Shown one piece after another: positions 1 through 64,000 of a stretch of DNA of 64,000 bases. The stretch comes from an uncultured Coriobacteriaceae bacterium. Its GTDB lineage: Bacteria > Actinomycetota > Coriobacteriia > Coriobacteriales > Coriobacteriaceae. How positions within the stretch are numbered: the first letter of the stretch is position 1; every line of letters starts with the position of its first letter. Position numbers and translations under genes: made by a program. The DNA is taken from assembly GCA_944319885.1 (NCBI GenBank), contig CALUFC010000001.1, positions 62,001-126,000 of the forward strand. Direction: 5' to 3'. Under the pieces are notes generated by a model, which was not told where the DNA came from, searched no databases, and was given only the letters and a program-made list of their open reading frames with translations.

Positions 1-1237
1 TGTAACGCTGCCAATCGGTGTCCCATTTCTCCAGGAACGCGTCGATATCGCCCGAGAGCAGCATCGTCTGGATCTGGGCGTCGCAGGCCATGGAGGACTG
101 ATAGGAGTGATCGAGGTAGTCGAGCACCTTGCCCTCGTCAAGGAACGGCTGGATGTCGTCGTACAGCGGGTCGAGCGTGTAATCGCCCTCGGTGCAAGGA
201 ATAGCGCGCTGGTCGTCGATGTAGGTCTGGACGTTGGCCTCCTCGTTCAAGAAGGCGATGACCTCGTACACGGCGTCCTTGTGCTGGCAGCTCTCGGCTA
301 CGCACCACTGCAGGTCGATGCCCGAGACCACGATGCGGTCGTCGGGGTTGTCGGCCGACGGCATGGCGAAGAGGCCGATGTTCATCTCGGGGTTGACCGA
401 AAGGATCTGGGGCACGGCGAACGAGCCGCAGGGGAACATGGCGCTCTGGCCGCGCGCGAACGCGGTGCAGGCGTCGTTGTAGCTGTACGCGAAGGGGCCG
501 TCCTCGGCGTAATCGAGCAGCTGGAGCATGCGCTCGGCGGGCTCGCGATAGTAGTCCGAGAACTTGGCCTTGCCGGCATTCACCTGACGAGCAAGATCGC
601 TCGGCACCATGTTGATGGTGATGGAGTTCCACGGAGACAGAATCGTCCAGGTGTCGAGATAGCCAAGGTAGATGGGCAGGACCTCGCCCTCGGCCTTGAT
701 CTCCTCGAAGAGCGCGATCATATCGTCCCAGGTCTCGGGGATCGCCCAGCCCTTCTGCTCGAACATGTCCTTGTTGTAGAGCATGCCGGCGGCATTTGCC
801 ACATAGGGAACGCCGTAAATGCCGTCCATGGGCACATAGGTAACGCTCTTCAAGATGTCCTGGTACGCCGGGGCCACCTTGTTGATGGTCTCGCAGTCCG
901 AGACATCGGCCAGGATGCTGGAATCGACGAAGCTGGCGTAGTCGGCGTCGCCACCGATGCCGATAACGTCGGGATAATCCTCGCGAACGAAGCGCGTCTT
1001 CATGATGGTGACGGCGTCCGCGGGGCTCGTGATGTTGAGGTAGATGTCATCGTGCGTGGAGTTGAACTCGTCCATGAGCTGCTCGAAGATGCTCACGGCT
1101 TCCTGCTTGTAGGAAACGATCTCCACTTCGATCTTGCCGTCGCTGCGCTCGGTGGCGCAACCGCTGAACAAGAGCCCCGCCGCACCGGCGGCGCCGAGCC
1201 CCAGGAGCGAGCGGCGCGTGATAGGCTTGTTGAGCAT
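1..1237 (-). CDS. Sugar ABC transporter substrate-binding lipoprotein (C-terminus off window)
   Basis: Extracellular solute-binding protein of the family-1 carbohydrate type: it would capture a sugar or oligosaccharide at the cell surface and pass it to ABC permeases. The start ATG at 1237 follows AGGAGG at good spacing. The N-terminus has a basic, twin-arginine-containing stretch (TRRSLLGLG), a hydrophobic run and a lipobox ending FSGC, so it is a lipoprotein. The mature part has family features such as GVPYVANAAGMLYNKDMF and FARGQSAMFPCGSFAV. About 412 codons are present and the frame is still open at position 1, so the last residues and probably the permease genes lie outside. It follows the ATPase gene by 21 nt, in one operon. 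The substrate cannot be told from sequence alone. Confidence 0.9.
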   Translation of the reverse strand, partial: MLNKPITRRSLLGLGAAGAAGLLFSGCATERSDGKIEVEIVSYKQEAVSIFEQLMDEFNSTHDDIYLNITSPADAVTIMKTRFVREDYPDVIGIGGDADYASFVDSSILADVSDCETINKVAPAYQDILKSVTYVPMDGIYGVPYVANAAGMLYNKDMFEQKGWAIPETWDDMIALFEEIKAEGEVLPIYLGYLDTWTILSPWNSITINMVPSDLARQVNAGKAKFSDYYREPAERMLQLLDYAEDGPFAYSYNDACTAFARGQSAMFPCGSFAVPQILSVNPEMNIGLFAMPSADNPDDRIVVSGIDLQWCVAESCQHKDAVYEVIAFLNEEANVQTYIDDQRAIPCTEGDYTLDPLYDDIQPFLDEGKVLDYLDHSYQSSMACDAQIQTMLLSGDIDAFLEKWDTDWQRY

Positions 1238-1258
1238 GCTTTGCCCTCCTCCTGATAG

Positions 1259-2368
<1,110 letters not shown>

Positions 2369-2785
2369 GGCATTTCCCCTTCTCGCGCGCCCGTTTCGCA
2401 TGGGAAAACGGGCAGCTCTACGTTACCGTAGCCTTCATTCTAAGATGCCAATTTGCGCTTTTATGTTTCTATGTAGGAATGTTATATGGATACGTTTGGC
2501 TTCTTGCAGGTAGATGCCTTATGGAATGATTACAATTTCCGTATGCAAAATCGCCAAACGGTTGATTTTAAGGGGGTAACGGTATATTGAGATTTCTTGT
2601 TATCGCAGTTCATTGCTTCGTTTAGGATAGTCGGCAAGAATCTCGCGATATAGTTCTCAACAGGCGGTGGTAGCATTTTATATGTATAGATGATATTTTT
2701 ATTCATATTTTTTATGGATTAATTTATACTTGAGATAGCATTTATCTATATTTTTCAGAATGTTCCCTATTGGAGGACGGTACCC
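2369..2785. promoter_or_regulatory. Divergent AT-rich regulatory region between sugar ABC operon and araC-type gene
   Basis: This 417-nt gap is much more AT-rich than its surroundings, especially 2670-2760 with runs of A and T. It must hold divergent promoters for the transporter operon (minus) and the AraC-type gene (plus). I see candidate -10 elements such as TATAAC read on the minus strand near 2480, but no convincing -35 partner, so I do not fix promoter positions. AraC-type operators are expected here by inference. Short reading frames in the gap look spurious. Confidence 0.6.
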
Positions 2786-3637
2786 ATGGCTTCGCATGAA
2801 ATTGTGTTCTCTACCTTCACCGGAGGTAATTTCATCGATCTCCACCCCTTCCAGTACGGCCGCGAACTCTGCGAGCCCGGCCATGCGTTTGGACCGGCGC
2901 AGCGCCGCCACTATCTGTTTCACTACATCGTCAAGGGCAAGGGCACGCTCATCGCGACCGAAGATGCGGGCGAGCAGCATCGCTACGAGCTGCATGCCGG
3001 CGAGGGGTTCCTTATCTTTCCCGGCCAAGTGAACACCTACTTCGCCGATATCGACGATCCCTGGGAGTACATCTGGATCGAATTCGACGGCCTCCAGGTC
3101 TCGGAAGCGCTGAAAAAGGTCAACCTCTCTCCCTCATCCCCCATCTACCACTCGTCCTCGTCCGAGCTTCGCAGCAAGATGGAAGCCGAGATGCGCCATC
3201 TGGTGGATGAGCGCGACGAGACGCCGCTTCACCTTGTGGGCCACGCCTACCTCTTCTTCGATTACCTGCTGCGCTCGATCGAGGTGGGGACATCGACCCC
3301 CAGCAAACTGCAGGACTTCTATATCAGCGAGGCCATCTCCTTCATCGAGCACAACTACGAGCGCGACATCACGGTCGAGGACATCGCACAGCAGACGGGC
3401 CTCAACCGGAGCTATTTCGGCAAGGTTTTCAAGAACGCCACCGAGCAATCGCCGCAGCAATATCTCATCGGCTACCGCATGACGAAAGCCGCCGAGCTCC
3501 TGAAGCTCACCGCGCTTTCCATTGGCGATGTGGCGAAGTCGGTTGGCTATCCCGATCAGCTTCATTTCTCCCGCGCCTTCAAGAAGGAGTACGGCTCGTC
3601 ACCGCGCGCGTGGCGGCGCGAGAACGCCGGAGGCTGA
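2786..3637 (+). CDS. AraC-family transcriptional regulator
   Basis: Predicted sugar-responsive DNA-binding regulator of 283 aa. Residues about 15-140 look like the AraC-type cupin sensor (HYLFHYIVKGKGTL, LHAGEGFLIFPGQ). Residues about 180-280 carry two helix-turn-helix motifs: ITVEDIAQQTGLNRSYFGKVF and IGDVAKSVGYPDQLHFSRAF, ending in the usual SPRAWR signature. The start ATG at 2786 follows GGAGG. It diverges from the sugar ABC transporter genes, so control of that transporter is the natural inference; the inducer is unknown. Confidence 0.92.
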   Translation: MASHEIVFSTFTGGNFIDLHPFQYGRELCEPGHAFGPAQRRHYLFHYIVKGKGTLIATEDAGEQHRYELHAGEGFLIFPGQVNTYFADIDDPWEYIWIEFDGLQVSEALKKVNLSPSSPIYHSSSSELRSKMEAEMRHLVDERDETPLHLVGHAYLFFDYLLRSIEVGTSTPSKLQDFYISEAISFIEHNYERDITVEDIAQQTGLNRSYFGKVFKNATEQSPQQYLIGYRMTKAAELLKLTALSIGDVAKSVGYPDQLHFSRAFKKEYGSSPRAWRRENAGG

Positions 3638-3727
3638 CGGGTATATCGTGGGGCACACGCGGCGTGCGAGCGTATACTATTAGCTCGTGTGATTACGCAC
3701 ACGCATCGCCCGCACGAAAGGACCCGC

Positions 3728-4615
3728 ATGCTGCCCCAAGACCCAGGAGCCATCCCCGCTGTAGCGGCGTTTGTCGCCGGCGGCGGCGCGAGCGCACCGG
3801 TAGCCATCCCGGTATGGCTTGAGCTCGTGGCAATCGTTGCGGCATCGATATCGGGGGCGCTCACCGCACGCGAGCGCAAGCTCGACCCTGTGGGAACCGT
3901 CTGTCTGGCCGTCGCCTGCAGCCTTGGCGGCGGACTTTTGCGCGACATGATCCTCCAGGTGGGCAGCGTCTACATCCTAGAACAGGACCTCGCGCTTCCC
4001 GGAGCCGTCATCACCGCGGCCGTCGTCTTCATCATCCCGTCGGTCATCGAGCGGCAGGACCGCCTCATTGCTATCTTCGATATCTTCGCAGTTGGCCTCT
4101 TTGCGGCAACCGGGGCAGATAAAGCCCTGGTATACGGCTTCAATCCCCTGATTTGCATCATGATGGGATTCTTTACCGCAGTTGGCGGCGGCATGCTGCG
4201 CGACGTGTTCCTCGGACAGACCCCGTATATCTTTCAGCGCAGCAACTTCTATGCGCTCGCTGCCATCGCGGGCGCGGCGGCGTATACCTTTATCGCATCA
4301 AGCGGCATCTCGCATGTCTTCGCCGTCTGCGTGTGCGTGGCGGTAACCATGGGGCTGCGCTTCCTGTCGCTGCACTACGATATCGTTTCCCCTACCGAGG
4401 TAGACCTTGCGAAAGTCGACCTGAAAAACGTTGAGCTGCCCCATGTCGAGCTTGTAAAGGCGCGACCGCGGCGCGGGCATGCAAACGCTGGCCGCACGCG
4501 AGACACCATGCCCTCGCAGCGCCCGCGCATCGACAAGCCCGACCGCAGTGCCAGCGAGCTGGCGAGCCGGCACAAGCGCACCCTCGCCGACATTGCGAAA
4601 CGCCGCGGCCATTAA
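3728..4615 (+). CDS. TRIC/YicG-type (UPF0126) membrane protein
   Basis: Integral membrane protein of the UPF0126/YicG family, related to trimeric intracellular cation channels; some members have been linked to glycine transport. It has about seven hydrophobic segments in residues 20-205 and the duplicated family motif GGGLLRDMI and GGGMLRDVFLG. The start at 3728 (MLPQDPG) follows GAAAGGA; an upstream ATG at 3689 has no ribosome site. The 295-aa length exceeds the usual ~200-220 because of a basic, charged cytoplasmic tail of about 80 residues rich in Arg, Lys and His. It stands alone between the AraC gene and a palindromic element. The family call is firm; the transported species is not. Confidence 0.85.
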   Translation: MLPQDPGAIPAVAAFVAGGGASAPVAIPVWLELVAIVAASISGALTARERKLDPVGTVCLAVACSLGGGLLRDMILQVGSVYILEQDLALPGAVITAAVVFIIPSVIERQDRLIAIFDIFAVGLFAATGADKALVYGFNPLICIMMGFFTAVGGGMLRDVFLGQTPYIFQRSNFYALAAIAGAAAYTFIASSGISHVFAVCVCVAVTMGLRFLSLHYDIVSPTEVDLAKVDLKNVELPHVELVKARPRRGHANAGRTRDTMPSQRPRIDKPDRSASELASRHKRTLADIAKRRGH

Positions 4616-4617
4616 GA

Positions 4618-4680
4618 ATGGTGTCTCGTGGACCATTAAGGGCACGTTTTTAGGTGTCTTAATGGTCCACGAGACACTAT
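4618..4680. repeat. 63-nt palindromic element, copy 1
   Basis: Long inverted repeat: 4621-4640 pairs perfectly with 4658-4677, and the pairing extends outward to about 24 pairs with one G-T wobble; the loop is 17 nt. It begins three nt after the TRIC-family stop codon and lies between convergent genes. A second element of exactly the same length and ends (ATGGTG...CACTAT) is at 16405-16467. An ungapped by-eye comparison gives 44 of 63 identical positions, highest in ACCATTAAGG and CTTAATGGT. It could act as a bidirectional terminator, or be a REP/MITE-like dispersed repeat. Confidence 0.8.
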
Positions 4681-4779
4681 TAGCTTACATTCCGCCCGGT
4701 ATCGCCTGCGCCGCACCGCTCGGGCGACGAACGCCATCTGCCCGCGCGCTATCTGCTGTGCGCCATATCCCTCTAGCAA

Positions 4780-4813
4780 CAGGCGCTCGATGCCCTGGGA
4801 CATCGAGCGCCTG
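4780..4813 (-). terminator. Hairpin downstream of transketolase operon
   Basis: Perfect 13-bp stem (4780-4792 with 4801-4813; arm CAGGCGCTCGATG) and an 8-nt loop, 24 nt past the stop codon of the transketolase C-terminal gene. There is no U-tract after it, so it may stabilise the 3' end or need a termination factor. Confidence 0.55.
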
Positions 4814-4837
4814 CACGAGATACTAGGCAGCCACGCG

Positions 4838-5782
4838 TTAGCGGGCGAGCACCTTCTCAACGGCCGCCTCGACACCGGCGGCATCGAGACCGTACTTCTT
4901 CAACAGGTCAACGGCGGGGCCGGACTCGCCGAAGACATCGTTCACGCCGAGCTTCTCAACCGGCACCGGGCACGTCGAAGCAAGCACGTCGCACACGGCG
5001 CTGCCCAAACCGCCGATCACCGAATGCTCCTCGGCCGTCACCACGCGGCCGGTCTTCGAGGCGCTCTTCACGATGAGCTCCTCGTCGATGGGCTTGATGG
5101 TGTGCATGTCGATAACCTCAGCAGAAACGCCCTTCTCGGCAAGCGCTTCGGCGGCTTCGAGTGCGGCCTGCACCATGAGGCCGCACGCCACGATCGTGAC
5201 ATCGGTGCCCTCGCGCATGACGATGCCCTTACCGATCTCGAACTCGAAGTTCTCGGCATCGTTGACCACCGGCACCGCAAGGCGCCCGAAGCGCATGTAA
5301 ACGGGGCCCTCCATCGCGTAGGCAGCACGCACGGCGGCTTTGGCCTCGGTATCGTCGCAGGGAACGATGACGGTCATGCCCGGGATGGTGCGCATGAGCG
5401 CGATGTCCTCGTTGCACTGATGCGTGGCGCCGTCCTCGCCCACCGAGATGCCGGCGTGCGTGGCACCGATCTTCACGTTGAGGTGCGGGTAACCGATGGA
5501 GTTGCGCACCTGCTCGAACGCGCGACCGGCCGCGAACATCGCAAAGGTGCTCGCGAAGGCAACGTGACCCGTCGAGGCGATGCCGGCGGCGACACCCATG
5601 AGGTTCTGCTCGGCGATGCCGACATCATAGAAGCGATCGGGGTAGGCGGCCTTGAACTTGCCCGTCTGCGTTGCAGCGGCGAGGTCGGCATCGAGCACCA
5701 CGAAATCATCGTGCTCGGCGCCAAGCTCAACCAGCGCCTCGCCATAGCTCGCGCGCGTAGCGACCTTCTTCACATCTGCCAT
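4838..5782 (-). CDS. Transketolase, C-terminal subunit
   Basis: Second half of a split transketolase, thiamine-diphosphate enzyme of the pentose phosphate pathway. The 314-aa protein holds the pyrimidine-binding domain (DLAAATQTGKF, GIAEQNLMGVAAGIAS with the catalytic Glu of the E-x-N motif, FAMFAAGRAFEQVRNSIGYP) and the C-terminal transketolase domain (EEHSVIGGLGSAV). The start ATG at 5782 follows AAGGAGG at 9 nt; it is 5 nt after the stop of the N-terminal gene, so the two subunits are made together. Two-gene transketolases are common in anaerobes and Coriobacteriia. Confidence 0.93.
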   Translation of the reverse strand: MADVKKVATRASYGEALVELGAEHDDFVVLDADLAAATQTGKFKAAYPDRFYDVGIAEQNLMGVAAGIASTGHVAFASTFAMFAAGRAFEQVRNSIGYPHLNVKIGATHAGISVGEDGATHQCNEDIALMRTIPGMTVIVPCDDTEAKAAVRAAYAMEGPVYMRFGRLAVPVVNDAENFEFEIGKGIVMREGTDVTIVACGLMVQAALEAAEALAEKGVSAEVIDMHTIKPIDEELIVKSASKTGRVVTAEEHSVIGGLGSAVCDVLASTCPVPVEKLGVNDVFGESGPAVDLLKKYGLDAAGVEAAVEKVLAR

Positions 5783-5787
5783 AGCGC

Positions 5788-6609
5788 TTACGCCTCCTTT
5801 GCGAGCTCGGCCATTGCCTGCTCGAATTGCTCGTCGTTCGGGGCGGTGCCATGCCACCCAACCTGGTTCTCCATGAACGAGACGCCCTTGCCCTTCACGG
5901 TCTCGGCGATGATCGCCACGGGCGCGCCCGTCACGCCGCGTGCCTCCTTGAAGGCAGCGCGAACCTGCGCCATGTCGTTGCCGTCGGCGAGCTCGATAAC
6001 GTGGAACTTGAACGCACGGAACTTGTCAGCGATGGGCATCGCGGAGTTGACCTCCTCGATGGTGCCGTCGATCTGCAGGCCGTTGTGGTCGACGATCACC
6101 ACGAGGTTATCGAGCGCATGGTTGCCCGCGAACATAGCGGCCTCCCACACCTGGCCCTCTTCGATCTCGCCGTCGCCGAGCAGCGTGTAGACGCGATAGC
6201 TATCGCCCCAGTGCTTGGCCGCGAGCGCCATGCCCACGGCGGTGGAGATGCCCTGACCGAGCGAGCCGGTGGACATGTCGATACCGGGGGTGTCGTTCAT
6301 GTTGGGATGACCCTGCAGGTGGCTGCCGATATGGCGCAGCGTCTCGAGATCCTCCTTGGGGAAGAAGCCGCGCTCGGCCAATGCGGCATACAGGCCCGGA
6401 GCCGTATGACCCTTGGAGAGCACAAAACGGTCGCGATCTGCCTTGCGCGGATCCGCCGGATCGATGTTCATCTCCTCGAAGTACAGATAGGCAAAAATGT
6501 CCGCCGCGGAAAGCGAGCCGCCGGGATGGCCGGACTTGGCAGCATGCGTGCCAACGAGCACTCCCTTGCGAATCTCATTTGCGACATGCCTGAGCTCATC
6601 ATCTGTCAT
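5788..6609 (-). CDS. Transketolase, N-terminal subunit
   Basis: First half of the split transketolase, 273 aa, carrying the thiamine-diphosphate pyrophosphate-binding domain. Seen are SGHPGGSLSAADI, DRFVLSKGHTAPGLYAAL, DMSTGSLGQGISTAVGMALA, and the metal/ThDP motif GDGEIEEGQVWEAAMFAGN, ending in NDEQFEQAMAEL. The start at 6609 (MTDDELRHV) has AAAGGGA upstream; longer open frame to 6822 lacks initiation signals. It is the first gene of the two-gene operon. A -10-like TATACT lies on the minus strand near 6700, without a clear -35. Confidence 0.93.
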   Translation of the reverse strand: MTDDELRHVANEIRKGVLVGTHAAKSGHPGGSLSAADIFAYLYFEEMNIDPADPRKADRDRFVLSKGHTAPGLYAALAERGFFPKEDLETLRHIGSHLQGHPNMNDTPGIDMSTGSLGQGISTAVGMALAAKHWGDSYRVYTLLGDGEIEEGQVWEAAMFAGNHALDNLVVIVDHNGLQIDGTIEEVNSAMPIADKFRAFKFHVIELADGNDMAQVRAAFKEARGVTGAPVAIIAETVKGKGVSFMENQVGWHGTAPNDEQFEQAMAELAKEA

Positions 6610-6779
6610 GTTGTTCCCTTTCTCGCATGGGCCCGGTGCGGTAAGGGGGTTCGCACGGGCGAGGGCGCGAACGGTTCGCGCCACGACGCTCTTCCAGTAT
6701 AAGATACGGCATCCGTGCCGGTTATATGAACAAAGACCACACAGGTTTTGGTGGACGGGGTGCCCGCGCGGGCCGACGC

Positions 6780-6820
6780 AAAAAAAGCGAGCGCCGCCCC
6801 ATATCGTGGACGGCGCTCGC
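6780..6820 (-). terminator. Rho-independent terminator of the giant surface-protein gene
   Basis: Ten-bp GC-rich stem (6787-6796 with 6811-6820, arm GCGAGCGCCG), followed in the minus-strand direction by a seven-U tract (A run 6780-6786). It lies 17 nt past the stop codon at 6837 and insulates the transketolase genes. Confidence 0.85.
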
Positions 6821-6836
6821 AACGCGCTCGAACAAC

Positions 6837-9800
6837 CTACCTGCTGCGGTGTCGAAGTATGAGTCCCGTACCACCTATCAGCACGCCGAGAACGACGATG
6901 GAGATGCCGAGCGAGGAAAGCATATCGCTCGTGGTGGGAAGCTTGCCGCCCTCCTGCTGCGAAGATGCGCTTGTTCCATCGTGCCCCTCGCCGGAATCGC
7001 CACCGGCGGAGCCACCCGTGGAGCCACCGCTCGTGCCGCCGGTGTTCATGCCGCCGTCCACATTGCCGCCACCGGGATTATCCGGGTTGGGGGCGGGGCG
7101 CTCGGGATCGGGATCGGGGTTCCCCGGATCGGTGCCGGGCTCTTCTGCCTGCTCCCATGTCATGAGGAAGGGGCTGAAGCCAGACTCGTCCACATGGAAG
7201 CTCACGTAGCCGTTCGCCTCATCCACCTGAACGGCAACGGTCTCGACCGTGCTTGCCGCGATAAGGTCGGAAACCTCGGCATCGTCGGCGTCGTAATCAC
7301 GATGCAGGCCGTTGAAATGGTAGACCCGAATGCTTGACGGATCGGCGCCCTCGGGGATGCGCCAGTAAATATCGGTGCCAAGCGAGGAGCTCACCCACGC
7401 GTTGGACTGGCTCTCATCGACAAGGTCGAGGTACTGGAAGTCATAGGTGTCCGCCGTGCCGATCTCCACACCGAGCTGCTCCTCGGCATGGTCCACGAGC
7501 TCGGTCTCGCGCTGCCCGGGCAGCAAGTCGTCGGAGAGCAGAGTCACGCCAGAGGTGTCCGCGAGCGGCACGCCTGCATTGCCGTTGAAGTTGATCGTCG
7601 TGCCTGCAGGCAGGGATGCCACCACCCCACCGGCCGTCTCGGCGAGGGCCGATTGCACCGATGCGGCGTCGGTTGCGGCAAGAAGGTCAACATTCAGGTC
7701 GCCCCGCTCCGCCTCGGTGCTGTCGGACACGCTGCGGATCACCAGCTCGGCAGGCTCAAGCGCGTAGGCATACTGCTTGCCATCAACCGTGACGACGGCC
7801 TCGCCGTTCGAGCGCGATGCGCCCTCGATCACGATGCGCGCCTCGTAGGTGCCGGGCTGGGTGTCGTCCGTGATCTCCGTGCCGGATTCATCGAAGTAGG
7901 CGATGCGTGCGGTCTGGCCGGCGAGCAAGCTGTTGAGCTCATCGATCGCATAGGCCTCGCCTTGCCCGTCCACCACGTACTGATCGACGAAGTGCCCGCC
8001 GGTCTCGCTCTCGCCACCGGTATAAATCTCGGCGTCTGCCGGGCGAAGCGTCAGGCAGGTGATGTCAAAGGCGAACGAGGTGTCCTCGCCATCGGCCACG
8101 GCCCATGCGCCCGTCGCTGCATCATAGGCGAGGATGAAGATGCGCTCGCCCTCCTGGTCCTCGGGGTCTGCGAAATAGTGCGCGCCGTTCGCAGCGGAAT
8201 ACGCATTGAGATACGCGCCGCCGTCGAGCGTCACCTGGGCAGTCCAAGCACCGGTCTGCGCATCCTGCGCGGGCTCGGCCACCGTGAAGCTGTCCGCGAT
8301 GAGCGGGTTCTCCCCGCCGGCGGCATACGCAACATCCGGATGCTCGCCGTAGGCCTCCGCGCCGTTGAGCTCGTTGATATCGCGAAGCACGACCGAGACG
8401 CCCGGCAGCTGGGCGACCGTGCTGGCGTCAGGCGCTGTGGGCACCACCGGTCCGGGCTCGGGTGCCGGCGGGTTCCACTGAGCGGCCAGCGTCATGCTCT
8501 CGTGAATCGCGGTGAGGTCGGTTACCGTGCTGCCATCTGGTGCGGTCCAGCCCACGAGCTCATGACCCTCCCATGAAACCTCGGGCATGCCGCCCCAGGA
8601 ACGCAGAGCCTGGCCGGGCGCCATGAGCACGTCGGTCGCCCCGTCGGTGAAGACGGCGCCCTCGGTCTCTTCCCCTTCGATGCCATCGCCGTCATCAAAG
8701 GTGACCTTGATCACCCCGGCCGTCTTGACCTCGCTAGCGTTATGGTTCTCGTCGGCAGGAGCGAAGATATAGAACGTCCCGGCGCGGTCCACCTCAAACT
8801 CGTTGTTCTCGGCCTCGAGCGCGTCGCTCAAATCGTCGCTCTCGCTCCAGTAGTACATGTCGGCGTTGCCGTTCTGCAAGATGATACGCACGCTACCTGT
8901 GGTCTCGCCAGACGCGTAGCGGATATCGGGCGCCGTGTAGGTAGCCTTGGCAATGACGAGACCCTCTTCGAACACCTGGGAGTACGCCTCGTAGGTGTCG
9001 TCCGCGGCACGTGTCACGCGAACGTCGTAGGTGCCGGCGTTCACCGGGGCCTCACCGGACCAAGAGTCGGTCTCCGCCGCATCTGCCGCGCGGTATTCAA
9101 CCGTGAAGCTATCCGCAGCAACGCCCTCAGGTGCCACCGTAAAGCCGAACGCCTTTGCCGAGCCGTCGTAGGTGAAGCCCGTGTTGCCCTCGTCGGGCGT
9201 CACCGTGAGCTGCTGCAGCTCGACCGGCACCCCTTCGATGGCAACCTGCTTGCTCGCCGCGATGCCCGTAGGCTGATCGTCCTTCATAAGGGTTGCCGTG
9301 ATCGTCACCGTCGACGCGCCGTCTTCTGTACGCGCAAGCGTCGCCGCAAGCGGGTTGGCACCGGGCGTCACCGTAGCGGCCGCGCCATCGTTGAGCGACC
9401 ACGCGACGGTATAGCCCGCAGGCAGCGTATCGAGCGTGAAATCGCCCGCCTTGAGTTCGAACCCGTAGCGCAGCCCGCCCTCGACGTCCGCACCGTAGGT
9501 GTCGCTGCCGGTTACCGCGGGCGCAACAGCCATAAGCACGATCGTCGCCTTGGCACCGGTTGTCGCATGTGTCGCGGTGATGGTCACCTGACCTGCGGTT
9601 TTGAATGTCACATGGCCGGCATCGTCCACGGTCGCGACGTCCTCGTCGCTCGACTCCCACGTGATGAGGCTGGTCGCGTCATGGGGCTCGATGGTTGCCG
9701 TGAGGTCGACCGTCGGCGGCTCGCTCTCATCCCATGCAACGATGGCGCCCGGATTCGCCATCAGGCTGATGCTCGCGCTCGGATTGGAGAGCATCGTATA

Positions 9801-12800
9801 GCCGCTATAGGCATAGATAGCATCCGTGTTGCCATCGACGTACCCCATGAGCGCGCTGCCGGACATGACATGGTACCGCGCGTAGGCATAGGCGGTCTGG
9901 CTTGGCGCAAGAGAGGCCGTGGCCGTGAGGGCCGAGCCGTCGTGCGCGGTGTCAAGCGCGCCATGCTGGTTGGCAGCCATGCCGGGCAGCGTGGTGATCT
10001 GCTGGCCAACGGCGTAGATGGTGCCCTCATCGGTCTCACCGAGGCCAGCCGCCGCGGCGGTGAGCGGCCAGCCGGCAGCGCTCACGTTGCCGGCGGCGAT
10101 GTCTAGGCCGAGCCCATCCCCCAGCTTGCCGAGCGCGTCGCTGGTGATATGCAGCTCCCCTGCAACGTGGAACACCCTGCCCGAGGTTCCCGCCTCGAAG
10201 GAACCGGCGCTCTCGACATAGAGGTCCGCATCGTCTCCCATCCAGATGGGGTAATCGACGCTTGCCCCGTTGAACGCGCCGCCGCCCACAACGAGGTCGC
10301 CGTAGGACGTGACCTTGGTAAAGGTTCCGCCATCGATCTCGAGCTGGCAGGACAGATTCACCGAGCTGTTGCCAGTGTAGATGGTGTTGTAGGTGCCTCC
10401 GGTGATATGGACGGCATCGTTCGCGCTCGAGCTCTCGGAATGCTGCACGACCGAGTCGCGCAGGCCGGAAATGGTCCCGGTGGTGTTGAGATACACGGCG
10501 CGGTCGCCAACAACGGACGAGTTGTCGGGATTGCCCACGATGATCGCATGGCCGCGCCAGCTCTCGTCCTTGAAGCCGTCCGTGGAACCGTTGTCGCGGT
10601 TTACGAGCACCGACGTGTTGCCGTTCGCGACGAGCGTGCCGTTCTCCACGCGAATCATGTTCATGGGCGTGGTGTTGCCGAAGAAAGGCTTCTTCTGCCA
10701 AGCCTGGAGCTTCACGTCCTCGAGCACGAGCGTCGCGCCGTTCGTCACGATGAAGCCGCAGCGACGCAGGTCGGCGAAGCCCTGGCTGCCGGCAGCCGCC
10801 TTGATCACCACGTTATGGTCGACGGTATAGTACTGATTGTTGAGCGTGTTTCCGCTGTAGGTGCCGATCGCCGTCGAGTAGTCGCCGGGCAGGATGATCG
10901 TGCCGACGTTCGGGTTGGCGATGGCCTCCTTGAAGGCGGCGCGGCGCTGGTCCTCGTCGTTATCCTGGCCGTCGTAGTAGATCCCGGTCGAAAGATCGAC
11001 GATCTCCTTGCCAGCGATGTCCCGGTACACCTTGATCAGCTGCTCGAGCTGTTCAAGCTTGGAGAGGTTGCTCACCTGCGCCTGATCCGCGCCCTCAAGC
11101 TCCTCGTAGGCCGCACGCGCCGCCTCGACGTCCGCCTGGGCCGCGAGAATCGCCTCCGAGCCGGCATTCGGATCCGGCAGCGCATCGATCATGCCCATGA
11201 CCTTCTCGGCAGGGCTGAGGTTGTTGTCTTTGGTAATGGCAAAGGAGTCGATGCACGTGCTCTCGCCCGACGAGGCATCGTAGGCATAGCTCCGCCAGAA
11301 CAGCGTGTCGCCGTCGATCTCAAGTGTCGACCACACGGGCTGGTACTCCTGCCATGAGACCGCGCACGGCAGGTCGTTCTCCACGATATCGTAGTACTTG
11401 GAGCCGGAGGTCGAGGGGATCACGAACGTAGTGCCAGCAGGGTTTACCTGGGCTTCGTAGCGGTTGCCCGCGCTATCCGTCACGGTTTTGGTGGTCACGC
11501 TGGCCTCGGTGCCGTTCGTGAGCGACGGGGTGCGCATGTAGGTATGATCGTGACCGGAGAGCACGAGGTCGATGCCGTGCTGCGTGCAGAAGGTGTTGAG
11601 CCAACCGCGCAGCGCCACAACATCGGAATCGTTCTGATGCGAACCCTTGGAGTAGGGAGCCTTGTGCGTGACGAGCACCTTCCACGTGGTCTCGGCGGCG
11701 TCGGCCACGCCTGCAGCCCACTGCTGCTGGGCATCGCTTACCGCAGCGTCGCCGTCGTTGGTGTTGAGCACGATGTAGGTCACATCGCCCATGACAAACG
11801 AGTAATAGATTCCGGTCGAGGTATCCTGCTCGGGGATATCCACGTTGTAGTGCGCGGCGACGGCGTTCGCAAGCCGTTCGTCATCCTGGCGCGCCTCGTG
11901 ATTGCCAGCGACCGGCATCGTTGCCACCGCACGGGAGGCATCGGTGTCCATGAGCCAGCTCCAGTAGTTCTCGTTGGAGCCGTCGTCCACCATGTCGCCC
12001 AGGTGCAGCGCGAAGGCCTCGCCATCCACGCCGCCCTCGGCTGCGGCGAGCACCTGCTCGTAGGCATCGTAATCAGCCTCGGAGGCTCCCTGCGAGTCGG
12101 CAACCACGATCGCGGTGTAGCCCTCGGCGGGGTCCGCTGCATCACCGTCGACACGCACCGGATCGCTCCAGTAGCTATCGGCTGCGGAGCCCACGCGGTA
12201 GTAGAAATCGCCCGCAGGCACCGTGATTGTCGCGGTATGCCGATGCTCCTGCACGATCTCGTAATTGGTGATGAGTATGAGGTTGAGGGTTACCTTGGCC
12301 TTGTTGGCAACCACCGTGTTGCCGCTCGCGGTGATTACGTCTTCGCCGGCGTCCATGGCCTTCTCGGCAGCTGACGCATCGGCGATGCCCTTCGCTGCAA
12401 TCACCTGCACATCCGAGCCCTCGACATCCGTCGCGGTGTACCAGCTAAAGTTGCGCGAGCTGGCGCCGCCATCGGCGTCGAGCGACATCGACACCTGATC
12501 GGGAAGCGCCCCGTTCTCGACGGTGGGGTGCGGCTCGGGGTTCATGCTTGCCTTGAGCTGGACCGCGGCACCATCGACCACGTCGTCGAGCGTGTCTGCG
12601 TCGGTCGCAAAGCCTCGTATCATCGAGGAGGCGAGGCCGCCGATCTGGTTGTATACGCTGTCGGTGAGGTATTGGTCGATAAGCCCGTCGAGCAGGCCGC
12701 CCTCTCCGGTGAGATCGAGACCGAACTTGTCGAGCACCGTTGCAATCGAAGGGTTGTCGCTACCCAGCAGCGCCTGCACGGCGGTGTGCCACAGGGTGTT

Positions 12801-14834
12801 GCGCCCGAAGAGATTGTTCACATCGATGGTTGTGTTCTGGAGCACCTCGTTGATGAGCGGGAAGAGCACCTGGTCCAAAACCTGCTCCACCTTGTTCTGA
12901 AGCAGCGGGCTCGACGCAAGGTTCTCGAGTGCGCGGCGCATATTGTCAGACATCGGCTCCTTGTCCTGCCCCGAATTGTGGCGCTGGAACATGTCACGCA
13001 GAAGCTGACGAAGCGTATAGCTCTCGCCCAAGAACGGCGTCTCGTCAGGGTTGTCGGGATTGAGCAGGTTGACGTCGCCCACATTCTCAAGCAGGTCGCA
13101 GATCTCCTGCTCGAGCCGACCATTGGCAATGTAGTTCGCCTCGATCTGGTCGAGAACGCTCGCGACCTCCTCCTGGATGTCCTCGTTGCGAATGGTGAAA
13201 CTGGACAGCAGACCCGCCGCGCCCGAGGGGTCGAGATTCACGCCGGAGGTGTTGAACTCGCCCGTATCGTTCCAGGAAATATAGATCGAACCCAGGCTGT
13301 CGAGATCGACCGTCGTGCCGCTGCCCAAAAGCCCGGGGAGCGCATCGAAGAGCGTGTCGTAGAGGTCGAGACCGGCAATGTTTTGGAGCGCCGCGGGGAT
13401 GTCCACGAGCTGGTCGAGGTAGCGCGCCGCATAGCGCATGACAAGACGCGTGATAAATGACTCGCCCTCATCGTTTTTGTCACCGTACATGGCGTTCGTC
13501 ATGTACTCCTGCACGTCAACCATATCGGTATCCGTGACGCTGCCATTCGGCGCGTCGAGACGCGCGTTCATGGCCGCCTGCTCAACGCTGATCGACCAGA
13601 GATCGAGCGCGAGCTCGCCCTCGCCCGTAGCAGAGATGTTCGCGTAGTGGTACGGAGCAGGATAGGCGCACAGGCCACCCGTCTCGATGTCATAGATCAC
13701 GTTGCCCGCCGCGGTGGTGTAACTCGCCACGTCGTTCTCATGCATGTGACCGGAGAAGACGTAGTGGATACCCGCGTTTGCGAGCTGGGTGGCAATGGCG
13801 TTCGTGTTGTCCTTGACGGCTGTACCCTCGCCACCCTGGATGTCGATGCGATCGGTGATGAACTCAGTCTCGGCCGTACCCTGGTGGTTGAGAACCGGGT
13901 GATGCACGCCCGCAATGATGGTGTAGCCCTCCCCTGTGAGCTCTGCGGCCTCGGCCTTGACCCATGCGAGCAACGCGTCCGACATCATGCCGCCACCGCT
14001 TCCGGCGGCCTTGCCCTGGCCGTTGAAGTCGGCAGTGTAAACCTCGGTATCGATCATCATGAACGCGACGCCCGAGGAGGTCTTGGCAACATAGGAGAGC
14101 CCGCCCTGGCAGTCTGCGATACCGTCATCACCCAGGTCTTCGGCGTAGTAGTCGATGCCCGCGATCGTGCCGTTCGACGCCTCGATCGTGGCCTCGGCGT
14201 CATAGCCCATGCTCGCGTAGATCTCGCGGAAGTCAGCCTCCGTGGTGTAGAGGCTGCCCGTGCCGTTATCGCGCACCTGTGTATCGTTTTGGAACGTCAT
14301 GGCGCTGTCGTTGTAGAGGTCATGGTTGCCCGGAATCACGAGCACCGTGACGCCCGCCTCCTGGAGACGCGCCATCTGCTCTGCGAAGCCCTCGTGGCTC
14401 GCCTTCTCGCCCTCACTCGAGAGGTCGCCCGTCACGAGGAGGACGCTCGGCAGCTCGCGCGACCCATCGGCATCATCGGCCAGCATCTGATCGACCGCGC
14501 CTTCGGTAAGCGCGCCGTTCTCGCCCATGAGGCGCAGATCGCCCGAGATCTGGTTCTGGTAGTCCTCCGCGCGCGTACCCTGGTACTCGGCGGGGAAATA
14601 GTGCGGGTCGCTCATCACGCCGATTGAATATTGCTCCACCGTGCGCATGGCGGCGGCGCTGTCCGCCGGCGTCTGCTCCGCCACCGCCGCAACCGCTGGC
14701 GAAAGCGCAAGCGACGTTGCAGCAAGCACGGCAACGGCCGCGATGCGACCAACGGCGCTCCACACATGCACGCGCATCAATGCGTTCGTTATCAAACGAA
14801 GCCGCTCCTTGAACCAACACAACAAATGTGACAT
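6837..14834 (-). CDS. Giant cell-wall protein: two metallophosphoesterases, beta-helix, Ig-like domains, sorting signal
   Basis: A 2665-aa secreted multidomain protein. Residues 20-52 form a signal peptide (cleavage near AVAAVAEQ). Domain 1, about 70-380, is a calcineurin-like phosphoesterase: DPH 76-78, GDLS 136-139, GNHD 169-172, HH 311-312, GHMH 362-365. Domain 2, about 900-1105, resembles purple-acid-phosphatase-type esterases: VVADSQG, LHLGDMVDD, VAGNHEA, VTHKAPY, SGHDHTYM. A region around 1310-1580 rich in N, G and T looks like a right-handed beta-helix. A Big_2 Ig-like domain (WESSDEDVATVD) follows near 1690-1770, then further beta-rich modules. The tail is a G/N/P-rich spacer, LPTTSD near 2630, a hydrophobic helix and RHRSR. 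The start at 14834 has GGAG-type signals; a later ATG at 14777 is possible. Likely role: surface phosphate scavenging from nucleotides or phosphoesters. Substrates are unknown. Confidence 0.85.
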   Translation of the reverse strand: MSHLLCWFKERLRLITNALMRVHVWSAVGRIAAVAVLAATSLALSPAVAAVAEQTPADSAAAMRTVEQYSIGVMSDPHYFPAEYQGTRAEDYQNQISGDLRLMGENGALTEGAVDQMLADDADGSRELPSVLLVTGDLSSEGEKASHEGFAEQMARLQEAGVTVLVIPGNHDLYNDSAMTFQNDTQVRDNGTGSLYTTEADFREIYASMGYDAEATIEASNGTIAGIDYYAEDLGDDGIADCQGGLSYVAKTSSGVAFMMIDTEVYTADFNGQGKAAGSGGGMMSDALLAWVKAEAAELTGEGYTIIAGVHHPVLNHQGTAETEFITDRIDIQGGEGTAVKDNTNAIATQLANAGIHYVFSGHMHENDVASYTTAAGNVIYDIETGGLCAYPAPYHYANISATGEGELALDLWSISVEQAAMNARLDAPNGSVTDTDMVDVQEYMTNAMYGDKNDEGESFITRLVMRYAARYLDQLVDIPAALQNIAGLDLYDTLFDALPGLLGSGTTVDLDSLGSIYISWNDTGEFNTSGVNLDPSGAAGLLSSFTIRNEDIQEEVASVLDQIEANYIANGRLEQEICDLLENVGDVNLLNPDNPDETPFLGESYTLRQLLRDMFQRHNSGQDKEPMSDNMRRALENLASSPLLQNKVEQVLDQVLFPLINEVLQNTTIDVNNLFGRNTLWHTAVQALLGSDNPSIATVLDKFGLDLTGEGGLLDGLIDQYLTDSVYNQIGGLASSMIRGFATDADTLDDVVDGAAVQLKASMNPEPHPTVENGALPDQVSMSLDADGGASSRNFSWYTATDVEGSDVQVIAAKGIADASAAEKAMDAGEDVITASGNTVVANKAKVTLNLILITNYEIVQEHRHTATITVPAGDFYYRVGSAADSYWSDPVRVDGDAADPAEGYTAIVVADSQGASEADYDAYEQVLAAAEGGVDGEAFALHLGDMVDDGSNENYWSWLMDTDASRAVATMPVAGNHEARQDDERLANAVAAHYNVDIPEQDTSTGIYYSFVMGDVTYIVLNTNDGDAAVSDAQQQWAAGVADAAETTWKVLVTHKAPYSKGSHQNDSDVVALRGWLNTFCTQHGIDLVLSGHDHTYMRTPSLTNGTEASVTTKTVTDSAGNRYEAQVNPAGTTFVIPSTSGSKYYDIVENDLPCAVSWQEYQPVWSTLEIDGDTLFWRSYAYDASSGESTCIDSFAITKDNNLSPAEKVMGMIDALPDPNAGSEAILAAQADVEAARAAYEELEGADQAQVSNLSKLEQLEQLIKVYRDIAGKEIVDLSTGIYYDGQDNDEDQRRAAFKEAIANPNVGTIILPGDYSTAIGTYSGNTLNNQYYTVDHNVVIKAAAGSQGFADLRRCGFIVTNGATLVLEDVKLQAWQKKPFFGNTTPMNMIRVENGTLVANGNTSVLVNRDNGSTDGFKDESWRGHAIIVGNPDNSSVVGDRAVYLNTTGTISGLRDSVVQHSESSSANDAVHITGGTYNTIYTGNSSVNLSCQLEIDGGTFTKVTSYGDLVVGGGAFNGASVDYPIWMGDDADLYVESAGSFEAGTSGRVFHVAGELHITSDALGKLGDGLGLDIAAGNVSAAGWPLTAAAAGLGETDEGTIYAVGQQITTLPGMAANQHGALDTAHDGSALTATASLAPSQTAYAYARYHVMSGSALMGYVDGNTDAIYAYSGYTMLSNPSASISLMANPGAIVAWDESEPPTVDLTATIEPHDATSLITWESSDEDVATVDDAGHVTFKTAGQVTITATHATTGAKATIVLMAVAPAVTGSDTYGADVEGGLRYGFELKAGDFTLDTLPAGYTVAWSLNDGAAATVTPGANPLAATLARTEDGASTVTITATLMKDDQPTGIAASKQVAIEGVPVELQQLTVTPDEGNTGFTYDGSAKAFGFTVAPEGVAADSFTVEYRAADAAETDSWSGEAPVNAGTYDVRVTRAADDTYEAYSQVFEEGLVIAKATYTAPDIRYASGETTGSVRIILQNGNADMYYWSESDDLSDALEAENNEFEVDRAGTFYIFAPADENHNASEVKTAGVIKVTFDDGDGIEGEETEGAVFTDGATDVLMAPGQALRSWGGMPEVSWEGHELVGWTAPDGSTVTDLTAIHESMTLAAQWNPPAPEPGPVVPTAPDASTVAQLPGVSVVLRDINELNGAEAYGEHPDVAYAAGGENPLIADSFTVAEPAQDAQTGAWTAQVTLDGGAYLNAYSAANGAHYFADPEDQEGERIFILAYDAATGAWAVADGEDTSFAFDITCLTLRPADAEIYTGGESETGGHFVDQYVVDGQGEAYAIDELNSLLAGQTARIAYFDESGTEITDDTQPGTYEARIVIEGASRSNGEAVVTVDGKQYAYALEPAELVIRSVSDSTEAERGDLNVDLLAATDAASVQSALAETAGGVVASLPAGTTINFNGNAGVPLADTSGVTLLSDDLLPGQRETELVDHAEEQLGVEIGTADTYDFQYLDLVDESQSNAWVSSSLGTDIYWRIPEGADPSSIRVYHFNGLHRDYDADDAEVSDLIAASTVETVAVQVDEANGYVSFHVDESGFSPFLMTWEQAEEPGTDPGNPDPDPERPAPNPDNPGGGNVDGGMNTGGTSGGSTGGSAGGDSGEGHDGTSASSQQEGGKLPTTSDMLSSLGISIVVLGVLIGGTGLILRHRSR

Positions 14835-15341
14835 GCCCGCTCCGTCTCTCCATAGCTGTCGCCAACGAACAGGATCATTCGAAAGAAAGGATAGTGAGCG
14901 ATTGTCATGCCCTTTCAAGGGGACCTTCAGCTTGTCTTGAGCGTACGGTAAAGCGCAGCGGCGATATCCCGCCGTGATAGCGCGGCGATGTAAAGGGACA
15001 ATCAGGAGCGCGTCATAGAGCCGTGAGTATTCGCGGTGAAACCATCGCCACCGACAGGTCACGTACGGGAAATTCGCATGCGTAACCGTTCGCCCGGTAA
15101 ACCGTGCCGTCCAGCGGCCGGGAAATTTCTTTTCTCGCTATCGCGTAGTCTCCTACCCCAATTCGCCGTCCGCTACCTGCCTTGTTAGACGCTTGTGAGA
15201 TGTTCTGGAATCTCACCCCTCTAGTTCTGTGAGATGCACCTTGCTACGGTGGTTTTCACGTAGTTCGCAGCTATGCACAACAGGGAGCGCAGTGCATGGG
15301 CGTAGGCGGTGCGCAGGCGAGAGCGGGCGGGAGAATGCAGG
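14835..15341. other. Divergent intergenic region, no gene recognised
   Basis: A 507-nt gap between the giant surface protein (minus) and the AbiEi/Vsr-like gene (plus). An open frame extends from the surface-protein gene to 15062 but lacks a ribosome site, and its residues look non-secretory. A small hairpin occurs at 15195-15216 (GTGAGAT with ATCTCAC, 8-nt loop). On the minus strand TTGAAA followed 19 nt later by TATCCT near 14890-14925 is a weak promoter candidate for the surface protein. I found no tRNA or recognisable structured RNA. Confidence 0.5.
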
Positions 15342-16400
15342 ATGAGCAGAGCATCGGGAGCACAGCGGTCGTCACGCCAACGAGCCCGCATGCACGGGCT
15401 ACTCGTCGCATGCCATGAAACCCGGCGGTGCCTTGTCGCCCCCGACCCCTCAGGAAGGCGCTGTCTGAAACGACTCGTCGCATGCGGCGAAGTCGTAGAG
15501 CCACATCCGCACCTCTTCGCCCTGCGCTCGCTATGGAACACGCTGCCGCATCAGGAGCGCATGCGCTGGGTGTTGCGCACGCTCGCGCGCGAACACCCGA
15601 ATTGGGTCTTTTGCTCGTTCAGCGCTGCCCTGATCCATGAGCTCCCGGTGTCGCATCGCCTGCTCACCCCGATACACGTCTGTACGAGCCAGGATGCACC
15701 AACCCGCAGCAATCCGTATGTGCACCGTCATCGCTACAAGCGCATCGAACATGAAGCGATCGACGACATCAACGTTACGCCGCTTGTCCAGACGGCGATC
15801 GATTGCATGGCGCAGACGTCGTTTCCCAACGGCCTCGCCATCGCCGACGGTCTGCTTGGCATGCTCGATGTCGAACGCGAGCTCCTTGAGGAGATGGTCC
15901 TTCTCATGATGCGCGGCAAAAGGGGATGCATGCAGGCGCGCGCATGCGCATCATGGGCAGACGGCAGAGCGGAAAGCGGGGGCGAATCGATTGCACGAGC
16001 CATCATGATCGAAGCCGGTATAGTCCCAACAACCATCCAGGCTACGTATCCTCGCCCCGACAATCTCCTGCGCACTATGCGGGCCGATTTCTCTTTTCAC
16101 CTGGTTACAGAGCGCGTGGTACTTGGCGAGCTCGATGGACTCGAAAAATATCAAAACAAGCAGATGCTTGGCGGCTGCACAACGGTTGAGAAGCTCGTTG
16201 CCGAACGTCAGCGAGAATCACGGATCACGATGCTCGGCATGCCCGTCGTCCGGTTCACCATGAACGATGTCTGGCGGCCCGGACGTCTTGCGTGGCTGCT
16301 CTCGCTCGCCGGCGTGACGCCCGAGACGCTCGTAGCGAGCGATTACCGCTCAACCGCGAAAAAACCTCCGCGAATCCCGTATCCCCCATCCCTTTTGTAA
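15342..16400 (+). CDS. AbiEi-type antitoxin-like / Vsr-like (DUF559-type) nuclease-fold protein
   Basis: Cytoplasmic protein of 352 aa resembling the actinobacterial family often named AbiEi family antitoxin domain or DUF559 protein. The N-terminal region (about 30-70) reads like a winged helix (RRCLKRLVACGEVVEPHPHLFAL); the middle (about 85-180) has the FCSFSAALIHELPV segment typical of these proteins; the C-terminal ~120 residues contain ADFSF, LGELDGLEKY and LVAERQRESRI, matching a Vsr-like PD-(D/E)xK arrangement (Asp...Glu-x-Asp). Start at 15342 follows GGAG by 8 nt. No toxin (AbiEii) gene is adjacent. It could be a solitary defence-related nuclease or regulator. The family call is by motif reading and is moderate. 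Confidence 0.6.
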   Translation: MSRASGAQRSSRQRARMHGLLVACHETRRCLVAPDPSGRRCLKRLVACGEVVEPHPHLFALRSLWNTLPHQERMRWVLRTLAREHPNWVFCSFSAALIHELPVSHRLLTPIHVCTSQDAPTRSNPYVHRHRYKRIEHEAIDDINVTPLVQTAIDCMAQTSFPNGLAIADGLLGMLDVERELLEEMVLLMMRGKRGCMQARACASWADGRAESGGESIARAIMIEAGIVPTTIQATYPRPDNLLRTMRADFSFHLVTERVVLGELDGLEKYQNKQMLGGCTTVEKLVAERQRESRITMLGMPVVRFTMNDVWRPGRLAWLLSLAGVTPETLVASDYRSTAKKPPRIPYPPSLL

Positions 16401-16404
16401 AGAG

Positions 16405-16467
16405 ATGGTGCCTATCGAACCATTAAGGGGCCTCAAATGGGCCCCTTAATGGTTCACGAAGCACTAT
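16405..16467. repeat. 63-nt palindromic element, copy 2
   Basis: Same length and end sequences as the element at 4618-4680. Inner arms 16417-16432 and 16440-16455 are perfectly complementary (arm core ACCATTAAGGGGCC) with a 7-nt loop; outer arms pair imperfectly (ATGGTG with CACTAT). It starts four nt after the stop of the AbiEi/Vsr-like gene and lies between convergent genes, as copy 1 does. Inner arm and loop sequences differ from copy 1 in a compensated way, keeping the stem. Confidence 0.8.
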
Positions 16468-16527
16468 TTGGTGCCGCGATTGTTCTGAAATGCGACTGCT
16501 GGCAGCCGCTCGCCGACAGAGTGAGCG

Positions 16528-18366
16528 CTACTTGTTCACCTGGCCCGCGCGAACGGCGGCTTTCTTGCGCGCCGTGGCATCCAGGATGCGCTTGCGCAGG
16601 CGGATGTTCTTGGGCGTGACCTCTACGAGCTCATCATCGGCGATGTACTCGAGCGCCTCCTCGAGCGTGAAGGTACGCGGCGGCGTGAGCTGCACGGCGA
16701 TGTCGGCGGTCGAGGAGCGCTGGTTGCCGAGGTTCTTGGTGCGCGCGATGTTCACCACCATATCGCCCGGCTTGTTGCGCTCGCCCACGAGCATGCCCTC
16801 ATAGCACTCGGTGCCCGGCTCCACGAAGAGCTGCCCGCGCTCCTGCAGCGTACCGAGCGCATACGCCACCGCTTTCTCGGTGGTCATGGAGATCATGGCG
16901 CCGTTGTTGCGCTGGCCGAGCTCGCCGGCGTACGGGCCGTATTCCAAGAACGTGTGGTAGAACACGCCCTCGCCGTGGGTAACGTTCAGAATGCGATTCT
17001 TGAGACCCATGATGCCGCGCGTGGGGATCTTGAACTCGATATGCGTCACGGTGTTGCCGGCGTGCATGTTGGTCATGGTGCCGCCCGCGTTGCCGAAGAT
17101 CTCGATGACCTTGCCCGAGTACTCATCGGGGCACTCCACCACGGCCTGCTCGACCGGCTCCATGCGGTTGCCGTTCTCGTCCTTCTTGATGAGGACGCGC
17201 GGACGCCCCACCTGGAACTCGTAGCCCTCGCGGCGCATGGTCTCCATGAGCACCGAAAGATGCAGGATGCCGCGGCCGGAAACCTCGACGCCGCTCTTAT
17301 CCTCGAGCTCCTCGATCTTCATGGTCACGTTGTTCTCGGCCTCCTGGGCCAGGCGCTCCTTGAGCTGGCGCGCGCCCACGATGTCGCCATCGCGACCCAC
17401 GAGCGGCGAAGTCGATGCCTCGAACACAATGGACAGCGTAGGAGGATCAATCTCGATGGGATCGAGGTGCACCGGAGCATCGGGGTCGGTGTACACATCG
17501 CCGATATCGGTGTGGTCGATACCCACCACGGCGGCGATATCGCCCGCCTGCACCTCGCTGCACTCGGTGCGGCCGAGATAGTCGAACGTGAAGAGCTGCT
17601 TGACGGTCTGCACGCTCGAGCTGCCGTCGTTTTTAACCACCAGAATCTTGTCGCCGGCGTGCAGGGTGCCGGAGTAGATGCGGCCGATGCCGATGCGGCC
17701 GACGTAGCTCGAGTGGTCGATGGTCACGCACTGCATGGCGAGCGGGGCGGCTTCATCGACCTCCGGCGCGGGCATGTCGGCGAGAATCATGTCGAGCAGC
17801 GGATACATATCCTGGTTGTCGTCATCGGGCTGGTAGCGCGCGTATCCGTTCACCGCGCTCGCGTACACCACATGCTCCATGGCGAACTCGAGCTGCTCGT
17901 CGTTGGCACCAAGATCAGCCATGAGATCGAGGCAGTCGTTGTACGCGCGCTCGGGATCGGCACCCGGGCGATCGATCTTGTTGATCACGATCATGACGCG
18001 CAAGCCAGTGGCGATGGCATGGGAGAGCACGAAACGGGTCTGGGGCATGGGGCCTTCGAACGCGTCGACGAGCAACAGGGCGCCATCGGCCATCTTGAGC
18101 ACGCGCTCCACCTCGCCGCCGAAGTCGGCGTGGCCGGGGGTGTCGATCACGTTGATCTTGACGCCTTTGTACTCGATGGAGCAGTTCTTCGCGAGAATGG
18201 TGATGCCGCGCTCGCGCTCCTGATCGTTGGAATCGAGCACGCGCTCCTCGACCTGCTGGTTGGCACGGAAGGCGTCCGTGGCGCGCAGCAGCTTGTCGAC
18301 AAGCGTGGTCTTACCGTGGTCGACGTGTGCGATGATCGCGATGTTCCTGAGATTCTCAACGCGCAT
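16528..18366 (-). CDS. typA: Ribosome-associated GTPase TypA/BipA
   Basis: Translational GTPase acting on the ribosome, linked to 50S assembly and stress growth. The 612 aa carry G1 (AHVDHGKT), G2 region ([12 protein letters not shown]), G3 ([12 protein letters not shown]), G4 (NKIDRPGA) and G5 (ASAVNGYA), then domain II, the EF-G-like domains III and V, and the TypA-specific C-terminal domain ([27 protein letters not shown]). The start at 18366 ([12 protein letters not shown]) has GGGGAG upstream; upstream in-frame extension to 18507 is unlikely. It is monocistronic and convergent with the AbiEi/Vsr-like gene. Confidence 0.96.
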
Positions 18367-18592
18367 GATGTTCTGCTCCCCTATTCGTTTTACGCGCCGC
18401 GCGAAGCGACTCCGACGGCGCGGTTTTGGCTTCATAGATATATGTCGGATGGTGCCTATGCTGGTGATGCACGCGACGCGCAGGCATCCCGTAGCGCAAA
18501 CAGCCATTATAGTAAACGAAAAAGAGGTAAGCGGCAGCGTTTGCTCTGCAAGCGCTCTGTATCGCTAGAAATCCACGCTGTGGGCGCACCCG

Positions 18593-19042
18593 TTAGATGA
18601 GCGGTGGCTCCTCGCCGGCAGGCTCGGGATCGGCCCACCCGAACGCATCCCCGCCGCCTGCATTCTCAAAAAGCACGTATGCCGAATACCCCACCGGCAA
18701 CGCGCGCTCAAAAAAGCTCACGAGCACGGCATCGTGATAGGCACCCTCAACTTCGACCGCGCCGGCGTATGCGATGGCGTACCGATCCATCTTGCCCATA
18801 CCATCGGCGGGAGCACCCTTGGCGTTCTGCACGATAAACGCTTGCGCGGCCTCCAGGCAGGCCTCCTCGCCATCATCGGAAAACGCAGCCTCAATGCGGC
18901 CGGACGCTGCATCCTCGGCACAGACCACCACGCCGGGATCGCGGCCCTCGGCAAGCTCGTCGAGCATGAAGCCGATGAGGTCGCACACCATCTCATCGAG
19001 CTCGGGCGACACCGCGCCCGTATGCTGCTGCGCATTGCTCAT
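18593..19042 (-). CDS. Hypothetical acidic protein, 149 aa
   Basis: I do not recognise this family. The start at 19042 (MSNAQQHTG) follows GGAAGGGG by 8 nt. The protein is acidic, has no signal peptide or membrane helix, and reads as one compact domain: a helical N-terminus (ELDEMVCDLIGFMLDELAEGRDPG), a strand-rich middle (VVVCAEDAASGRIEAAF) and YHDAVLVSFFERALPVGYSAYVLFENAG near the end, with a Pro/Glu-rich tail. It lies 88 nt downstream of the J-domain gene on the same strand and could be the last gene of that transcript. Confidence 0.7.
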   Translation of the reverse strand: MSNAQQHTGAVSPELDEMVCDLIGFMLDELAEGRDPGVVVCAEDAASGRIEAAFSDDGEEACLEAAQAFIVQNAKGAPADGMGKMDRYAIAYAGAVEVEGAYHDAVLVSFFERALPVGYSAYVLFENAGGGDAFGWADPEPAGEEPPLI

Positions 19043-19130
19043 GTCGAGAACCCCTTCCATACGATGCAGGGTCATTCTAGCACGGCGGCCCGCGCAGGGC
19101 GGCGGGCGGTCGTCGGCGTGATATGCAGTC

Positions 19131-19706
19131 TCAGAGCTCGCGTGCACGGCGGGCGATATCGAGCGCATCGTCGCGCTGGCGCTGCAGCTCGCGCGCACGG
19201 TGGGCGAGCACCTTCGCCTGATTCGACAACGTCACCACGTCGAAGATGCCCCACACGGTCACTATGAGCGCAACCGACGAGACGATGCTTCCCACCAGCC
19301 CGCTCATGCGCCAGGTAACCACCAGCGCGAGCGCGGCGACGACGATCATCCCCGTCATGCCGTTTCGGCGTTCGCGGAGCGTGCGGGCCTGCGCCACCAC
19401 AGCGAGGCGCGCGGTTTCCGCAGCGTGAGCACGGGCCTCGGCCTCGAAGGCGATTTGGGCAGGCGTTGAAGCTGCCGTGCGGGCGCCGCCCGATCGCCTC
19501 GATGAGGCCGACACTCCTTTAAGCAGCACGTCGCGCGCTTCGTTCATGATGCGCATCTGCTGTTCAGCACGGGCACGCAGCTTCTTGTTGTCGCCGAATT
19601 TATCGGGATGGAGCATCTGAGCGAGCTCGCGATAGGCAAGGCGCACCTCATCAGGAGATGCGCCCTGTTTCAATCCAAGTACCTGCAACGCCTCGTCGCG
19701 CGTCAT
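19131..19706 (-). CDS. J-domain membrane protein (DnaJ-like)
   Basis: 191-aa protein with an N-terminal J domain (residues 1-65) that should recruit and stimulate a DnaK-type chaperone; the HPD tripeptide is present (LAQMLHPDKFG). A charged Ala-rich helix follows (about 75-115), then two hydrophobic segments (about 118-160) that anchor it in the membrane, and a basic coiled tail (RARELQRQRDDALDIARRAREL). There are no zinc-finger or client-binding domains, so it is a specialised type III J protein. Start at 19706 follows GGAGG. It sits 56 nt after the PTS-linked hypothetical gene. The partner is unknown. Confidence 0.85.
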   Translation of the reverse strand: MTRDEALQVLGLKQGASPDEVRLAYRELAQMLHPDKFGDNKKLRARAEQQMRIMNEARDVLLKGVSASSRRSGGARTAASTPAQIAFEAEARAHAAETARLAVVAQARTLRERRNGMTGMIVVAALALVVTWRMSGLVGSIVSSVALIVTVWGIFDVVTLSNQAKVLAHRARELQRQRDDALDIARRAREL

Positions 19707-19762
19707 GCGCGCCTCCGCTCCGCTCGATCTACACGTGCCTTCGGAGCCTATGGTAACAAAGG

Positions 19763-20254
19763 CTACGCATCCGTGCCGGAGGGAGCCTCGTCTTCCGCGG
19801 GCGCGCTCGCAGCCGCCTCCATCTCCGCGGCAGCCGCCTCGACATCCTGCACATCGCCTGCGCCGGCACGCAGCAAGATGAACGCGAGGTTCTCTTTGTG
19901 CCACGGAGCTCCCAACACGCTACGCCGCACCTTGTAGACGAGCTCTCCGGCATCGGTCTCGATGGTGAACGTGAGGCTCAGGAGCTTCATGTTCATCTTG
20001 AGCTGCGTGATCTTCTCGTTGGGAATGAATAGCAGCTCGTCGGCGAGCATCTTGCCGCGCCGGTCGTCGATGGGGATGATGGCGATACCCGAGCTGTTGA
20101 GATGTAGTACGTGCTCGCGCATCGTGTTCATATAGTCGCCCATACCGTTGTTATATGCCCCAACGGTTGGCTTGAGCGTGGCGAGCAGCGTCGCGTGATG
20201 GGCAAAATCGATGCCATGCCCCAAAAGCAGCTCTCTGATGTCGTTCTCGTCCAT
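19763..20254 (-). CDS. Hypothetical protein in PTS operon, possible PH-like fold
   Basis: 163-aa protein starting 6 nt after the EIIA stop codon, hence very likely co-transcribed with it. The N-terminal ~60 residues are helical (MDENDIRELLLGHGIDFAHH). Residues 50-125 alternate strands in a way reminiscent of bacterial PH-like domains (LLFIPNEKITQLKMNMKLL, LTFTIETDAGELVYKVRRS), and the last 35 residues are an acidic Ala/Glu-rich tail. It has no catalytic motif or membrane segment. The PH-like reading is weak; the operon position suggests a role with the sugar PTS or its control. Confidence 0.7.
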   Translation of the reverse strand: MDENDIRELLLGHGIDFAHHATLLATLKPTVGAYNNGMGDYMNTMREHVLHLNSSGIAIIPIDDRRGKMLADELLFIPNEKITQLKMNMKLLSLTFTIETDAGELVYKVRRSVLGAPWHKENLAFILLRAGAGDVQDVEAAAAEMEAAASAPAEDEAPSGTDA

Positions 20255-20260
20255 GGAGCG

Positions 20261-20677
20261 CTACGCCTTCGCCATGCGCGCGCGATGTAGCTCGTTGTAA
20301 TCGGTGATGCCGTCGCGGCCGGTTTGGATGAGCGTCTCGACATCCATGCCAAAACCGCGCGCAGTCACGTATTCGATCACCATGGGCAAGTTCACACCGG
20401 TGACCACCTGCACCCGATCAAGGCTCTCGGGATCGCGCAGAAGCATACCCGAGCAATTGCACGGCGAGCCAAACAGCAGGTCGCAGAAGACCACGACGCC
20501 GTCGCCGGTGTCGACATGCTCGACCGCCTGCTTGAGCGCCAACGCGAACTCACCCATCTCCTGGCCAGGCATGAAGCCGAGCGCCTCGATCTGCTCGGGT
20601 TCGCCGGCGAACATCTTGACGGCGTCGAGCATGCCCTCAGCAAGATGCCCGTGGCTTACTAAAACGATGCCTTTCAT
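20261..20677 (-). CDS. PTS mannose-family EIIA component
   Basis: Cytoplasmic phosphocarrier of a mannose/fructose/sorbose-family phosphotransferase system, taking phosphate from HPr and giving it to EIIB. At 138 aa it has the normal EIIA-Man size. The active histidine is in the N-terminal IVLVSHGHLAEGM (His9 of SHG), and VVFCDLLFGSPCN is the expected second motif. Start at 20677 follows AAGGAG. Two strong hairpins separate it from EIID upstream, so its level may differ from the rest of the operon. Confidence 0.92.
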   Translation of the reverse strand: MKGIVLVSHGHLAEGMLDAVKMFAGEPEQIEALGFMPGQEMGEFALALKQAVEHVDTGDGVVVFCDLLFGSPCNCSGMLLRDPESLDRVQVVTGVNLPMVIEYVTARGFGMDVETLIQTGRDGITDYNELHRARMAKA

Positions 20678-20712
20678 AACAGACTCCTTGTTTTGCGAGT
20701 GTTGCAGGAAAT

Positions 20713-20790
20713 AAAAAGGCGCATGGCGCCGGCGCGGGGCTGGCTGCCATGCGCCGATGCGCTGCGCGCGACCGCATCGCGCGCAGCGCA
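20713..20790 (-). terminator. Two tandem hairpins between EIID and EIIA genes
   Basis: Read on the minus strand after the EIID stop. First hairpin: 13-bp GC stem (20778-20790 with 20758-20770, arm TGCGCTGCGCGCG), 7-nt loop, no U-tract. Second hairpin: 10-bp stem (20746-20755 with 20718-20727, arm GGCGCATGGC) followed by a five-U tract (A run 20713-20717), a standard intrinsic terminator. The pair probably attenuates transcription into EIIA. Confidence 0.75.
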
Positions 20791-20804
20791 GACGCACATG
20801 CGAC

Positions 20805-21629
20805 TTAGACGATGCCAAAGAAGGCGAGCACGAGTGCGACCACCAGGGTGCCGAGCACGAGCTTGACGATGCTCACGTTCTTCTTGCTGATGAGCAGGTA
20901 GTAGGTGAACAAGACGGCAATCTGGAGCAAGCCGGGCATGAGCGTGTCCAGCTGGTCCTGAATGATCATCGTCGATTCACCGGAGGTCACCTGCAGCGCC
21001 AGCGACAGCGACACCATCGAGGAGGTGAGCACGCCCATCATCGTCATGCCGAGGATGTTGGCGCCCTCGGTCACGGAGTTCATGAGCGCCGAACCGAGCA
21101 CGTTCTTGATGGCGGAGCGTCCCTGCTTGTAGGTGAGCTTCGTGGTAAGGATGAGCTCGCAGAGCGTCACCATCGTGCCGAGGAACAGCACGAGCACGCC
21201 GAGGAAGTTGCCCTGCTGTGCCAGCGAGCATGCAGCGAGGATGAACAGCGTGGTGATGGTGCCCGCAGAGAACGAGTCGCCGAATGCGGCGCAGGGGCCC
21301 ATGAGGCCGGTCTTGACCGCGATGATCGATTCGCCGGGGATGGCGTCGATGTTGTTGGCCTTCTCCTCCTCCATCGCCAGGACGGTACCGAGAATAAGGC
21401 CGCCGGCGGTGGCGTTGGTGTTGAAGAGCTCCATGTGACGCGTCATGGCGTCTTTGAGATCATCCTTGTTGGGATAGAGCTTCTTGAGCGCGGGCAGGAG
21501 CGCGTCGGTAAACGCGATGGACTGCATACGCTCGAAGTTGAGCGAGATCTCGCAGTTGATGTACCAGCGAGCGATGACCTTGTTGACATCTGCCGTAGTA
21601 AGGGAGATGCGCTTGGTATCTTCAGCCAT
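20805..21629 (-). CDS. PTS mannose-family EIID component
   Basis: Membrane subunit that with EIIC forms the sugar channel. 274 aa, the normal size. Typical features are a soluble N-terminal part with WYINCEISLNFERMQSIAF (family NYERMQ-like motif), MEEEKAN...DAIPGESI and GLMGPCAAFGDS, followed by C-terminal hydrophobic helices. It starts 3 nt after the EIIC stop with a ribosome site overlapping the EIIC end (AAGGAGG), so translation is coupled. Confidence 0.93.
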   Translation of the reverse strand: MAEDTKRISLTTADVNKVIARWYINCEISLNFERMQSIAFTDALLPALKKLYPNKDDLKDAMTRHMELFNTNATAGGLILGTVLAMEEEKANNIDAIPGESIIAVKTGLMGPCAAFGDSFSAGTITTLFILAACSLAQQGNFLGVLVLFLGTMVTLCELILTTKLTYKQGRSAIKNVLGSALMNSVTEGANILGMTMMGVLTSSMVSLSLALQVTSGESTMIIQDQLDTLMPGLLQIAVLFTYYLLISKKNVSIVKLVLGTLVVALVLAFFGIV

Positions 21630-21632
21630 TTG

Positions 21633-22394
21633 TTACGCCTCCTTCTGAGCGTCGCGCTTTGCCATGACTACCAGAACGGCCACGCATCCGGCCACGAGAC
21701 CGGCGGTGATGTTGTTGAGCGACAGGCACTGAACCATGATGAAGCCGATGATGGTGTAGGGCAGCATCTTGGGCTGGCCGATCATGTTCATGATGAGAGC
21801 GAAGCCGATGGCGGGCATGACGCCGCCGGCAACGGAGAGACCCTGCATGACCCAATCGGGCACGACGTTCATGAAGGCGAGCATGGCATCCTGGCCGAAC
21901 ATCACGACGATGAAGACCGGCAGGAACAGGATGGGGAGCTCGATGATGGGCGGATAGATGAGCGCGCAGCGCGAGAGCTCGGCGGTATCACCCTTGGCAA
22001 CCGCAGCATCGGCGCGGTGCACGAAGATGATGTTCACGAAACGGCGAAGCGTGGTGACAAGCGAGCCAACGAGGCCCATGGGCACCGCGAACGCGATAGC
22101 CTGCTCGACGGAAAGACCGGTTGCCAACGCGATGGGAATCACCGTCGTCGCAGCGAGCGCCGAGTCGGTGGGTAGATTGCCGCCGGGTGCGATGATACCG
22201 GCGAACACGGCCGCGATACCGCCGCCGATGATGAGGCCCTGGACGACATCACCGTAGATAGCGCCGGCAACGACGCCCACGAAGATGGGGCTCGCGAAGA
22301 AGAACAGGGCGAAGTAGCCGCCGATCATGCCTCGCGCAAGCCAGTACAGCACGCCCATAGCAACCGCCATGAGAATAAGCTGTGCGCCTTCCAT
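21633..22394 (-). CDS. PTS mannose-family EIIC component
   Basis: Polytopic membrane subunit, 253 aa, forming the translocation path with EIID. It begins MEGAQLILMAVAMGVLYWL and contains several long hydrophobic helices and glycine-rich family segments (GDVVQGLIIGGGIAAVFAG, GAIYGDV). A GAGAG-type ribosome site precedes the ATG at 22394. It lies 35 nt after EIIB. Which hexose or amino sugar is carried cannot be deduced; the operon partner Gfo/Idh/MocA enzyme suggests an unusual or modified sugar. Confidence 0.92.
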   Translation of the reverse strand: MEGAQLILMAVAMGVLYWLARGMIGGYFALFFFASPIFVGVVAGAIYGDVVQGLIIGGGIAAVFAGIIAPGGNLPTDSALAATTVIPIALATGLSVEQAIAFAVPMGLVGSLVTTLRRFVNIIFVHRADAAVAKGDTAELSRCALIYPPIIELPILFLPVFIVVMFGQDAMLAFMNVVPDWVMQGLSVAGGVMPAIGFALIMNMIGQPKMLPYTIIGFIMVQCLSLNNITAGLVAGCVAVLVVMAKRDAQKEA

Positions 22395-22429
22395 AAGGAC
22401 TCTCCTCTCTCTAACCTGCAGTTTCCTGC

Positions 22430-22906
22430 CTATTTAACCTTGCCCTCAACGGATTCGAGGCTGTTTGCCGAGGTTTCGGGGATGGGCTGCAGGTAGACGT
22501 TGATACCTGAAGCCTTGATCTCGGCCAGCTTGTCGTACTCCTCCGGCGAGAGCGCAACGCCCTGCATCGCGTTCTTGCGATTGGGTGCCGACTGCACGGC
22601 GCCCACATTGAGCTCGGGGATGGCGATACCGTTCTTGAACGCCTGATACGCGCTGTCGACATCCTTGAAGATGAGCATCACGTTGTCGTCTTTGCGATCG
22701 AGCGCTTGCTGGATGTCGGCGACGGTGGTGATGTCGACTTCCTTATCGCCGGCTGACATTCGATAGATGTCCGCCATGAAGTCATCGTTGATGAGCGTGT
22801 CATCGACGAGAATCAAGCGGTCTACCGGGCGAAACTTGATCCACTTTGCCACAATCTGACCGTGGACGAGGCGGTAGTCGACGCGAACCATCTTCATAGT
22901 AGACAT
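22430..22906 (-). CDS. PTS mannose-family EIIB component
   Basis: Cytoplasmic phosphotransfer domain, 158 aa, taking phosphate from EIIA and phosphorylating the incoming sugar. The N-terminal motif VRVDYRLVHGQIVAKW contains the active histidine (RLVHGQ). Start chosen at 22906 (MSTMKMVRVD), after GGAAGGG; ATG at 22897 is an alternative. First PTS gene downstream of the Gfo/Idh/MocA gene, separated by about 166 nt that could hold its own promoter. Confidence 0.93.
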   Translation of the reverse strand: MSTMKMVRVDYRLVHGQIVAKWIKFRPVDRLILVDDTLINDDFMADIYRMSAGDKEVDITTVADIQQALDRKDDNVMLIFKDVDSAYQAFKNGIAIPELNVGAVQSAPNRKNAMQGVALSPEEYDKLAEIKASGINVYLQPIPETSANSLESVEGKVK

Positions 22907-23072
22907 AAGCACCCTTCCTTTCCTTCTTACCTATTGCCTACAACGACAAGATACCGCTCGACCAAACGCGACACGTGAGAAGACGGCCGGTGTAACAACC
23001 CTGTCGGCTGGGGGACGGTGCCGCAGGGTGCCACGCCGTCTCCCCACCTGCCGCGCGGTCGATCAGAACCAC

Positions 23073-24095
23073 TTAGTACGTGAGCTTCACGGCCTCGTGA
23101 GTCTCGACGCTCTTGGTAACCGCCTCGGCGATGAGCTCGGCGTGGAGACCGTCGGTGAGGCCGGCGAGGAACGGCTTGCCCGTCTGGATGCAGTCGACGA
23201 AATCGCGCATGGGGTCGATGCCAAAGCCGGCGAGACGCCCGCCGTTGTCCTGCATGAAGCAGATGTTGGGGGTGTAACCCTTCTGGCTGTCGAAGAATTC
23301 GACACCGCGACGCTGGGAGTCGACGCGGATGAGTGCGTTCTCGCACATGATGTGCGTGCAGGAATCGTCGGCCTTGGCAAAGCCGTTGGGAACGATCCAG
23401 GAGTTCTCGACCGTCCAGGTGCAACCGTTTTCAAACTGGAGCATGGCGGTCACGGTGTCGTAGGTGTCGACGCCCATGGACTCGAGCAGGCCCTTGTGGC
23501 CGCGCGCGTAGACCTCGGTGACCTCGCAGCCCATGTACCAGCGGATGAGGTCGTAGCAATGAGTGCCCAGGAAGTGCACGGGGCTAGAGGCATGCGCCCA
23601 GTTGAGCCAGTTGGTGGGGACGTCGATGATGTCGTCCATGCGCATGTAGCCGCGCAGCGGAGCGCCGGTGCCCTCTTCGGCGAGCTTGTTCTTCACGGCG
23701 ATGGACGCGGGGTCCCAGCGCTTGTGGTAGTCGACCATCACGCGCACGCCGGCCTTCTCGGCGGCATCGATGATCTCGTGCGCATCGGCCGACGTGGTGG
23801 CCAGCGGCTTCTCGACCAGCACGTCCTTGCCGTGCTTGATGGCGGTGAGGACCGGGTCCTTGTGATAGGGATCGGGGGTGGCAACCGAGACAGCGTCGAC
23901 GTCTTCGGTGGAGAGCAGCTCGTCAAGATCGGCATATGCCTTGACGCCATACTCGGCCTCGACCTGCTGGCGGATCTTCTCGGAAAGATCGCAGACAGCC
24001 ACAAGCTCGGAACGCGGATTCCACGTGTAACCGTTGAGATGGTTTCTACCGTAGATACCGGCTCCGACAACGGCGATCTTCAGCTTGTCGTTCAC
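23073..24095 (-). CDS. Gfo/Idh/MocA-family NAD(P)-dependent oxidoreductase
   Basis: Cytoplasmic dehydrogenase of 340 aa acting on a sugar, sugar phosphate or inositol-like substrate. The N-terminal Rossmann motif is KIAVVGAGIYGRNHL; EKPLATT is the conserved EKP catalytic motif (Lys), and the C-terminal alpha/beta domain has WAHASSPVHFLGTHCYDLIRW, with the GTHCYD His/Asp region. GTG start at 24095 follows GGGAG. It heads the gene cluster leading into the PTS genes and diverges from the RpiR regulator, so it probably processes the sugar brought in by this PTS. Confidence 0.9.
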   Translation of the reverse strand: MNDKLKIAVVGAGIYGRNHLNGYTWNPRSELVAVCDLSEKIRQQVEAEYGVKAYADLDELLSTEDVDAVSVATPDPYHKDPVLTAIKHGKDVLVEKPLATTSADAHEIIDAAEKAGVRVMVDYHKRWDPASIAVKNKLAEEGTGAPLRGYMRMDDIIDVPTNWLNWAHASSPVHFLGTHCYDLIRWYMGCEVTEVYARGHKGLLESMGVDTYDTVTAMLQFENGCTWTVENSWIVPNGFAKADDSCTHIMCENALIRVDSQRRGVEFFDSQKGYTPNICFMQDNGGRLAGFGIDPMRDFVDCIQTGKPFLAGLTDGLHAELIAEAVTKSVETHEAVKLTY

Positions 24096-24397
24096 ACGAA
24101 CTCCCTTCGTCTGACTACGGAACGTGTCACCATAATACGCACACTTGTAGGAAAGTTTCGTAACTTAGTATCTAGATGTAACAAAATTTCCGTGAACGGC
24201 CTTTTTGCGGCCGTGAGCGCACTTTTTGGATCGCGTGAGGCGGGCAGCGCGATACTTCCAGCGGTGTACCACGCCTGTGAACTGGTGAAACGTACGCATG
24301 TATCGAATGGATGCGGCGTTGAAGAAAAAGAGAAGGCCGGCGGTGTCGTAAACCTTTTACACTTATAGAAACGAACCGAGCTAGAGAGGGGTTGCAC
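24096..24397. promoter_or_regulatory. Divergent promoter region of Gfo/PTS cluster and rpiR, with candidate operator
   Basis: 302-nt divergent gap. On the minus strand a TATTAT -10 (24132-24137) lies upstream of the Gfo-type gene. Just upstream, overlapping the -35 zone, is an imperfect inverted repeat: 24150-24164 (GGAAAGTTTCGTAAC) and 24178-24191 (GTAACAAAATTTCC), a good candidate RpiR operator. Near the regulator, GTAAACCTTTTAC (24349-24361) is a small palindrome upstream of a TATAGA -10-like hexamer. These sites are seen in the sequence; their use by the regulator is inferred. Confidence 0.55.
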
Positions 24398-25273
24398 GTG
24401 GCCAAGCAGAACGTCATCTCGATGATCGAAGGCTCACTGCCCACCCTTACCGGTGCCTACCACGCCATCGGTGAATACATTCTCGACCATCGCTATGATG
24501 TCCCCTCGATGTCGACGGAAGAACTCGCGAGCGCGTGCAACGTAAGCGAGGCGACCATCGTTCGCTTTGCCCGCACGATGGGGGCGACGGGATACCGCGA
24601 CTTTAAAATCTCGCTTTCGGCGGCGAATGCCGTGCGCGAGCATGCCGGACTCGATCTGGCCGACATCCGGCCCGACGATACGCCGGCCACCGTCGCGAGC
24701 AAGCTCACGTCCTACACGATCAGCTCGCTCGAAAGCACCGGCAACGTGCTCGATCACAAGGAGCTCGAGCGCGCCGTCGAGCTCATCGACGAGGCATACA
24801 CCTCGGGTCACAAGCTGTATCTCGCGGGCCTTGGAGCTTCGGGCACGGTTGCGCGATCGTTTTCCATCAAGCTCATGCGCCTCGATATCCCCACGGTGTA
24901 CTACGAGGACTTCCATCTTCAGCTCGAAGCCATCCTCAACATCAAACCGGGCGATGTGCTGGTGTGCTTCACGGTGCTCGGCCGCTCGATTGAGAACGAG
25001 CAGCTCATCAATATTGCCCGGAAGCGCGGATGCGATGTGATTCTGATCACCCAGCGCGGCATGGGGGGCATGGCCAAGAAGGCAACGTGCTTGCTGCTCA
25101 CCTCGTGCGTGGAAAGCAAGCTGCGCCTGGCAAGCCAAACCGGCCTCATCGTGCAGATGCTCATCGTGGATGTGCTCTTCACCTCGCTTGCACTGCGGCA
25201 TCTCGACGTGACGCGCGCCAGCGTGACCGAATCCAAGCGGACATTCATCGAGCTCGGCCACTATTCGATGTAG
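24398..25273 (+). CDS. RpiR/MurR-family transcriptional regulator
   Basis: Sugar-phosphate-responsive regulator of 291 aa: N-terminal helix-turn-helix (about 1-77: STEELASACNVSEATIVRFARTMGATGYRDFK) and a SIS sugar-phosphate isomerase-like sensing domain (about 125-265: YLAGLGASGTVARSFSIKLMRL, VLVCFTVLGRSIENEQLINIA). GTG at 24398 is taken as start because of AGAGAGGGG upstream; TTG at 24392 is possible. It diverges from the Gfo/PTS cluster and most likely controls it, sensing a phosphorylated product. Confidence 0.9.
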   Translation: MAKQNVISMIEGSLPTLTGAYHAIGEYILDHRYDVPSMSTEELASACNVSEATIVRFARTMGATGYRDFKISLSAANAVREHAGLDLADIRPDDTPATVASKLTSYTISSLESTGNVLDHKELERAVELIDEAYTSGHKLYLAGLGASGTVARSFSIKLMRLDIPTVYYEDFHLQLEAILNIKPGDVLVCFTVLGRSIENEQLINIARKRGCDVILITQRGMGGMAKKATCLLLTSCVESKLRLASQTGLIVQMLIVDVLFTSLALRHLDVTRASVTESKRTFIELGHYSM

Positions 25274-25323
25274 CGCGCTCACACACCTTGCTCACTGATC
25301 CAAGAACCCTGGATTTGCAAATG

Positions 25324-25349
25324 AAAAGAGCCCCGCGATGGCGAGGCTC
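25324..25349 (-). terminator. Terminator after tRNA-Ala
   Basis: Nine-pair stem (25328-25336 with 25341-25349, with one G-T pair), then UUUU on the minus strand (A run 25324-25327). It lies 11 nt past the tRNA-Ala 3' end. Confidence 0.75.
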
Positions 25350-25359
25350 GAAGATTCGA

Positions 25360-25435
25360 TGGTGGAGGTTAGGGGGATCGAACCCCTGACCTCAGGCTTG
25401 CAAAGCCCGCGCTCTCCCAGCTGAGCTAAACCCCC
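25360..25435 (-). tRNA. tRNA-Ala (anticodon TGC)
   Basis: Cloverleaf readable on the minus strand: 7-bp acceptor with one G-T pair, D-arm TAGCTCAGCTGGGAGAGC, anticodon loop TTTGCAA, T-arm GGGGTTCGATCCCC, discriminator A and encoded CCA (25360-25362). 76 nt. Reads codons GCA/GCG/GCU by wobble. Confidence 0.95.
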
Positions 25436-25444
25436 ACTGTAGGA

Positions 25445-25487
25445 ATAAACACCCCAGCGGCGACTCGGCTCTCGCTGGGGTGTTTAT
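25445..25487. terminator. Strong symmetric hairpin between tRNA-Ile and tRNA-Ala
   Basis: Perfect 15-bp stem (25445-25459 ATAAACACCCCAGCG with 25473-25487) and a 13-nt loop in the 62-nt tRNA spacer. It has A/T-rich stem ends but no proper U-tract in the tRNA direction, so it may be a processing signal or partial terminator. Confidence 0.65.
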
Positions 25488-25497
25488 TGCGAAAGAA

Positions 25498-25574
25498 TGG
25501 TGGACCTGACAAGATTCGAACTTGTGACCTCCCGGTTATCAGCCGGACGCTCTAACCAACTGAGCTACAGGTCC
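25498..25574 (-). tRNA. tRNA-Ile (anticodon GAT)
   Basis: Minus-strand cloverleaf: acceptor GGACCTG/CAGGTCC, D-arm TAGCTCAGTTGGTTAGAGC, anticodon loop CTGATAA, T-arm ACAAGTTCGAATCTTGT, discriminator A, encoded CCA (25498-25500). 77 nt. Promoter lies directly upstream. Confidence 0.95.
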
Positions 25575-25587
25575 ATCGCACTCGGAA

Positions 25588-25617
25588 ATAATAACCCGCG
25601 TCCGCGGGGCAAGTCAA
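25588..25617 (-). promoter_or_regulatory. Promoter of the tRNA-Ile/tRNA-Ala unit
   Basis: On the minus strand TTGACT (25612-25617) and TATTAT (25588-25593) are separated by 18 nt, a good sigma-70-type promoter ending 14 nt before the tRNA-Ile 5' end. Confidence 0.75.
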
Positions 25618-25886
25618 CACATTTTTTATTTTTCTCCGAAGTGATTGTCCGCACGCTGAAACGCGAAGGACATACCGCGAACGACGAAACCTGTTGACTT
25701 CGTGGTCTTCACGCGAGAGAGCCTTGGAACCCCGCATAAACCTCCATGCGAACACCTCGTGGTAGCAGCATGGATAGAATCGGCTGCATCCGTGGTGAGA
25801 TAGCTGTCAGACATCTGCAAGACAACGCGCGCAAACCCTCGAATCGCCCGCGGTATCCTCCTCTCCCCTCGGGGAAAGGAGGATCC
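25618..25886 (+). other. Leader/upstream region of the adhesin operon
   Basis: About 270 nt between the tRNA promoter and the adhesin start. An open frame continues upstream of the adhesin to 25746, but the AAAGGAGG ribosome site at 25876-25883 fixes the GTG at 25887. TTGACT at 25692-25697 could be a -35 for the adhesin operon; I see no good -10 at 17 nt. No RNA gene recognised. Confidence 0.45.
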
Positions 25887-28800
25887 GTGTCACATCACCG
25901 TATCAAAACGATCCACAGGGCCGTCGCACTCGCCATGTCGGTGGTGCTCATGGCATCAAGCGTGCTCGGTGCGCTATCGGGCTGCATGCCACGCTCCGCC
26001 TATGCAGAGGACGGCTGGGAGCCCATGGGGTTCCGCACGGCCACGAGAAGCCTTGGACCCTATGCCAACATGGGTACGTACGAAGCGCAAGACGGAACCG
26101 TCGCGTACTGCCTGAACGCCGAATCGGTGGGACCGTCGACCGTTGGCGCGGGCTTTACGCTGTACAACCGCGGTTGGAGTTGGGTGAACGACGTCTACGC
26201 CGCGGTGACCTACCATGGCTACCCCAACAACACGACCATCGGCGGCGTGACCCTGAGCGCCGACGAGGCCCGTGCGGCCACGCAGATCGCCATCTACATG
26301 CTCAACGGCACCTGCGACCGCGACGGCAACTACAGCTACATCAACTATGCCGGCGCGCATGCCCAGGGCTATTGGGGCGGCACCGAGAGCAAAGACCGCT
26401 GCATCGCCGCAGCGCGCTACCTCTACGATGGCGCGCAGGCAGGAACGCTCACAGCACCGGTCAACACGGCGCGTCGATACAACTACGTTGTTTCGGCGGC
26501 GGGCAACAACCGACAGAACATGCTGTATGTCATCTACTGCCCCTCGGTCCGCGTGAACTTCACCAAAACCTCGATGCAAGCCGAGCTCAGCAATGCCAAC
26601 AGCGCATACTCGCTTGAGGGAGCGGTGTACGAGATTCATCTGGCGAGCAACGACAACCTCGTGGGCACCATCACCACCGATGCGAACGGAAGCGCCTCGC
26701 TCGAACTCGCGCCAAACGAGAACTATTACGCGATCGAGATCACCGCACCGCAGGGATTTGTGCGCAACCCCGATCGCATCGCGTTCAACTCGGGCAGCGG
26801 TGCGAGCGTATCGTTGCCCGATCAGCCTGGTACCGTGCGCGTTACCCTGCAGAAACGCGACTCCTCAAGCGGTACGGAAGCCCAGCGCGGCGCCTCGCTT
26901 GCAGGAGCGGAGTTCAAGCTCGTCGACGCGATGGGCACAAGCCATCTTGCAACCACGAACGAGGCGGGACAGGCATTTTTCGGCGACACCGATGACGACA
27001 GCATACCGCTTGGCCCCTACACCATCACCGAGGTCACCGCTCCGGCAGGATACCGCCTCTCGGAGGAGCAGATCAGCGGGACTGCGCAGGCCGACGCCAT
27101 GAACGATGCGGGTATCGTTATGGTCGAAGCCGCGATCGATGAGCATGCGATCGCCTTCGACCTCGATATCACGAAGTACACCGACACCGGGCAGGAGGGC
27201 TCGGGCGTGCAGACGCCCGGCGAAGACGTGGTGTTCGAGATTATCTCCAACACAACCAACGAAGTCGTGGGCACCATCGAAACGGATGAGAACGGCGTCG
27301 CCACCACCGCGGGCATGTGGTTTGGCGCCGGTGAGCGCGCGGAGGGCGTACATGGAGCGCTCCCCTGGGATGGGGCCGGCTACACGGTTCGCGAAGCGTC
27401 CGACAGCGCACCGCCGGGCTATCTACCCGCGCCGAGCTGGAACATCGATGCCAACGTCATCAAAGACGGTGTGACGCTGCACTATATCGTCGACAACGAC
27501 CTCTTGCAGAGCCGCATCCAGATTGTGAAGGCCGACGCCGAAACGGGAGACACGATACCGCTCGCAGGGTTTACCTTCCAGCTTCTCGACCATGAAAAGC
27601 AGCCCATCACGCAAGAGGTCTGGCATCCGGAGCATCAGGAGCTGCACACATTCACCACCGATGAGAACGGCACCGTCACCCTACCTGAGCCCCTCACCGT
27701 GGGAACGTACTACATCCGCGAGATCGAGGCGGTGGCGCCCTACCTTACTTGCGGCGACGATATCGAGGTGATCATAGAAGACCGCGATGACCTGCCGCCC
27801 GTGACCGTGGTAACCATATCCGACGATGCGGCGGTTGGACGCGCCACGATTACCAAGACATGCCGCGAGGGAGACGCCTGCGCAACGCATCTCGCCGGCG
27901 CTGAGTTCGACGTCATCGCGGTAGATGACGTGATCTCCCCCACCGGTGCCACCCAAGCTGTCGCCGGCGAGGCGATCGACCACGTTGTCATCGGCGAAGA
28001 CGGTACGGCCACAACGGCAGATCTGCCGCTCGGCAGCGGCAGCGCCACCTATGCCTTCAAGGAAACGAAACCACCTGCAGGACACGTGCTCGATGAGGAG
28101 CTTCATGAGTTCACCGTCACCTATGAAGACGATGAGACCCCGGTGGTGCACGCATCGGTAACGGTGGAAAACGAGCCCACTGAGCTGCTGGTCGATAAAA
28201 CCATCCTTGGAAGCGATACACCGCTCGCTAACGCCACCTTTGAGCTGTGGAACGCCAAGGACGAGGTTTCGATACGATCCGAAGATGGTTGCGCTGGCGT
28301 TGCCATTCGCGCAGAAGATGTCGGTGAGGTTTCGCTTGTCCAACAGGTCGATGAGGCACTGGTGGCCGCAACGCTACCTGCAGGATGGTCTGCGGTGCTT
28401 GTTGCAGGACAGGACCGGTGGGCGCTCACCGAGACACCATGCGCCGTTGAGCCCGGTGCCTATACACTTTCGGTGATCGACGCGGACGGCACCACCGTCG
28501 AGATAGATATGGGCGATGCCCTCGAGGTGGAAGCAGGCATGAGCTACAACGTTGCTGGCGATGAGGGATTGCTCGCGTCGGGCAGCGCGCATATCGATGC
28601 GGCGTCCGTTGACGCCAAGCAGCAGGCACTCGCTGTAAACGATGGGCTGGGAGCATGGATATCGACCGCCGTCACGCCAGGGAGCTGGCATGTTGTCACT
28701 GATGGGCAGGAGTGCGGCACGCTCGAGGTTCACGATGGCGACCTTTGGTATGGCATGATCTCGGAAGGAACGGTGGTCGAAAGCGGCTATCTCTTGCAGC

Positions 28801-30251
28801 CCGGTGCCGAGCACACAAGCCATACCACCGATGAGGACGGCATCATCCGTATCGATCATATCGTGCCTGGATCGTATGGGCTGCGCGAGATCGACGCCCC
28901 GGATGGCTACCTCGTCGATGATACGACGCACCGCTTCACCGTCGACGCGCAGGGAAAGATTGAGGGGTTGCCCAGCTACACGCTCGACATCGAAGATGAC
29001 TACACCAAGGTCGATCTTTCGAAGCGCGACATCACCAACGAAGATGAGATCCCAGGCGCTCATATGGCGCTGCTCGATCATGAGGGCACGATCCTTGCAA
29101 CGTGGACTTCTGGAGAGGAGGACCACCGTATCGATGCGCTTGCACCCGGTGCGTACACGCTGGTTGAGACCATGACGCCCCATGGGTATGATGTTGCGAC
29201 CGCCGTCGATTTCACCGTGCATCCCACGGGCGAGGTGCAGCGCGTTGTGATGTACGATGAGCCCATCGAGGTTTCCGGTGAGATTGATAAGCGGCAGGAG
29301 ATCTGCGATCCGGTGCATCCCGGTACCGAGGCAAACGGCGACGGCGCGAATAAAGCCGAGACCGCGGTTTCCGATACCGGCACCTACCGATACTCGATCG
29401 ACATGAGAAACACGAGCTCAACCTGGGTCGATGAGTTCACGGTAACCGATACCATCGATGGCGCGGCGGCTGGGCTCGTAACGCTCGACAGCATCACCAC
29501 GCCGGCGGCTGCCGAGGACTACGACGGAAAGCTCAACGTATGGTTCTCGACGAACGAAACCGATGCCGCTTACCGTGATCCCGCTGGTGCGAATGCCACG
29601 CTCGGCGATGGCCATGAGAACCCATGGCTCACGCACGAGTCGATCGCGGAGCGGCTCGGCGACGATGGTCGTGCGGTGTCCTACGATGGTTGGCGTCTCT
29701 GGGCGCAGGATGTCGACGCCACCACACCGACCACGCTCGACGTTGCTGATCTCGACCTCGGAGATGGCGAGGTTGTGTGCGCGGTGCGCTTGGAATATGG
29801 GCGCGTTGAAGCCGGTTTCACCTCGCGTGCAGACGATTGGGACCGCCTGAACATCAAAGACGAACACGACGATGTAAACGACTTGGTGGCATACGCCGAC
29901 GCGCGCAGAAACGACGATGGGGACGTGCTGTTCGCACCGCTGCTGCTCGCGCTTCATGCAACCGATGCATACCAGGCCGGCACCTCGCTGGAGAACCAGG
30001 CACAGGTCGATCTCTTCCGCAACGGAGGATCAACCGAAGATGGTGAGCGGCTGGAAGACCATGACCAAGATCGCGTAGTCCAGACCCCTGCGCCCGGTGC
30101 ATCGCCCCGGCTCGACCAAACCGGACGCGATGAGCTCGCTCCCGCATTACTAGTTGCTGGCACGGGTGCGGCGGGCATCGCGGGCGTGCTTTGGCTGCGC
30201 ACCACCAAGCAACGCATACTCCCTCGCAGGTCGAGCAGGCGGCACACGTGA
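25887..30251 (+). CDS. Thioester-domain (TQXA) adhesin with Cna-B/SpaA repeats and LDQTG sorting signal
   Basis: 1454-aa surface protein. Signal peptide 1-40 (cleavage AYA|ED; a lipobox-like LSGC lies inside). Residues 44-150 form a thioester domain: YCLN (Cys75) and TQIAIYML (Gln133) are the expected pair for an internal Cys-Gln thioester that can bind host amines covalently. Then come about seven Cna-B/SpaA-type beta-sandwich repeats, recognisable by recurrent ITAPQGF, VTAPAGY, TKPPAGH and IDAPDGY motifs containing or following Glu, and opening Lys strands (FTKTS, LQKRD, ITKY, IVKAD, ITKT), as for isopeptide-stabilised stalks. A longer last module (about 1130-1390) is followed by LDQTG (1409-1413), a hydrophobic helix and an Arg-rich tail. 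GTG start after perfect AAAGGAGG. The sortase gene overlaps its stop. Likely a host or mucus adhesin; target unknown. Confidence 0.9.
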   Translation: MSHHRIKTIHRAVALAMSVVLMASSVLGALSGCMPRSAYAEDGWEPMGFRTATRSLGPYANMGTYEAQDGTVAYCLNAESVGPSTVGAGFTLYNRGWSWVNDVYAAVTYHGYPNNTTIGGVTLSADEARAATQIAIYMLNGTCDRDGNYSYINYAGAHAQGYWGGTESKDRCIAAARYLYDGAQAGTLTAPVNTARRYNYVVSAAGNNRQNMLYVIYCPSVRVNFTKTSMQAELSNANSAYSLEGAVYEIHLASNDNLVGTITTDANGSASLELAPNENYYAIEITAPQGFVRNPDRIAFNSGSGASVSLPDQPGTVRVTLQKRDSSSGTEAQRGASLAGAEFKLVDAMGTSHLATTNEAGQAFFGDTDDDSIPLGPYTITEVTAPAGYRLSEEQISGTAQADAMNDAGIVMVEAAIDEHAIAFDLDITKYTDTGQEGSGVQTPGEDVVFEIISNTTNEVVGTIETDENGVATTAGMWFGAGERAEGVHGALPWDGAGYTVREASDSAPPGYLPAPSWNIDANVIKDGVTLHYIVDNDLLQSRIQIVKADAETGDTIPLAGFTFQLLDHEKQPITQEVWHPEHQELHTFTTDENGTVTLPEPLTVGTYYIREIEAVAPYLTCGDDIEVIIEDRDDLPPVTVVTISDDAAVGRATITKTCREGDACATHLAGAEFDVIAVDDVISPTGATQAVAGEAIDHVVIGEDGTATTADLPLGSGSATYAFKETKPPAGHVLDEELHEFTVTYEDDETPVVHASVTVENEPTELLVDKTILGSDTPLANATFELWNAKDEVSIRSEDGCAGVAIRAEDVGEVSLVQQVDEALVAATLPAGWSAVLVAGQDRWALTETPCAVEPGAYTLSVIDADGTTVEIDMGDALEVEAGMSYNVAGDEGLLASGSAHIDAASVDAKQQALAVNDGLGAWISTAVTPGSWHVVTDGQECGTLEVHDGDLWYGMISEGTVVESGYLLQPGAEHTSHTTDEDGIIRIDHIVPGSYGLREIDAPDGYLVDDTTHRFTVDAQGKIEGLPSYTLDIEDDYTKVDLSKRDITNEDEIPGAHMALLDHEGTILATWTSGEEDHRIDALAPGAYTLVETMTPHGYDVATAVDFTVHPTGEVQRVVMYDEPIEVSGEIDKRQEICDPVHPGTEANGDGANKAETAVSDTGTYRYSIDMRNTSSTWVDEFTVTDTIDGAAAGLVTLDSITTPAAAEDYDGKLNVWFSTNETDAAYRDPAGANATLGDGHENPWLTHESIAERLGDDGRAVSYDGWRLWAQDVDATTPTTLDVADLDLGDGEVVCAVRLEYGRVEAGFTSRADDWDRLNIKDEHDDVNDLVAYADARRNDDGDVLFAPLLLALHATDAYQAGTSLENQAQVDLFRNGGSTEDGERLEDHDQDRVVQTPAPGASPRLDQTGRDELAPALLVAGTGAAGIAGVLWLRTTKQRILPRRSSRRHT

Positions 30252-30979
30252 ACACCAGACGCTTCATACGAACGACATCTGCGCTGGTTGCCTGCACGTG
30301 TCTGGCGTGCGCGGGAAGCCTCTGTGCCCACGAGGACGGCACGGCCGCCGCATACGAGCGGCTCGCACGCAATAAAAGCGTTGTGACGCAGCGCACCGAG
30401 CAAGGCGAGCCAGTGGATGCCACCGCCCTGCCCGCCTCCTGCTGGCTCACCGTCGAGGGCACCCCGATCGACTATCCCGTCATGGAACCGGACGATGCCA
30501 CGCCAGACGGATGGTATCTCACGCATGACGCCTGGGGCGTCCCCTCGCGGCTCGGTGCGCTCTATATCGATACGCGGACATCGAGCACGCGGCGCCACGT
30601 CTTGATATACGGACATAAAGCCGGGTCATCCAAGAGGATGTTTGGGAGTATCTCCGATGCCTATGAACCACAGAGCTTCGAGCGTATTGGCAGCGCCCAA
30701 TTCCTGGACCGTGATGGCTGGCACACCTTCTCGCCGCTGTGCGCGCTCAAGGTGCCAGCAGATTATCAAGCTATCCAGCGCTTTTCCTGGACAGATGCCT
30801 CTTGCGTGGGAATGTTCGCCCACGATATCGCACGGCAGGCAGATGCTCGATCGAGCGATTGGGACACGCAATCCCTAGCGGCCGCGCGCGTCCTCACGCT
30901 TGTAACCTGCACGCAGGCGACACCCGGCGGACATGAACGGACCCTCCTGCTCTTCACTGAGCAAGAGGGTCCCTCATAA
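30248..30979 (+). CDS. Class B sortase dedicated to the adjacent adhesin
   Basis: Membrane-anchored transpeptidase, 243 aa, with an N-terminal signal anchor (about 5-27). Class B features in order: IDYPVME, WYLTHDAWGVPSRLGALYID, YGHKAGSSKRMFGSI (catalytic His123), TLVTCTQ (catalytic Cys221) and GGHERTLLLF (Arg231). The GTG start at 30248 overlaps the adhesin stop as GTGA, implying translational coupling and a dedicated substrate. It would cleave the adhesin at its unusual LDQTG motif and attach it to peptidoglycan or pilin-like partner. Near the 3' end a hairpin-capable stretch occurs at about 30941-30974. Confidence 0.9.
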   Translation: MNTRRFIRTTSALVACTCLACAGSLCAHEDGTAAAYERLARNKSVVTQRTEQGEPVDATALPASCWLTVEGTPIDYPVMEPDDATPDGWYLTHDAWGVPSRLGALYIDTRTSSTRRHVLIYGHKAGSSKRMFGSISDAYEPQSFERIGSAQFLDRDGWHTFSPLCALKVPADYQAIQRFSWTDASCVGMFAHDIARQADARSSDWDTQSLAAARVLTLVTCTQATPGGHERTLLLFTEQEGPS

Positions 30980-30997
30980 ACGATATAACCCGCGCCG

Positions 30998-31219
30998 TCA
31001 CTCCGTCGGGGCTTCGTCCGACGCCTCGGGTTCCAGCGATTCCTGCATGCTCTCGGTGGATGCCTCGCGTTCCTCTTCAGACTGAACCTGGTCTTCCATC
31101 ACGTCGTCGGGTGTTGAACCCACAACGCCAACGAAAAATGCTGCCGAGAACCCCAAGATGATAGCGAGGGCGGCGCCGATGAGATACGGGAGCCAATGCT
31201 CCTTGATGAACCTGAACAC
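30998..31219 (-). CDS. Small single-pass membrane protein with acidic tail
   Basis: 73 aa; GTG start at 31219 after GGAGG. A short basic N-terminus (FRFIKEHW) precedes one transmembrane helix (about 12-32: LIGAALAIILGFSAAFFVG), then a Glu/Ser-rich disordered tail of about 40 residues. No family recognised. It follows the M28-like gene by 31 nt on the same strand and may be its partner, sharing the acidic character. It converges with the sortase gene. Confidence 0.7.
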   Translation of the reverse strand: MFRFIKEHWLPYLIGAALAIILGFSAAFFVGVVGSTPDDVMEDQVQSEEEREASTESMQESLEPEASDEAPTE

Positions 31220-31250
31220 GCATCCTCCAACCGTGTACGCGCAAGAACCT

Positions 31251-34200
31251 TTACGAGCGCCTGATCACTTCCGTGACCACATCGGCAACCATATTGATGT
31301 TGTTGACATCGACGTTGTACGGCAAATCCTCTTCACTGTGCGAGCAGGCAAACGTCGGCCCGTCGATACCCGCAAGCGTGAGCGAGCGCAGGCTCATGCT
31401 CATCGCCGCATAGGCATCGGTGGTGACATACGGCATATCGATGGCGCCGTATTCGTTATGGAACGCCGCCGAGACCTTGCGCACGAGGCCCATGATGCGC
31501 TTGTCGCCCTTGAGCACGCGCTTCTCGCCCTCAGAGGCGACCATGGCGATCTGGCCAGCGCCAACGCACTCGAGATTGATGAGGAACACGCCGCGCAGCT
31601 TGTCGCGATGCGTCTCGAGGAACGCACGGATACCCGCGTTGTCAAACTCAGAGGCACCGGTTGCCACGAACCAGATATCGTGCCCCAAAAGCTCGTCGTC
31701 GCCCAACGAGGTGATGGCATCGCGCATCTGCTCGATGCTCGCCCCCTCGGAGCTGGCGGCGCCGCCCTTCCAGTCATCGTCCTCGAAGTTGTCCCATGAG
31801 CCGATATCGCGGCCAGAGCGCTTGGCATCGAAATCATCATCGACGCCGAGCCAATCGCTCATGCTCGATTCATCGCGCTTCTTGCGACGGAACAGACCGC
31901 CCAGGCCGCGGCGGCGCGGGCGCTCGGCATCGAGCGATGGCGCGTCATCGGCGTGAAGCGTCTCGAACACACCGTCCGTCTCCGGCGCGGCCTCGGGCGC
32001 GGCGGGCGAGCTGATGACGGTGAAGCCGTTGCTCGTGACCTCAGGAGCGGTAACGCGCGGAGCAGCCGCCGTCACATCGGACGACAGCGGATCGCGGGCA
32101 TCGGCGAGCGGATCGGGAAGGTCGAACAGCGAGGCGCGGTTAACCGATGTAGGTTGGTGCAGCGAGGGCTGCGAAGGATCGGGAACCACCAGCGGCACCT
32201 GACGCGGCGCGGCGGGCTTGGGATTGTGCGCCGAAATCTCGGCCATGAGCGAATCGACCGTCTCAGCCGGGCTCTTGGGTGCCGGTGACACCGGCTGCTG
32301 GGCAACCGTAGCACCCAAGTCATCCGCGGCAACGGGCTTCATCGTCGACATATCGAACGCCTGCGTGGCCCCGGAAGCATCTGCATCGACGCCGGCGAGC
32401 ACGGAGGCCATGTTCGTAGCCACCGTCGCACCGGGATCGATGGGCTCCTCCTCGTGCTCCGGCTCCTCCTCGGCATGGGCCTCGCTGTCGGCGGGCTCCT
32501 CCTCGGCTGCGGGTGCCTCGGAAGCCTCATCCTCGACGTCTGCCTCCAGCTCTTCAGGAGAGGCGGGAGTCTCGTCGTGATCGGGCTCGGTTTCTGACTC
32601 GCCTGAGAACTCGGCTGCGGGCTCAGCTGCAAGCTCGTCTGAGGGCGCAACCATTTCGCCATCGGCAGCCGGCTGCTCGTCCACAACCTCGTCTTCGAGC
32701 TCCTCCGGCTCCTGGCGCATGGACGCTACGGCATCGCGGGCAGCAGCTTCGATGTTCTCCAATGCGCTCTTACCGCGCGCGAGCGCGTTATCGAAGAAGC
32801 GCGAGGCGCGGGTACCAAACGCGGACAGCGACTCCATGAAGCCACCGTTTGCCTGGCTGTAATCCGACGAGGGATCGAGCGCCTGCTGGCCGTACTCGTC
32901 GTAGTACTCGTCCTCGGCGTAGTCGTAACCCTCTTCATCGATGCCCTCATCGAGCTCTTCGTCGTACAACGTGGGATCGAACTCGCCCTCGGTCTCGATT
33001 TCGACGTCATCTTCGGATTCATCGATCTCGATGGCCTCGTCATCCTCGACGGGAAGCTCCTCATACGGCTCATCGGTCTCGATTTCGATCTCGTCCGCAT
33101 CCACGTACGGCTCGTCGGTCTCGACCTCAGGCTCGACGGTCATCGCGTCGTCGATTTCGACATCGGCCTTGACCTCCGGCACCGGCGCCACCGGCATGGC
33201 GTCGGGCTCATATTCGATCGCGCACGAGGGGGCGAGCATGCCGAGTGAACGGATGACGTCGCCACCGAAGCGGTAGTTGCCCGCTGCGTTCACGATACCG
33301 GGCTCGGGCTCGGCGGCGGGCTCAGGTGCTACTGCCCCCTCCGGCTCCATCGTCTCATCTGCCGCGCCGGATTCGCCGGCGTCGGCGTCTTGCTCGTCAC
33401 CGACCTCGGGAATGATGTCGAGACCGGCAAAGGCATCGTCGGCCTCAGATTCCTCAGCGGCGCCCTCGTCATACGCGCCGGCAGGCTCCGCTACCTCGGC
33501 GGACTCCTCCTGAGGAACATCCTCTCCAGGCTCGACATCGCCTGCGGCATCGGCCGTCTGCGCCGCCGCACCGGCAGCCTGAATAGCGGCCTGAATCTCC
33601 TCCTGCGACATCGCAGAGGTTTCCTGCGTCAGCACCTCATGAATTGCAGTCTGATCGACGGGCGCCTCCTCGGCATCGAGCGCCTTCGTCTGGATCGTCG
33701 CATCTGCCGGTAAAACCGCGGGCATGCTCACCGTGCCACCGAGCTCGGTTGCGGCTGCATCGGAAGTGTCGGCGATCTCCTCGGCGGTTGCCTCGGCACC
33801 GGCGACGGCAGCACCTGCGCCCGCTGCGGCAGCGGCACCGGCAGCGCCAGCGGCAACATCTTGCGCGGCAGAGCGAACGTCCTTCGCCTTCTGCTGCACC
33901 GTCTCCTGCACGGAAGCCGCCTTCGCAGCAAGTTTTTCCTTCAGCGCCCGCGCACCGCGTGCAGCACCCTCACCCTCGGCAGAAGCCTTGCGACGTGCCT
34001 GCTCCTCGGCCTCGGCCTGCGCCTGCGCGTAGATCTGACGCTGGATGCGGCGCTGCTCGGCGAAGTACTTCTCGAAGGGCATGTCGTGCGGGAACTCCTT
34101 CTTCCCGTGGAACGGGGAGACGGCATCCATGACACCGAGCATCGCGGCAACCGACGACTTATTGCACACCGAACCCGACGTGTAGGGCAGCACGAACCGG

Positions 34201-34829
34201 TTGAGGATGATCGCGATAGCGTTGATAAGCGGAATGAGCGCTGTGATGAGCGCCACGATCCACAGCACGATCTTGGCAACCTCGGGCAGCGGGAACAGCC
34301 TGAGTACGGCAACCACGGCCGGCACCAGCATCGCATACGGCAGCAACTTCACCAGCATGGGCTTGTAGGCTGCATACGGCATGTTCGAAAGGATATCGGC
34401 GCGCGGCGAATCATAGTGCGCCACCACCACAACCGGACGATTGCGCGGCGAGGCAAGAGGGCCGGACGCCTTGTGATAGGCGATCACGTTCTGCGAAAGA
34501 CCACCGGCACCCAAGTTGGAGAGCACCGGGCGACCCGTGCGCTCCATCCAAAACAGCACGGCTGCCGCAAGCACCAGCAGAAGACCGATGATGGCAAATG
34601 CGCCGCCCAGGATGAGGAACAAGGTTCCCACGAAGAGCACGATGCCCAGCACCGCGGTCACGATCTTGGTTGAACCGGAGGCGCTGAACTCCTGGATCTC
34701 GGGCTCAAACCCATGGTTGACGAAAATCTGAGCGATGTCCTCAGCCGCTTCGCGCTCCTCCTCGCTGCAGGCAGGCGTGATGCCCGTGTTCTGGAGAAGG
34801 TGGTTGAGATATTTACGGGTAGTAGCCAT
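31251..34829 (-). CDS. M28-peptidase-like membrane protein with ~770-aa acidic insertion
   Basis: 1192 aa, start at 34829 (MATTRKYLNHLL) after GGAG. N-terminal half of an M28 zinc-aminopeptidase fold is interrupted by hydrophobic helices (55-95, 155-215): VVVVAHYDSP keeps His138 and Asp140, but the DNASG-type motif reads VCNKSSVAAML, with Cys222 where the bridging Asp is expected. Residues about 250-1020 are an Ala/Glu/Asp-rich, apparently disordered insertion. The C-terminal half resumes with FVATGASEFDNAG (Ser1060 in place of the catalytic Glu), LINLECVG (Glu1087) and CSHSEEDLPYN (His1164). So the fold is recognisable while two key residues are changed; it may be an inactive scaffold. Followed by a small acidic membrane protein. 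Confidence 0.75.
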   Translation of the reverse strand: MATTRKYLNHLLQNTGITPACSEEEREAAEDIAQIFVNHGFEPEIQEFSASGSTKIVTAVLGIVLFVGTLFLILGGAFAIIGLLLVLAAAVLFWMERTGRPVLSNLGAGGLSQNVIAYHKASGPLASPRNRPVVVVAHYDSPRADILSNMPYAAYKPMLVKLLPYAMLVPAVVAVLRLFPLPEVAKIVLWIVALITALIPLINAIAIILNRFVLPYTSGSVCNKSSVAAMLGVMDAVSPFHGKKEFPHDMPFEKYFAEQRRIQRQIYAQAQAEAEEQARRKASAEGEGAARGARALKEKLAAKAASVQETVQQKAKDVRSAAQDVAAGAAGAAAAAGAGAAVAGAEATAEEIADTSDAAATELGGTVSMPAVLPADATIQTKALDAEEAPVDQTAIHEVLTQETSAMSQEEIQAAIQAAGAAAQTADAAGDVEPGEDVPQEESAEVAEPAGAYDEGAAEESEADDAFAGLDIIPEVGDEQDADAGESGAADETMEPEGAVAPEPAAEPEPGIVNAAGNYRFGGDVIRSLGMLAPSCAIEYEPDAMPVAPVPEVKADVEIDDAMTVEPEVETDEPYVDADEIEIETDEPYEELPVEDDEAIEIDESEDDVEIETEGEFDPTLYDEELDEGIDEEGYDYAEDEYYDEYGQQALDPSSDYSQANGGFMESLSAFGTRASRFFDNALARGKSALENIEAAARDAVASMRQEPEELEDEVVDEQPAADGEMVAPSDELAAEPAAEFSGESETEPDHDETPASPEELEADVEDEASEAPAAEEEPADSEAHAEEEPEHEEEPIDPGATVATNMASVLAGVDADASGATQAFDMSTMKPVAADDLGATVAQQPVSPAPKSPAETVDSLMAEISAHNPKPAAPRQVPLVVPDPSQPSLHQPTSVNRASLFDLPDPLADARDPLSSDVTAAAPRVTAPEVTSNGFTVISSPAAPEAAPETDGVFETLHADDAPSLDAERPRRRGLGGLFRRKKRDESSMSDWLGVDDDFDAKRSGRDIGSWDNFEDDDWKGGAASSEGASIEQMRDAITSLGDDELLGHDIWFVATGASEFDNAGIRAFLETHRDKLRGVFLINLECVGAGQIAMVASEGEKRVLKGDKRIMGLVRKVSAAFHNEYGAIDMPYVTTDAYAAMSMSLRSLTLAGIDGPTFACSHSEEDLPYNVDVNNINMVADVVTEVIRRS

Positions 34830-35067
34830 CGGCGCTCCGTGTCCTTGTTCGTTTATGAGAGGTCGCCCGGGTGCGCGGGCGCCCGGATAACTCGTACATA
34901 GTCGCAAGTATACCCCGAGTTCAGCATTTCTGCAGCTATTGCAGGTGAGCGGCCCGCACGGTGATGCAGATACACGCCAATCTCCATATCGATTAGAATG
35001 TGCCAAGATACGGATGGTCCATCGGGCCCCGTACCTGAGCAGCCATGCACCGTAAGGAGGGATGACG

Positions 35068-36090
35068 ATGGCGTCGACCGAGCGCGATCCACAAGCGCGG
35101 CATGACGAGACGGCGCAGCGCCTCCTCAACCTATTCTTTATCCTCAACACCTCTCCGGTGCCCCTCACCACCACCCAGATCGTTACCGATACCGATCTGG
35201 GCTACGGTTCTTCAAACCGCGCATCCGACGAGCGGAAGTTCCGGCGCGATCGCCGCAAGTTGGAAGAACAGGGCATCTTTATTCAAGAGATCACGGACGC
35301 GCTTTCGTCTGAAATCGAGGAAAGCTCGTGGGCCATCGGTCGCGAGAGCACCTATTCCTGCGGCGGCATCCTCTCCGCTGACGATGTCGACGTCCTGCTC
35401 CAGGGCATCGATGAGTATCTAAGCGCGGGTCCCACGCCGCTGGCACGCCCGCTTCATGCCGTGCGCATGCGCGCGCTCGAAGCGAAGGCGCACGAAGACG
35501 GTGCGGCATTGGGCGAACCTGAGCCAGTGAGCTCCTATCAGCCGCAGCTCGACGCGGTGTGGACCGCTTTTGCACGGCGTGCTGCGCTCACCATGCTGTA
35601 CCAGAATGCGCAGGGCGATTCGAGCAAGCGGACGGTTGCCATCTACGGCCTGTTCACACAGGGGGAGCACACCTACATCACTGGATACGACGATGTGGCG
35701 GGTGGCATCCGGACGTTTCGCGTCGATCGGATCGTGCGCGCGTGGCGGCCCACCAAGCCCTACACGATTCCCGCCGACTTTGATATCGACGATTACCTGT
35801 TCTTCCCCTTCGACCTCTCGGATGAAGCCTGCACCCATGCCACGTTCGCCTTTCCCGCCGAGCGAAGCGAGACGGAGGTTGCAGCTTGCACGCATCATCG
35901 CGGCACCCTCGAGCGCAACGGAGATGGCTGCTGGGTCTGGCATATCGACGTACGCGATGTACCGGCGGCGGCATCGCTCGCGCTGTCCCACGCACGCGAC
36001 GGCATGCGTCCCCTGGGACCTCCCGAACTTTGCGACGCATGGACGGCAGCACTGCGAGAGGCGGTGAGCGCATATGGCGAAGAGCACTAA
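35068..36090 (+). CDS. WYL-domain transcriptional regulator (first of pair)
   Basis: 340 aa. N-terminal winged helix (about 10-75: RLLNLFFILNTSPVPLTTTQI, FRRDRRKLEEQGIFI) followed by a WYL ligand-sensing domain (about 150-250: RRAALTMLYQNAQG, YGLFTQGEHTYITGYDD, IRTFRVDRIVRAW). Two ATGs lie near the AAGGAGG at 35054-35060; the one at 35068 has the better 7-nt spacing. It overlaps the next WYL gene by 17 nt. Tandem WYL genes in actinobacteria (PafB/PafC) make a DNA-damage-response activator; whether this pair does the same is inference. Confidence 0.85.
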   Translation: MASTERDPQARHDETAQRLLNLFFILNTSPVPLTTTQIVTDTDLGYGSSNRASDERKFRRDRRKLEEQGIFIQEITDALSSEIEESSWAIGRESTYSCGGILSADDVDVLLQGIDEYLSAGPTPLARPLHAVRMRALEAKAHEDGAALGEPEPVSSYQPQLDAVWTAFARRAALTMLYQNAQGDSSKRTVAIYGLFTQGEHTYITGYDDVAGGIRTFRVDRIVRAWRPTKPYTIPADFDIDDYLFFPFDLSDEACTHATFAFPAERSETEVAACTHHRGTLERNGDGCWVWHIDVRDVPAAASLALSHARDGMRPLGPPELCDAWTAALREAVSAYGEEH

Positions 36091-37027
36091 GCGTCTGACG
36101 GAACAGCAACGAGTCACCGGGGCACTCGCCCTCATGGAGGCGCTCTCGGCCTCTCCCGATGCGCGCCTGACCATCGAGGATGCCTGCCGCGTGGCAGGAT
36201 GCGGCGACGCCGACCTCGACAGCATCATCGATTTGATATCCACCCTCGCCGATCGCGAAGGGGGCACGCGGGCGATTGTCGTGCGCGAGCAGGGCTGCGT
36301 TCGCAGCTACGGCACCGCGACGCATATGCTGCCGCTGCGCCTCTCTGCGGCCGAGGCGGCGGCGCTCGACCATGTGCTCGATACGCTCGATATCGATGAT
36401 GATGTGCGCGAACGCATCGCGCGGGCGCTGCTTCCCTTTGGCTGGCGCGAGCCGTCCACGCGCCTCATCGCCACGACCACCGCGTACGGCGCATGCTACC
36501 AGCTGCTTGCGGAGGCGGTGCGCGACGGGGTGCGGTGCCGCATGCGCTATCGCTCACAGGGAGAGCGCACGGCGCGCGAGCGTATCATCGACCCCCTCGA
36601 TATCGAGAGCACGGCCTCCGGCGCCTACCTCATCGCATGGGATGTCGATCACGACGAGCAGCGCAGATATCGCATGGAGCGCATCGAGGCGGTTGCACTC
36701 ACCGACGATTCGGTGGAGCATCACGCGCTGCGTACCACAAGCATGCGCGAGAGCCTTGCACACGGCGGCGAGACGGTCACCATCTCGTTCGATGAACAGG
36801 GGCCGATTCCCGTTTCGTCGTGGGCGGGCGTGGAGCGCATCGAGGCGGATCCCGCACATGCCGGCCGCCTGCTCGCCCAGATGCACGTTACCGCACGCTC
36901 CTGGTTCTTCGATCAGGTGCTCGCCTCGCGCGGGACCATCACCATCGAAGGTCCCGACGAGGTGCGCCGCGCCTGCGGTGCCTACACGCGCGGCCTGCTT
37001 GCCGAACCGCGGCCCTCGTGTGCATAA
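36074..37027 (+). CDS. WYL-domain transcriptional regulator (second of pair)
   Basis: 317 aa, starting inside the end of the first WYL gene. The N-terminal 75 residues have a helix-turn-helix-like segment (LTIEDACRVAGCGDADLDSIIDL) and a helical linker follows; the WYL domain is about 135-225 (LLAEAVRDGVRCRMRYRSQGE, ERIIDPLDIESTASGAYLIAWD, RRYRMERIEAV). The C-terminal region (to 317) resembles the WCX-type extension. Its 3' end overlaps the convergent dinG-like gene by 46 bp. The two WYL proteins probably act as a heterodimer. Confidence 0.85.
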   Translation: MAKSTKRLTEQQRVTGALALMEALSASPDARLTIEDACRVAGCGDADLDSIIDLISTLADREGGTRAIVVREQGCVRSYGTATHMLPLRLSAAEAAALDHVLDTLDIDDDVRERIARALLPFGWREPSTRLIATTTAYGACYQLLAEAVRDGVRCRMRYRSQGERTARERIIDPLDIESTASGAYLIAWDVDHDEQRRYRMERIEAVALTDDSVEHHALRTTSMRESLAHGGETVTISFDEQGPIPVSSWAGVERIEADPAHAGRLLAQMHVTARSWFFDQVLASRGTITIEGPDEVRRACGAYTRGLLAEPRPSCA

Positions 37028-39921
37028 CGCCACAGCTCGAGATAGCGGCCGACCTGCGCGGCAGAGATGGCCGAGTAGGAAGCGGTGGGGAGCGACGAAA
37101 GGAACTTTTTGCCGTATCCCTTGTTCACCAGGCGAGAATCGGCCAATACCAGCACGCCGGCATCTGACGACGACCGGATGAGCCTGCCCGCGGCCTGCTT
37201 GACCTCGAGCACGGCATCCGGCAGCGCATAGCGCGCCCACGCGCGGTCCTCGCGCAGGTTGCGCTCGCACGAAAGCGGATCGGTAGGGCGTGCAAAGGGC
37301 AGCTTCGGGATGACCACGCACCGCAAGGTCTCGCCCGAGGCATCGAAGCCCTCCCAAAACGCCTTGAGCGCAAAGAGCGAGGAGCCCTTCTCCTGAATGA
37401 AGTGATCGCGCAGGCGCTTGGCCGACGTCGCCCGTTCCTGGCACGCAAGCTCGAGGCCCGCCGCCGCCAAGCGAGGATGAACCCGCTCGTAGAGATCTTC
37501 CATATCGCGACGGTTCGTAAAGAGCGTGAGCACCGAGCCATCCATAGCGATATGCACATCTACCAGCAGTTTTTCAAGTGCGTCGATATATGCTTCCCGA
37601 TTACGGGGATCGGGGAGGTCGCCTGCCACAACAACCGCCATGTTATCTTCAAAGTTGTAGCTCGAATCGAGATGCAGGCTTGCATGCGAGCCCGGCGGCA
37701 GACGATCGAGGCCAATCGAGCGGTTGAAATGATCGAACGAACCGGAGATCGAGATGGTCGCCGACGTGAAGATGAGACTCTCCATCGCAGGATACCAGTC
37801 GTCGGCAAACGCCTGCCCGATGTCGATCCGCTCGGCCGAGAGCGCCTCGCCGCCCGCTTTGAGCCGAAGATTCACCTGCACGGCGTAGACGTAGCGATCG
37901 TCGGTGCCGTCGAGCACGAGCGTGAGACCCTCCACGAGTTCGCGCATCCTGCGCTCGATATCCACGATATCGCCCACGGCATCGGGCTGATCGGGCGCGA
38001 CCGTCTCGATGATCGCCGCGAGGTCCTTATCTGCGCGCTCCAGGGCATCTGCGGCGGTCCGCCCCGCCAGCACCACCGATGTCCACGCCTGCGACGCGCG
38101 GATCTCGGGGCTGATCCAGAGGTTCGACGCATCGAACGAGCGCGAGCTTCCTGCAAATTCGCGCAGCGCGGCGAACAGCTCGGCCGAAACAAGCGACGCC
38201 CGCGCCGTCGAGGAGATCGCCCGCGCCACAATCCCCATGTAGAGCGTCGCGGCATCGGAGGACGCGAGCGTGCTTGCTAGCGTCCCAAGCGCACCCGTCT
38301 TCTCGCCCCCCAGGCGTTCGAATATGAGGCGTGTATCATCGGCTGACACCGTGGTTGCCCACTGGCGACGCGCCTCTTTCTCGATGGCATGGGCCTCGTC
38401 AACGACCCACACTCTGATGGGCGGCAGGATGTTGCCCTCGGCAGCGACGTTGCGGAACAGCAGCGAGTGATTGGTCACCACCACGTCGGCACGCGCGGCG
38501 CGGCGGCGAGCGCCATGCACCAAGCAGCGGTCGGGGAAGAACGGGCACAGGCGGCGCGCGCACTCCCGCGAGGCGGTGGTGAGGCTCGAACGGTCGACGC
38601 TGCGCCAACGGATGCCCAGCGCGTCGAGGTCGCCATCGGGCGACTGGCACACATAGGCGTAGATGACCGCCATGGCCGTCAGCGTGTCCGCAGGGTCGCG
38701 GCGGGTTTTGATCTCGGCCGTCGAGAGGCTCAGCCGCTCGAGTTTACGCAAACAGGGATAGTGATCGTAGCCCTTGAGTGCACAAAACGAGAGGCCTCCC
38801 GGCAGCTCGGCGGCAAGGCGCGGCAGCTCATGATACATGAGCTGATCCGCTAGGTTGTTCGATTTGGTAGCGATGCCCACGGTGATGTTGTTGCGACGCG
38901 CCGCCTCGACAAGCGGCACAAGGTAGGCGACCGATTTGCCCACCCCGGTGCCCGCCTCGATGACGCGGTGGGTTGAGCTGGCAATGGCATCGCGGACCTC
39001 GAGCGCCATGGCAACCTGCTCGGGGCGCGCCTCAAAGGAGTCGTACATCTTGCTCACGACGCCACCTGCATCGAACGCCGCGGCAACCTCCTCGCGCGAA
39101 GGCATCGAGAGCACCGGGAGCTCGGCGGCATCGCCGCGCTCGGGCGGGAGATCGGACTGCAGCACACGCGTACGCGCCGCGGTGAGCGAGAACGGCGCCT
39201 CACCCATGCGCTCCTGGGCGAGGTAGGAGAAGATGGGTCGATACGCCCACGGCACATCGGGATGCATATCGGCGAACCGCCGCAGCAATCCCGCCGGAAG
39301 GTCGGTCAACGCGCACAGAAGCACGCGCCACACACCGGCGAGCGCGTCGACGTCGTCGTTCGCGCGGTGCGAGACGGCGCTGCAACCAAAGAGCTCGGCC
39401 ATGCTCGCAAGCTTATGGGAGGCAAGCCGCGGCAGCGCGATACGCGACAGCGCGAGCGAATCGATCCAGATATCGCTCACGGCAACACCACCGGGCACCG
39501 ACTCGATGAAGGTGCGGTCGAACGTGGCGTTATGGGCGATGACCGGACAGCCCTGCACAAACTCGGCGAGCGCCGCTACCGCTTCGCGCGACGTGGGCGC
39601 GTGCTCGACATCGCTGTTGGTGATATGCGTAAGCTCGATGATCTCGGGCGGGATGGGCCTGCCGGGATGCACAAACGTATCGAAGCGATCGACGATGGTG
39701 CGACCCGAAAGGCGGGCGGCAGAGATCTCGATCAGCTCGTTATCACGTGACGAGAGCCCTGTGGTCTCGGTGTCGAGTACGATCACATCCTGCTCGATGA
39801 GCCCGAAATCACGCGTGCGGGCGCGCTCGGCAAGCGTTGCGTATGCCTCGGTAATATACGACGGCGTGCCCGGCAGCACCGCCGCACGCATACGCGCGAT
39901 CTCGCTGGCGGAAGGCTCCAT
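36982..39921 (-). CDS. DinG-family helicase fused to DnaQ-like 3'-5' exonuclease
   Basis: 979 aa. Residues 40-215 are a DEDD exonuclease domain (VIVLDTETTG with Asp50/Glu52; VIAHNATFDRTFIE). The helicase part has Walker A (EAGTGVGKSVAYLVP), an iron-sulfur-type cysteine set between (HYPC ... ECARRLCPFFPDRC), the DEAH box (VWVVDEAHAIEKEA) and motif VI near KQAAGRLIRSSSDAGV. Such fusions occur in many Gram-positives and are linked to repair and removal of RNA-DNA structures. The ATG at 39921 directly follows the ddl stop (TAAATG junction). Neighbouring WYL regulators converge on it. Confidence 0.92.
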   Translation of the reverse strand: MEPSASEIARMRAAVLPGTPSYITEAYATLAERARTRDFGLIEQDVIVLDTETTGLSSRDNELIEISAARLSGRTIVDRFDTFVHPGRPIPPEIIELTHITNSDVEHAPTSREAVAALAEFVQGCPVIAHNATFDRTFIESVPGGVAVSDIWIDSLALSRIALPRLASHKLASMAELFGCSAVSHRANDDVDALAGVWRVLLCALTDLPAGLLRRFADMHPDVPWAYRPIFSYLAQERMGEAPFSLTAARTRVLQSDLPPERGDAAELPVLSMPSREEVAAAFDAGGVVSKMYDSFEARPEQVAMALEVRDAIASSTHRVIEAGTGVGKSVAYLVPLVEAARRNNITVGIATKSNNLADQLMYHELPRLAAELPGGLSFCALKGYDHYPCLRKLERLSLSTAEIKTRRDPADTLTAMAVIYAYVCQSPDGDLDALGIRWRSVDRSSLTTASRECARRLCPFFPDRCLVHGARRRAARADVVVTNHSLLFRNVAAEGNILPPIRVWVVDEAHAIEKEARRQWATTVSADDTRLIFERLGGEKTGALGTLASTLASSDAATLYMGIVARAISSTARASLVSAELFAALREFAGSSRSFDASNLWISPEIRASQAWTSVVLAGRTAADALERADKDLAAIIETVAPDQPDAVGDIVDIERRMRELVEGLTLVLDGTDDRYVYAVQVNLRLKAGGEALSAERIDIGQAFADDWYPAMESLIFTSATISISGSFDHFNRSIGLDRLPPGSHASLHLDSSYNFEDNMAVVVAGDLPDPRNREAYIDALEKLLVDVHIAMDGSVLTLFTNRRDMEDLYERVHPRLAAAGLELACQERATSAKRLRDHFIQEKGSSLFALKAFWEGFDASGETLRCVVIPKLPFARPTDPLSCERNLREDRAWARYALPDAVLEVKQAAGRLIRSSSDAGVLVLADSRLVNKGYGKKFLSSLPTASYSAISAAQVGRYLELWRYAHEGRGSASRPRV

Positions 39922-40875
39922 TTACACTCCCGCCCGCTCGAGCGCCATGTCGATGAGCGCGTCGCACACCTGGGGGAAGTCCATACCCGCATGGCGCAGC
40001 TCGTCGGGATAGAGCGAGGTATCGGTCATACCGGGGATGGTGTTGGTTTCCAAGATAACCGGGCCGTGCTCGGTCACGATGAAGTCGCTGCGCGAAAAGC
40101 CCAGGCATCCGAGCGCACGATGCGCGGCGCACGCGAGCTCCTGAGCACGGCGGTAATCCGCCTCGGGAATCTGCGCGGGAATGCGATGCACCAGCTTGGG
40201 GTCGATGTACTTCACATTGAGGTCGTAGAACTCGGCGTTCTCCTGCTTGCGAATCTCAACAACCGGTAGCGCCATGAGCTCCTTGTCGCCGTACACGCCG
40301 ATGGAGATCTCGGTGCCTACCAGGCGCTGCTCGATGAGGATCTTGTCACCGTGCTCGAAGGCGCGCTCGATGGCCGGCATGAGCTCGGCCTCCTCATGCA
40401 CGCAGGTGACGCCGTAGCTCGAACCGTTCACGGCGGGCTTTACGAACAGGCTTTCGCCCAAGCCTGCCACGATGGCGGAGGTATCGATCTCATCGCCCCG
40501 CTCGAGCGCGATGCCGCGCGCGATGGGAATGCCCGCGCGTTCGTAGAGCGCCTTCGAGACGTCCTTGTCGGCCGCTGCAGCGCTTGCGATCACATCTGAG
40601 CCGGTGTAGGGAATGCCTAGGTACTCGAGGATACTCTGGATCATGCCATCCTCGCCGCCCCGACCATGCAGGGCGATGAACGCAACATCATAGGAGCCGG
40701 CAGCAAGATCGGCCAGGAAGGTGTCGGTCGCCGGATCGAGTATGTCGACGTGAACGTATCCCACCTTATGCAGCGAGTCGCGCACGTTCGCGCCCGAGGC
40801 GAACGAGATCTCCCGCTCGTCTGAGATACCACCGGCAAGCACGACGACACGCAGCGTACCCGGATTCTTGGACAT
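39922..40875 (-). CDS. ddl: D-alanine--D-alanine ligase
   Basis: ATP-grasp ligase making D-Ala-D-Ala for peptidoglycan. 317 aa. Visible are VVVLAGGISDEREISFASG (N-terminal glycine-rich and Glu motif), FIALHGRGGEDGMIQ, YTGSDVIASAAAADKDVSK, FVKPAVNGSSYGV, ILIEQRLVGTEISIGVYG, and the metal-binding end GPVILETNTIPGMTDTSLYP. The start at 40875 (MSKNPG) has AAAGGAG 8 nt upstream; the GTG at 40884 is too close to it. Tyr in the omega-loop region (GSSYGV) fits D-Ala rather than D-lactate use, by family knowledge. In operon with the dinG-like gene. Confidence 0.94.
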   Translation of the reverse strand: MSKNPGTLRVVVLAGGISDEREISFASGANVRDSLHKVGYVHVDILDPATDTFLADLAAGSYDVAFIALHGRGGEDGMIQSILEYLGIPYTGSDVIASAAAADKDVSKALYERAGIPIARGIALERGDEIDTSAIVAGLGESLFVKPAVNGSSYGVTCVHEEAELMPAIERAFEHGDKILIEQRLVGTEISIGVYGDKELMALPVVEIRKQENAEFYDLNVKYIDPKLVHRIPAQIPEADYRRAQELACAAHRALGCLGFSRSDFIVTEHGPVILETNTIPGMTDTSLYPDELRHAGMDFPQVCDALIDMALERAGV

Positions 40876-40980
40876 ATCGGCCACTCCTTTCGGCGGTGAT
40901 TTTGCGCCGTCTTAGAGGTTTCGCTCACGATACCTTATTGTATAGGTACCAAGCATTTTGATACTTTCGAAAGGCAACCG

Positions 40981-42036
40981 ATGGAACACGTTAACCGTTT
41001 GCAAGATATTCACGCCTTGGGCGAAGAGGGCATTCGCGAGCTCATGGCCGAGATGGGACAGCCCGCGTTTCGCACCAAGCAGCTCATCGAGTGGGTGTAC
41101 GAGAAGAACGCCCAGTCGTTTGACGAGATGACCAACCTGCCCAAGGCGCTGCGCGCGCAGCTTGCCGAGCGCTTTGACTTCATGGCGCCCACGGAGCTGT
41201 TGCGTCAGGTGTCGCAGGATGGCTCGAGGAAATACCTTTTGCAATTTGCCGATGGTGTCTCGGTGGAAGCCGTTGCCATGCCGCGCCGCAACAAGCTCTC
41301 GGTCTGCGTCTCCACCCAGGCGGGGTGCGGCATGCGGTGCGCGTTTTGCGCTACCGGGCTTGCTGGGCTTGCGCGTTCGCTCACCGCGCAAGAGATCGTG
41401 AACCAGGTGACGCATGTTGCCCGCGACTTCGGCGAGCGCGTGACGAGCGTAGTGTTCATGGGACAGGGCGAACCGTTTGCCAACTACGATGCCACCATCG
41501 CCGCGCTGCGCATGCTCAACAGCGAGCACGGCCCCAACATCGGGGCGCGGCACCTCACCGTCTCTACCTGCGGCATCATTCCCGGCATCCGCGCCTTCGC
41601 GAAGCTTCCCGAGCAGTTCACCCTCGCCATCTCGCTGCACTCCGCCGTGCAGTCCACGCGCAACCAGCTCATGCCCGGCGTGAAGAAATACACGCTGCTG
41701 CGCCTGCACGAAGCGCTGCAGGAATACACCGAGAAGACGGGGCGCCGTCCCACGTACGAGTTCGCCATGATCGAGGGCGTCAACGATACCGATCCCGAGA
41801 TGCGCGCGCTCTGCGACTTCTGCGAGGGAACGCTTTGCCATGTGAACCTCATTCAGCTGAACGATATCCCCGACAGCCCGTTCAAGCCCTCGCCCATGAA
41901 GAAGCTCGAGGAGCTGCAGCGCCGCCTTACTCAGCGCGGTGTGGAGACCACCATCCGCAACTCGCGCGGCAACGACATCGACGCCGCCTGCGGCCAGCTC
42001 AAGCAGCGCGTCGTTGGTTTCAAGAGCCAGAAGTAG
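40981..42036 (+). CDS. rlmN: 23S rRNA/tRNA adenine-C2 methyltransferase RlmN
   Basis: Radical-SAM enzyme methylating A2503 of 23S rRNA and A37 of some tRNAs. 351 aa. The CxxxCxxC cluster motif is in STQAGCGMRCAFCATG; other conserved stretches are RTKQLIEWVYEKN, SVVFMGQGEP, LTVSTCGIIPGI, LAISLHSA and NDIDAACGQL with the catalytic C-terminal Cys. The start at 40981 follows AAAGG. Monocistronic, followed by a bidirectional terminator. Confidence 0.96.
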   Translation: MEHVNRLQDIHALGEEGIRELMAEMGQPAFRTKQLIEWVYEKNAQSFDEMTNLPKALRAQLAERFDFMAPTELLRQVSQDGSRKYLLQFADGVSVEAVAMPRRNKLSVCVSTQAGCGMRCAFCATGLAGLARSLTAQEIVNQVTHVARDFGERVTSVVFMGQGEPFANYDATIAALRMLNSEHGPNIGARHLTVSTCGIIPGIRAFAKLPEQFTLAISLHSAVQSTRNQLMPGVKKYTLLRLHEALQEYTEKTGRRPTYEFAMIEGVNDTDPEMRALCDFCEGTLCHVNLIQLNDIPDSPFKPSPMKKLEELQRRLTQRGVETTIRNSRGNDIDAACGQLKQRVVGFKSQK

Positions 42037-42084
42037 CTGTAGAGGCGTACGGCGCACGGCGTCGCTTCGCATGAACCTGTAAGC

Positions 42085-42119
42085 AAAACGGGGACCGATC
42101 TACAACCGGTCCCCGTTTT
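42085..42119. terminator. Bidirectional terminator between rlmN and rplI
   Basis: Perfect 13-bp stem (42085-42097 AAAACGGGGACCG with 42107-42119), 9-nt loop; runs of T at the 3' side and of A at the 5' side serve both convergent genes. Confidence 0.92.
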
Positions 42120-42156
42120 TCACCGTTCTATGCAGGTGAGCTACTCGTTGATGAGC

Positions 42157-42681
42157 TTACTCGGCGACTTCCTCGTTGGCCCCAGCGGCCTCGGCAGCCT
42201 CTGCCGGAGCCTCCTCGGTCTCCTCGGCGGCCTCGGCGGTCACGCCAACGAGAACCGTCACGGTAGCGCGAATCTCGCGATACAGCGAGACGTCGACCTG
42301 GTGAACACCGGCAACCTTGATGGGCTTGCCGAGCTCAACGCGCTTGCGGTCGATCTCGACGTCAAGCTGATCCTTGATCGCGTCGGCGATCATGGCTGCC
42401 GTGACCGAACCAAAGAGGATGCCCTCATCGCCAACGGTAGCGTCGACGGTGACCTGCTTGCCCTCGAGGGTCTCCTTGAGCGCGTTGGCGTTCTCAATGC
42501 GAACGGCCTCGCGCTTGGCGATGTTGTTGCGGCGCTCATCGAGCTGCTTCAGGTTGCCCTTAGTAGCCGCAACGGCGAGTTTCTTAGGGAAGAGATAGTT
42601 CTCGGCATAACCCTGAGCGACGTCTACGACATCGCCCTCGCCACCCTTGCCCTTGATCTCACCAAGAAGAATGACTTTCAT
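42157..42681 (-). CDS. rplI: 50S ribosomal protein L9
   Basis: Start at 42681: MKVILLGEIKGKGGEGDVVDV, the classic L9 N-terminus, followed by AQGYAENYLFPKKLAVAAT and the C-terminal domain (GSVTAAMIADAI). 174 aa, about 25 more than usual: after the normal end there is an acidic Ala/Glu tail (EETEEAPAEAAEAAGANEE). Last gene of the rpsF operon. dnaB, which often follows rplI, is elsewhere in this window. Confidence 0.96.
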   Translation of the reverse strand: MKVILLGEIKGKGGEGDVVDVAQGYAENYLFPKKLAVAATKGNLKQLDERRNNIAKREAVRIENANALKETLEGKQVTVDATVGDEGILFGSVTAAMIADAIKDQLDVEIDRKRVELGKPIKVAGVHQVDVSLYREIRATVTVLVGVTAEAAEETEEAPAEAAEAAGANEEVAE

Positions 42682-42721
42682 GAGATCTCCTTTACGTGCG
42701 CGCCGCGAAACGGCGCGGGAA

Positions 42722-43696
42722 TTACTCATCCTGTTCGCTGCGCGAGCGACCCCGGTTGAGCTTCCGGAAGTTGGCCCACACATCGATCAGGCCGACGATG
42801 CTCATAACCAGAAACATCGTCTCGAACCAGATACCGAGAAAGATAGCCAAGGTGCGCGTCATGCATCCCATTCGAGCTCGGCTAAGAAGAGCGGTGAGCA
42901 CACCGAACCCCTGCAGCGCGAAGATGAAACGCACGCTCATAAGCACCGTTGCCGCGAGCGGGAGCACGTACTCCGCACCTGCGATGCCGCTCAATGCGAC
43001 GCCGACGCCCAAAACGGAGAGGGCGAGCACGGCGACCGCCCACAACGGGGCATCGAAGCGATCGATCTGCGGCCCGGCCGTATCCTTGCGGGAAACCGCG
43101 AGGAACGACCCGATTGCCGCCAGCATGACGAAGAGCGCCGCGTTCGCAACGTACACGAGCGGCCAAAACGCCCATGCGATCGGCTTAATGGACGATGCGA
43201 GCATCTCGGCTTCGATACCGCTGCCAAGCGCCAAGTAGATCGAGTCCATGAGCGCTTGGAAGGTGACCGCTGCGATATCCGTACCTTGCATGAATGCAAG
43301 GACCTCATCGCACGCAAGCCCCAATCCCGTGACAAGCACGATGATGAGCGATACCGCGGTCACACCCGCACGGCGGCGCCACATGCAGGGCACCAAGCAC
43401 AGGCCGCATACAACGGGTGTAAGCGGCACAAGCGCAGTTGGAACGCCATATGCAACGCCCAACGCCACCATAATCGCAGCCGCGATAGCCGCCGCGATGG
43501 CGAGGGCGCGGGAGCCGAAGCTCTCAACCTGGATCCTAAGGATTCCGGCAAAGAAGACAGCTCCCAAAACCGATGACCACATCGTCATGGCAACAGCAAA
43601 AGCAAGCCCGATATACCAGGCCGCGTTTCCCTTGAGCGCGGACGCGCCCGCGGGAACGAGCTCGGTCGAAGGCTGCTTATGCTCAGGCAACTTCAT
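42722..43696 (-). CDS. DUF2232 (YybS-like) membrane protein
   Basis: 324-aa polytopic membrane protein with about eight hydrophobic segments. The position between rpsR and rplI and the overall look match the DUF2232/YybS family found in this operon in many Gram-positives. A family-like segment is seen near the end (IFLGIWFETMFLVMSIVGLIDVW). Function unknown. The ribosome site is weak (TTGATAGACGAGAAAG upstream of ATG at 43696). Ends 40 nt before rplI starts. Confidence 0.8.
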   Translation of the reverse strand: MKLPEHKQPSTELVPAGASALKGNAAWYIGLAFAVAMTMWSSVLGAVFFAGILRIQVESFGSRALAIAAAIAAAIMVALGVAYGVPTALVPLTPVVCGLCLVPCMWRRRAGVTAVSLIIVLVTGLGLACDEVLAFMQGTDIAAVTFQALMDSIYLALGSGIEAEMLASSIKPIAWAFWPLVYVANAALFVMLAAIGSFLAVSRKDTAGPQIDRFDAPLWAVAVLALSVLGVGVALSGIAGAEYVLPLAATVLMSVRFIFALQGFGVLTALLSRARMGCMTRTLAIFLGIWFETMFLVMSIVGLIDVWANFRKLNRGRSRSEQDE

Positions 43697-43718
43697 CTTT
43701 CTCGTCTATCAAGGAACG

Positions 43719-43985
43719 TTAGCCGCGCTTGCGCTCGCCGCGAGAAGAGATCACGGGAACGGCGTACGGCAGTAGGGCCATCTCGCGAGCGCGCTTGATG
43801 GCGTTGGCGATGTCGTGCTGATGCTGCGTGCAAGCGCCAGTGACGCGACGGGGCTTGATCTTGCCGCGATCGGTCATGTACTTACGGAGAAGCTGAGTAT
43901 CCTTGTAGTCGATATACTCGGTGTTCTCCTTGCAGAACTGGCAGTACTTACGACGCGGCTGACGTGCAGAATAATCATTAGCCAT
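43719..43985 (-). CDS. rpsR: 30S ribosomal protein S18
   Basis: 88 aa; [35 protein letters not shown] and the [13 protein letters not shown] ending are unmistakable. The cysteine pair CQFC indicates a C+ form. Binds with S6 in the small-subunit platform; both are encoded in this operon. Confidence 0.98.
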
Positions 43986-44048
43986 GTCAAAATACCTTTC
44001 ATATGGCGCGCGGGCATGACCGCGTGCCCCTCACAGAAGATGAATTCC

Positions 44049-44498
44049 CTAGAAGGGAATGTCCTCGTCGTAGACATCCACCGCGGGCGGTGTTTGGACG
44101 GGGGCCTGGGGTGCGGGGTGCTGCTGGCCCATGGGCGCGGGAGCAGGAGCGTAACCGCCCTGACCCTGCTGGTTACGGCTCATGAACTCGATCTCATCGA
44201 CGATGACCTCGAGCTTGCTGCGCCGCTGGCCGTCGCGCTCCCAGGAGCTGTAGCGCAGCTTCCCCTCGATCGCGACCTTCGAGCCCTTCGACAGGTAGCG
44301 GCCCACCGCCTCGGCGCGCGTGCCGAACATGGTGCAGTCGACGAAGTTGGGGTAGTCCTCCCACTCGCCGCTCTGCGGGTTGCGCCTGCGATCGTTCACC
44401 GCGACGCCGAACGAGAGCACCTGGGTGCCGCCGCTCGTCATGCGCAGCTCGGGATCACGGGTGAGGTTGCCAGAGATGTTCACTCGGTTAATGCTCAT
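44049..44498 (-). CDS. ssb: Single-stranded DNA-binding protein
   Basis: 149 aa. OB-fold (1-110): INRVNISGNLTRDPELR, FGVAVNDRRRN, FVDCTMFGTRAEAVGRYLSKG, VAIEGKLRYSSWERDGQRRS. A Gln/Pro/Ala-rich linker leads to the acidic tip DVYDEDIPF, which recruits replication and repair proteins. In the usual rpsF-ssb-rpsR order. Confidence 0.97.
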   Translation of the reverse strand: MSINRVNISGNLTRDPELRMTSGGTQVLSFGVAVNDRRRNPQSGEWEDYPNFVDCTMFGTRAEAVGRYLSKGSKVAIEGKLRYSSWERDGQRRSKLEVIVDEIEFMSRNQQGQGGYAPAPAPMGQQHPAPQAPVQTPPAVDVYDEDIPF

Positions 44499-44573
44499 GT
44501 GGTTACCCTACCTCTCAAACATAGGCTCGCATGTCGCGAACCCTCATGGAACCCGTAGTTCCACCTTGCACTC

Positions 44574-44867
44574 CTACTCCATGTCGTCGCGGCGCACGAT
44601 CATGTGGCGAACCACCGCATCGGTGATGCGGAGAACGCGGTCGAGCTCGGCGATCTGAGCGGGATCTGCATGGAAGTTGATGAGGGTGTAGTCACCTTCG
44701 GTGAGCTTGTTGATCTCGTAGGCGAGCTTGCGCTTGCCCCACTCGTCAACCTTGTCAACCTTACCATTGCCTGCGGCAATCGTGGTGTCGATACGCTTCA
44801 TGACAGCGAGACGAGTCTCGGGATCAAGCGCGGGGTTGACAAAAAACAGCAGTTCATAGGCCTTCAT
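44574..44867 (-). CDS. rpsF: 30S ribosomal protein S6
   Basis: 97 aa, start at 44867 (MKAYELLFFVNPAL) after AGGAGG. Typical motifs: WGKRKLAYEINKLTEGDY and LDRVLRITDAVVRHMIVRRD. First gene of rpsF-ssb-rpsR-DUF2232-rplI; promoter and a leader hairpin lie upstream. Confidence 0.97.
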   Translation of the reverse strand: MKAYELLFFVNPALDPETRLAVMKRIDTTIAAGNGKVDKVDEWGKRKLAYEINKLTEGDYTLINFHADPAQIAELDRVLRITDAVVRHMIVRRDDME

Positions 44868-44891
44868 GTGGTCACCTCCTCTGGGCATAAG

Positions 44892-44920
44892 GCTTCGGGT
44901 CGTGAAGGTGCGCCCGAAGC
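44892..44920 (-). promoter_or_regulatory. 5'-leader hairpin of rpsF operon (possible S6:S18 leader)
   Basis: An 8-bp stem (44892-44899 GCTTCGGG with 44913-44920) with a 13-nt loop in the 5' UTR between the promoter and the rpsF ribosome site. Many bacteria have an S6:S18-binding autoregulatory leader in this position; the match to that motif is not verified here. Confidence 0.45.
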
Positions 44921-44936
44921 AGGAAAGGACTCAGCT

Positions 44937-44965
44937 ACTATAGCCGCTCACCTCATAAAAGACAA
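44937..44965 (-). promoter_or_regulatory. Promoter of rpsF operon
   Basis: Minus strand TTGTCT (44960-44965), 17-nt spacer, TATAGT (44937-44942). Transcription would start near 44930, giving a leader of about 60 nt before rpsF. Confidence 0.8.
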
Positions 44966-45200
44966 GAAGTACCAGCTACACCATCATGACTTCCACATGC
45001 ACCTCCCCCATGCGATGCGTCTGCGCCGCCTTGCTCAGCGCTATCATCGCACGAGCATCTATGCACTTTCTTACGTGATATGCAGAGCTTCTTACAGGAA
45101 TCCAACAAGCTTCCCCGCACGTCCCAACACAGCAGCTCAAGGTCATGAACGCGCAGGTGGAACCTCTATTGTCGTTGCAGAAATTCAGTGTATCTCCATG
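44966..45200. other. Intergenic stretch without recognised gene
   Basis: About 235 nt between the rpsF promoter and the tRNA-Gly terminator. Short frames on both strands lack ribosome sites. No tRNA-like or other structured RNA recognised. Confidence 0.5.
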
Positions 45201-45224
45201 AAAAACGGCGCCGTGAAGCGCCGT
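45201..45224 (-). terminator. Terminator after tRNA-Gly
   Basis: Seven-bp stem ACGGCGC/GCGCCGT (45205-45211 with 45218-45224) followed on the minus strand by five U (A run 45201-45205). Confidence 0.8.
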
Positions 45225-45233
45225 GAGAGTTCC

Positions 45234-45308
45234 TGGAGCGGGCAACGGGACTCGAACCCGCGAATGTCAGCTTGGGAAGCTGATGCCTTACCACTTGGCG
45301 ATGCCCGC
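45234..45308 (-). tRNA. tRNA-Gly (anticodon CCC)
   Basis: Acceptor GCGGGCA/TGCCCGC, anticodon loop TTCCCAA, T-arm GCGGGTTCGAGTCCCGT, discriminator U, encoded CCA (45234-45236). 75 nt. Reads GGG. It has its own promoter and terminator. Confidence 0.94.
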
Positions 45309-45337
45309 GTATGGTATGCACTGCAAGTGCACGATGT

Positions 45338-45366
45338 AGTATACCGTTCCGGTTTTCACCGGACAA
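45338..45366 (-). promoter_or_regulatory. Promoter of tRNA-Gly
   Basis: Minus strand TTGTCC (45361-45366), 17-nt spacer, TATACT (45338-45343), about 30 nt before the tRNA 5' end. Confidence 0.8.
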
Positions 45367-45495
45367 GGCATCCACGGCGAATCGGCCATGAATCGCACGA
45401 AAGATATCTCTTTTATCTCTTTTGTATAACCACGGTATTTTGGGTACCATAACGTATCGCTTCGTTTCCATGTACACCGTATGGGAGGTGCCATA

Positions 45496-46005
45496 ATGAT
45501 TCGCACTGATATCGAGACCATTATTATGGCCGCCGGTTCCGTACCTTCGATCATCGTGCTGCGCGAGCGCAGGGGCAAGATGCCCGCAGATGCACCGCTG
45601 CGCGCGCTCTCCATTCAAACGGGGTCCTTTGAGGCGGCGGCGATCAGCCGCGGCATCGAGGGACAGGGCGCGGCGCGGCCCATCACGCATGATCTGTTCA
45701 TCTCAGCCTTGCAGGCACTCGATGCCAAGGTTGAACGCGTTGAAATCAACCGCGTCGACGGCGCTGTGTTCTATGCGACCGTTGTCCTCGCTGTTCAGCG
45801 CGGAGAGAACACCGAGGAGCGCTCCCTTGATGCGCGCCCCAGCGATGCGCTCTCGCTTGCCGTGCGCACCAACGCCCCCATCTACGTCGATGAGGACATC
45901 ATGAATCGCGCCGGGACGATCTCCTACAACCATGGCGACTCGGCCGACGAGGAGATCGAGCAGTTCGACCGCTTCGTGCAGAACCTCTCGCCCGACGACT
46001 TCTAG
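45496..46005 (+). CDS. Bifunctional nuclease-family (DUF151) protein
   Basis: 169 aa. Conserved DUF151 features: VVLAVQRGENTEERSLDARPSDALSLAVRTNAPIYVDEDI is split here as SLDARPSDALSLAVRT, and IYVDEDIMNRAG; PITHDLFISALQALDAKVERV precedes. An acidic tail (EIEQFDRFVQNL) follows. The family has been reported as bifunctional nuclease in plants and as a DUF of unclear role in bacteria. Start at 45496 after GGGAGG. Upstream TTGTAT (45421-45426) with TACCAT 17 nt later is a plausible promoter. Monocistronic. Confidence 0.85.
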   Translation: MIRTDIETIIMAAGSVPSIIVLRERRGKMPADAPLRALSIQTGSFEAAAISRGIEGQGAARPITHDLFISALQALDAKVERVEINRVDGAVFYATVVLAVQRGENTEERSLDARPSDALSLAVRTNAPIYVDEDIMNRAGTISYNHGDSADEEIEQFDRFVQNLSPDDF

Positions 46006-46223
46006 CTCCAGTTCTTTCCGGGACGGCACGAACCTGTGCGCGTTTTTTCAGCTGCGCAATGGATTAAGCTGCATATCCCATGTAGCCAACGCGCCGCAAC
46101 CGCGAATCCGCAGGTCGACGGCACGCGCGTCAGAGCTGGGAGGCCGGTCTACTTTATAGTGCCCATCAAAAGCATTGCGTAGCTGCATTTTGCTCACAGG
46201 CGAACGGCAAAACCGACGCGAAA

Positions 46224-46262
46224 ACGGCCCCGTACCGATCTTCAAGCTCGGTACGGGGCCGT
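46224..46262 (-). terminator. Terminator downstream of gyrA
   Basis: Perfect 15-bp stem (46224-46238 ACGGCCCCGTACCGA with 46248-46262), 9-nt loop, followed by U residues on the minus strand, 31 nt past the gyrA stop. Confidence 0.9.
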
Positions 46263-46292
46263 CCGCAAGCATACGCAAGAGAATAATGCGTC

Positions 46293-49043
<2,751 letters not shown>

Positions 49044-49052
49044 GTGTGCTCC

Positions 49053-51089
<2,037 letters not shown>

Positions 51090-51182
51090 TCAGAGAAAAG
51101 TTTGTAACCTTCCATATGATACCGGAAACACGAGGTTCTCTCTATGGCGCTCACAAGGCTCTACAAGGCCATCAGATTGCCT

Positions 51183-51743
51183 CTATGGCTTTTTAAGCGC
51201 TTCCCTACCCTTTTTCCACTCAAGGCTTGCCTTCATGGCCTTTTTCATCGCCTCACGCAATCGCTCGTCTTCAATGGGGGCAACGCGCTCGTCGAGGGCA
51301 CGCGCCTCCGCGTCATCAAGATCGGCATGCGGGGCGGCGGGGCGGCTGCTGGGCAACTGGGGGCGCAGCACGCGCTTGGAACTCGTGCCGTACCCGCGCT
51401 TCGACGTGCGGAATAGAAACCCGTCGATCGAGACGCCCTCGCGCTCCATGCGGCCGCGGATGATCTCGCGGAGCATGGTGAGCTCTTGCGTCCACACTGC
51501 ATCGTCGAGATAGACCAGAAGCTCGTTCGAATCGGGCAGGTACCTGAGGCCCGTCACATGATTGCCCTCGCGCGTGTTCGCGCACACGGCGTTCCAGGCG
51601 CGGTACACCTCGCGCGACTTCTCCGCCGCCCGCAGGCGCTCGCGCTGCTCGGGTGTTGCCTGCGCGAAGATGCGCCCGCGCTCGGCCGCGATCAAGCCGT
51701 CGATATTTTGCGTGCGCATCGTGCGGTCACGATTGCCGGTCAT
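51183..51743 (-). CDS. dciA: DUF721/DciA-type helicase-operator protein
   Basis: 186 aa. The position between recF and gyrB and the middle region (YRAWNAVCANTREGNHVTGLRYLPDSNELLVYLDDAVWTQEL, a DUF721 core, split here at NTREG) identify a DciA-type protein, which loads or stimulates the DnaB helicase in bacteria lacking DnaC/DnaI. No DnaC/DnaI homologue is seen in this window, in agreement. N- and C-terminal parts are charged and probably flexible. Overlaps recF by 17 nt. Confidence 0.85.
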   Translation of the reverse strand: MTGNRDRTMRTQNIDGLIAAERGRIFAQATPEQRERLRAAEKSREVYRAWNAVCANTREGNHVTGLRYLPDSNELLVYLDDAVWTQELTMLREIIRGRMEREGVSIDGFLFRTSKRGYGTSSKRVLRPQLPSSRPAAPHADLDDAEARALDERVAPIEDERLREAMKKAMKASLEWKKGREALKKP

Positions 51744-52851
51744 CTCCGATCCTCACCACCTTCGCGCGCCTGAGCACATCATCTGAGAAATACCCCAGAT
51801 TGGTTGTGGTGATAACCGTCTGGATGCCATCTTGGATAAAGCGGAGAAACGAGGCGCGGCGGTCGGCGTCGAGCTCGCTCATCACGTCGTCGAGCAGCAG
51901 CAGCGGCGGGCGGCCCAGGATGTCGCGGGTCACCTCGACCTCGGCGACTTTCCATGCCAGCACCAGCGAGCGCTGCTGTCCCTGGGAGGCGAAGTTGCGC
52001 GCGTCGCGGCCGTCGATGCTGAATGCAATCTCATCGCGATGCGGGCCCATAAGCGTCATCCCGCGGGCAAGCTCCTCCTCGGCGCGGGCATCGAGTGACG
52101 CCGCGAAGAGGCGGCGGGCCTGCTCGAGCATCTCGTCGCGAGACGGCGCATGCCCGTCCGCGCCCGCGATATCCCCCACGGTCGACTGATATGCCACCTC
52201 AAGGCGCTCACCCGGCGCGATGGCCTCGTACGCGTTTACGAGATGGGCACGCAAGCGATCGAGCAGCGAGATGCGGTGGACGAGCAGCGAGGCGCCGGCC
52301 TGCACGAGCGAATCGTTCCAGGCGCCCAGGACCTCGCGCGTGCACCATCGCTCCTTGAGCAGCGAGTTACGCTGCTCGACAATCCGCTCATAGGTGGCGG
52401 TGAGCTTGGCGTACTGCTCGTTCAGCTGCATCCCGAAGGTGTCGAGCGCCGCGCGCCGCACGCGGGCGGAGCGCTTCACCATATCGAGGTCATCGGGACA
52501 GAACAGCACCGAGGGCACCACGCCGCGCACGCCGGCCGCGGGGCACCGCTTGCCGTTGCGCTTGAAGGAGCGCTTGCCGCCGGTTACCTCGCATGCGATG
52601 TCGACCACCCGCTCGTCGCCCTCGAGACGAAGCGAGAGGTCGCACGATTCCCGTCCCATGCGCACGAGCTCCGCCGGCGCGGGACGCCGGAACGAGAGGC
52701 CCGCGGTCAGCAGCTGCAGCGCCTCCACCAGATTGGTCTTGCCCACCGCGTTCTTCCCCACCAGCACCGTGACGCAACGGTCGAGATCGAGCTCGAACCG
52801 CTCGTAGTTGCGGTAGTCGCGAACGCGCAGCGTGCGCGCGTAGATAGCCAT
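51727..52851 (-). CDS. recF: DNA replication and repair protein RecF
   Basis: 374 aa SMC-like ATPase for gap repair. Walker A VLVGKNAVGKTNLVEAL, signature region FASQGQQRSLVLAWKVAEV, Walker B PPLLLLDDVMSELDADRR. Starts 3 nt after the dnaN stop codon; classical order. Confidence 0.96.
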   Translation of the reverse strand: MAIYARTLRVRDYRNYERFELDLDRCVTVLVGKNAVGKTNLVEALQLLTAGLSFRRPAPAELVRMGRESCDLSLRLEGDERVVDIACEVTGGKRSFKRNGKRCPAAGVRGVVPSVLFCPDDLDMVKRSARVRRAALDTFGMQLNEQYAKLTATYERIVEQRNSLLKERWCTREVLGAWNDSLVQAGASLLVHRISLLDRLRAHLVNAYEAIAPGERLEVAYQSTVGDIAGADGHAPSRDEMLEQARRLFAASLDARAEEELARGMTLMGPHRDEIAFSIDGRDARNFASQGQQRSLVLAWKVAEVEVTRDILGRPPLLLLDDVMSELDADRRASFLRFIQDGIQTVITTTNLGYFSDDVLRRAKVVRIGDDRQS

Positions 52852-52854
52852 GCG

Positions 52855-53958
52855 CTAGATGCGGACGGGCATGACGAGGTAGAGGTAGTTGATCTTGTCG
52901 TACGACTTGAACACGCCCGGCGCTGCATAGCTCTTGAGCTCGAGCGTGATCTCCTTCTCACGGGAGAGCACGTTCAGGCAGCCGAAGATGTAGTGGTAGT
53001 TGAACGCGATGACGCCGCTCTCGCCCTCGGCTTCGACCTCGATCGTCTCCTGCGCGAGATCCTGGTCGCCCGAGATGGCCGAAAGCGACAGCGTGCCGGC
53101 CTCGGCATCGATCTCGAATTTCACCGCGGGGTTGTTCTGCGCGATCACGGCAACGCGCTTGAGCGCCGCGGAGAGCGCGTCGACGTCGATCTTCACGCTC
53201 GTCGAGCAGGTATCGGGAATGAGCTGCTTGTAGTTGGGGTACATGCCCTCGATACGGCGCGAGACGTAGCAGGTGTTGCCCGCCTCGAACACCACCTGGG
53301 TGTCGGTGGCGCCGATCATGATCGTGGGTTGATCGTGCATAATCGAGAGCGCGTCGTTCATGGAGTCGGCGGGCACGTTGAGCTCGAAGTTGCCCTCCAG
53401 CGTGGAGGTCTCGACCTGCGTGTCGCACACCGCGAGACGGAACGAATCGGTTGCCACGAGACGGATCGTGTTGTTCTCGACCGTCATATGGACCCCGCCC
53501 AGGATGGGTCGTGCCTTGTCGGTCGAGGTGACGCGCCACACGCGCCCCACCATCTCGGACAGGATGTTAACCGGGAGCTCCACCGCAGCCTCGATGGCGT
53601 AAGCCGGGAACTCGGGGAAATCGGACGGATCCAAGGTGTTGAGCCGCACGTTGGTCTTTTCGCACGAGATGAGCACCTGGCGGTCGACGGTCTCAAAATG
53701 CACCGGAGCGTCGGGCAGCGTTTTGGTGAGGTTCGCAAGCATCTTGCATGGAACGATCATCTCGCCGTCTTCCTCAACGTGCGCGGCGATGCGATGTCGG
53801 ATCGAGATGGTGTAGTTAGAGGTCTGGAACTCCAAGACGCCGTCTGCCGCGCGCACGAGCACGCCGGACAGGATGGGTAGCGTCGATGCATTCGCAACAC
53901 CTTTCTGAACGGTGGCGATGGCATCGGAGAGCGAGCTCTGGCTTACGGTGAACTTCAT
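52855..53958 (-). CDS. dnaN: DNA polymerase III beta sliding clamp
   Basis: 367 aa; MKFTVSQSSLSDAIATVQKGV start and the C-terminal NYLYLVMPVRI hydrophobic end are typical; SDFPEFP and internal three-fold repeats also seen. AAGAAAGG lies before the ATG at 53958. First gene after the dnaA spacer, which resembles an origin. Confidence 0.97.
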   Translation of the reverse strand: MKFTVSQSSLSDAIATVQKGVANASTLPILSGVLVRAADGVLEFQTSNYTISIRHRIAAHVEEDGEMIVPCKMLANLTKTLPDAPVHFETVDRQVLISCEKTNVRLNTLDPSDFPEFPAYAIEAAVELPVNILSEMVGRVWRVTSTDKARPILGGVHMTVENNTIRLVATDSFRLAVCDTQVETSTLEGNFELNVPADSMNDALSIMHDQPTIMIGATDTQVVFEAGNTCYVSRRIEGMYPNYKQLIPDTCSTSVKIDVDALSAALKRVAVIAQNNPAVKFEIDAEAGTLSLSAISGDQDLAQETIEVEAEGESGVIAFNYHYIFGCLNVLSREKEITLELKSYAAPGVFKSYDKINYLYLVMPVRI

Positions 53959-54188
53959 GGCGCGCCTTTCTTATATGTATATAGATATCTCTTTCATAAT
54001 AGTAATAAGACGGTGGACGATGTGGATGAGTCGTATTCGAGCTGGTGGATGCGGGAAAAGTTTTCAACGTTGGCGTGTTGGCAACCGGTCTGGTTTTCAA
54101 CACCTTCTCGCGCGGCCACGGCTCTCCACCATGATACGTGAGTTTTCAACAACCTTTCCCCGGGCTTCCAACATGTTTCCCACGGGGC
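53959..54188. other. dnaA-dnaN spacer, candidate oriC segment
   Basis: 230 nt with DnaA-box-like 9-mers: TGTGGATGA (54021-54029, one mismatch to the consensus reverse TGTGGATAA), TTTTCAACG (54061-54069), TTTTCAACA (54094-54102, 54143-54151) and CTTCCAACA (54165-54173). An AT-rich block at about 53968-54010 (TATATGTATATAGATATC and following) could be the unwinding element. Actinobacterial origins often lie in this spacer. Box calls rest on similarity to TTATCCACA. Confidence 0.65.
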
Positions 54189-55847
54189 TTACGATATCAG
54201 CGTGATCTTGTTGCGCAGCTGCTGAAGATCCTCGGCGATCGTGCGATCCTCCTTGATTTTCTTCTCGATGACCTTGATGGAGTTCAGGACGGTCGAGTGG
54301 TCGCGTCCGCCAAACTCGGCGCCCACCATGGGCGTGGTCATCTCGCACATGTCGTTGGCGAGGTAGACCGCCACGTGCCGCGCGAACGCGATGTTCTTCA
54401 GGCGCTTGGGGCCGATAAGATCCTCGTGGCTCACGTGGTAGAACTCCTCAACCACCGATTGCACCGTGTCGATATGGATCTTCTTGTGCTTGGTGTCGAA
54501 GTATTCGTTGGCGATCCGGTCGATATCCTCGCCGGCGAGTTCGCCGCCTGCTTGCTCGCGCTCGTACGACTCGCCCGCGCACCGTTCGCAGAAGCTCTCG
54601 AGCTCGCGGATGTTCGTGCCCGAAACATGCGCCATATAGCGCAGCTGCTCGTCGGTGAGCGTGCCGCTGCCCGAGCGAATCGAGCCGAGCAGGGAATCTT
54701 CGCCCTCGAGTTCCTCTTCGGCTTCTGCCGAGGGCAGCACGGTATTCTCGTAATAGCGCTTTAGGATGGCGTATTTCATCTCGAAGCCGGGAACGGATAC
54801 CAGGCAGAGCATGCCGGCATTGAAGCGGCTGGTAAGGCGCTCGTCCATGCCGAGTTTCTTGGGTGCGCGGTCCGAGGCGATGACGACCTTCTTGTTGTCG
54901 CGTATGAACTCGTCCATCAGACGGAAGAAGTACTCGATGCTCGCCGTCTTGCCGATGATGTTCTGGATGTCGTCGATGATGAGGATGTCGGCATCGTGGT
55001 AGTCGCGCAGGATGGCGCGGCCCTCGGTCTTCTGGATGGCGACCTCGTTGATGAAGTCGTCGATATAAGCCTGCGAGTTGGCGTATTTTACCCGGATATA
55101 GGGCTTGTTCTCGTTCAGGTAGTTCTTGATGGCGAGCAACAGGTGCGTCTTGCCGAGGCCCGAGTTGCCGTAGATGAACAGCGATGTGCAGGTGCCCGGC
55201 TCCTCGGCGAGGGCTGCGAAGCGCACCGCCGACTGGTAGGCGTGCTTGTTTTCGTCGCCGTACACGAAATTCTCGAACGTGAACTTCGAGTTGATGGGGA
55301 CGGAGGGATAGGGTTCCGCATCGTGCGTCGGGTGCGACACCTGTTGCGGGGCCTCGTGCTTTTCCACCGGCGTCCCGCCCATGCCCGCCATGATCTTTTG
55401 GAGGTCGCCCGGCGTGATGATATTGGTTACGTTGACGCGCTCGCTCGGTTCGCGCGTGTTGGTTGCGGCAGCTGCTGCGGGCATGCCGTGCAAAGGTGGC
55501 ACGCTCGGCACGATTGGCACCTGGTGGCGCGCCTCGCTCGCGGTTGCCTCGGGCGTGGGTGTTTCACGGGAAACCGGCTGCGCGCCGCGCGCGCCTGCCG
55601 CCGACGGCACCGTGATATGGAGCGAGAGCTCGCAGAACGCGATGTCCTCGAGGTAGCGCTCGATGACGGCGCGCTGCTTCATAAGGTATGAGTAGGCGAA
55701 GCGCGACGGTGCTTCGATGGTGAGCGCCTCGTCGGTGAGGGAGACCGCCCGCGACTGCTCGAGCATGTTGATCAGGCGGGCATCCTGGTTGTCGCGCTGG
55801 CAAAACGAGATGGTGTCATCGAGGATCATCTGCGCTTCGTTATCCAT
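54189..55847 (-). CDS. dnaA: Chromosomal replication initiator DnaA
   Basis: 552 aa. Domain I (1-90), a long variable linker, AAA+ domain III with Walker A GNSGLGKTHLLLAI, Walker B ADILIIDDIQ and sensor ASDRAPKKL, and the domain IV helix-turn-helix FGGRDHSTVLNSIK that reads DnaA boxes. Start at 55847 (MDNEAQMILDD) after GGGAG. An inserted acidic stretch in the lid (SAEAEEELEGEDSLLGS) is unusual. It follows the ATPase-HTH gene by 35 nt rather than facing rpmH directly. Confidence 0.97.
   Translation of the reverse strand: MDNEAQMILDDTISFCQRDNQDARLINMLEQSRAVSLTDEALTIEAPSRFAYSYLMKQRAVIERYLEDIAFCELSLHITVPSAAGARGAQPVSRETPTPEATASEARHQVPIVPSVPPLHGMPAAAAATNTREPSERVNVTNIITPGDLQKIMAGMGGTPVEKHEAPQQVSHPTHDAEPYPSVPINSKFTFENFVYGDENKHAYQSAVRFAALAEEPGTCTSLFIYGNSGLGKTHLLLAIKNYLNENKPYIRVKYANSQAYIDDFINEVAIQKTEGRAILRDYHDADILIIDDIQNIIGKTASIEYFFRLMDEFIRDNKKVVIASDRAPKKLGMDERLTSRFNAGMLCLVSVPGFEMKYAILKRYYENTVLPSAEAEEELEGEDSLLGSIRSGSGTLTDEQLRYMAHVSGTNIRELESFCERCAGESYEREQAGGELAGEDIDRIANEYFDTKHKKIHIDTVQSVVEEFYHVSHEDLIGPKRLKNIAFARHVAVYLANDMCEMTTPMVGAEFGGRDHSTVLNSIKVIEKKIKEDRTIAEDLQQLRNKITLIS
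55560..55575. other. parS-like site inside dnaA
   Basis: TGTTTCACGGGAAACC, 14 of 16 matches to the parS palindrome present upstream of parA. It lies in the dnaA linker-coding part. ParB binding here is possible but unproven. Confidence 0.4.
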
Positions 55848-55882
55848 GTTGTCTCCCGCCCTCAGGACCCATGCAGGGGTTG

Positions 55883-57016
55883 CTATTCGTGCGCTTGGAT
55901 CCACGTGGTGCCGAGTTCGGTGAGATGGTATTTCTGCCCGCGCTTCGCGATGAATCCTTGCTCACTCAGTGTAGCAAGCTCGCGCGACCAGGTGGGACCC
56001 GAGTGCCCGTAGGCGTGGGCGAGGTCGGTGGGGCCCGCTTCCCCGCGCTCTAGGATAAAACGCAGGGCAAGACCTGCGCGTTCACTGATATACGGTGCCT
56101 GCGCAGGGTAGGCTTGCCCACTGGGCGGCACCATCTGGCCAGGCCAAGGATATCCCTGTTGAGCAGGGAATTGTGGAATTGTGGAAAACTGATGGCCAGC
56201 TTGTGGATAACCGGGGTTCGTCGCCGGGTAGGCGGGCTGGGGATACACGGGTTGCGCTTGCGGACCTGCCGGCCACGCCCCCATGCCGGGCTGTTGGTAG
56301 ACACTCGGCCATGCGCTGTATGCCATGCCTTGGTCCATGGCGAGCGCCTGCTGAGCGGCCGGCATCTCGGGTGATGCCGGTGTGCTCGGCATGCTGGCCG
56401 CCCCGCTGCGCACTGCCGCCCCGCGCTGCGCATGTCCGGCTATCTCCTGTGTGCGCGCCGGATCGATGGTGACCGTCACCACGGTGCCCGCGCCGAGATT
56501 GTCCTCCACCGACACCGCGCCACCCGCTGTCTCCAAATACTGCTGAACCATGGGAAAACCGGCACCCGTGCCGCGGATATAGCGTTTCATGTCGCGGTTG
56601 GCCGAGGTCACGCCGAACTCGAAGGCCCGTTCCTTGTCCTCGATGCCGGGTCCTTGGTCGGCGAAGCGAATGGTATTGCCCCCATCGAGGATCGAGATGA
56701 TCGGCTCCACGAAGTGCGCGTGGATGAAGTTCTCCACAATCTCGCGGATAACCATGAGCGCGATGTTTCCGCCCTGCTCCTTCATGCAGCGATAGACGGT
56801 GTTCGTGATCTCCTCGAGATAGGTTCGCACCGGCGCCGGCTCGATGACCATCACGCGCGGTGTTGAGTACATATCGTCGTAGATTGCGATACGCGTGGCG
56901 TAGGCGGCCATCTCGCCCTCTGCAGGTGCATCTTCTGCCGCACGGGCGCCCGTGATGTGCCGATTGTCGGGTGCGGGATCGCCCGAGTCCACGAATGTGT
57001 AGAAATCTTCTGCCAT
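55883..57016 (-). CDS. HATPase (anti-sigma/histidine-kinase-like ATPase) with C-terminal winged helix, upstream of dnaA
   Basis: 377 aa from the ATG at 57016 (MAEDFYTFVD; weak ribosome site; a GTG at 57085 is an alternative). Residues 75-185 are a GHKL ATPase: N-box REIVENFIHAHF, G1 FADQGPGIED, G2 RGTGAGFPMV. No histidine phosphoacceptor domain is seen. Residues about 190-305 are a Pro/Gln/Tyr/Ala-rich low-complexity linker. Residues about 310-377 form a winged helix of MarR/ArsR look (GLALRFILERGEAGPTDLAH, GPTWSRELATLSEQGFIAKRG). It lies between rpmH and dnaA, co-directional with dnaA 35 nt away, so likely in one operon. Role unknown; a regulator of initiation or a stress switch is inferred from position. 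Confidence 0.75.
   Translation of the reverse strand: MAEDFYTFVDSGDPAPDNRHITGARAAEDAPAEGEMAAYATRIAIYDDMYSTPRVMVIEPAPVRTYLEEITNTVYRCMKEQGGNIALMVIREIVENFIHAHFVEPIISILDGGNTIRFADQGPGIEDKERAFEFGVTSANRDMKRYIRGTGAGFPMVQQYLETAGGAVSVEDNLGAGTVVTVTIDPARTQEIAGHAQRGAAVRSGAASMPSTPASPEMPAAQQALAMDQGMAYSAWPSVYQQPGMGAWPAGPQAQPVYPQPAYPATNPGYPQAGHQFSTIPQFPAQQGYPWPGQMVPPSGQAYPAQAPYISERAGLALRFILERGEAGPTDLAHAYGHSGPTWSRELATLSEQGFIAKRGQKYHLTELGTTWIQAHE
56172..56210. other. Intragenic DnaA-box cluster
   Basis: Three box-like 9-mers in 39 nt within the linker-coding region of the ATPase-HTH gene: TGTGGAATT (56172-56180), TGTGGAAAA (56180-56188) and TGTGGATAA (56202-56210), the last a perfect consensus box in reverse orientation. 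Confidence 0.6.
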
Positions 57017-57075
57017 GGTGTCCGTTTCAACGTCGCCGATAGCTAGATAGTAGCTCAGACCGCCTCGATTCACAT

Positions 57076-57159
57076 CTTTCCACACGTTTTCAAAACTTGT
57101 TGAAAAGTGAAGAAAAGGAGTGAAAAGTTATCAACATATTCAACAGCACCTGTGGAAAA
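57076..57159. other. DnaA-box cluster upstream of the ATPase-HTH/dnaA operon
   Basis: In the rpmH-side intergenic region: CTTTCCACA (57076-57084), TGTTGAAAA (57098-57106), TTATCAACA (57128-57136, one mismatch), TATTCAACA (57137-57145) and TGTGGAAAA (57151-57159). The rest of 57017-57343 holds the divergent promoters. May be part of oriC or of dnaA autoregulation. Confidence 0.65.
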
Positions 57160-57257
57160 GTCTCTGAAAGATTGTGAAATATGACCGATGCTTTTCAGGC
57201 GCGCGCATCACTCATAGCGGTCGGTATGGTGAGTTCTGGAGATGTCACCAAGATTTG

Positions 57258-57287
57258 TTGACATTTCCGCACCATATTCCCTACAAT
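57258..57287 (+). promoter_or_regulatory. rpmH promoter
   Basis: TTGACA (57258-57263), 18-nt spacer, TACAAT (57282-57287), about 55 nt before the rpmH start. Confidence 0.85.
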
Positions 57288-57343
57288 CTGAAAGCTCACG
57301 TGCATGTAATGATTGCAAGAAATGCAGCAGGAGGATATCAACC

Positions 57344-57478
57344 ATGAAGCGTACGTATCAGCCGAATAAGCGCAAGCGTGCTAAGACCCACGGCTTCCGC
57401 GCCCGCATGGCAACCAAGGGCGGCCGCGCCGTGCTTGCTCGCCGTCGTGCCAAGGGTCGCAAGCGTCTCACGGTCTAG
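57344..57478 (+). CDS. rpmH: 50S ribosomal protein L34
   Basis: 44 aa, [19 protein letters not shown] start and [12 protein letters not shown] end; start at 57344 after AGGAGG. First gene of the rpmH-rnpA-yidD-yidC-khpB unit on the plus strand, under the TTGACA/TACAAT promoter. Confidence 0.98.
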
Positions 57479-57495
57479 CTTCTACGTGTGCCCGT

Positions 57496-57822
57496 ATGAG
57501 GACCATCAAGTCCCGAACGGACTTTGAGCATGTGTACACGCGGGGAAAGCGCTACAACCATCCATTGATTCGTATGGTTATATGTGAAGCTTGTTGCGAA
57601 GGCGATCCGGGCAGGGTCGCCTTCGCTGCACCGAAGCGACTTGGCAATGCCGTGTGGCGTAACCGTTCGAAGCGCGTTTTGCGCGAGGCGTCCCGTCACA
57701 ACGGTCTTCCCGTGCAGGGATTCGACATGATCTTCTTTGCCACGCGTGGCACCGCTACGGCGGCGGCCGGCGAGGTTGCAGGCGCGCTCGCGACGTTGCT
57801 CAAGCGGGCGGGTGTGGCCTGA
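57496..57822 (+). CDS. rnpA: Ribonuclease P protein component
   Basis: 108 aa basic protein assisting RNase P RNA in tRNA 5' maturation. Motif [15 protein letters not shown] (RNRxKR signature) and N-terminal [14 protein letters not shown]. No clear ribosome site, as expected for coupling to rpmH 17 nt upstream. Stop overlaps the yidD ATG by one base. Confidence 0.96.
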
Positions 57823-58046
57823 TGGCGCGTTCGCCCGTGTCATGGGTCGCCCGCGCGGCCATTCGCTTCTATCAGCGTTGTATCTCGCCGATGTTGCCGA
57901 ACGCATGCATCTATGTCCCGTCGTGCTCACAGTACACGCTCGAGGCGATTGAGAAATATGGTGTTGTTCAGGGCTGCTGGCTGGGAGCGCGGCGCATCGT
58001 TCGATGCAATCCGCTCCACGGCGGCGGCTACGACCCGGTGCCTTAG
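57822..58046 (+). CDS. yidD: Membrane protein insertion efficiency factor YidD
   Basis: 74 aa, with [32 protein letters not shown] split family motif (PSCSQYT) and C-terminal [17 protein letters not shown] overlap with rnpA indicates translational coupling. Helps YidC insertion. Confidence 0.95.
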
Positions 58047-58074
58047 GGCACGTGCATAACGGAGGATTCATTCA

Positions 58075-58845
58075 ATGTGGGACTGGCTCGTTAACATTCT
58101 CTTTGAGATTCTCAAGCTGATCCAGAGTTTCGCGGTCGACTGGGGTCTCTCGATCATCATCTTGGTGCTGATCATCCGCGTCATTTTGACGCCGCTGCTG
58201 CTGAAGTCCACGAAGTCCACGGCACGCATGCAGGTGCTGCAGCCGCGTCTCATGGAGCTGCAGCAGAAGTATCAGGACGATCCGCAGCGCATGAACGAGG
58301 AGATGCAGAAGTTCTATTCTGAGAACAAGTTCAATCCCTTCGGTGGATGCCTGCCGCTCCTTATCCAGATGCCCGTCCTTTTGGCGCTCTTTACGCTGCT
58401 GCGTAATCTGCCGCAGTATTTCGAGGGCACCAATTTCTCGTTCTATAACATCCTGCCCGATCTCACCACGGCGCCCTCCACGGCGATGTCTCAGGGGATT
58501 GAGGTCGCTCTGCCGTACCTTATCTCGCTCGTGCTGTTCGCGGTGCTCACCCTCATCCCTCAGCTGTATATGGCGCGCAACCAAACCGGCCAGCAGGCTA
58601 CCACGATGCGCACGACCGCTCTGGTCATGGCCGTCATGATGCTTTTCATCGGCTGGGCGCTTCCCGCCGGTGTGCTGCTGTATTACGACGTCTCCACGCT
58701 CTGGCAGGTTATTCAGCAGATCTTCGTTACCCAGAAGGTGATGGAGAAGGCCAAGGCCGAGGAAGAGGCTCGTTTGGCGAATGCTCCCATCGAGGTCGAT
58801 GTCGTTCGTCGCCAGCGTAGAGAGCGTCCTCATAAGAAGCACTAA
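58075..58845 (+). CDS. yidC: Membrane protein insertase YidC (Oxa1 family)
   Basis: 256 aa, short Gram-positive form without a periplasmic domain. Five hydrophobic segments; IRVILTPLLLKSTKSTARMQ carries the hydrophilic-groove Arg region, NPFGGCLPLLIQMPVLLALF and ALPAGVLLYYDVSTLW are typical. Basic C-terminal tail (RRQRRERPHKKH). A GGAGG-like ribosome site precedes the ATG. Its stop codon lies inside a GGTACC palindrome. Confidence 0.96.
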   Translation: MWDWLVNILFEILKLIQSFAVDWGLSIIILVLIIRVILTPLLLKSTKSTARMQVLQPRLMELQQKYQDDPQRMNEEMQKFYSENKFNPFGGCLPLLIQMPVLLALFTLLRNLPQYFEGTNFSFYNILPDLTTAPSTAMSQGIEVALPYLISLVLFAVLTLIPQLYMARNQTGQQATTMRTTALVMAVMMLFIGWALPAGVLLYYDVSTLWQVIQQIFVTQKVMEKAKAEEEARLANAPIEVDVVRRQRRERPHKKH

Positions 58846-58860
58846 TTAGGTACCTAATTA
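58843..58860. repeat. 18-nt perfect palindrome after yidC
   Basis: TAATTAGGTACCTAATTA overlaps the yidC stop codon and precedes khpB. A related imperfect sequence (AGGTACCTAAT core) follows the YtxH-like gene stop at 62361-62379. Could be a protein-binding site; unknown. Confidence 0.6.
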
Positions 58861-58877
58861 ATATGCAAGGAGTTACT

Positions 58878-59471
58878 ATGGCTGAGGAATTGCTCGATCA
58901 GCTTGACGAGGAGCCCACTGCCGATGAGGTTCAACCTGAGACGGTTGATTATGTTGGGGCGTATCCCGAGATTGCCCAGCGCTATAAGAATGGCGAAGAT
59001 CTCTCCGATGAGGATCTTGATACGATTGCCGATGTCGCTATTTCTATCCTGCGTGAGATCTTGGGACACTTCGATGCTGCGAACTCTCCCATTGATGAGT
59101 ACGAGGGTGACAATGGCGAGCTCATCCTCGATGTGACTGCCCCCAACCTTGCTGTGCTTATTGGTCGTCATGGCCGTACGCTTGACTCCTTGCAGACGAT
59201 GTTCTCCTTGCTGGTGAGCCGTAAGCTCGGCTTCCGTTATCCTGTGGTCGTCGATATCGAAGGCTATAAGAGCCGTCGCCATGACAAGATCGTTGATCTT
59301 GCTCATAAGGCTGCTGCTCGTGCCATTCGTCAGCACTCGACGGTTTCTCTTCAGCCTATGAATGCATATGAGCGCCGTCTGGTCCACATCGCGCTTCGTG
59401 ATAATGTGGCTGTTGAAACCCATTCCGAGGGTATCGATCCCGATCGCCGTGTGGTGATTACGCTTCGCTAA
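58878..59471 (+). CDS. khpB: KH/R3H RNA-binding protein KhpB (Jag)
   Basis: 197 aa. Acidic N-terminus without the Jag-N domain; KH domain with IGRHGRTLDSLQTMFSLLVS (GxxG loop GRHG) at about 95-130; R3H domain with AYERRLVHIALRDN at about 165-180. RNA-binding partner of KhpA with roles in cell-division control in Gram-positives. Start at 58878 after AAGGAG. Codon use becomes clearly more AT-rich here than in yidC. Followed by a terminator. Confidence 0.93.
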   Translation: MAEELLDQLDEEPTADEVQPETVDYVGAYPEIAQRYKNGEDLSDEDLDTIADVAISILREILGHFDAANSPIDEYEGDNGELILDVTAPNLAVLIGRHGRTLDSLQTMFSLLVSRKLGFRYPVVVDIEGYKSRRHDKIVDLAHKAAARAIRQHSTVSLQPMNAYERRLVHIALRDNVAVETHSEGIDPDRRVVITLR

Positions 59472-59492
59472 TACGTATAACATGGTATGGTG

Positions 59493-59517
59493 AAGGGGCA
59501 TGGATTCCATGCCCCTT
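59493..59517 (+). terminator. Terminator after khpB
   Basis: 11-bp stem (59493-59503 AAGGGGCATGG with 59507-59517), 3-nt loop, then T-rich tail. Located 22 nt past the stop. Confidence 0.9.
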
Positions 59518-59570
59518 TTCTTATGCCACGATTTCTTGTGCCGTGGTTTTCTGTCTTGAAAGGCCGATGT

Positions 59571-60311
59571 ATGTCTGCTTCACTTACTACCTCTGATAGA
59601 ACCATGGTGTTGGCAACACTGGAATCATACTGTAGTGAGTTCGGTATTTCTGCTTCTCGTGATGACCTGACCTTGTGCCTTGATCACCTCGATCTTGTTA
59701 TCGAGAAGAATAAGGTCATGAATCTTACGCGCATCACTGATTATGATGACGCGCTCATTCTTCATATCCTTGATTCTCTGTTGTTTCTTCCAGCTCTTGA
59801 GTCTGCGATCCAGGGTCCCTTGCTGGATATGGGTTCCGGTGCTGGGTTCCCGGGTATCCCGCTTGCTATCGTGTCTCGTCGCCCTACGGTTCTGATTGAT
59901 TCTGTCGGCAAAAAGGTTCATGCACTTACTTCATTCATTGAGCACCTCGAGCTTCAGGATGTTTGTGCCGTTCATGATCGCCTTGAGAACTTTGCACTCG
60001 CTCATCGACATGAGTTTGCTGTTGTGACTGCGCGTGCCGTTGCCTCTCTTCCTATTCTTATTGAATATGCTGCCCCTCTTCTTGCTATGCGCGGTGTGCT
60101 CGTTGTCTCAAAAGGTAATCCATCTGATGAGGAGCTTCATGCTGGTTCTGCCGCTGCTAAGATCTGCGGCATGAAATACCTTAACTCTATTTCCTATGAT
60201 CTTCCTCACGATGCCGGTCACCGTCAGATTCTTGTCTATGAGCGAGTTGCTGATCCTTCGATTAAGCTTCCTCGTGCCATTGGTATGGCAAAGAAAACTC
60301 CACTCGCATAG
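59571..60311 (+). CDS. rsmG: 16S rRNA (guanine-N7) methyltransferase RsmG
   Basis: 246 aa. SAM motif LLDMGSGAGFPGIPLAIVS, VMNLTRITDYDDALILHILDSL and AVVTARAVASLPILIEYAAPLL are family marks. Modifies G527 in 16S rRNA. Start at 59571 (MSASLTTSD) after GAAAGG. Strong T-ending codon preference, unlike the GC-ending codons of most of the window. Directly followed by the parS cluster. Confidence 0.95.
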   Translation: MSASLTTSDRTMVLATLESYCSEFGISASRDDLTLCLDHLDLVIEKNKVMNLTRITDYDDALILHILDSLLFLPALESAIQGPLLDMGSGAGFPGIPLAIVSRRPTVLIDSVGKKVHALTSFIEHLELQDVCAVHDRLENFALAHRHEFAVVTARAVASLPILIEYAAPLLAMRGVLVVSKGNPSDEELHAGSAAAKICGMKYLNSISYDLPHDAGHRQILVYERVADPSIKLPRAIGMAKKTPLA

Positions 60312-60312
60312 T

Positions 60313-60328
60313 TGTTTCACGTGAAACA
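60313..60328. other. parS site 1
   Basis: Perfect TGTTTCACGTGAAACA, the chromosomal parS palindrome bound by ParB, two nt after the rsmG stop. Confidence 0.95.
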
Positions 60329-60346
60329 CCCTTTATCTTTTTGTTC

Positions 60347-60375
60347 TTGCCACTTTGTTTCACGTGAAACATAAT
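60347..60375 (+). promoter_or_regulatory. Candidate parAB promoter overlapping parS 2
   Basis: TTGCCA (60347-60352), 17-nt spacer, CATAAT (60370-60375). The spacer contains most of parS site 2, so ParB binding would directly affect transcription. Confidence 0.6.
60356..60371. other. parS site 2
   Basis: Perfect TGTTTCACGTGAAACA; lies between the -35 and -10 of the candidate parAB promoter. Confidence 0.95.
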
Positions 60376-60393
60376 AGAACCGAATAGTGATGT

Positions 60394-60409
60394 TGTTTCA
60401 CGTGAAACA
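60394..60409. other. parS site 3
   Basis: Perfect TGTTTCACGTGAAACA, 41 nt before the parA start. Three sites within 97 nt make a local ParB-loading centre beside the origin. Confidence 0.95.
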
Positions 60410-60450
60410 ATCTCCGGCCATGAAACGAACTTGAACTACAAGGAGGTAAC

Positions 60451-61251
60451 GTGGGCTATCAAGACGTCAAGCGCTCTAAAAATGCGAAAGCAACAAGAGT
60501 CATCGCCATCATCAATCAGAAAGGTGGCGTGGGAAAGTCAACAACAGCTGTTAATCTGGCAGCAGCACTGAGTGAACTGAAGAAAAAAGTCTTGCTCATC
60601 GATTTTGATCCACAGGGAAACAGCACCAGCGGCTTCGGAATCGAGAAGGAAGAGCTTGAAGCATGCGTCTATGATGCACTGCTCAATGATGTTCCGCTTG
60701 AAGAACTCATTCAAGATACGCCAAGCAAGCGTGTGTTCGTCGTGCCGGCAACAATCCAGCTTGCTGGTGCAGAGATAGAGCTTGTTTCGGCGATGGCACG
60801 CGAAACGCGTCTTAAAGAACTCATTGCACCAATCAAAGATGAGTTTGACTTTATATTTATCGATTGTCCACCGTCCTTGGGACTGCTTACTATCAATGCT
60901 CTTGCAGCCGCTGATAGTGTTTTGATTCCTATTCAGTGCGAATACTATGCTCTGGAAGGCGTTACGAAACTTCTCGAATCAATGCGTATGGTTAAAAGTC
61001 GTATCAACAAGCAGCTTGATACCTATGGCGTGCTTCTGACCATGTTTGATTCACGTACATCCTTATCAAACCAGGTTGCAGACGAAGTGCGCGCCTACTT
61101 TGGAGACGATACGTTTAAGACTGTAATTCCGCGTACGGTAAAGCTATCAGAAGCACCTTCTTTTGGTCTTCCGATTATCGAATATGCTCCAACGAACAAA
61201 GGTGCCATTGCCTATATGAATCTCGCCAAAGAGGTGATCAAACGTGCCTAG
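60451..61251 (+). CDS. parA: Chromosome-partitioning ATPase ParA (Soj)
   Basis: 266 aa. Deviant Walker A INQKGGVGKSTTAVNLAAAL, Walker A' LLIDFDPQGNSTSGF, Walker B DFIFIDCPPSLGLLT. Moves ParB-parS complexes over the nucleoid. GTG start at 60451 with GGAGG upstream. Overlaps parB by 8 nt. Confidence 0.97.
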   Translation: MGYQDVKRSKNAKATRVIAIINQKGGVGKSTTAVNLAAALSELKKKVLLIDFDPQGNSTSGFGIEKEELEACVYDALLNDVPLEELIQDTPSKRVFVVPATIQLAGAEIELVSAMARETRLKELIAPIKDEFDFIFIDCPPSLGLLTINALAAADSVLIPIQCEYYALEGVTKLLESMRMVKSRINKQLDTYGVLLTMFDSRTSLSNQVADEVRAYFGDDTFKTVIPRTVKLSEAPSFGLPIIEYAPTNKGAIAYMNLAKEVIKRA

Positions 61252-62110
61252 TCCTAAGAAACGTGCACTTGGTAAAGGTTTGAATGCTCTCGTAGGTGAA
61301 GCTCAGCACGAAACCGGTTCATCCGCACAAGAGATGAAGGTGCCGATTGAGAAAATCAAACCAAATCCCAATCAGCCGCGTATTCACTTCAATGAGACCG
61401 AGTTAAATGAACTTTGCGAATCGATACGTGAACACGGCGTGTTGCAGCCCCTTCTGGTTCGCAAGCAGGGATCAGGTTATGAGATCATCGCCGGAGAACG
61501 TCGATATCAGGCATCGAAATTAGCCGATCTCACTGAGCTCCCTGTGATTGTGAAGGATGTCAATGATGAAGAGATGCTTGCGCTGGCACTCATTGAGAAT
61601 CTTCAGCGATCTGATTTAAACCCGTTGGAAGAAGCCAAGGGATATAAGCAGCTCATTGACGCAAGCGGAATGACGCAAGAGGCACTCTCTAAGGCAGTCT
61701 CTAAATCTCGCTCTGCGATAACCAATTCGTTGCGCCTGTTGGATCTACCGGAGCCAGTACAGGATCTAATCTTTGCAGGAAAGCTGACAGCTGGACATGC
61801 TCGCGCAATTCTTGCAGTACCTTATGAAGATGCGCGAATCAAGTTGGCAGAGAAGGTGGTAGCTGAGGGATTGTCGGTTCGAGCGACAGAAAATCTTGCT
61901 CCATTGTTTTCTGTCGGAGAGACACCCAAGAAGCCTCGTCCGGTTACGCCGCAGGCATTCAAGAAAGCTGCTCGTGTGCTTCGTCAAAAGCTCAACACGA
62001 ATGTACGTGTGAAGAGCGTGCGGGGTAAGAACAAGATTGAGATTGAGTTTAAGGATGAAGATGAACTTCAGACCATCCTTTCTGAGATCATGAATATCGA
62101 AATGGAGTAA
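61244..62110 (+). CDS. parB: Chromosome-partitioning protein ParB
   Basis: 288 aa. N-terminal ParA-interacting peptide (KKRALGKGLNALVG), CTPase/ParB domain (IKPNPNQPRIHF, YEIIAGERRYQAS with the GERRxRA-type motif, LIENLQRSDLNPLEEAKGY), helix-turn-helix (MTQEALSKAVSKSRSAITN) that reads parS, and C-terminal dimer domain. GTG start inside the end of parA. Confidence 0.97.
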   Translation: MPSPKKRALGKGLNALVGEAQHETGSSAQEMKVPIEKIKPNPNQPRIHFNETELNELCESIREHGVLQPLLVRKQGSGYEIIAGERRYQASKLADLTELPVIVKDVNDEEMLALALIENLQRSDLNPLEEAKGYKQLIDASGMTQEALSKAVSKSRSAITNSLRLLDLPEPVQDLIFAGKLTAGHARAILAVPYEDARIKLAEKVVAEGLSVRATENLAPLFSVGETPKKPRPVTPQAFKKAARVLRQKLNTNVRVKSVRGKNKIEIEFKDEDELQTILSEIMNIEME

Positions 62111-62112
62111 TC

Positions 62113-62367
62113 ATGGGTAAGAAATTGTTCGGCATCATTGCATTAGGTGCAACGATTGCAGCGGGAGCATTTGCCGGATATAAGGTTGCAACCGACAGTG
62201 AGCTGCGTCAAAAGCTCCTTCGTGGCGCACAAGATATGCTCGAAACTTCGAAGAAAGCAGTAACCGAGATGTCGGAAGATGTCGCATTGAAGACAGCGAG
62301 GATGACCAAGAATCCCAAGATCAATCAGGAATGGGTTGAAAATCAATGGGAGTCTATTGGTTATTAA
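62113..62367 (+). CDS. YtxH-like small membrane protein
   Basis: 84 aa, two nt after parB. One N-terminal hydrophobic segment (FGIIALGATIAAGAFAGYKVA) followed by a charged helical tail (ELRQKLLRGAQDMLETSKKAV), the pattern of YtxH/gas-vesicle-GvpP-like proteins. Function unknown. Part of the parAB operon; terminator follows. Confidence 0.75.
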   Translation: MGKKLFGIIALGATIAAGAFAGYKVATDSELRQKLLRGAQDMLETSKKAVTEMSEDVALKTARMTKNPKINQEWVENQWESIGY

Positions 62368-62392
62368 GGTACCTAATAAACCTGTTGTGTAT

Positions 62393-62419
62393 GGGAGGGA
62401 TCGCGATGCGGTCCTTCCC
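62393..62419 (+). terminator. Terminator of parAB operon
   Basis: 12-pair stem with G-T pairs (62393-62404 with 62408-62419), 3-nt loop, then TTTTGTT. Confidence 0.8.
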
Positions 62420-62942
62420 TTTTGTTATAAAGCAAACGTCACGCTACCACTGCGTTATGGTTGACAAGTAACGAAGAGAAGAAATCAACAGGTCATCGTT
62501 GATATGGTGAAAATCTACGAAGACAAACATACGTTTTGCACAAGCGGCCAATCACAACAACAATCTATAAACAGCTACGTCTTCCTGCGACTTGGATAAA
62601 TTTGTATAACTAACCTGCGCATTCACAAAATGTACAACTAAACAAGTAGGAATAACTGGCAAAACATATTATAGAATGAATAACCGCAGGTCAAACAAGT
62701 GCTTGTGGAAAAGTCAGAAATGAAGCGACGCGAAATGTGGAAAACGTTGATAACACGACAATCCGCAGGACAGCATTGCAAGGTTTTCGACAGGCGCATG
62801 TTAATAGAAAGCATGCCAAAGTTTCACTTCATGAAGGTTCTAGCAGCGTACGCATGTCGTATAGTGATGCTCCCGCCTATTTCGCCGTAGGTATGGATTC
62901 ACGTGGAACATCGAGCAGCGATGAGGGAGCAGGTGAGCGTCG
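62420..62942. other. AT-rich noncoding region upstream of dnaB
   Basis: About 520 nt of low-GC DNA with no credible gene. It contains TGTGGAAAA twice (62704-62712, 62736-62744; DnaA-box-like) and, near dnaB, GGATTCACGTGGAACA (62895-62910; 13 of 16 to parS). A TATAGT hexamer near 62860 is a weak -10 candidate for dnaB. The frame at 62699-62890 lacks a ribosome site and overlaps these motifs; I do not call it. Confidence 0.55.
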
Positions 62943-64000
62943 GTGAACGAGGAATATTACCAGGAAGATGTCGTGTCGCGCGGCGCGCGACAAGGCCTGC
63001 CTAACAACGCGGACGCTGAGGCGAACGTGCTGGCAGCCATGCTGCTCTCCCCCGAAGTCGTCAACGATGCCGCCTCGATGCTGCGCCCCGAAGATTTCTT
63101 CCGTCCGGCGCATCGCACGCTGTTCACCTCGATGCTCGAGATGAACGAGCGCAGTATCCCGGTCGATTCCATCTCGCTGATCGATTACCTCGCCTCAATC
63201 GACAAGCTTGCCTCCGTGGGCGGCGAGGCGTACATCCTCGAGTTGGTGGGAAACACCATCTCGCTGGTGAACTGGCAGCACCATGCTGGTATCGTGCGCC
63301 GCGATGCCATGCTGCGCGAGATCATCGGTGCAACGAACCAGATCAATGCGCTCGCCTATGATGCGCCGCTCGACACGAAAGAGGTCGTGGAGCGGGCCGA
63401 GAGCATGCTACTCTCGGTGACGGAGCGCGAGGTCTCAAATGTCTACAAATCGCTCACCGAGTTCATGGTTGAGGCCTATAACGAGGCGGCGGAGGTCTGC
63501 GCGGCAGGTGGTCAGGCGCATGGCGTTCCCACCGGGTTTCCCAGCCTCGATCGGCTGCTGCTTGGATTGCGCGAGGGCCAGCTCGTCATCATCGGCGCGC
63601 GCCCTGCTGTGGGTAAGACCTCGTTCGCCCTCAACCTGGCGCTCAATGCGGCGGCAGCGGGATACACCGTTGGCTTCTTCTCGCTCGAGATGAGCGGCAA
63701 GGAAATCGCCCAGCGCCTCATCTGCGCGCATGCGATGCTCTCGATCTCGGATTTCCGCACGGGTCGCATCTCGCCCGAGCAGTGGGCGAACATCAACGAG
63801 GCAACCCAGGAGCTCTCGAAGCTCGATATCCTCATTGACGATACGCCGGGTACCACGGTCACCGAGATTCGTGCCAAGGCGCGCCGCATGCTCCACAACA
63901 AGGAGAAATCGATCGTCATCCTCGACTACCTGCAGCTTGTAAGCCCGCCTCCCGGCCGCCGTGCCGAGAACCGCGCGGTCGAGGTCTCCGAGATGAGCCG
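62943..64000 (+). CDS. dnaB: Replicative DNA helicase DnaB (C-terminus off window)
   Basis: Hexameric fork helicase. GTG start at 62943 (AGGTGA 6 nt upstream; an in-frame stop lies just before). N-terminal domain: LPNNADAEANVLAAMLLSPEV, RPEDFFRPAHRTLF; RecA-like domain: TGFPSLDRLLLGLREGQLVII, Walker A GARPAVGKTSFALN, FFSLEMSGKEIAQRL, Walker B SIVILDYLQLVSPP. 352 codons are present, still open at 64000. GC-rich codon use returns here. Probably loaded by the DciA protein encoded at 51183-51743. Confidence 0.96.
   Translation, partial: MNEEYYQEDVVSRGARQGLPNNADAEANVLAAMLLSPEVVNDAASMLRPEDFFRPAHRTLFTSMLEMNERSIPVDSISLIDYLASIDKLASVGGEAYILELVGNTISLVNWQHHAGIVRRDAMLREIIGATNQINALAYDAPLDTKEVVERAESMLLSVTEREVSNVYKSLTEFMVEAYNEAAEVCAAGGQAHGVPTGFPSLDRLLLGLREGQLVIIGARPAVGKTSFALNLALNAAAAGYTVGFFSLEMSGKEIAQRLICAHAMLSISDFRTGRISPEQWANINEATQELSKLDILIDDTPGTTVTEIRAKARRMLHNKEKSIVILDYLQLVSPPPGRRAENRAVEVSEMS

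Follow-up and report, generated by a model that had tools for sequence, protein, structure and literature searches.

Export through Sec, retention by a sorting signal, cleavage of that signal by a sortase and transfer of the protein to the cell wall are established sortase biology. Characterised sortases, class E excepted, retain a P-X-T core in the motif that they read (PMC5148588), and the substrate range reported for class B enzymes is [ENPQSV]-[APV]-[KQS]-[ST]-[GNS] (PMC11987632). A class B sortase beside its substrate is already known from SrtB-IsdC of Staphylococcus aureus (NPQTN) which, like other cognate class B pairs, combines a shared operon, few substrates, a Gln at motif position 3 (Gln3) and the class B fold. 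It is also known from Cpa/Spy0129 of Streptococcus pyogenes, where a thioester adhesin whose signal (VPPTG or similar) departs from LPXTG is co-located with a class B sortase (PMC3019223, PMC7900414) that serves as pilus polymerase together with a backbone pilin and a SipA/LepA partner. Replacement of the Pro at position 2 is likewise known, from the class E sortases (LAXTG), which have Ala at position 2 and any residue at position 3 (PMC5148588). Thioester adhesins of the TIE type have an N-terminal domain whose Cys lies in [YF]C and whose Gln comes from a late strand; tandem isopeptide-type repeats and a C-terminal sorting signal follow. According to Walden et al. (PMC4450167) the thioester bond joins this late-strand Gln to the Cys, which stands in a [YFL]C motif, whereas the helix with TQxA contributes a Gln that is dispensable and is not the thioester residue.

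The locus described here shares these features with each of the four systems in part. It differs from the TIE-type adhesins in its own linked class B sortase, its LxQTG signal, an extra base domain of 280 aa and a head that is replaced by other domains in relatives. Unlike Cpa/Spy0129 it is a two-gene unit without a pilin, and its signal is LxQTG. Compared with SrtB-IsdC the substrate is an adhesin and not a haem protein, and its motif begins with Leu followed by D/E/F/L, whereas compared with class E the enzyme is of class B, position 2 is free and position 3 is nearly fixed. The range reported for class B, which is descriptive and not strictly defining, includes neither Leu1 nor Asp2 of LDQTG; a Leu1 followed by Asp, Glu or Phe fits neither this range nor the P-X-T core. 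A literature search returned nothing on LDQTG, nor on Collinsella thioester proteins or sortases.

The gene pair

The window, i.e., the whole stretch of 64,000 nucleotides that was analysed (G000:C1:62001-126000), belongs to a 2.0-Mb genome related to Collinsella, Enorma and other Coriobacteriaceae. The features of the pair are as follows.

25875-25882, plus strand: ribosome-binding site AAAGGAGG, 5' of the adhesin GTG start (sequence)
25887-30251, plus strand: adhesin gene, GTG start, 1454-aa product (sequence)
25887-26006, plus strand: predicted adhesin signal peptide, residues 1-40, ending ...AYA before ED (from sequence)
26007-26552, plus strand: thioester domain, residues 41-222 (Pfam PF08341, 4e-9; Cys75 and Gln210 in 19/19)
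26109-26111 and 26514-26516, plus strand: predicted thioester residues Cys75 and Gln210 (alignment of 19 homologues)
26559-29237, plus strand: stalk of about seven SpaA/CnaB (prealbumin-like) repeats, residues 225-1117 (Pfam PF17802, 2.3e-77, seven stretches)
29238-30074, plus strand: conserved base domain, residues 1118-1396, about 280 aa (no Pfam match)
30111-30125, plus strand: sorting motif LDQTG, residues 1409-1413 (sequence)
30126-30251, plus strand: hydrophobic segment, Arg-rich tail and stop codon of the adhesin (sequence)
30248-30979, plus strand: class B sortase, 243 aa, with N-terminal helix anchor (profiles, orthologue alignment, AlphaFold2/Foldseek)
30614-30616, 30908-30910 and 30938-30940, plus strand: sortase catalytic codons His123, Cys221 and Arg231

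The reading frames and the four bases, GTGA, that the genes share had been predicted from the window sequence and are borne out by it. The same holds for the LDQTG motif with its hydrophobic stretch and basic tail, and the approximately seven Cna-B/SpaA-like repeats that had been claimed correspond to the seven SpaA stretches matched by Pfam. In the first repeat, Lys227 and Glu284 are invariant in 33 homologues. With isopeptide-type stalk repeats and a C-terminal sorting signal the predicted adhesin is of the TIE type. The base domain is present in 59 of 67 family genomes and also occurs in other families.

The predicted thioester head

The Pfam thioester domain (PF08341) was matched at residues 72-184 of the adhesin with an E-value of 4e-9, above the cut-off, and the TQXA helix profile matched with a score slightly below its own. 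Cys75 and Gln133 had originally been taken as the thioester pair. Cys75 stands, as it is invariant in 19 of 19 homologous thioester domains; Gln133 does not, being found in only two of the 19, in a column dominated by Ala and Thr. It supplies the Gln of TQXA in the helix of that name. Gln210, by contrast, is invariant (19/19), and the predicted bond is therefore Cys75-Gln210. Absence of the thioester-forming Cys and Gln from homologues had been named beforehand as evidence against the prediction, and both Cys75 and Gln210 were present in all 19 domains. It is thus likely, given these two invariant residues, that a thioester can form in the adhesin, and the head may bind host proteins covalently. 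An AlphaFold2 model of the domain, made with seven sequences, had a pLDDT below 50 over model residues 1-179.

Eleven of the 33 linked relatives lack a recognisable thioester head and carry amidase-like or other heads, so that covalent binding is not a constant feature of the unit. The heads of the 33 adhesins comprise 20 thioester domains of class I, two TED_2, seven with weak similarity to Amidase_6 and four others; only three of the seven Amidase_6-like heads match Pfam at E < 0.01, and the remaining head counts are by sequence similarity. At the loci with Amidase_6-like heads (L048, L049, L050, L051, L053, L060, and L065) the stalk and the neighbouring sortase are unchanged. Across these relatives the heads are exchangeable while the stalk base and the sortase are retained.

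The sortase

His123, Cys221, and Arg231 of the sortase are invariant in all 33 orthologues, and class B membership with this catalytic set, as originally proposed, is supported by the predicted structure, although the curated profiles were matched below their cut-offs. The score against TIGR03064 (the SrtB equivalog) was 47.7 bits (cut-off 153.75) and that against Pfam Sortase 21.2 bits (cut-off 26.6). The AlphaFold2 model had a pLDDT of 86.9, and the 19 best Foldseek matches to it were all solved class B sortases, headed by 4lfd. In the model helices 184-196 and 205-211 lie between strands 157-170 and 214-221, which is the class B beta6/beta7 insertion. The modelled enzyme is thus a divergent class B member and not an SrtB equivalog. 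A search of viral contigs for the sortase gave no match.

A probable anchoring unit and its place in the chromosome

It is probable that the two genes form an anchoring unit, in which a Sec-exported adhesin would be held by its sorting signal until it is cleaved and linked to the wall by the co-translated sortase. From the parts described above we infer how cleavage, wall attachment, the thioester and isopeptide bonds and the target would fit together. The adhesin would be exported by Sec and retained in the membrane by the LDQTG signal, after which the class B sortase would cleave between Thr and Gly and transfer it to the cell wall. The sortase would recognise L-x-Q-T-G through Gln3, tolerating many residues at position 2, and would act on the neighbouring adhesin and not on the LPxTG proteins of the cell's other sortases. 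The isopeptide-type repeats would keep the predicted Cys75-Gln210 thioester at a distance from the cell, free to react with amines of host or neighbouring molecules.

The original prediction called for a search of relatives for linked pairs of adhesin and class B sortase, and an orthologous pair was found in 33 family genomes, which were studied further; sortase matches as such occur in 65 of 67 family genomes, with close ones in about half. The two genes are adjacent in 29 of the 33. The same M28 peptidase gene lies downstream of the pair in 30 of the 33 genomes, and tRNA-Ile/Ala or tRNA-Gly upstream in most of them. These constant neighbours suggest an old locus that has been kept in place and is not mobile. 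In the window the M28-type peptidase gene (31251-35174, minus strand) has a very long acidic, low-complexity insert.

In the other four genomes, all of the Collinsella group, the LDQTG adhesin and the sortase are separated by three small secreted genes (L054 6074-9076, L055 7732-10522, L057 5741-8584, and L071 8940-11753). They encode proteins of about 170-190, 200-240, and 430-545 aa without sorting signals, and may be extra parts of the adhesin-sortase unit. They also count in favour of an alternative that we consider improbable, i.e., that the sortase is a polymerase like the class B Spy0129 of Streptococcus pyogenes pili and links adhesin molecules to one another or to a pilin instead of to the wall. 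Class B sortases are indeed capable of assembling pili by polymerisation and of attaching Cpa, a thioester adhesin (PMC3019223), and the present adhesin resembles the SpaH/EbpB pilins by profile, with scores below the cut-off. However, a further protein whose sorting signal matches was not found beside the pair, nor was a linked backbone pilin, the mark of a Spy0129-like system, in the window or in most relatives. Moreover, the pilus-like cluster on contig C2 of the window's genome comes with its own LPTTG protein and with two sortases different from the present one. Anchoring of the adhesin to the wall is therefore preferred.

The sorting signal and the linked sortase

A comparison of 80 homologous adhesins, 38 with and 42 without an orthologous sortase at the locus, showed Gln at motif position 3 in 35 of the 38 linked and in one of the 42 unlinked proteins, counts taken over genomes and thus overstating independence. 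The linked signals have the form L-[D/A/P/F/E/L]-Q-T-[G...], whereas the unlinked ones read LPATG, LPGTG, LAKTG or similar. Position 2 of the 38 linked adhesins is D in 16, A in 10, P in eight, F in two, and E and L in one each; Asp is found at this position in none of the 42 unlinked adhesins. Within the family the 33 linked motifs are LDQTG (12), LAQTG (6), LPQTG (5), LPRTG (2), LAQTD (2), LFQTG (2), and one each of MPQTS, LDQTA, LEQTG, and LANTG. Outside the family an orthologous sortase accompanies LDQTG (three genomes of one other family of the order), MAQTG and MLQTG, the last in a genome where the sortase is several kilobases from the adhesin, while unlinked homologues there have LPRTA, LPDTG, LPGTG, LAKTG or LARTG. 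Similarly, 23 genomes of one clade, the C. aerofaciens group, so called after two of its strains, carry the adhesin at the equivalent site beside the M28 gene with no sortase, and the signal is LPATG or LPNTG. The exceptions to the rule are two linked LPRTG, one linked LANTG, the unlinked LAQTS of G042, which has no orthologous sortase, and G060, whose genome contains the two genes at distant sites and whose adhesin has LARTG.

As read from these sequences, the sorting signal depends on the presence of the orthologous sortase at the locus. It follows from the Gln3 counts that Gln3 marks the private sortase and that position 2 is free. The anchoring specificity of its own that had been postulated for the unit is thus well supported, the gain and loss of the neighbouring sortase tracking the signal across three families. 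The emphasis on Asp in place of Pro was right in that LDQTG is real, but Asp is not the defining feature, as Gln3 is constant and position 2 varies. Homologues with an ordinary LPXTG, which would have pointed to a local mutation, exist insofar as some linked adhesins have LPQTG; LDQTG nevertheless recurs in several lineages, at 14 homologous loci besides the window, three of them outside the family. Local mutation is ruled out by Asp2 at 16 sortase-linked loci including that of the window, three of which are in another family.

It is conceivable that common descent alone accounts for the association, a small number of old lineages having both traits by chance. In a sign test on linkage changes by independent pairs, the well-supported (starred) branches of the adhesin tree offered one usable pair and significance was not reached. 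The best tree, on the other hand, has at least eight changes of linkage, nine of Gln3 and 19 of position 2, and nearly all unlinked lineages are without Gln3. These include three single-genome losses of linkage among linked relatives: in G008 the sortase is missing at the site and the adhesin is without motif, in G031 the signal is MPKTG, and in G060 the sortase stands alone at the tRNA site (L058 7399-9018) with the adhesin elsewhere (L164 6011-10570) and ending in LARTG. We therefore give ancestry alone little chance of being the explanation, and favour dependence of the signal on the sortase.

Position 2 itself may be matched to the enzyme. Of 206 sortase columns, 136 shows the strongest covariation with it and 124 the second strongest, and residue 124 is basic in 22 of 23 aligned pairs without Pro at position 2 and Ser or Asn in seven of eight pairs with Pro. 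SrtB of S. aureus, which reads NPQTN, also has His at this column. L065 is a counter-example and the independent pairs are too few, so this putative covariation is to be taken as a lead only.

One enzyme and its probable sole substrate

The 43 possible [LF]xQTG-coding sites in the window's genome were read, and the adhesin's is the sole sorting signal among them. Among 14 other wall proteins, taken from sampled stretches of the genus, 12 have Pro2 and two have Gln3, compared with eight and 30 of 33, respectively, for the pairs. The 675 other long open reading frames of the fetched loci contained only one real LxQT[GADS] sorting signal, so that chance does not account for the motif. As the genome holds no other LxQTG signal, the sortase appears to serve a single substrate, the neighbouring adhesin. 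That another sortase anchors the adhesin, LDQTG being drift and the neighbouring sortase serving something else, is very unlikely, for although unlinked homologues with LPxTG or LAxTG must be anchored otherwise and further sortases are present in the genome, the bias in Gln3, the absence of Asp2 from unlinked adhesins and the lack of another LxQTG substrate all speak against it. A one-enzyme, one-substrate anchoring unit is the best reading of the sequence data.

One of the further sortases is a longer class B-like enzyme of 450 aa (L082 8024-9376; G000:C1, about 156-157 kb) with relatives in nearly all family genomes. The only remaining Pfam Sortase matches of the genome are the two at the C2 cluster, and the 450-aa sortase may therefore be the housekeeping enzyme. 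In the sister genome G005 a second adhesin-sortase neighbour pair was seen (contig C8, L085 2262-6972), with a 1311-aa SpaA-repeat protein ending YAKTG, a gap of about 70 bp and a 234-aa class B-like sortase.

Significance

It is tempting to speculate, with slightly less than even confidence, that the linked sortases are a class B clade without the Pro-X-Thr core, which would read L-x-Q-T-G by its Gln while position 2 drifts or co-varies with sortase residues 124 and 136, located after the catalytic His. Each species would then hold a private enzyme-substrate key, and the adhesin head would be swapped between thioester and other domains. The approximately 38 natural enzyme-substrate pairs, in which position 2 is D, A, P, F, E or L, are a data set on the evolution of sortase specificity, to which the many relatives with the enzyme lost and the signal changed add, and the sortase could supply a ligase orthogonal to LPXTG. 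Lists of wall-protein motifs (LPxTG, LAxTG, NPxTG and so on; PMC9210967) miss LDQTG. For the gut Coriobacteriia the pair is a conserved adhesin locus of which no mention was found in the literature searched.

Follow-up and report, generated by a model that had tools for sequence, protein, structure and literature searches.

YabA is a regulator of DnaA and oriC. DiaA, HobA and SirA are named among such regulators in PMC13270200, as is Soj in PMC4255298. DnaA regulators that are specific to a lineage are an established class of proteins, and each domain of the protein described here is likewise of a known kind. The likeness to SirA, Soj, YabA, DiaA and HobA is one of role, that of a proposed lineage-specific control of DnaA; none of the five is known to be a GHKL-winged-helix protein with its gene in front of dnaA. 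Among the openly accessible papers that our searches listed, we found no description of such a protein, nor of DnaA control in Coriobacteriia or other deep-branching Actinomycetota.

In its domains, the protein can be compared with three described systems. Its N, G1 and G2 boxes are like those of the HATPase_c domain (PF02518) of sensor histidine kinases such as KinB (3d36), but, unlike these kinases, it has neither a HisKA/DHp domain nor a sensor domain, and carries a C-terminal winged helix instead. Like SpoIIAB and RsbW, it combines a GHKL domain lacking DHp with an ExxxN N box; unlike them, it has no sigma factor or STAS neighbour, its orthologues match HATPase_c_2 in one case out of 34, and some of the genomes that carry it are devoid of such partners. 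Residues 305-377 share the fold of MarR-type regulators (Z 12.9), whereas here the winged helix is the C-terminal part of a GHKL protein and lies outside the MarR dimer framework.

The window (the whole stretch of DNA analysed, 64,000 nucleotides from an uncultured Coriobacteriaceae bacterium) contains the following features around the gene:

55883-57016, minus strand: gene for a GHKL ATPase-linker-winged-helix protein of 377 amino acids, with an ATG start and including the stop codon (read from the open reading frame and from orthologues)
54189-55847, minus strand: dnaA, 552 amino acids, ATG at 55847 (homology to the dnaA copies of relatives)
57017-57343, unstranded: divergent interval of 327 nt that separates the 377-aa gene from rpmH and forms the part of the predicted origin on the rpmH side
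53959-54188, unstranded: dnaA-dnaN interval, where the predicted two-part origin has its second region of DnaA boxes
57258-57287, plus strand: promoter-like TTGACA-18-TACAAT directed at rpmH (pattern scan and upstream alignment)

Read directly, 35 nt separate the stop codon of the 377-aa gene from the start of dnaA, both on the minus strand, with rpmH lying divergently on the plus strand (ATG at 57344). The original prediction, which was made from the sequence of this stretch, had described a 377-aa frame with the motifs REIVENFIHAHF, DQGPGIED and GTGAGF, lying 35 nt ahead of dnaA on the same strand; all three motifs are present and the position is as described. It had also presented the gene as wedged between rpmH and dnaA. 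The placement is real, although it is not special to the source genome: rpmH is faced by the gene's orthologue, not by dnaA, in most of the sampled Coriobacteriia. The promoter-like site directed at rpmH, found once against 1.3 expected by chance, is kept in the upstream alignment; the pattern scan gave no sigma-70-like promoter for the 377-aa gene itself. Elsewhere in the window, tRNA-Ala(TGC) and tRNA-Ile(GAT) adjoin one another at 25360-25574, a pair that is usual in rRNA spacers, and neither Rfam nor motif searches detected rRNA in the 64-kb window.

The protein itself divides into the following parts:

56459-56755, minus strand: GHKL (HATPase_c) domain, residues 88-186 (Pfam)
Within this HATPase_c domain, the ATP-site boxes: N box E92/N96/H99; G1 box D120-x-G122-x-G124; G2 box G149-x-G151-x-G153
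56087-56422, minus strand: Pro/Gln/Tyr-rich linker of about 110 residues, approximately residues 199-310 (alignment)
55886-56086, minus strand: C-terminal MarR-type winged helix, residues 311-377 (Pfam, AlphaFold and structural matches)

This order of GHKL domain, Pro/Gln/Tyr linker and C-terminal winged helix had been anticipated from the sequence, and the Pfam matches bear it out. Membership of the GHKL superfamily follows from a significant HATPase_c match over residues 88-186 (E 2.6e-11, better than the curated cut-off) together with the N, G1 and G2 motifs, and HATPase_c is matched by all 34 orthologues that were scanned with Pfam. Among 108 distinct sequences, N96, H99, D120, G122, G124, G149, G153 and G177 are invariant, G151 is kept in 107 and E92 in 106; where E92 lies, SpoIIAB, MutL and GyrB have their catalytic Glu. 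Since these residues are near-invariant, the ATP site looks like a working one and the protein would be expected to bind ATP. The AlphaFold model has a mean pLDDT of 48.2 for the full protein and of 41.6 for the GHKL domain alone, with the GHKL part mostly below 50, so that the GHKL (Bergerat) fold is predicted from the Pfam match and the motifs.

Judged from the model, the C-terminal domain has a winged-helix fold: pLDDT values run at about 88-96 across the last 70 residues, and a structure search, effectively with residues 304-377, matched MarR regulators with Z 12.9 and an rmsd of 1.4 over 71 residues, and the MarR-operator complex 5h3r with Z 12.0 and an rmsd of 1.2 over 69 residues. In Pfam, residues 313-376 score 34.9 bits with HVO_A0261_N, a winged-helix family whose cut-off is 35, and match HTH_IclR more weakly. 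The linker that joins the two domains is, in the alignment, long in Coriobacteriaceae and short across most other lineages. Searched against solved structures, the family profile gave KinB (3d36) as its best match (E 4.2e-7), then MutL (1.2e-4) and, weakly, SpoIIAB (1l0o; 0.013); in NCBIfam, 45 families were matched at E<=1, and among the 25 matches listed none came near its cut-off. HisKA/DHp is absent from the 25 Pfam families that the 34 orthologues match at E<=0.01, as expected from the earlier observation that a kinase dimerisation/His domain is lacking, and we rejected an identity as a sensor histidine kinase because the HisKA/DHp domain with its phosphoacceptor His is missing in all 34.

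The original prediction would have lost its footing had homologues been scattered far from dnaA in relatives. When this was checked, they were found to stay beside it: in 145 of 146 loci, the gene is followed directly by dnaA in the same orientation, and the one other locus (L020) has an N gap. The 146 loci represent 107 distinct sequences, with some genomes counted twice, and were selected either for the best match or as the single representative of a family, and are therefore not a random sample; the 145 comprise 135 assigned by script, two by inspection and eight at contig ends. In L097 and L129 the dnaA frame is split and the pairing was read from tblastn positions; the eight contig-end loci come from six genomes, each contig beginning with dnaA. 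Outside Coriobacteriia, dnaA comes next on the same strand in 24/26 loci; in the two that remain the contig ends, and these were resolved by the contig start. The gap between the gene and dnaA, a lower bound in each case as the most upstream start was used, is at most 60 nt in 49 of 54 loci; in 11 of the 54, the two genes overlap. Because the arrangement recurs in 145/146 loci, it is not a product of chance. The distance matrices of the GHKL-winged-helix protein and of DnaA are also correlated (Mantel r 0.65, a value reached by 0 of 999 permutations). That the gene adjoins dnaA shows that the two are inherited together and are probably co-transcribed; it does not show regulation.

On the other flank, where synteny with the rpmH side rests on rnpA and yidC, one of these two genes lies divergently upstream in 132 of the 146 loci. 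In most of the 14 loci without them, this flank is covered by little sequence; a partial rnpA stands at the edge of L057, and about 700 nt are available in L141. Two loci of a single genome, L079 and L087 of G163, have a rearranged neighbourhood with no rnpA or yidC upstream; this genome retains the gene-dnaA pair though dnaN has moved, and rnpA was not found in the stretch fetched from it (L087). In this 1.45-Mb single-contig genome, dnaN lies on the opposite side, and the interval between the gene and dnaA holds two exact DnaA boxes.

To place the gene in its lineage, we surveyed genomes across the phylum Actinomycetota. A single-sequence search (E<=1e-5) found it in 351/396 Coriobacteriia genomes and in 300/314 of good quality, counts that include a few genomes in which the search only hit a different ATPase weakly (among them G189, G329, G342, G085 and G037, none of which was found with the profile). 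A profile built from 34 diverse members (A1) matched 158 of 396 phylum genomes at E<=1e-10, 38 of them in Coriobacteriia and 120 outside. The class of G434, which we take to be Rubrobacteria, has the gene in 30/39 genomes (21/22 good ones), and the class of G468 in 60/149; the class of G417, presumably Actinomycetes, gave 1/197, a marginal match (7e-11) that lacks the C-terminal part. Named carriers are Collinsella and Enorma, alongside uncultured relatives. By this class-by-class distribution, the gene, which is single-copy, dates far back in the phylum, and some classes have lost it or carry it only patchily.

Thirty Coriobacteriia assemblies lack the gene (20 of the 45 unmatched ones and ten with weak matches only). 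In 25 of these dnaA is missing as well, so the region is missing from the drafts, and in another, G095, dnaA is cut at a contig edge. There remain four genomes in which the gene is absent 5' of an intact dnaA: G029, and three members of a single genus, G162, G227 and G329. The dnaA-to-rnpA stretch is in one piece in G227, G329 and G029; the stretch fetched from G162 shows no rnpA, and the absence there covers the 5' side of dnaA. Since these four have an intact dnaA and no gene, the gene is not indispensable, and on an evolutionary scale it is dispensable. DnaA-box-like sites persist upstream of dnaA in at least three of the four gene-less loci L153-L156.

DnaA boxes were counted as TTATCCACA with at most one mismatch, with expectations taken from first-order shuffles. 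Sites in the window include:

57128-57136, plus strand: DnaA-box-like site TTATCAACA in the interval between the gene and rpmH
57151-57159, minus strand: DnaA-box-like site TTTTCCACA in the same interval
54021: DnaA box TCATCCACA, one box in the dnaA-dnaN interval of the window
56180-56210, minus strand: pair of DnaA boxes 22 bp apart in the linker-coding DNA, TTATCCACA at 56202-56210 and TTTTCCACA at 56180-56188

Across loci, the intervals from rnpA/rpmH to the gene, which start at rnpA and so include rpmH, hold 141 boxes against 5.4 expected, about 26-fold (51 loci, 34,972 bp), and the dnaA-dnaN intervals 88 against 5.0, about 18-fold (50 loci, 14,162 bp), 18 of the 88 coming from L131 alone. 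The counts are 35 against 6.2 inside the gene (57 loci) and 26 against 9.8 inside dnaA (54 loci). Box clusters flank the gene-dnaA pair, and the gene therefore lies inside the predicted origin, which has a two-part layout. Of the 14 boxes in the 64-kb window, five fall within 56180-57159, including the sole exact one. An alignment of 11 Coriobacteriia loci from outside the order of the window shows box modules kept near rpmH and near the gene, with head-to-head DnaA boxes (TTTCCACAGATGTGGAAA-like) among what is kept, and 17 Coriobacteriaceae have in common an AT-rich block immediately before the gene. No kept motif clearly unlike DnaA boxes, as might be sought for a winged-helix operator, appeared in the 11-locus alignment, and a palindrome made of two DnaA boxes could be a DnaA site only. 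One origin half is unusually dense: in L131 (G406), a dnaA-dnaN interval of 525 bp holds 18 DnaA boxes, 14 of them exact.

The exact TTATCCACA of the window lies within the gene itself, with the second box of the pair 22 bp away, in the DNA coding for the linker peptide YPQAGHQFST. Of 36 non-identical Coriobacteriaceae genes, eight have a pair with this 22-bp spacing in linkers that otherwise differ from one another; resampling the codons of an unchanged protein, with usage pooled from the same genes, gives an expectation of 0.02. The spacing was noticed first and tested afterwards, and several of the 36 come from near-identical species, with L034/L037 and the window's own gene/L004 forming close pairs, which leaves about six independent cases. 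For this subset of eight, we rejected a chance origin of the pair. Given the 28 genes without it and these weaknesses, the pair is not general to the gene, and we read it as a predicted accessory DnaA site, conserved at the level of DNA in part of the Coriobacteriaceae.

The architecture, the ATP-site residues, the conservation, the adjacency to dnaA and the flanking box clusters together form the basis for reading the protein as a regulator that binds DNA, responds to nucleotides and acts on the dnaA operon and/or oriC, a reading that we regard as plausible and in which we place middling confidence. As would be looked for in such a regulator, it is encoded with dnaA, at the origin, with box clusters on both sides, and the suggestion in the original prediction that it could tune dnaA expression or initiation gains support, as an idea, from the constancy of this neighbourhood (145/146 loci). 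In the proposed mechanism, the 377-aa gene would be the first gene of a dnaA operon, probably co-transcribed with it and situated inside the two-part origin; the MarR-type winged helix would bind DNA at or near oriC, the intervals beside the gene being its presumed target; the GHKL domain would bind ATP and change state with it; and dnaA transcription and/or orisome assembly would then respond, in either direction, to the nucleotide state. The protein might act in this way on dnaA or on initiation rather than elsewhere in the cell. The most economical reading is that the dnaA operon encodes a nucleotide-responsive protein which binds DNA and feeds back on the operon itself and/or on oriC, again with a confidence that is evenly balanced; autorepression comes next.

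As a simple autorepressor, the protein would use its winged helix to repress the promoter of its own operon, so that the level of DnaA follows passively and initiation is not directly affected, with the ATPase domain serving as a dimerisation or ligand-sensing module. Autorepression is typical of MarR-like proteins, and both the small or overlapping gap to dnaA (49/54 loci) and the divergent position beside a box-rich interval fit it. However, the near-invariant ATP site, with its likely catalytic Glu (106/108), exceeds the needs of a passive dimerisation module, and we consider this alternative unlikely, if still to be taken seriously. Less probable again is an ATP-gated clamp like those of MutL and GyrB, in which GHKL dimers would close around DNA held by the winged helices and so organise the origin. 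The N box E92-I-V-E-N96 resembles that of MutL, MutL chains match the profile at positions 78-137 (E 1.2e-4) and the gene lies inside the predicted oriC; yet the Pfam scan of 34 orthologues detected no transducer or S5-like domain, and the best sequence match is to the histidine kinase domain of KinB rather than to MutL.

Two further explanations we hold to be very improbable. In one, the gene would work elsewhere and stay by dnaA as a frozen, accidental neighbour, through the conservation of operons near the origin. The rpmH-rnpA-yidC and dnaA-dnaN-recF blocks are frozen in bacteria, and genes next to them can be too; this is countered by the 145/146 loci and by G163, which kept the pair though dnaN moved and rnpA was not found in the stretch fetched. 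In the other, to which we give slightly less credence still, the protein would be a partner-switching anti-sigma kinase like SpoIIAB or RsbW, fused to a DNA-binding module. A weak match to the anti-sigma F factor family TIGR01925 (E 0.0058), the profile match to SpoIIAB and the ExxxN box shared with it would agree with this, and the original prediction had called the ATPase anti-sigma-type. That description did not hold: HATPase_c_2, the RsbW/SpoIIAB-type family, is matched at E<=0.01 by only one of the 34 orthologues (best E 0.0083), and, among 31 carrier genomes, STAS is found in 23 and SigB/F/G above cut-off in 21, with both absent in eight (G004, G163, G198, G257, G373, G397, G399 and G412). 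As carriers can lack STAS and SigB/F/G together, a general anti-sigma role is unlikely. The source genome moreover has separate RsbW-like genes, with six HATPase_c_2 matches that do not include the 377-aa gene, one of them beside a SigB/F/G gene (C9:14671, E 1.6e-4) and another next to STAS in the same frame (C11:15575, E 1.2e-19). The latter region of this genome (C11:15206-15919) encodes STAS and RsbW-like domains in one 396-aa frame, an unusual anti-anti-sigma/anti-sigma fusion.

Beyond the regulator reading, we put forward, as a speculation that is more doubtful than autorepression, that the protein is a second origin ATPase beside DnaA in deep-branching Actinomycetota: switched by ATP and bound to the origin, it would directly gate orisome assembly, its own coding sequence would have been recruited into the origin in some Coriobacteriaceae through the linker DnaA-box pair, and it would have been lost in the class of G417 when DnaA control changed.

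For these genomes, the gene marks the location of the predicted origin, and the few that lack it provide natural gene-loss controls. It occurs in gut genera such as Collinsella. Its retention between the origin and dnaA in several classes makes it a natural first candidate for DnaA control, and a good one for controlling the time at which these bacteria copy their chromosome.
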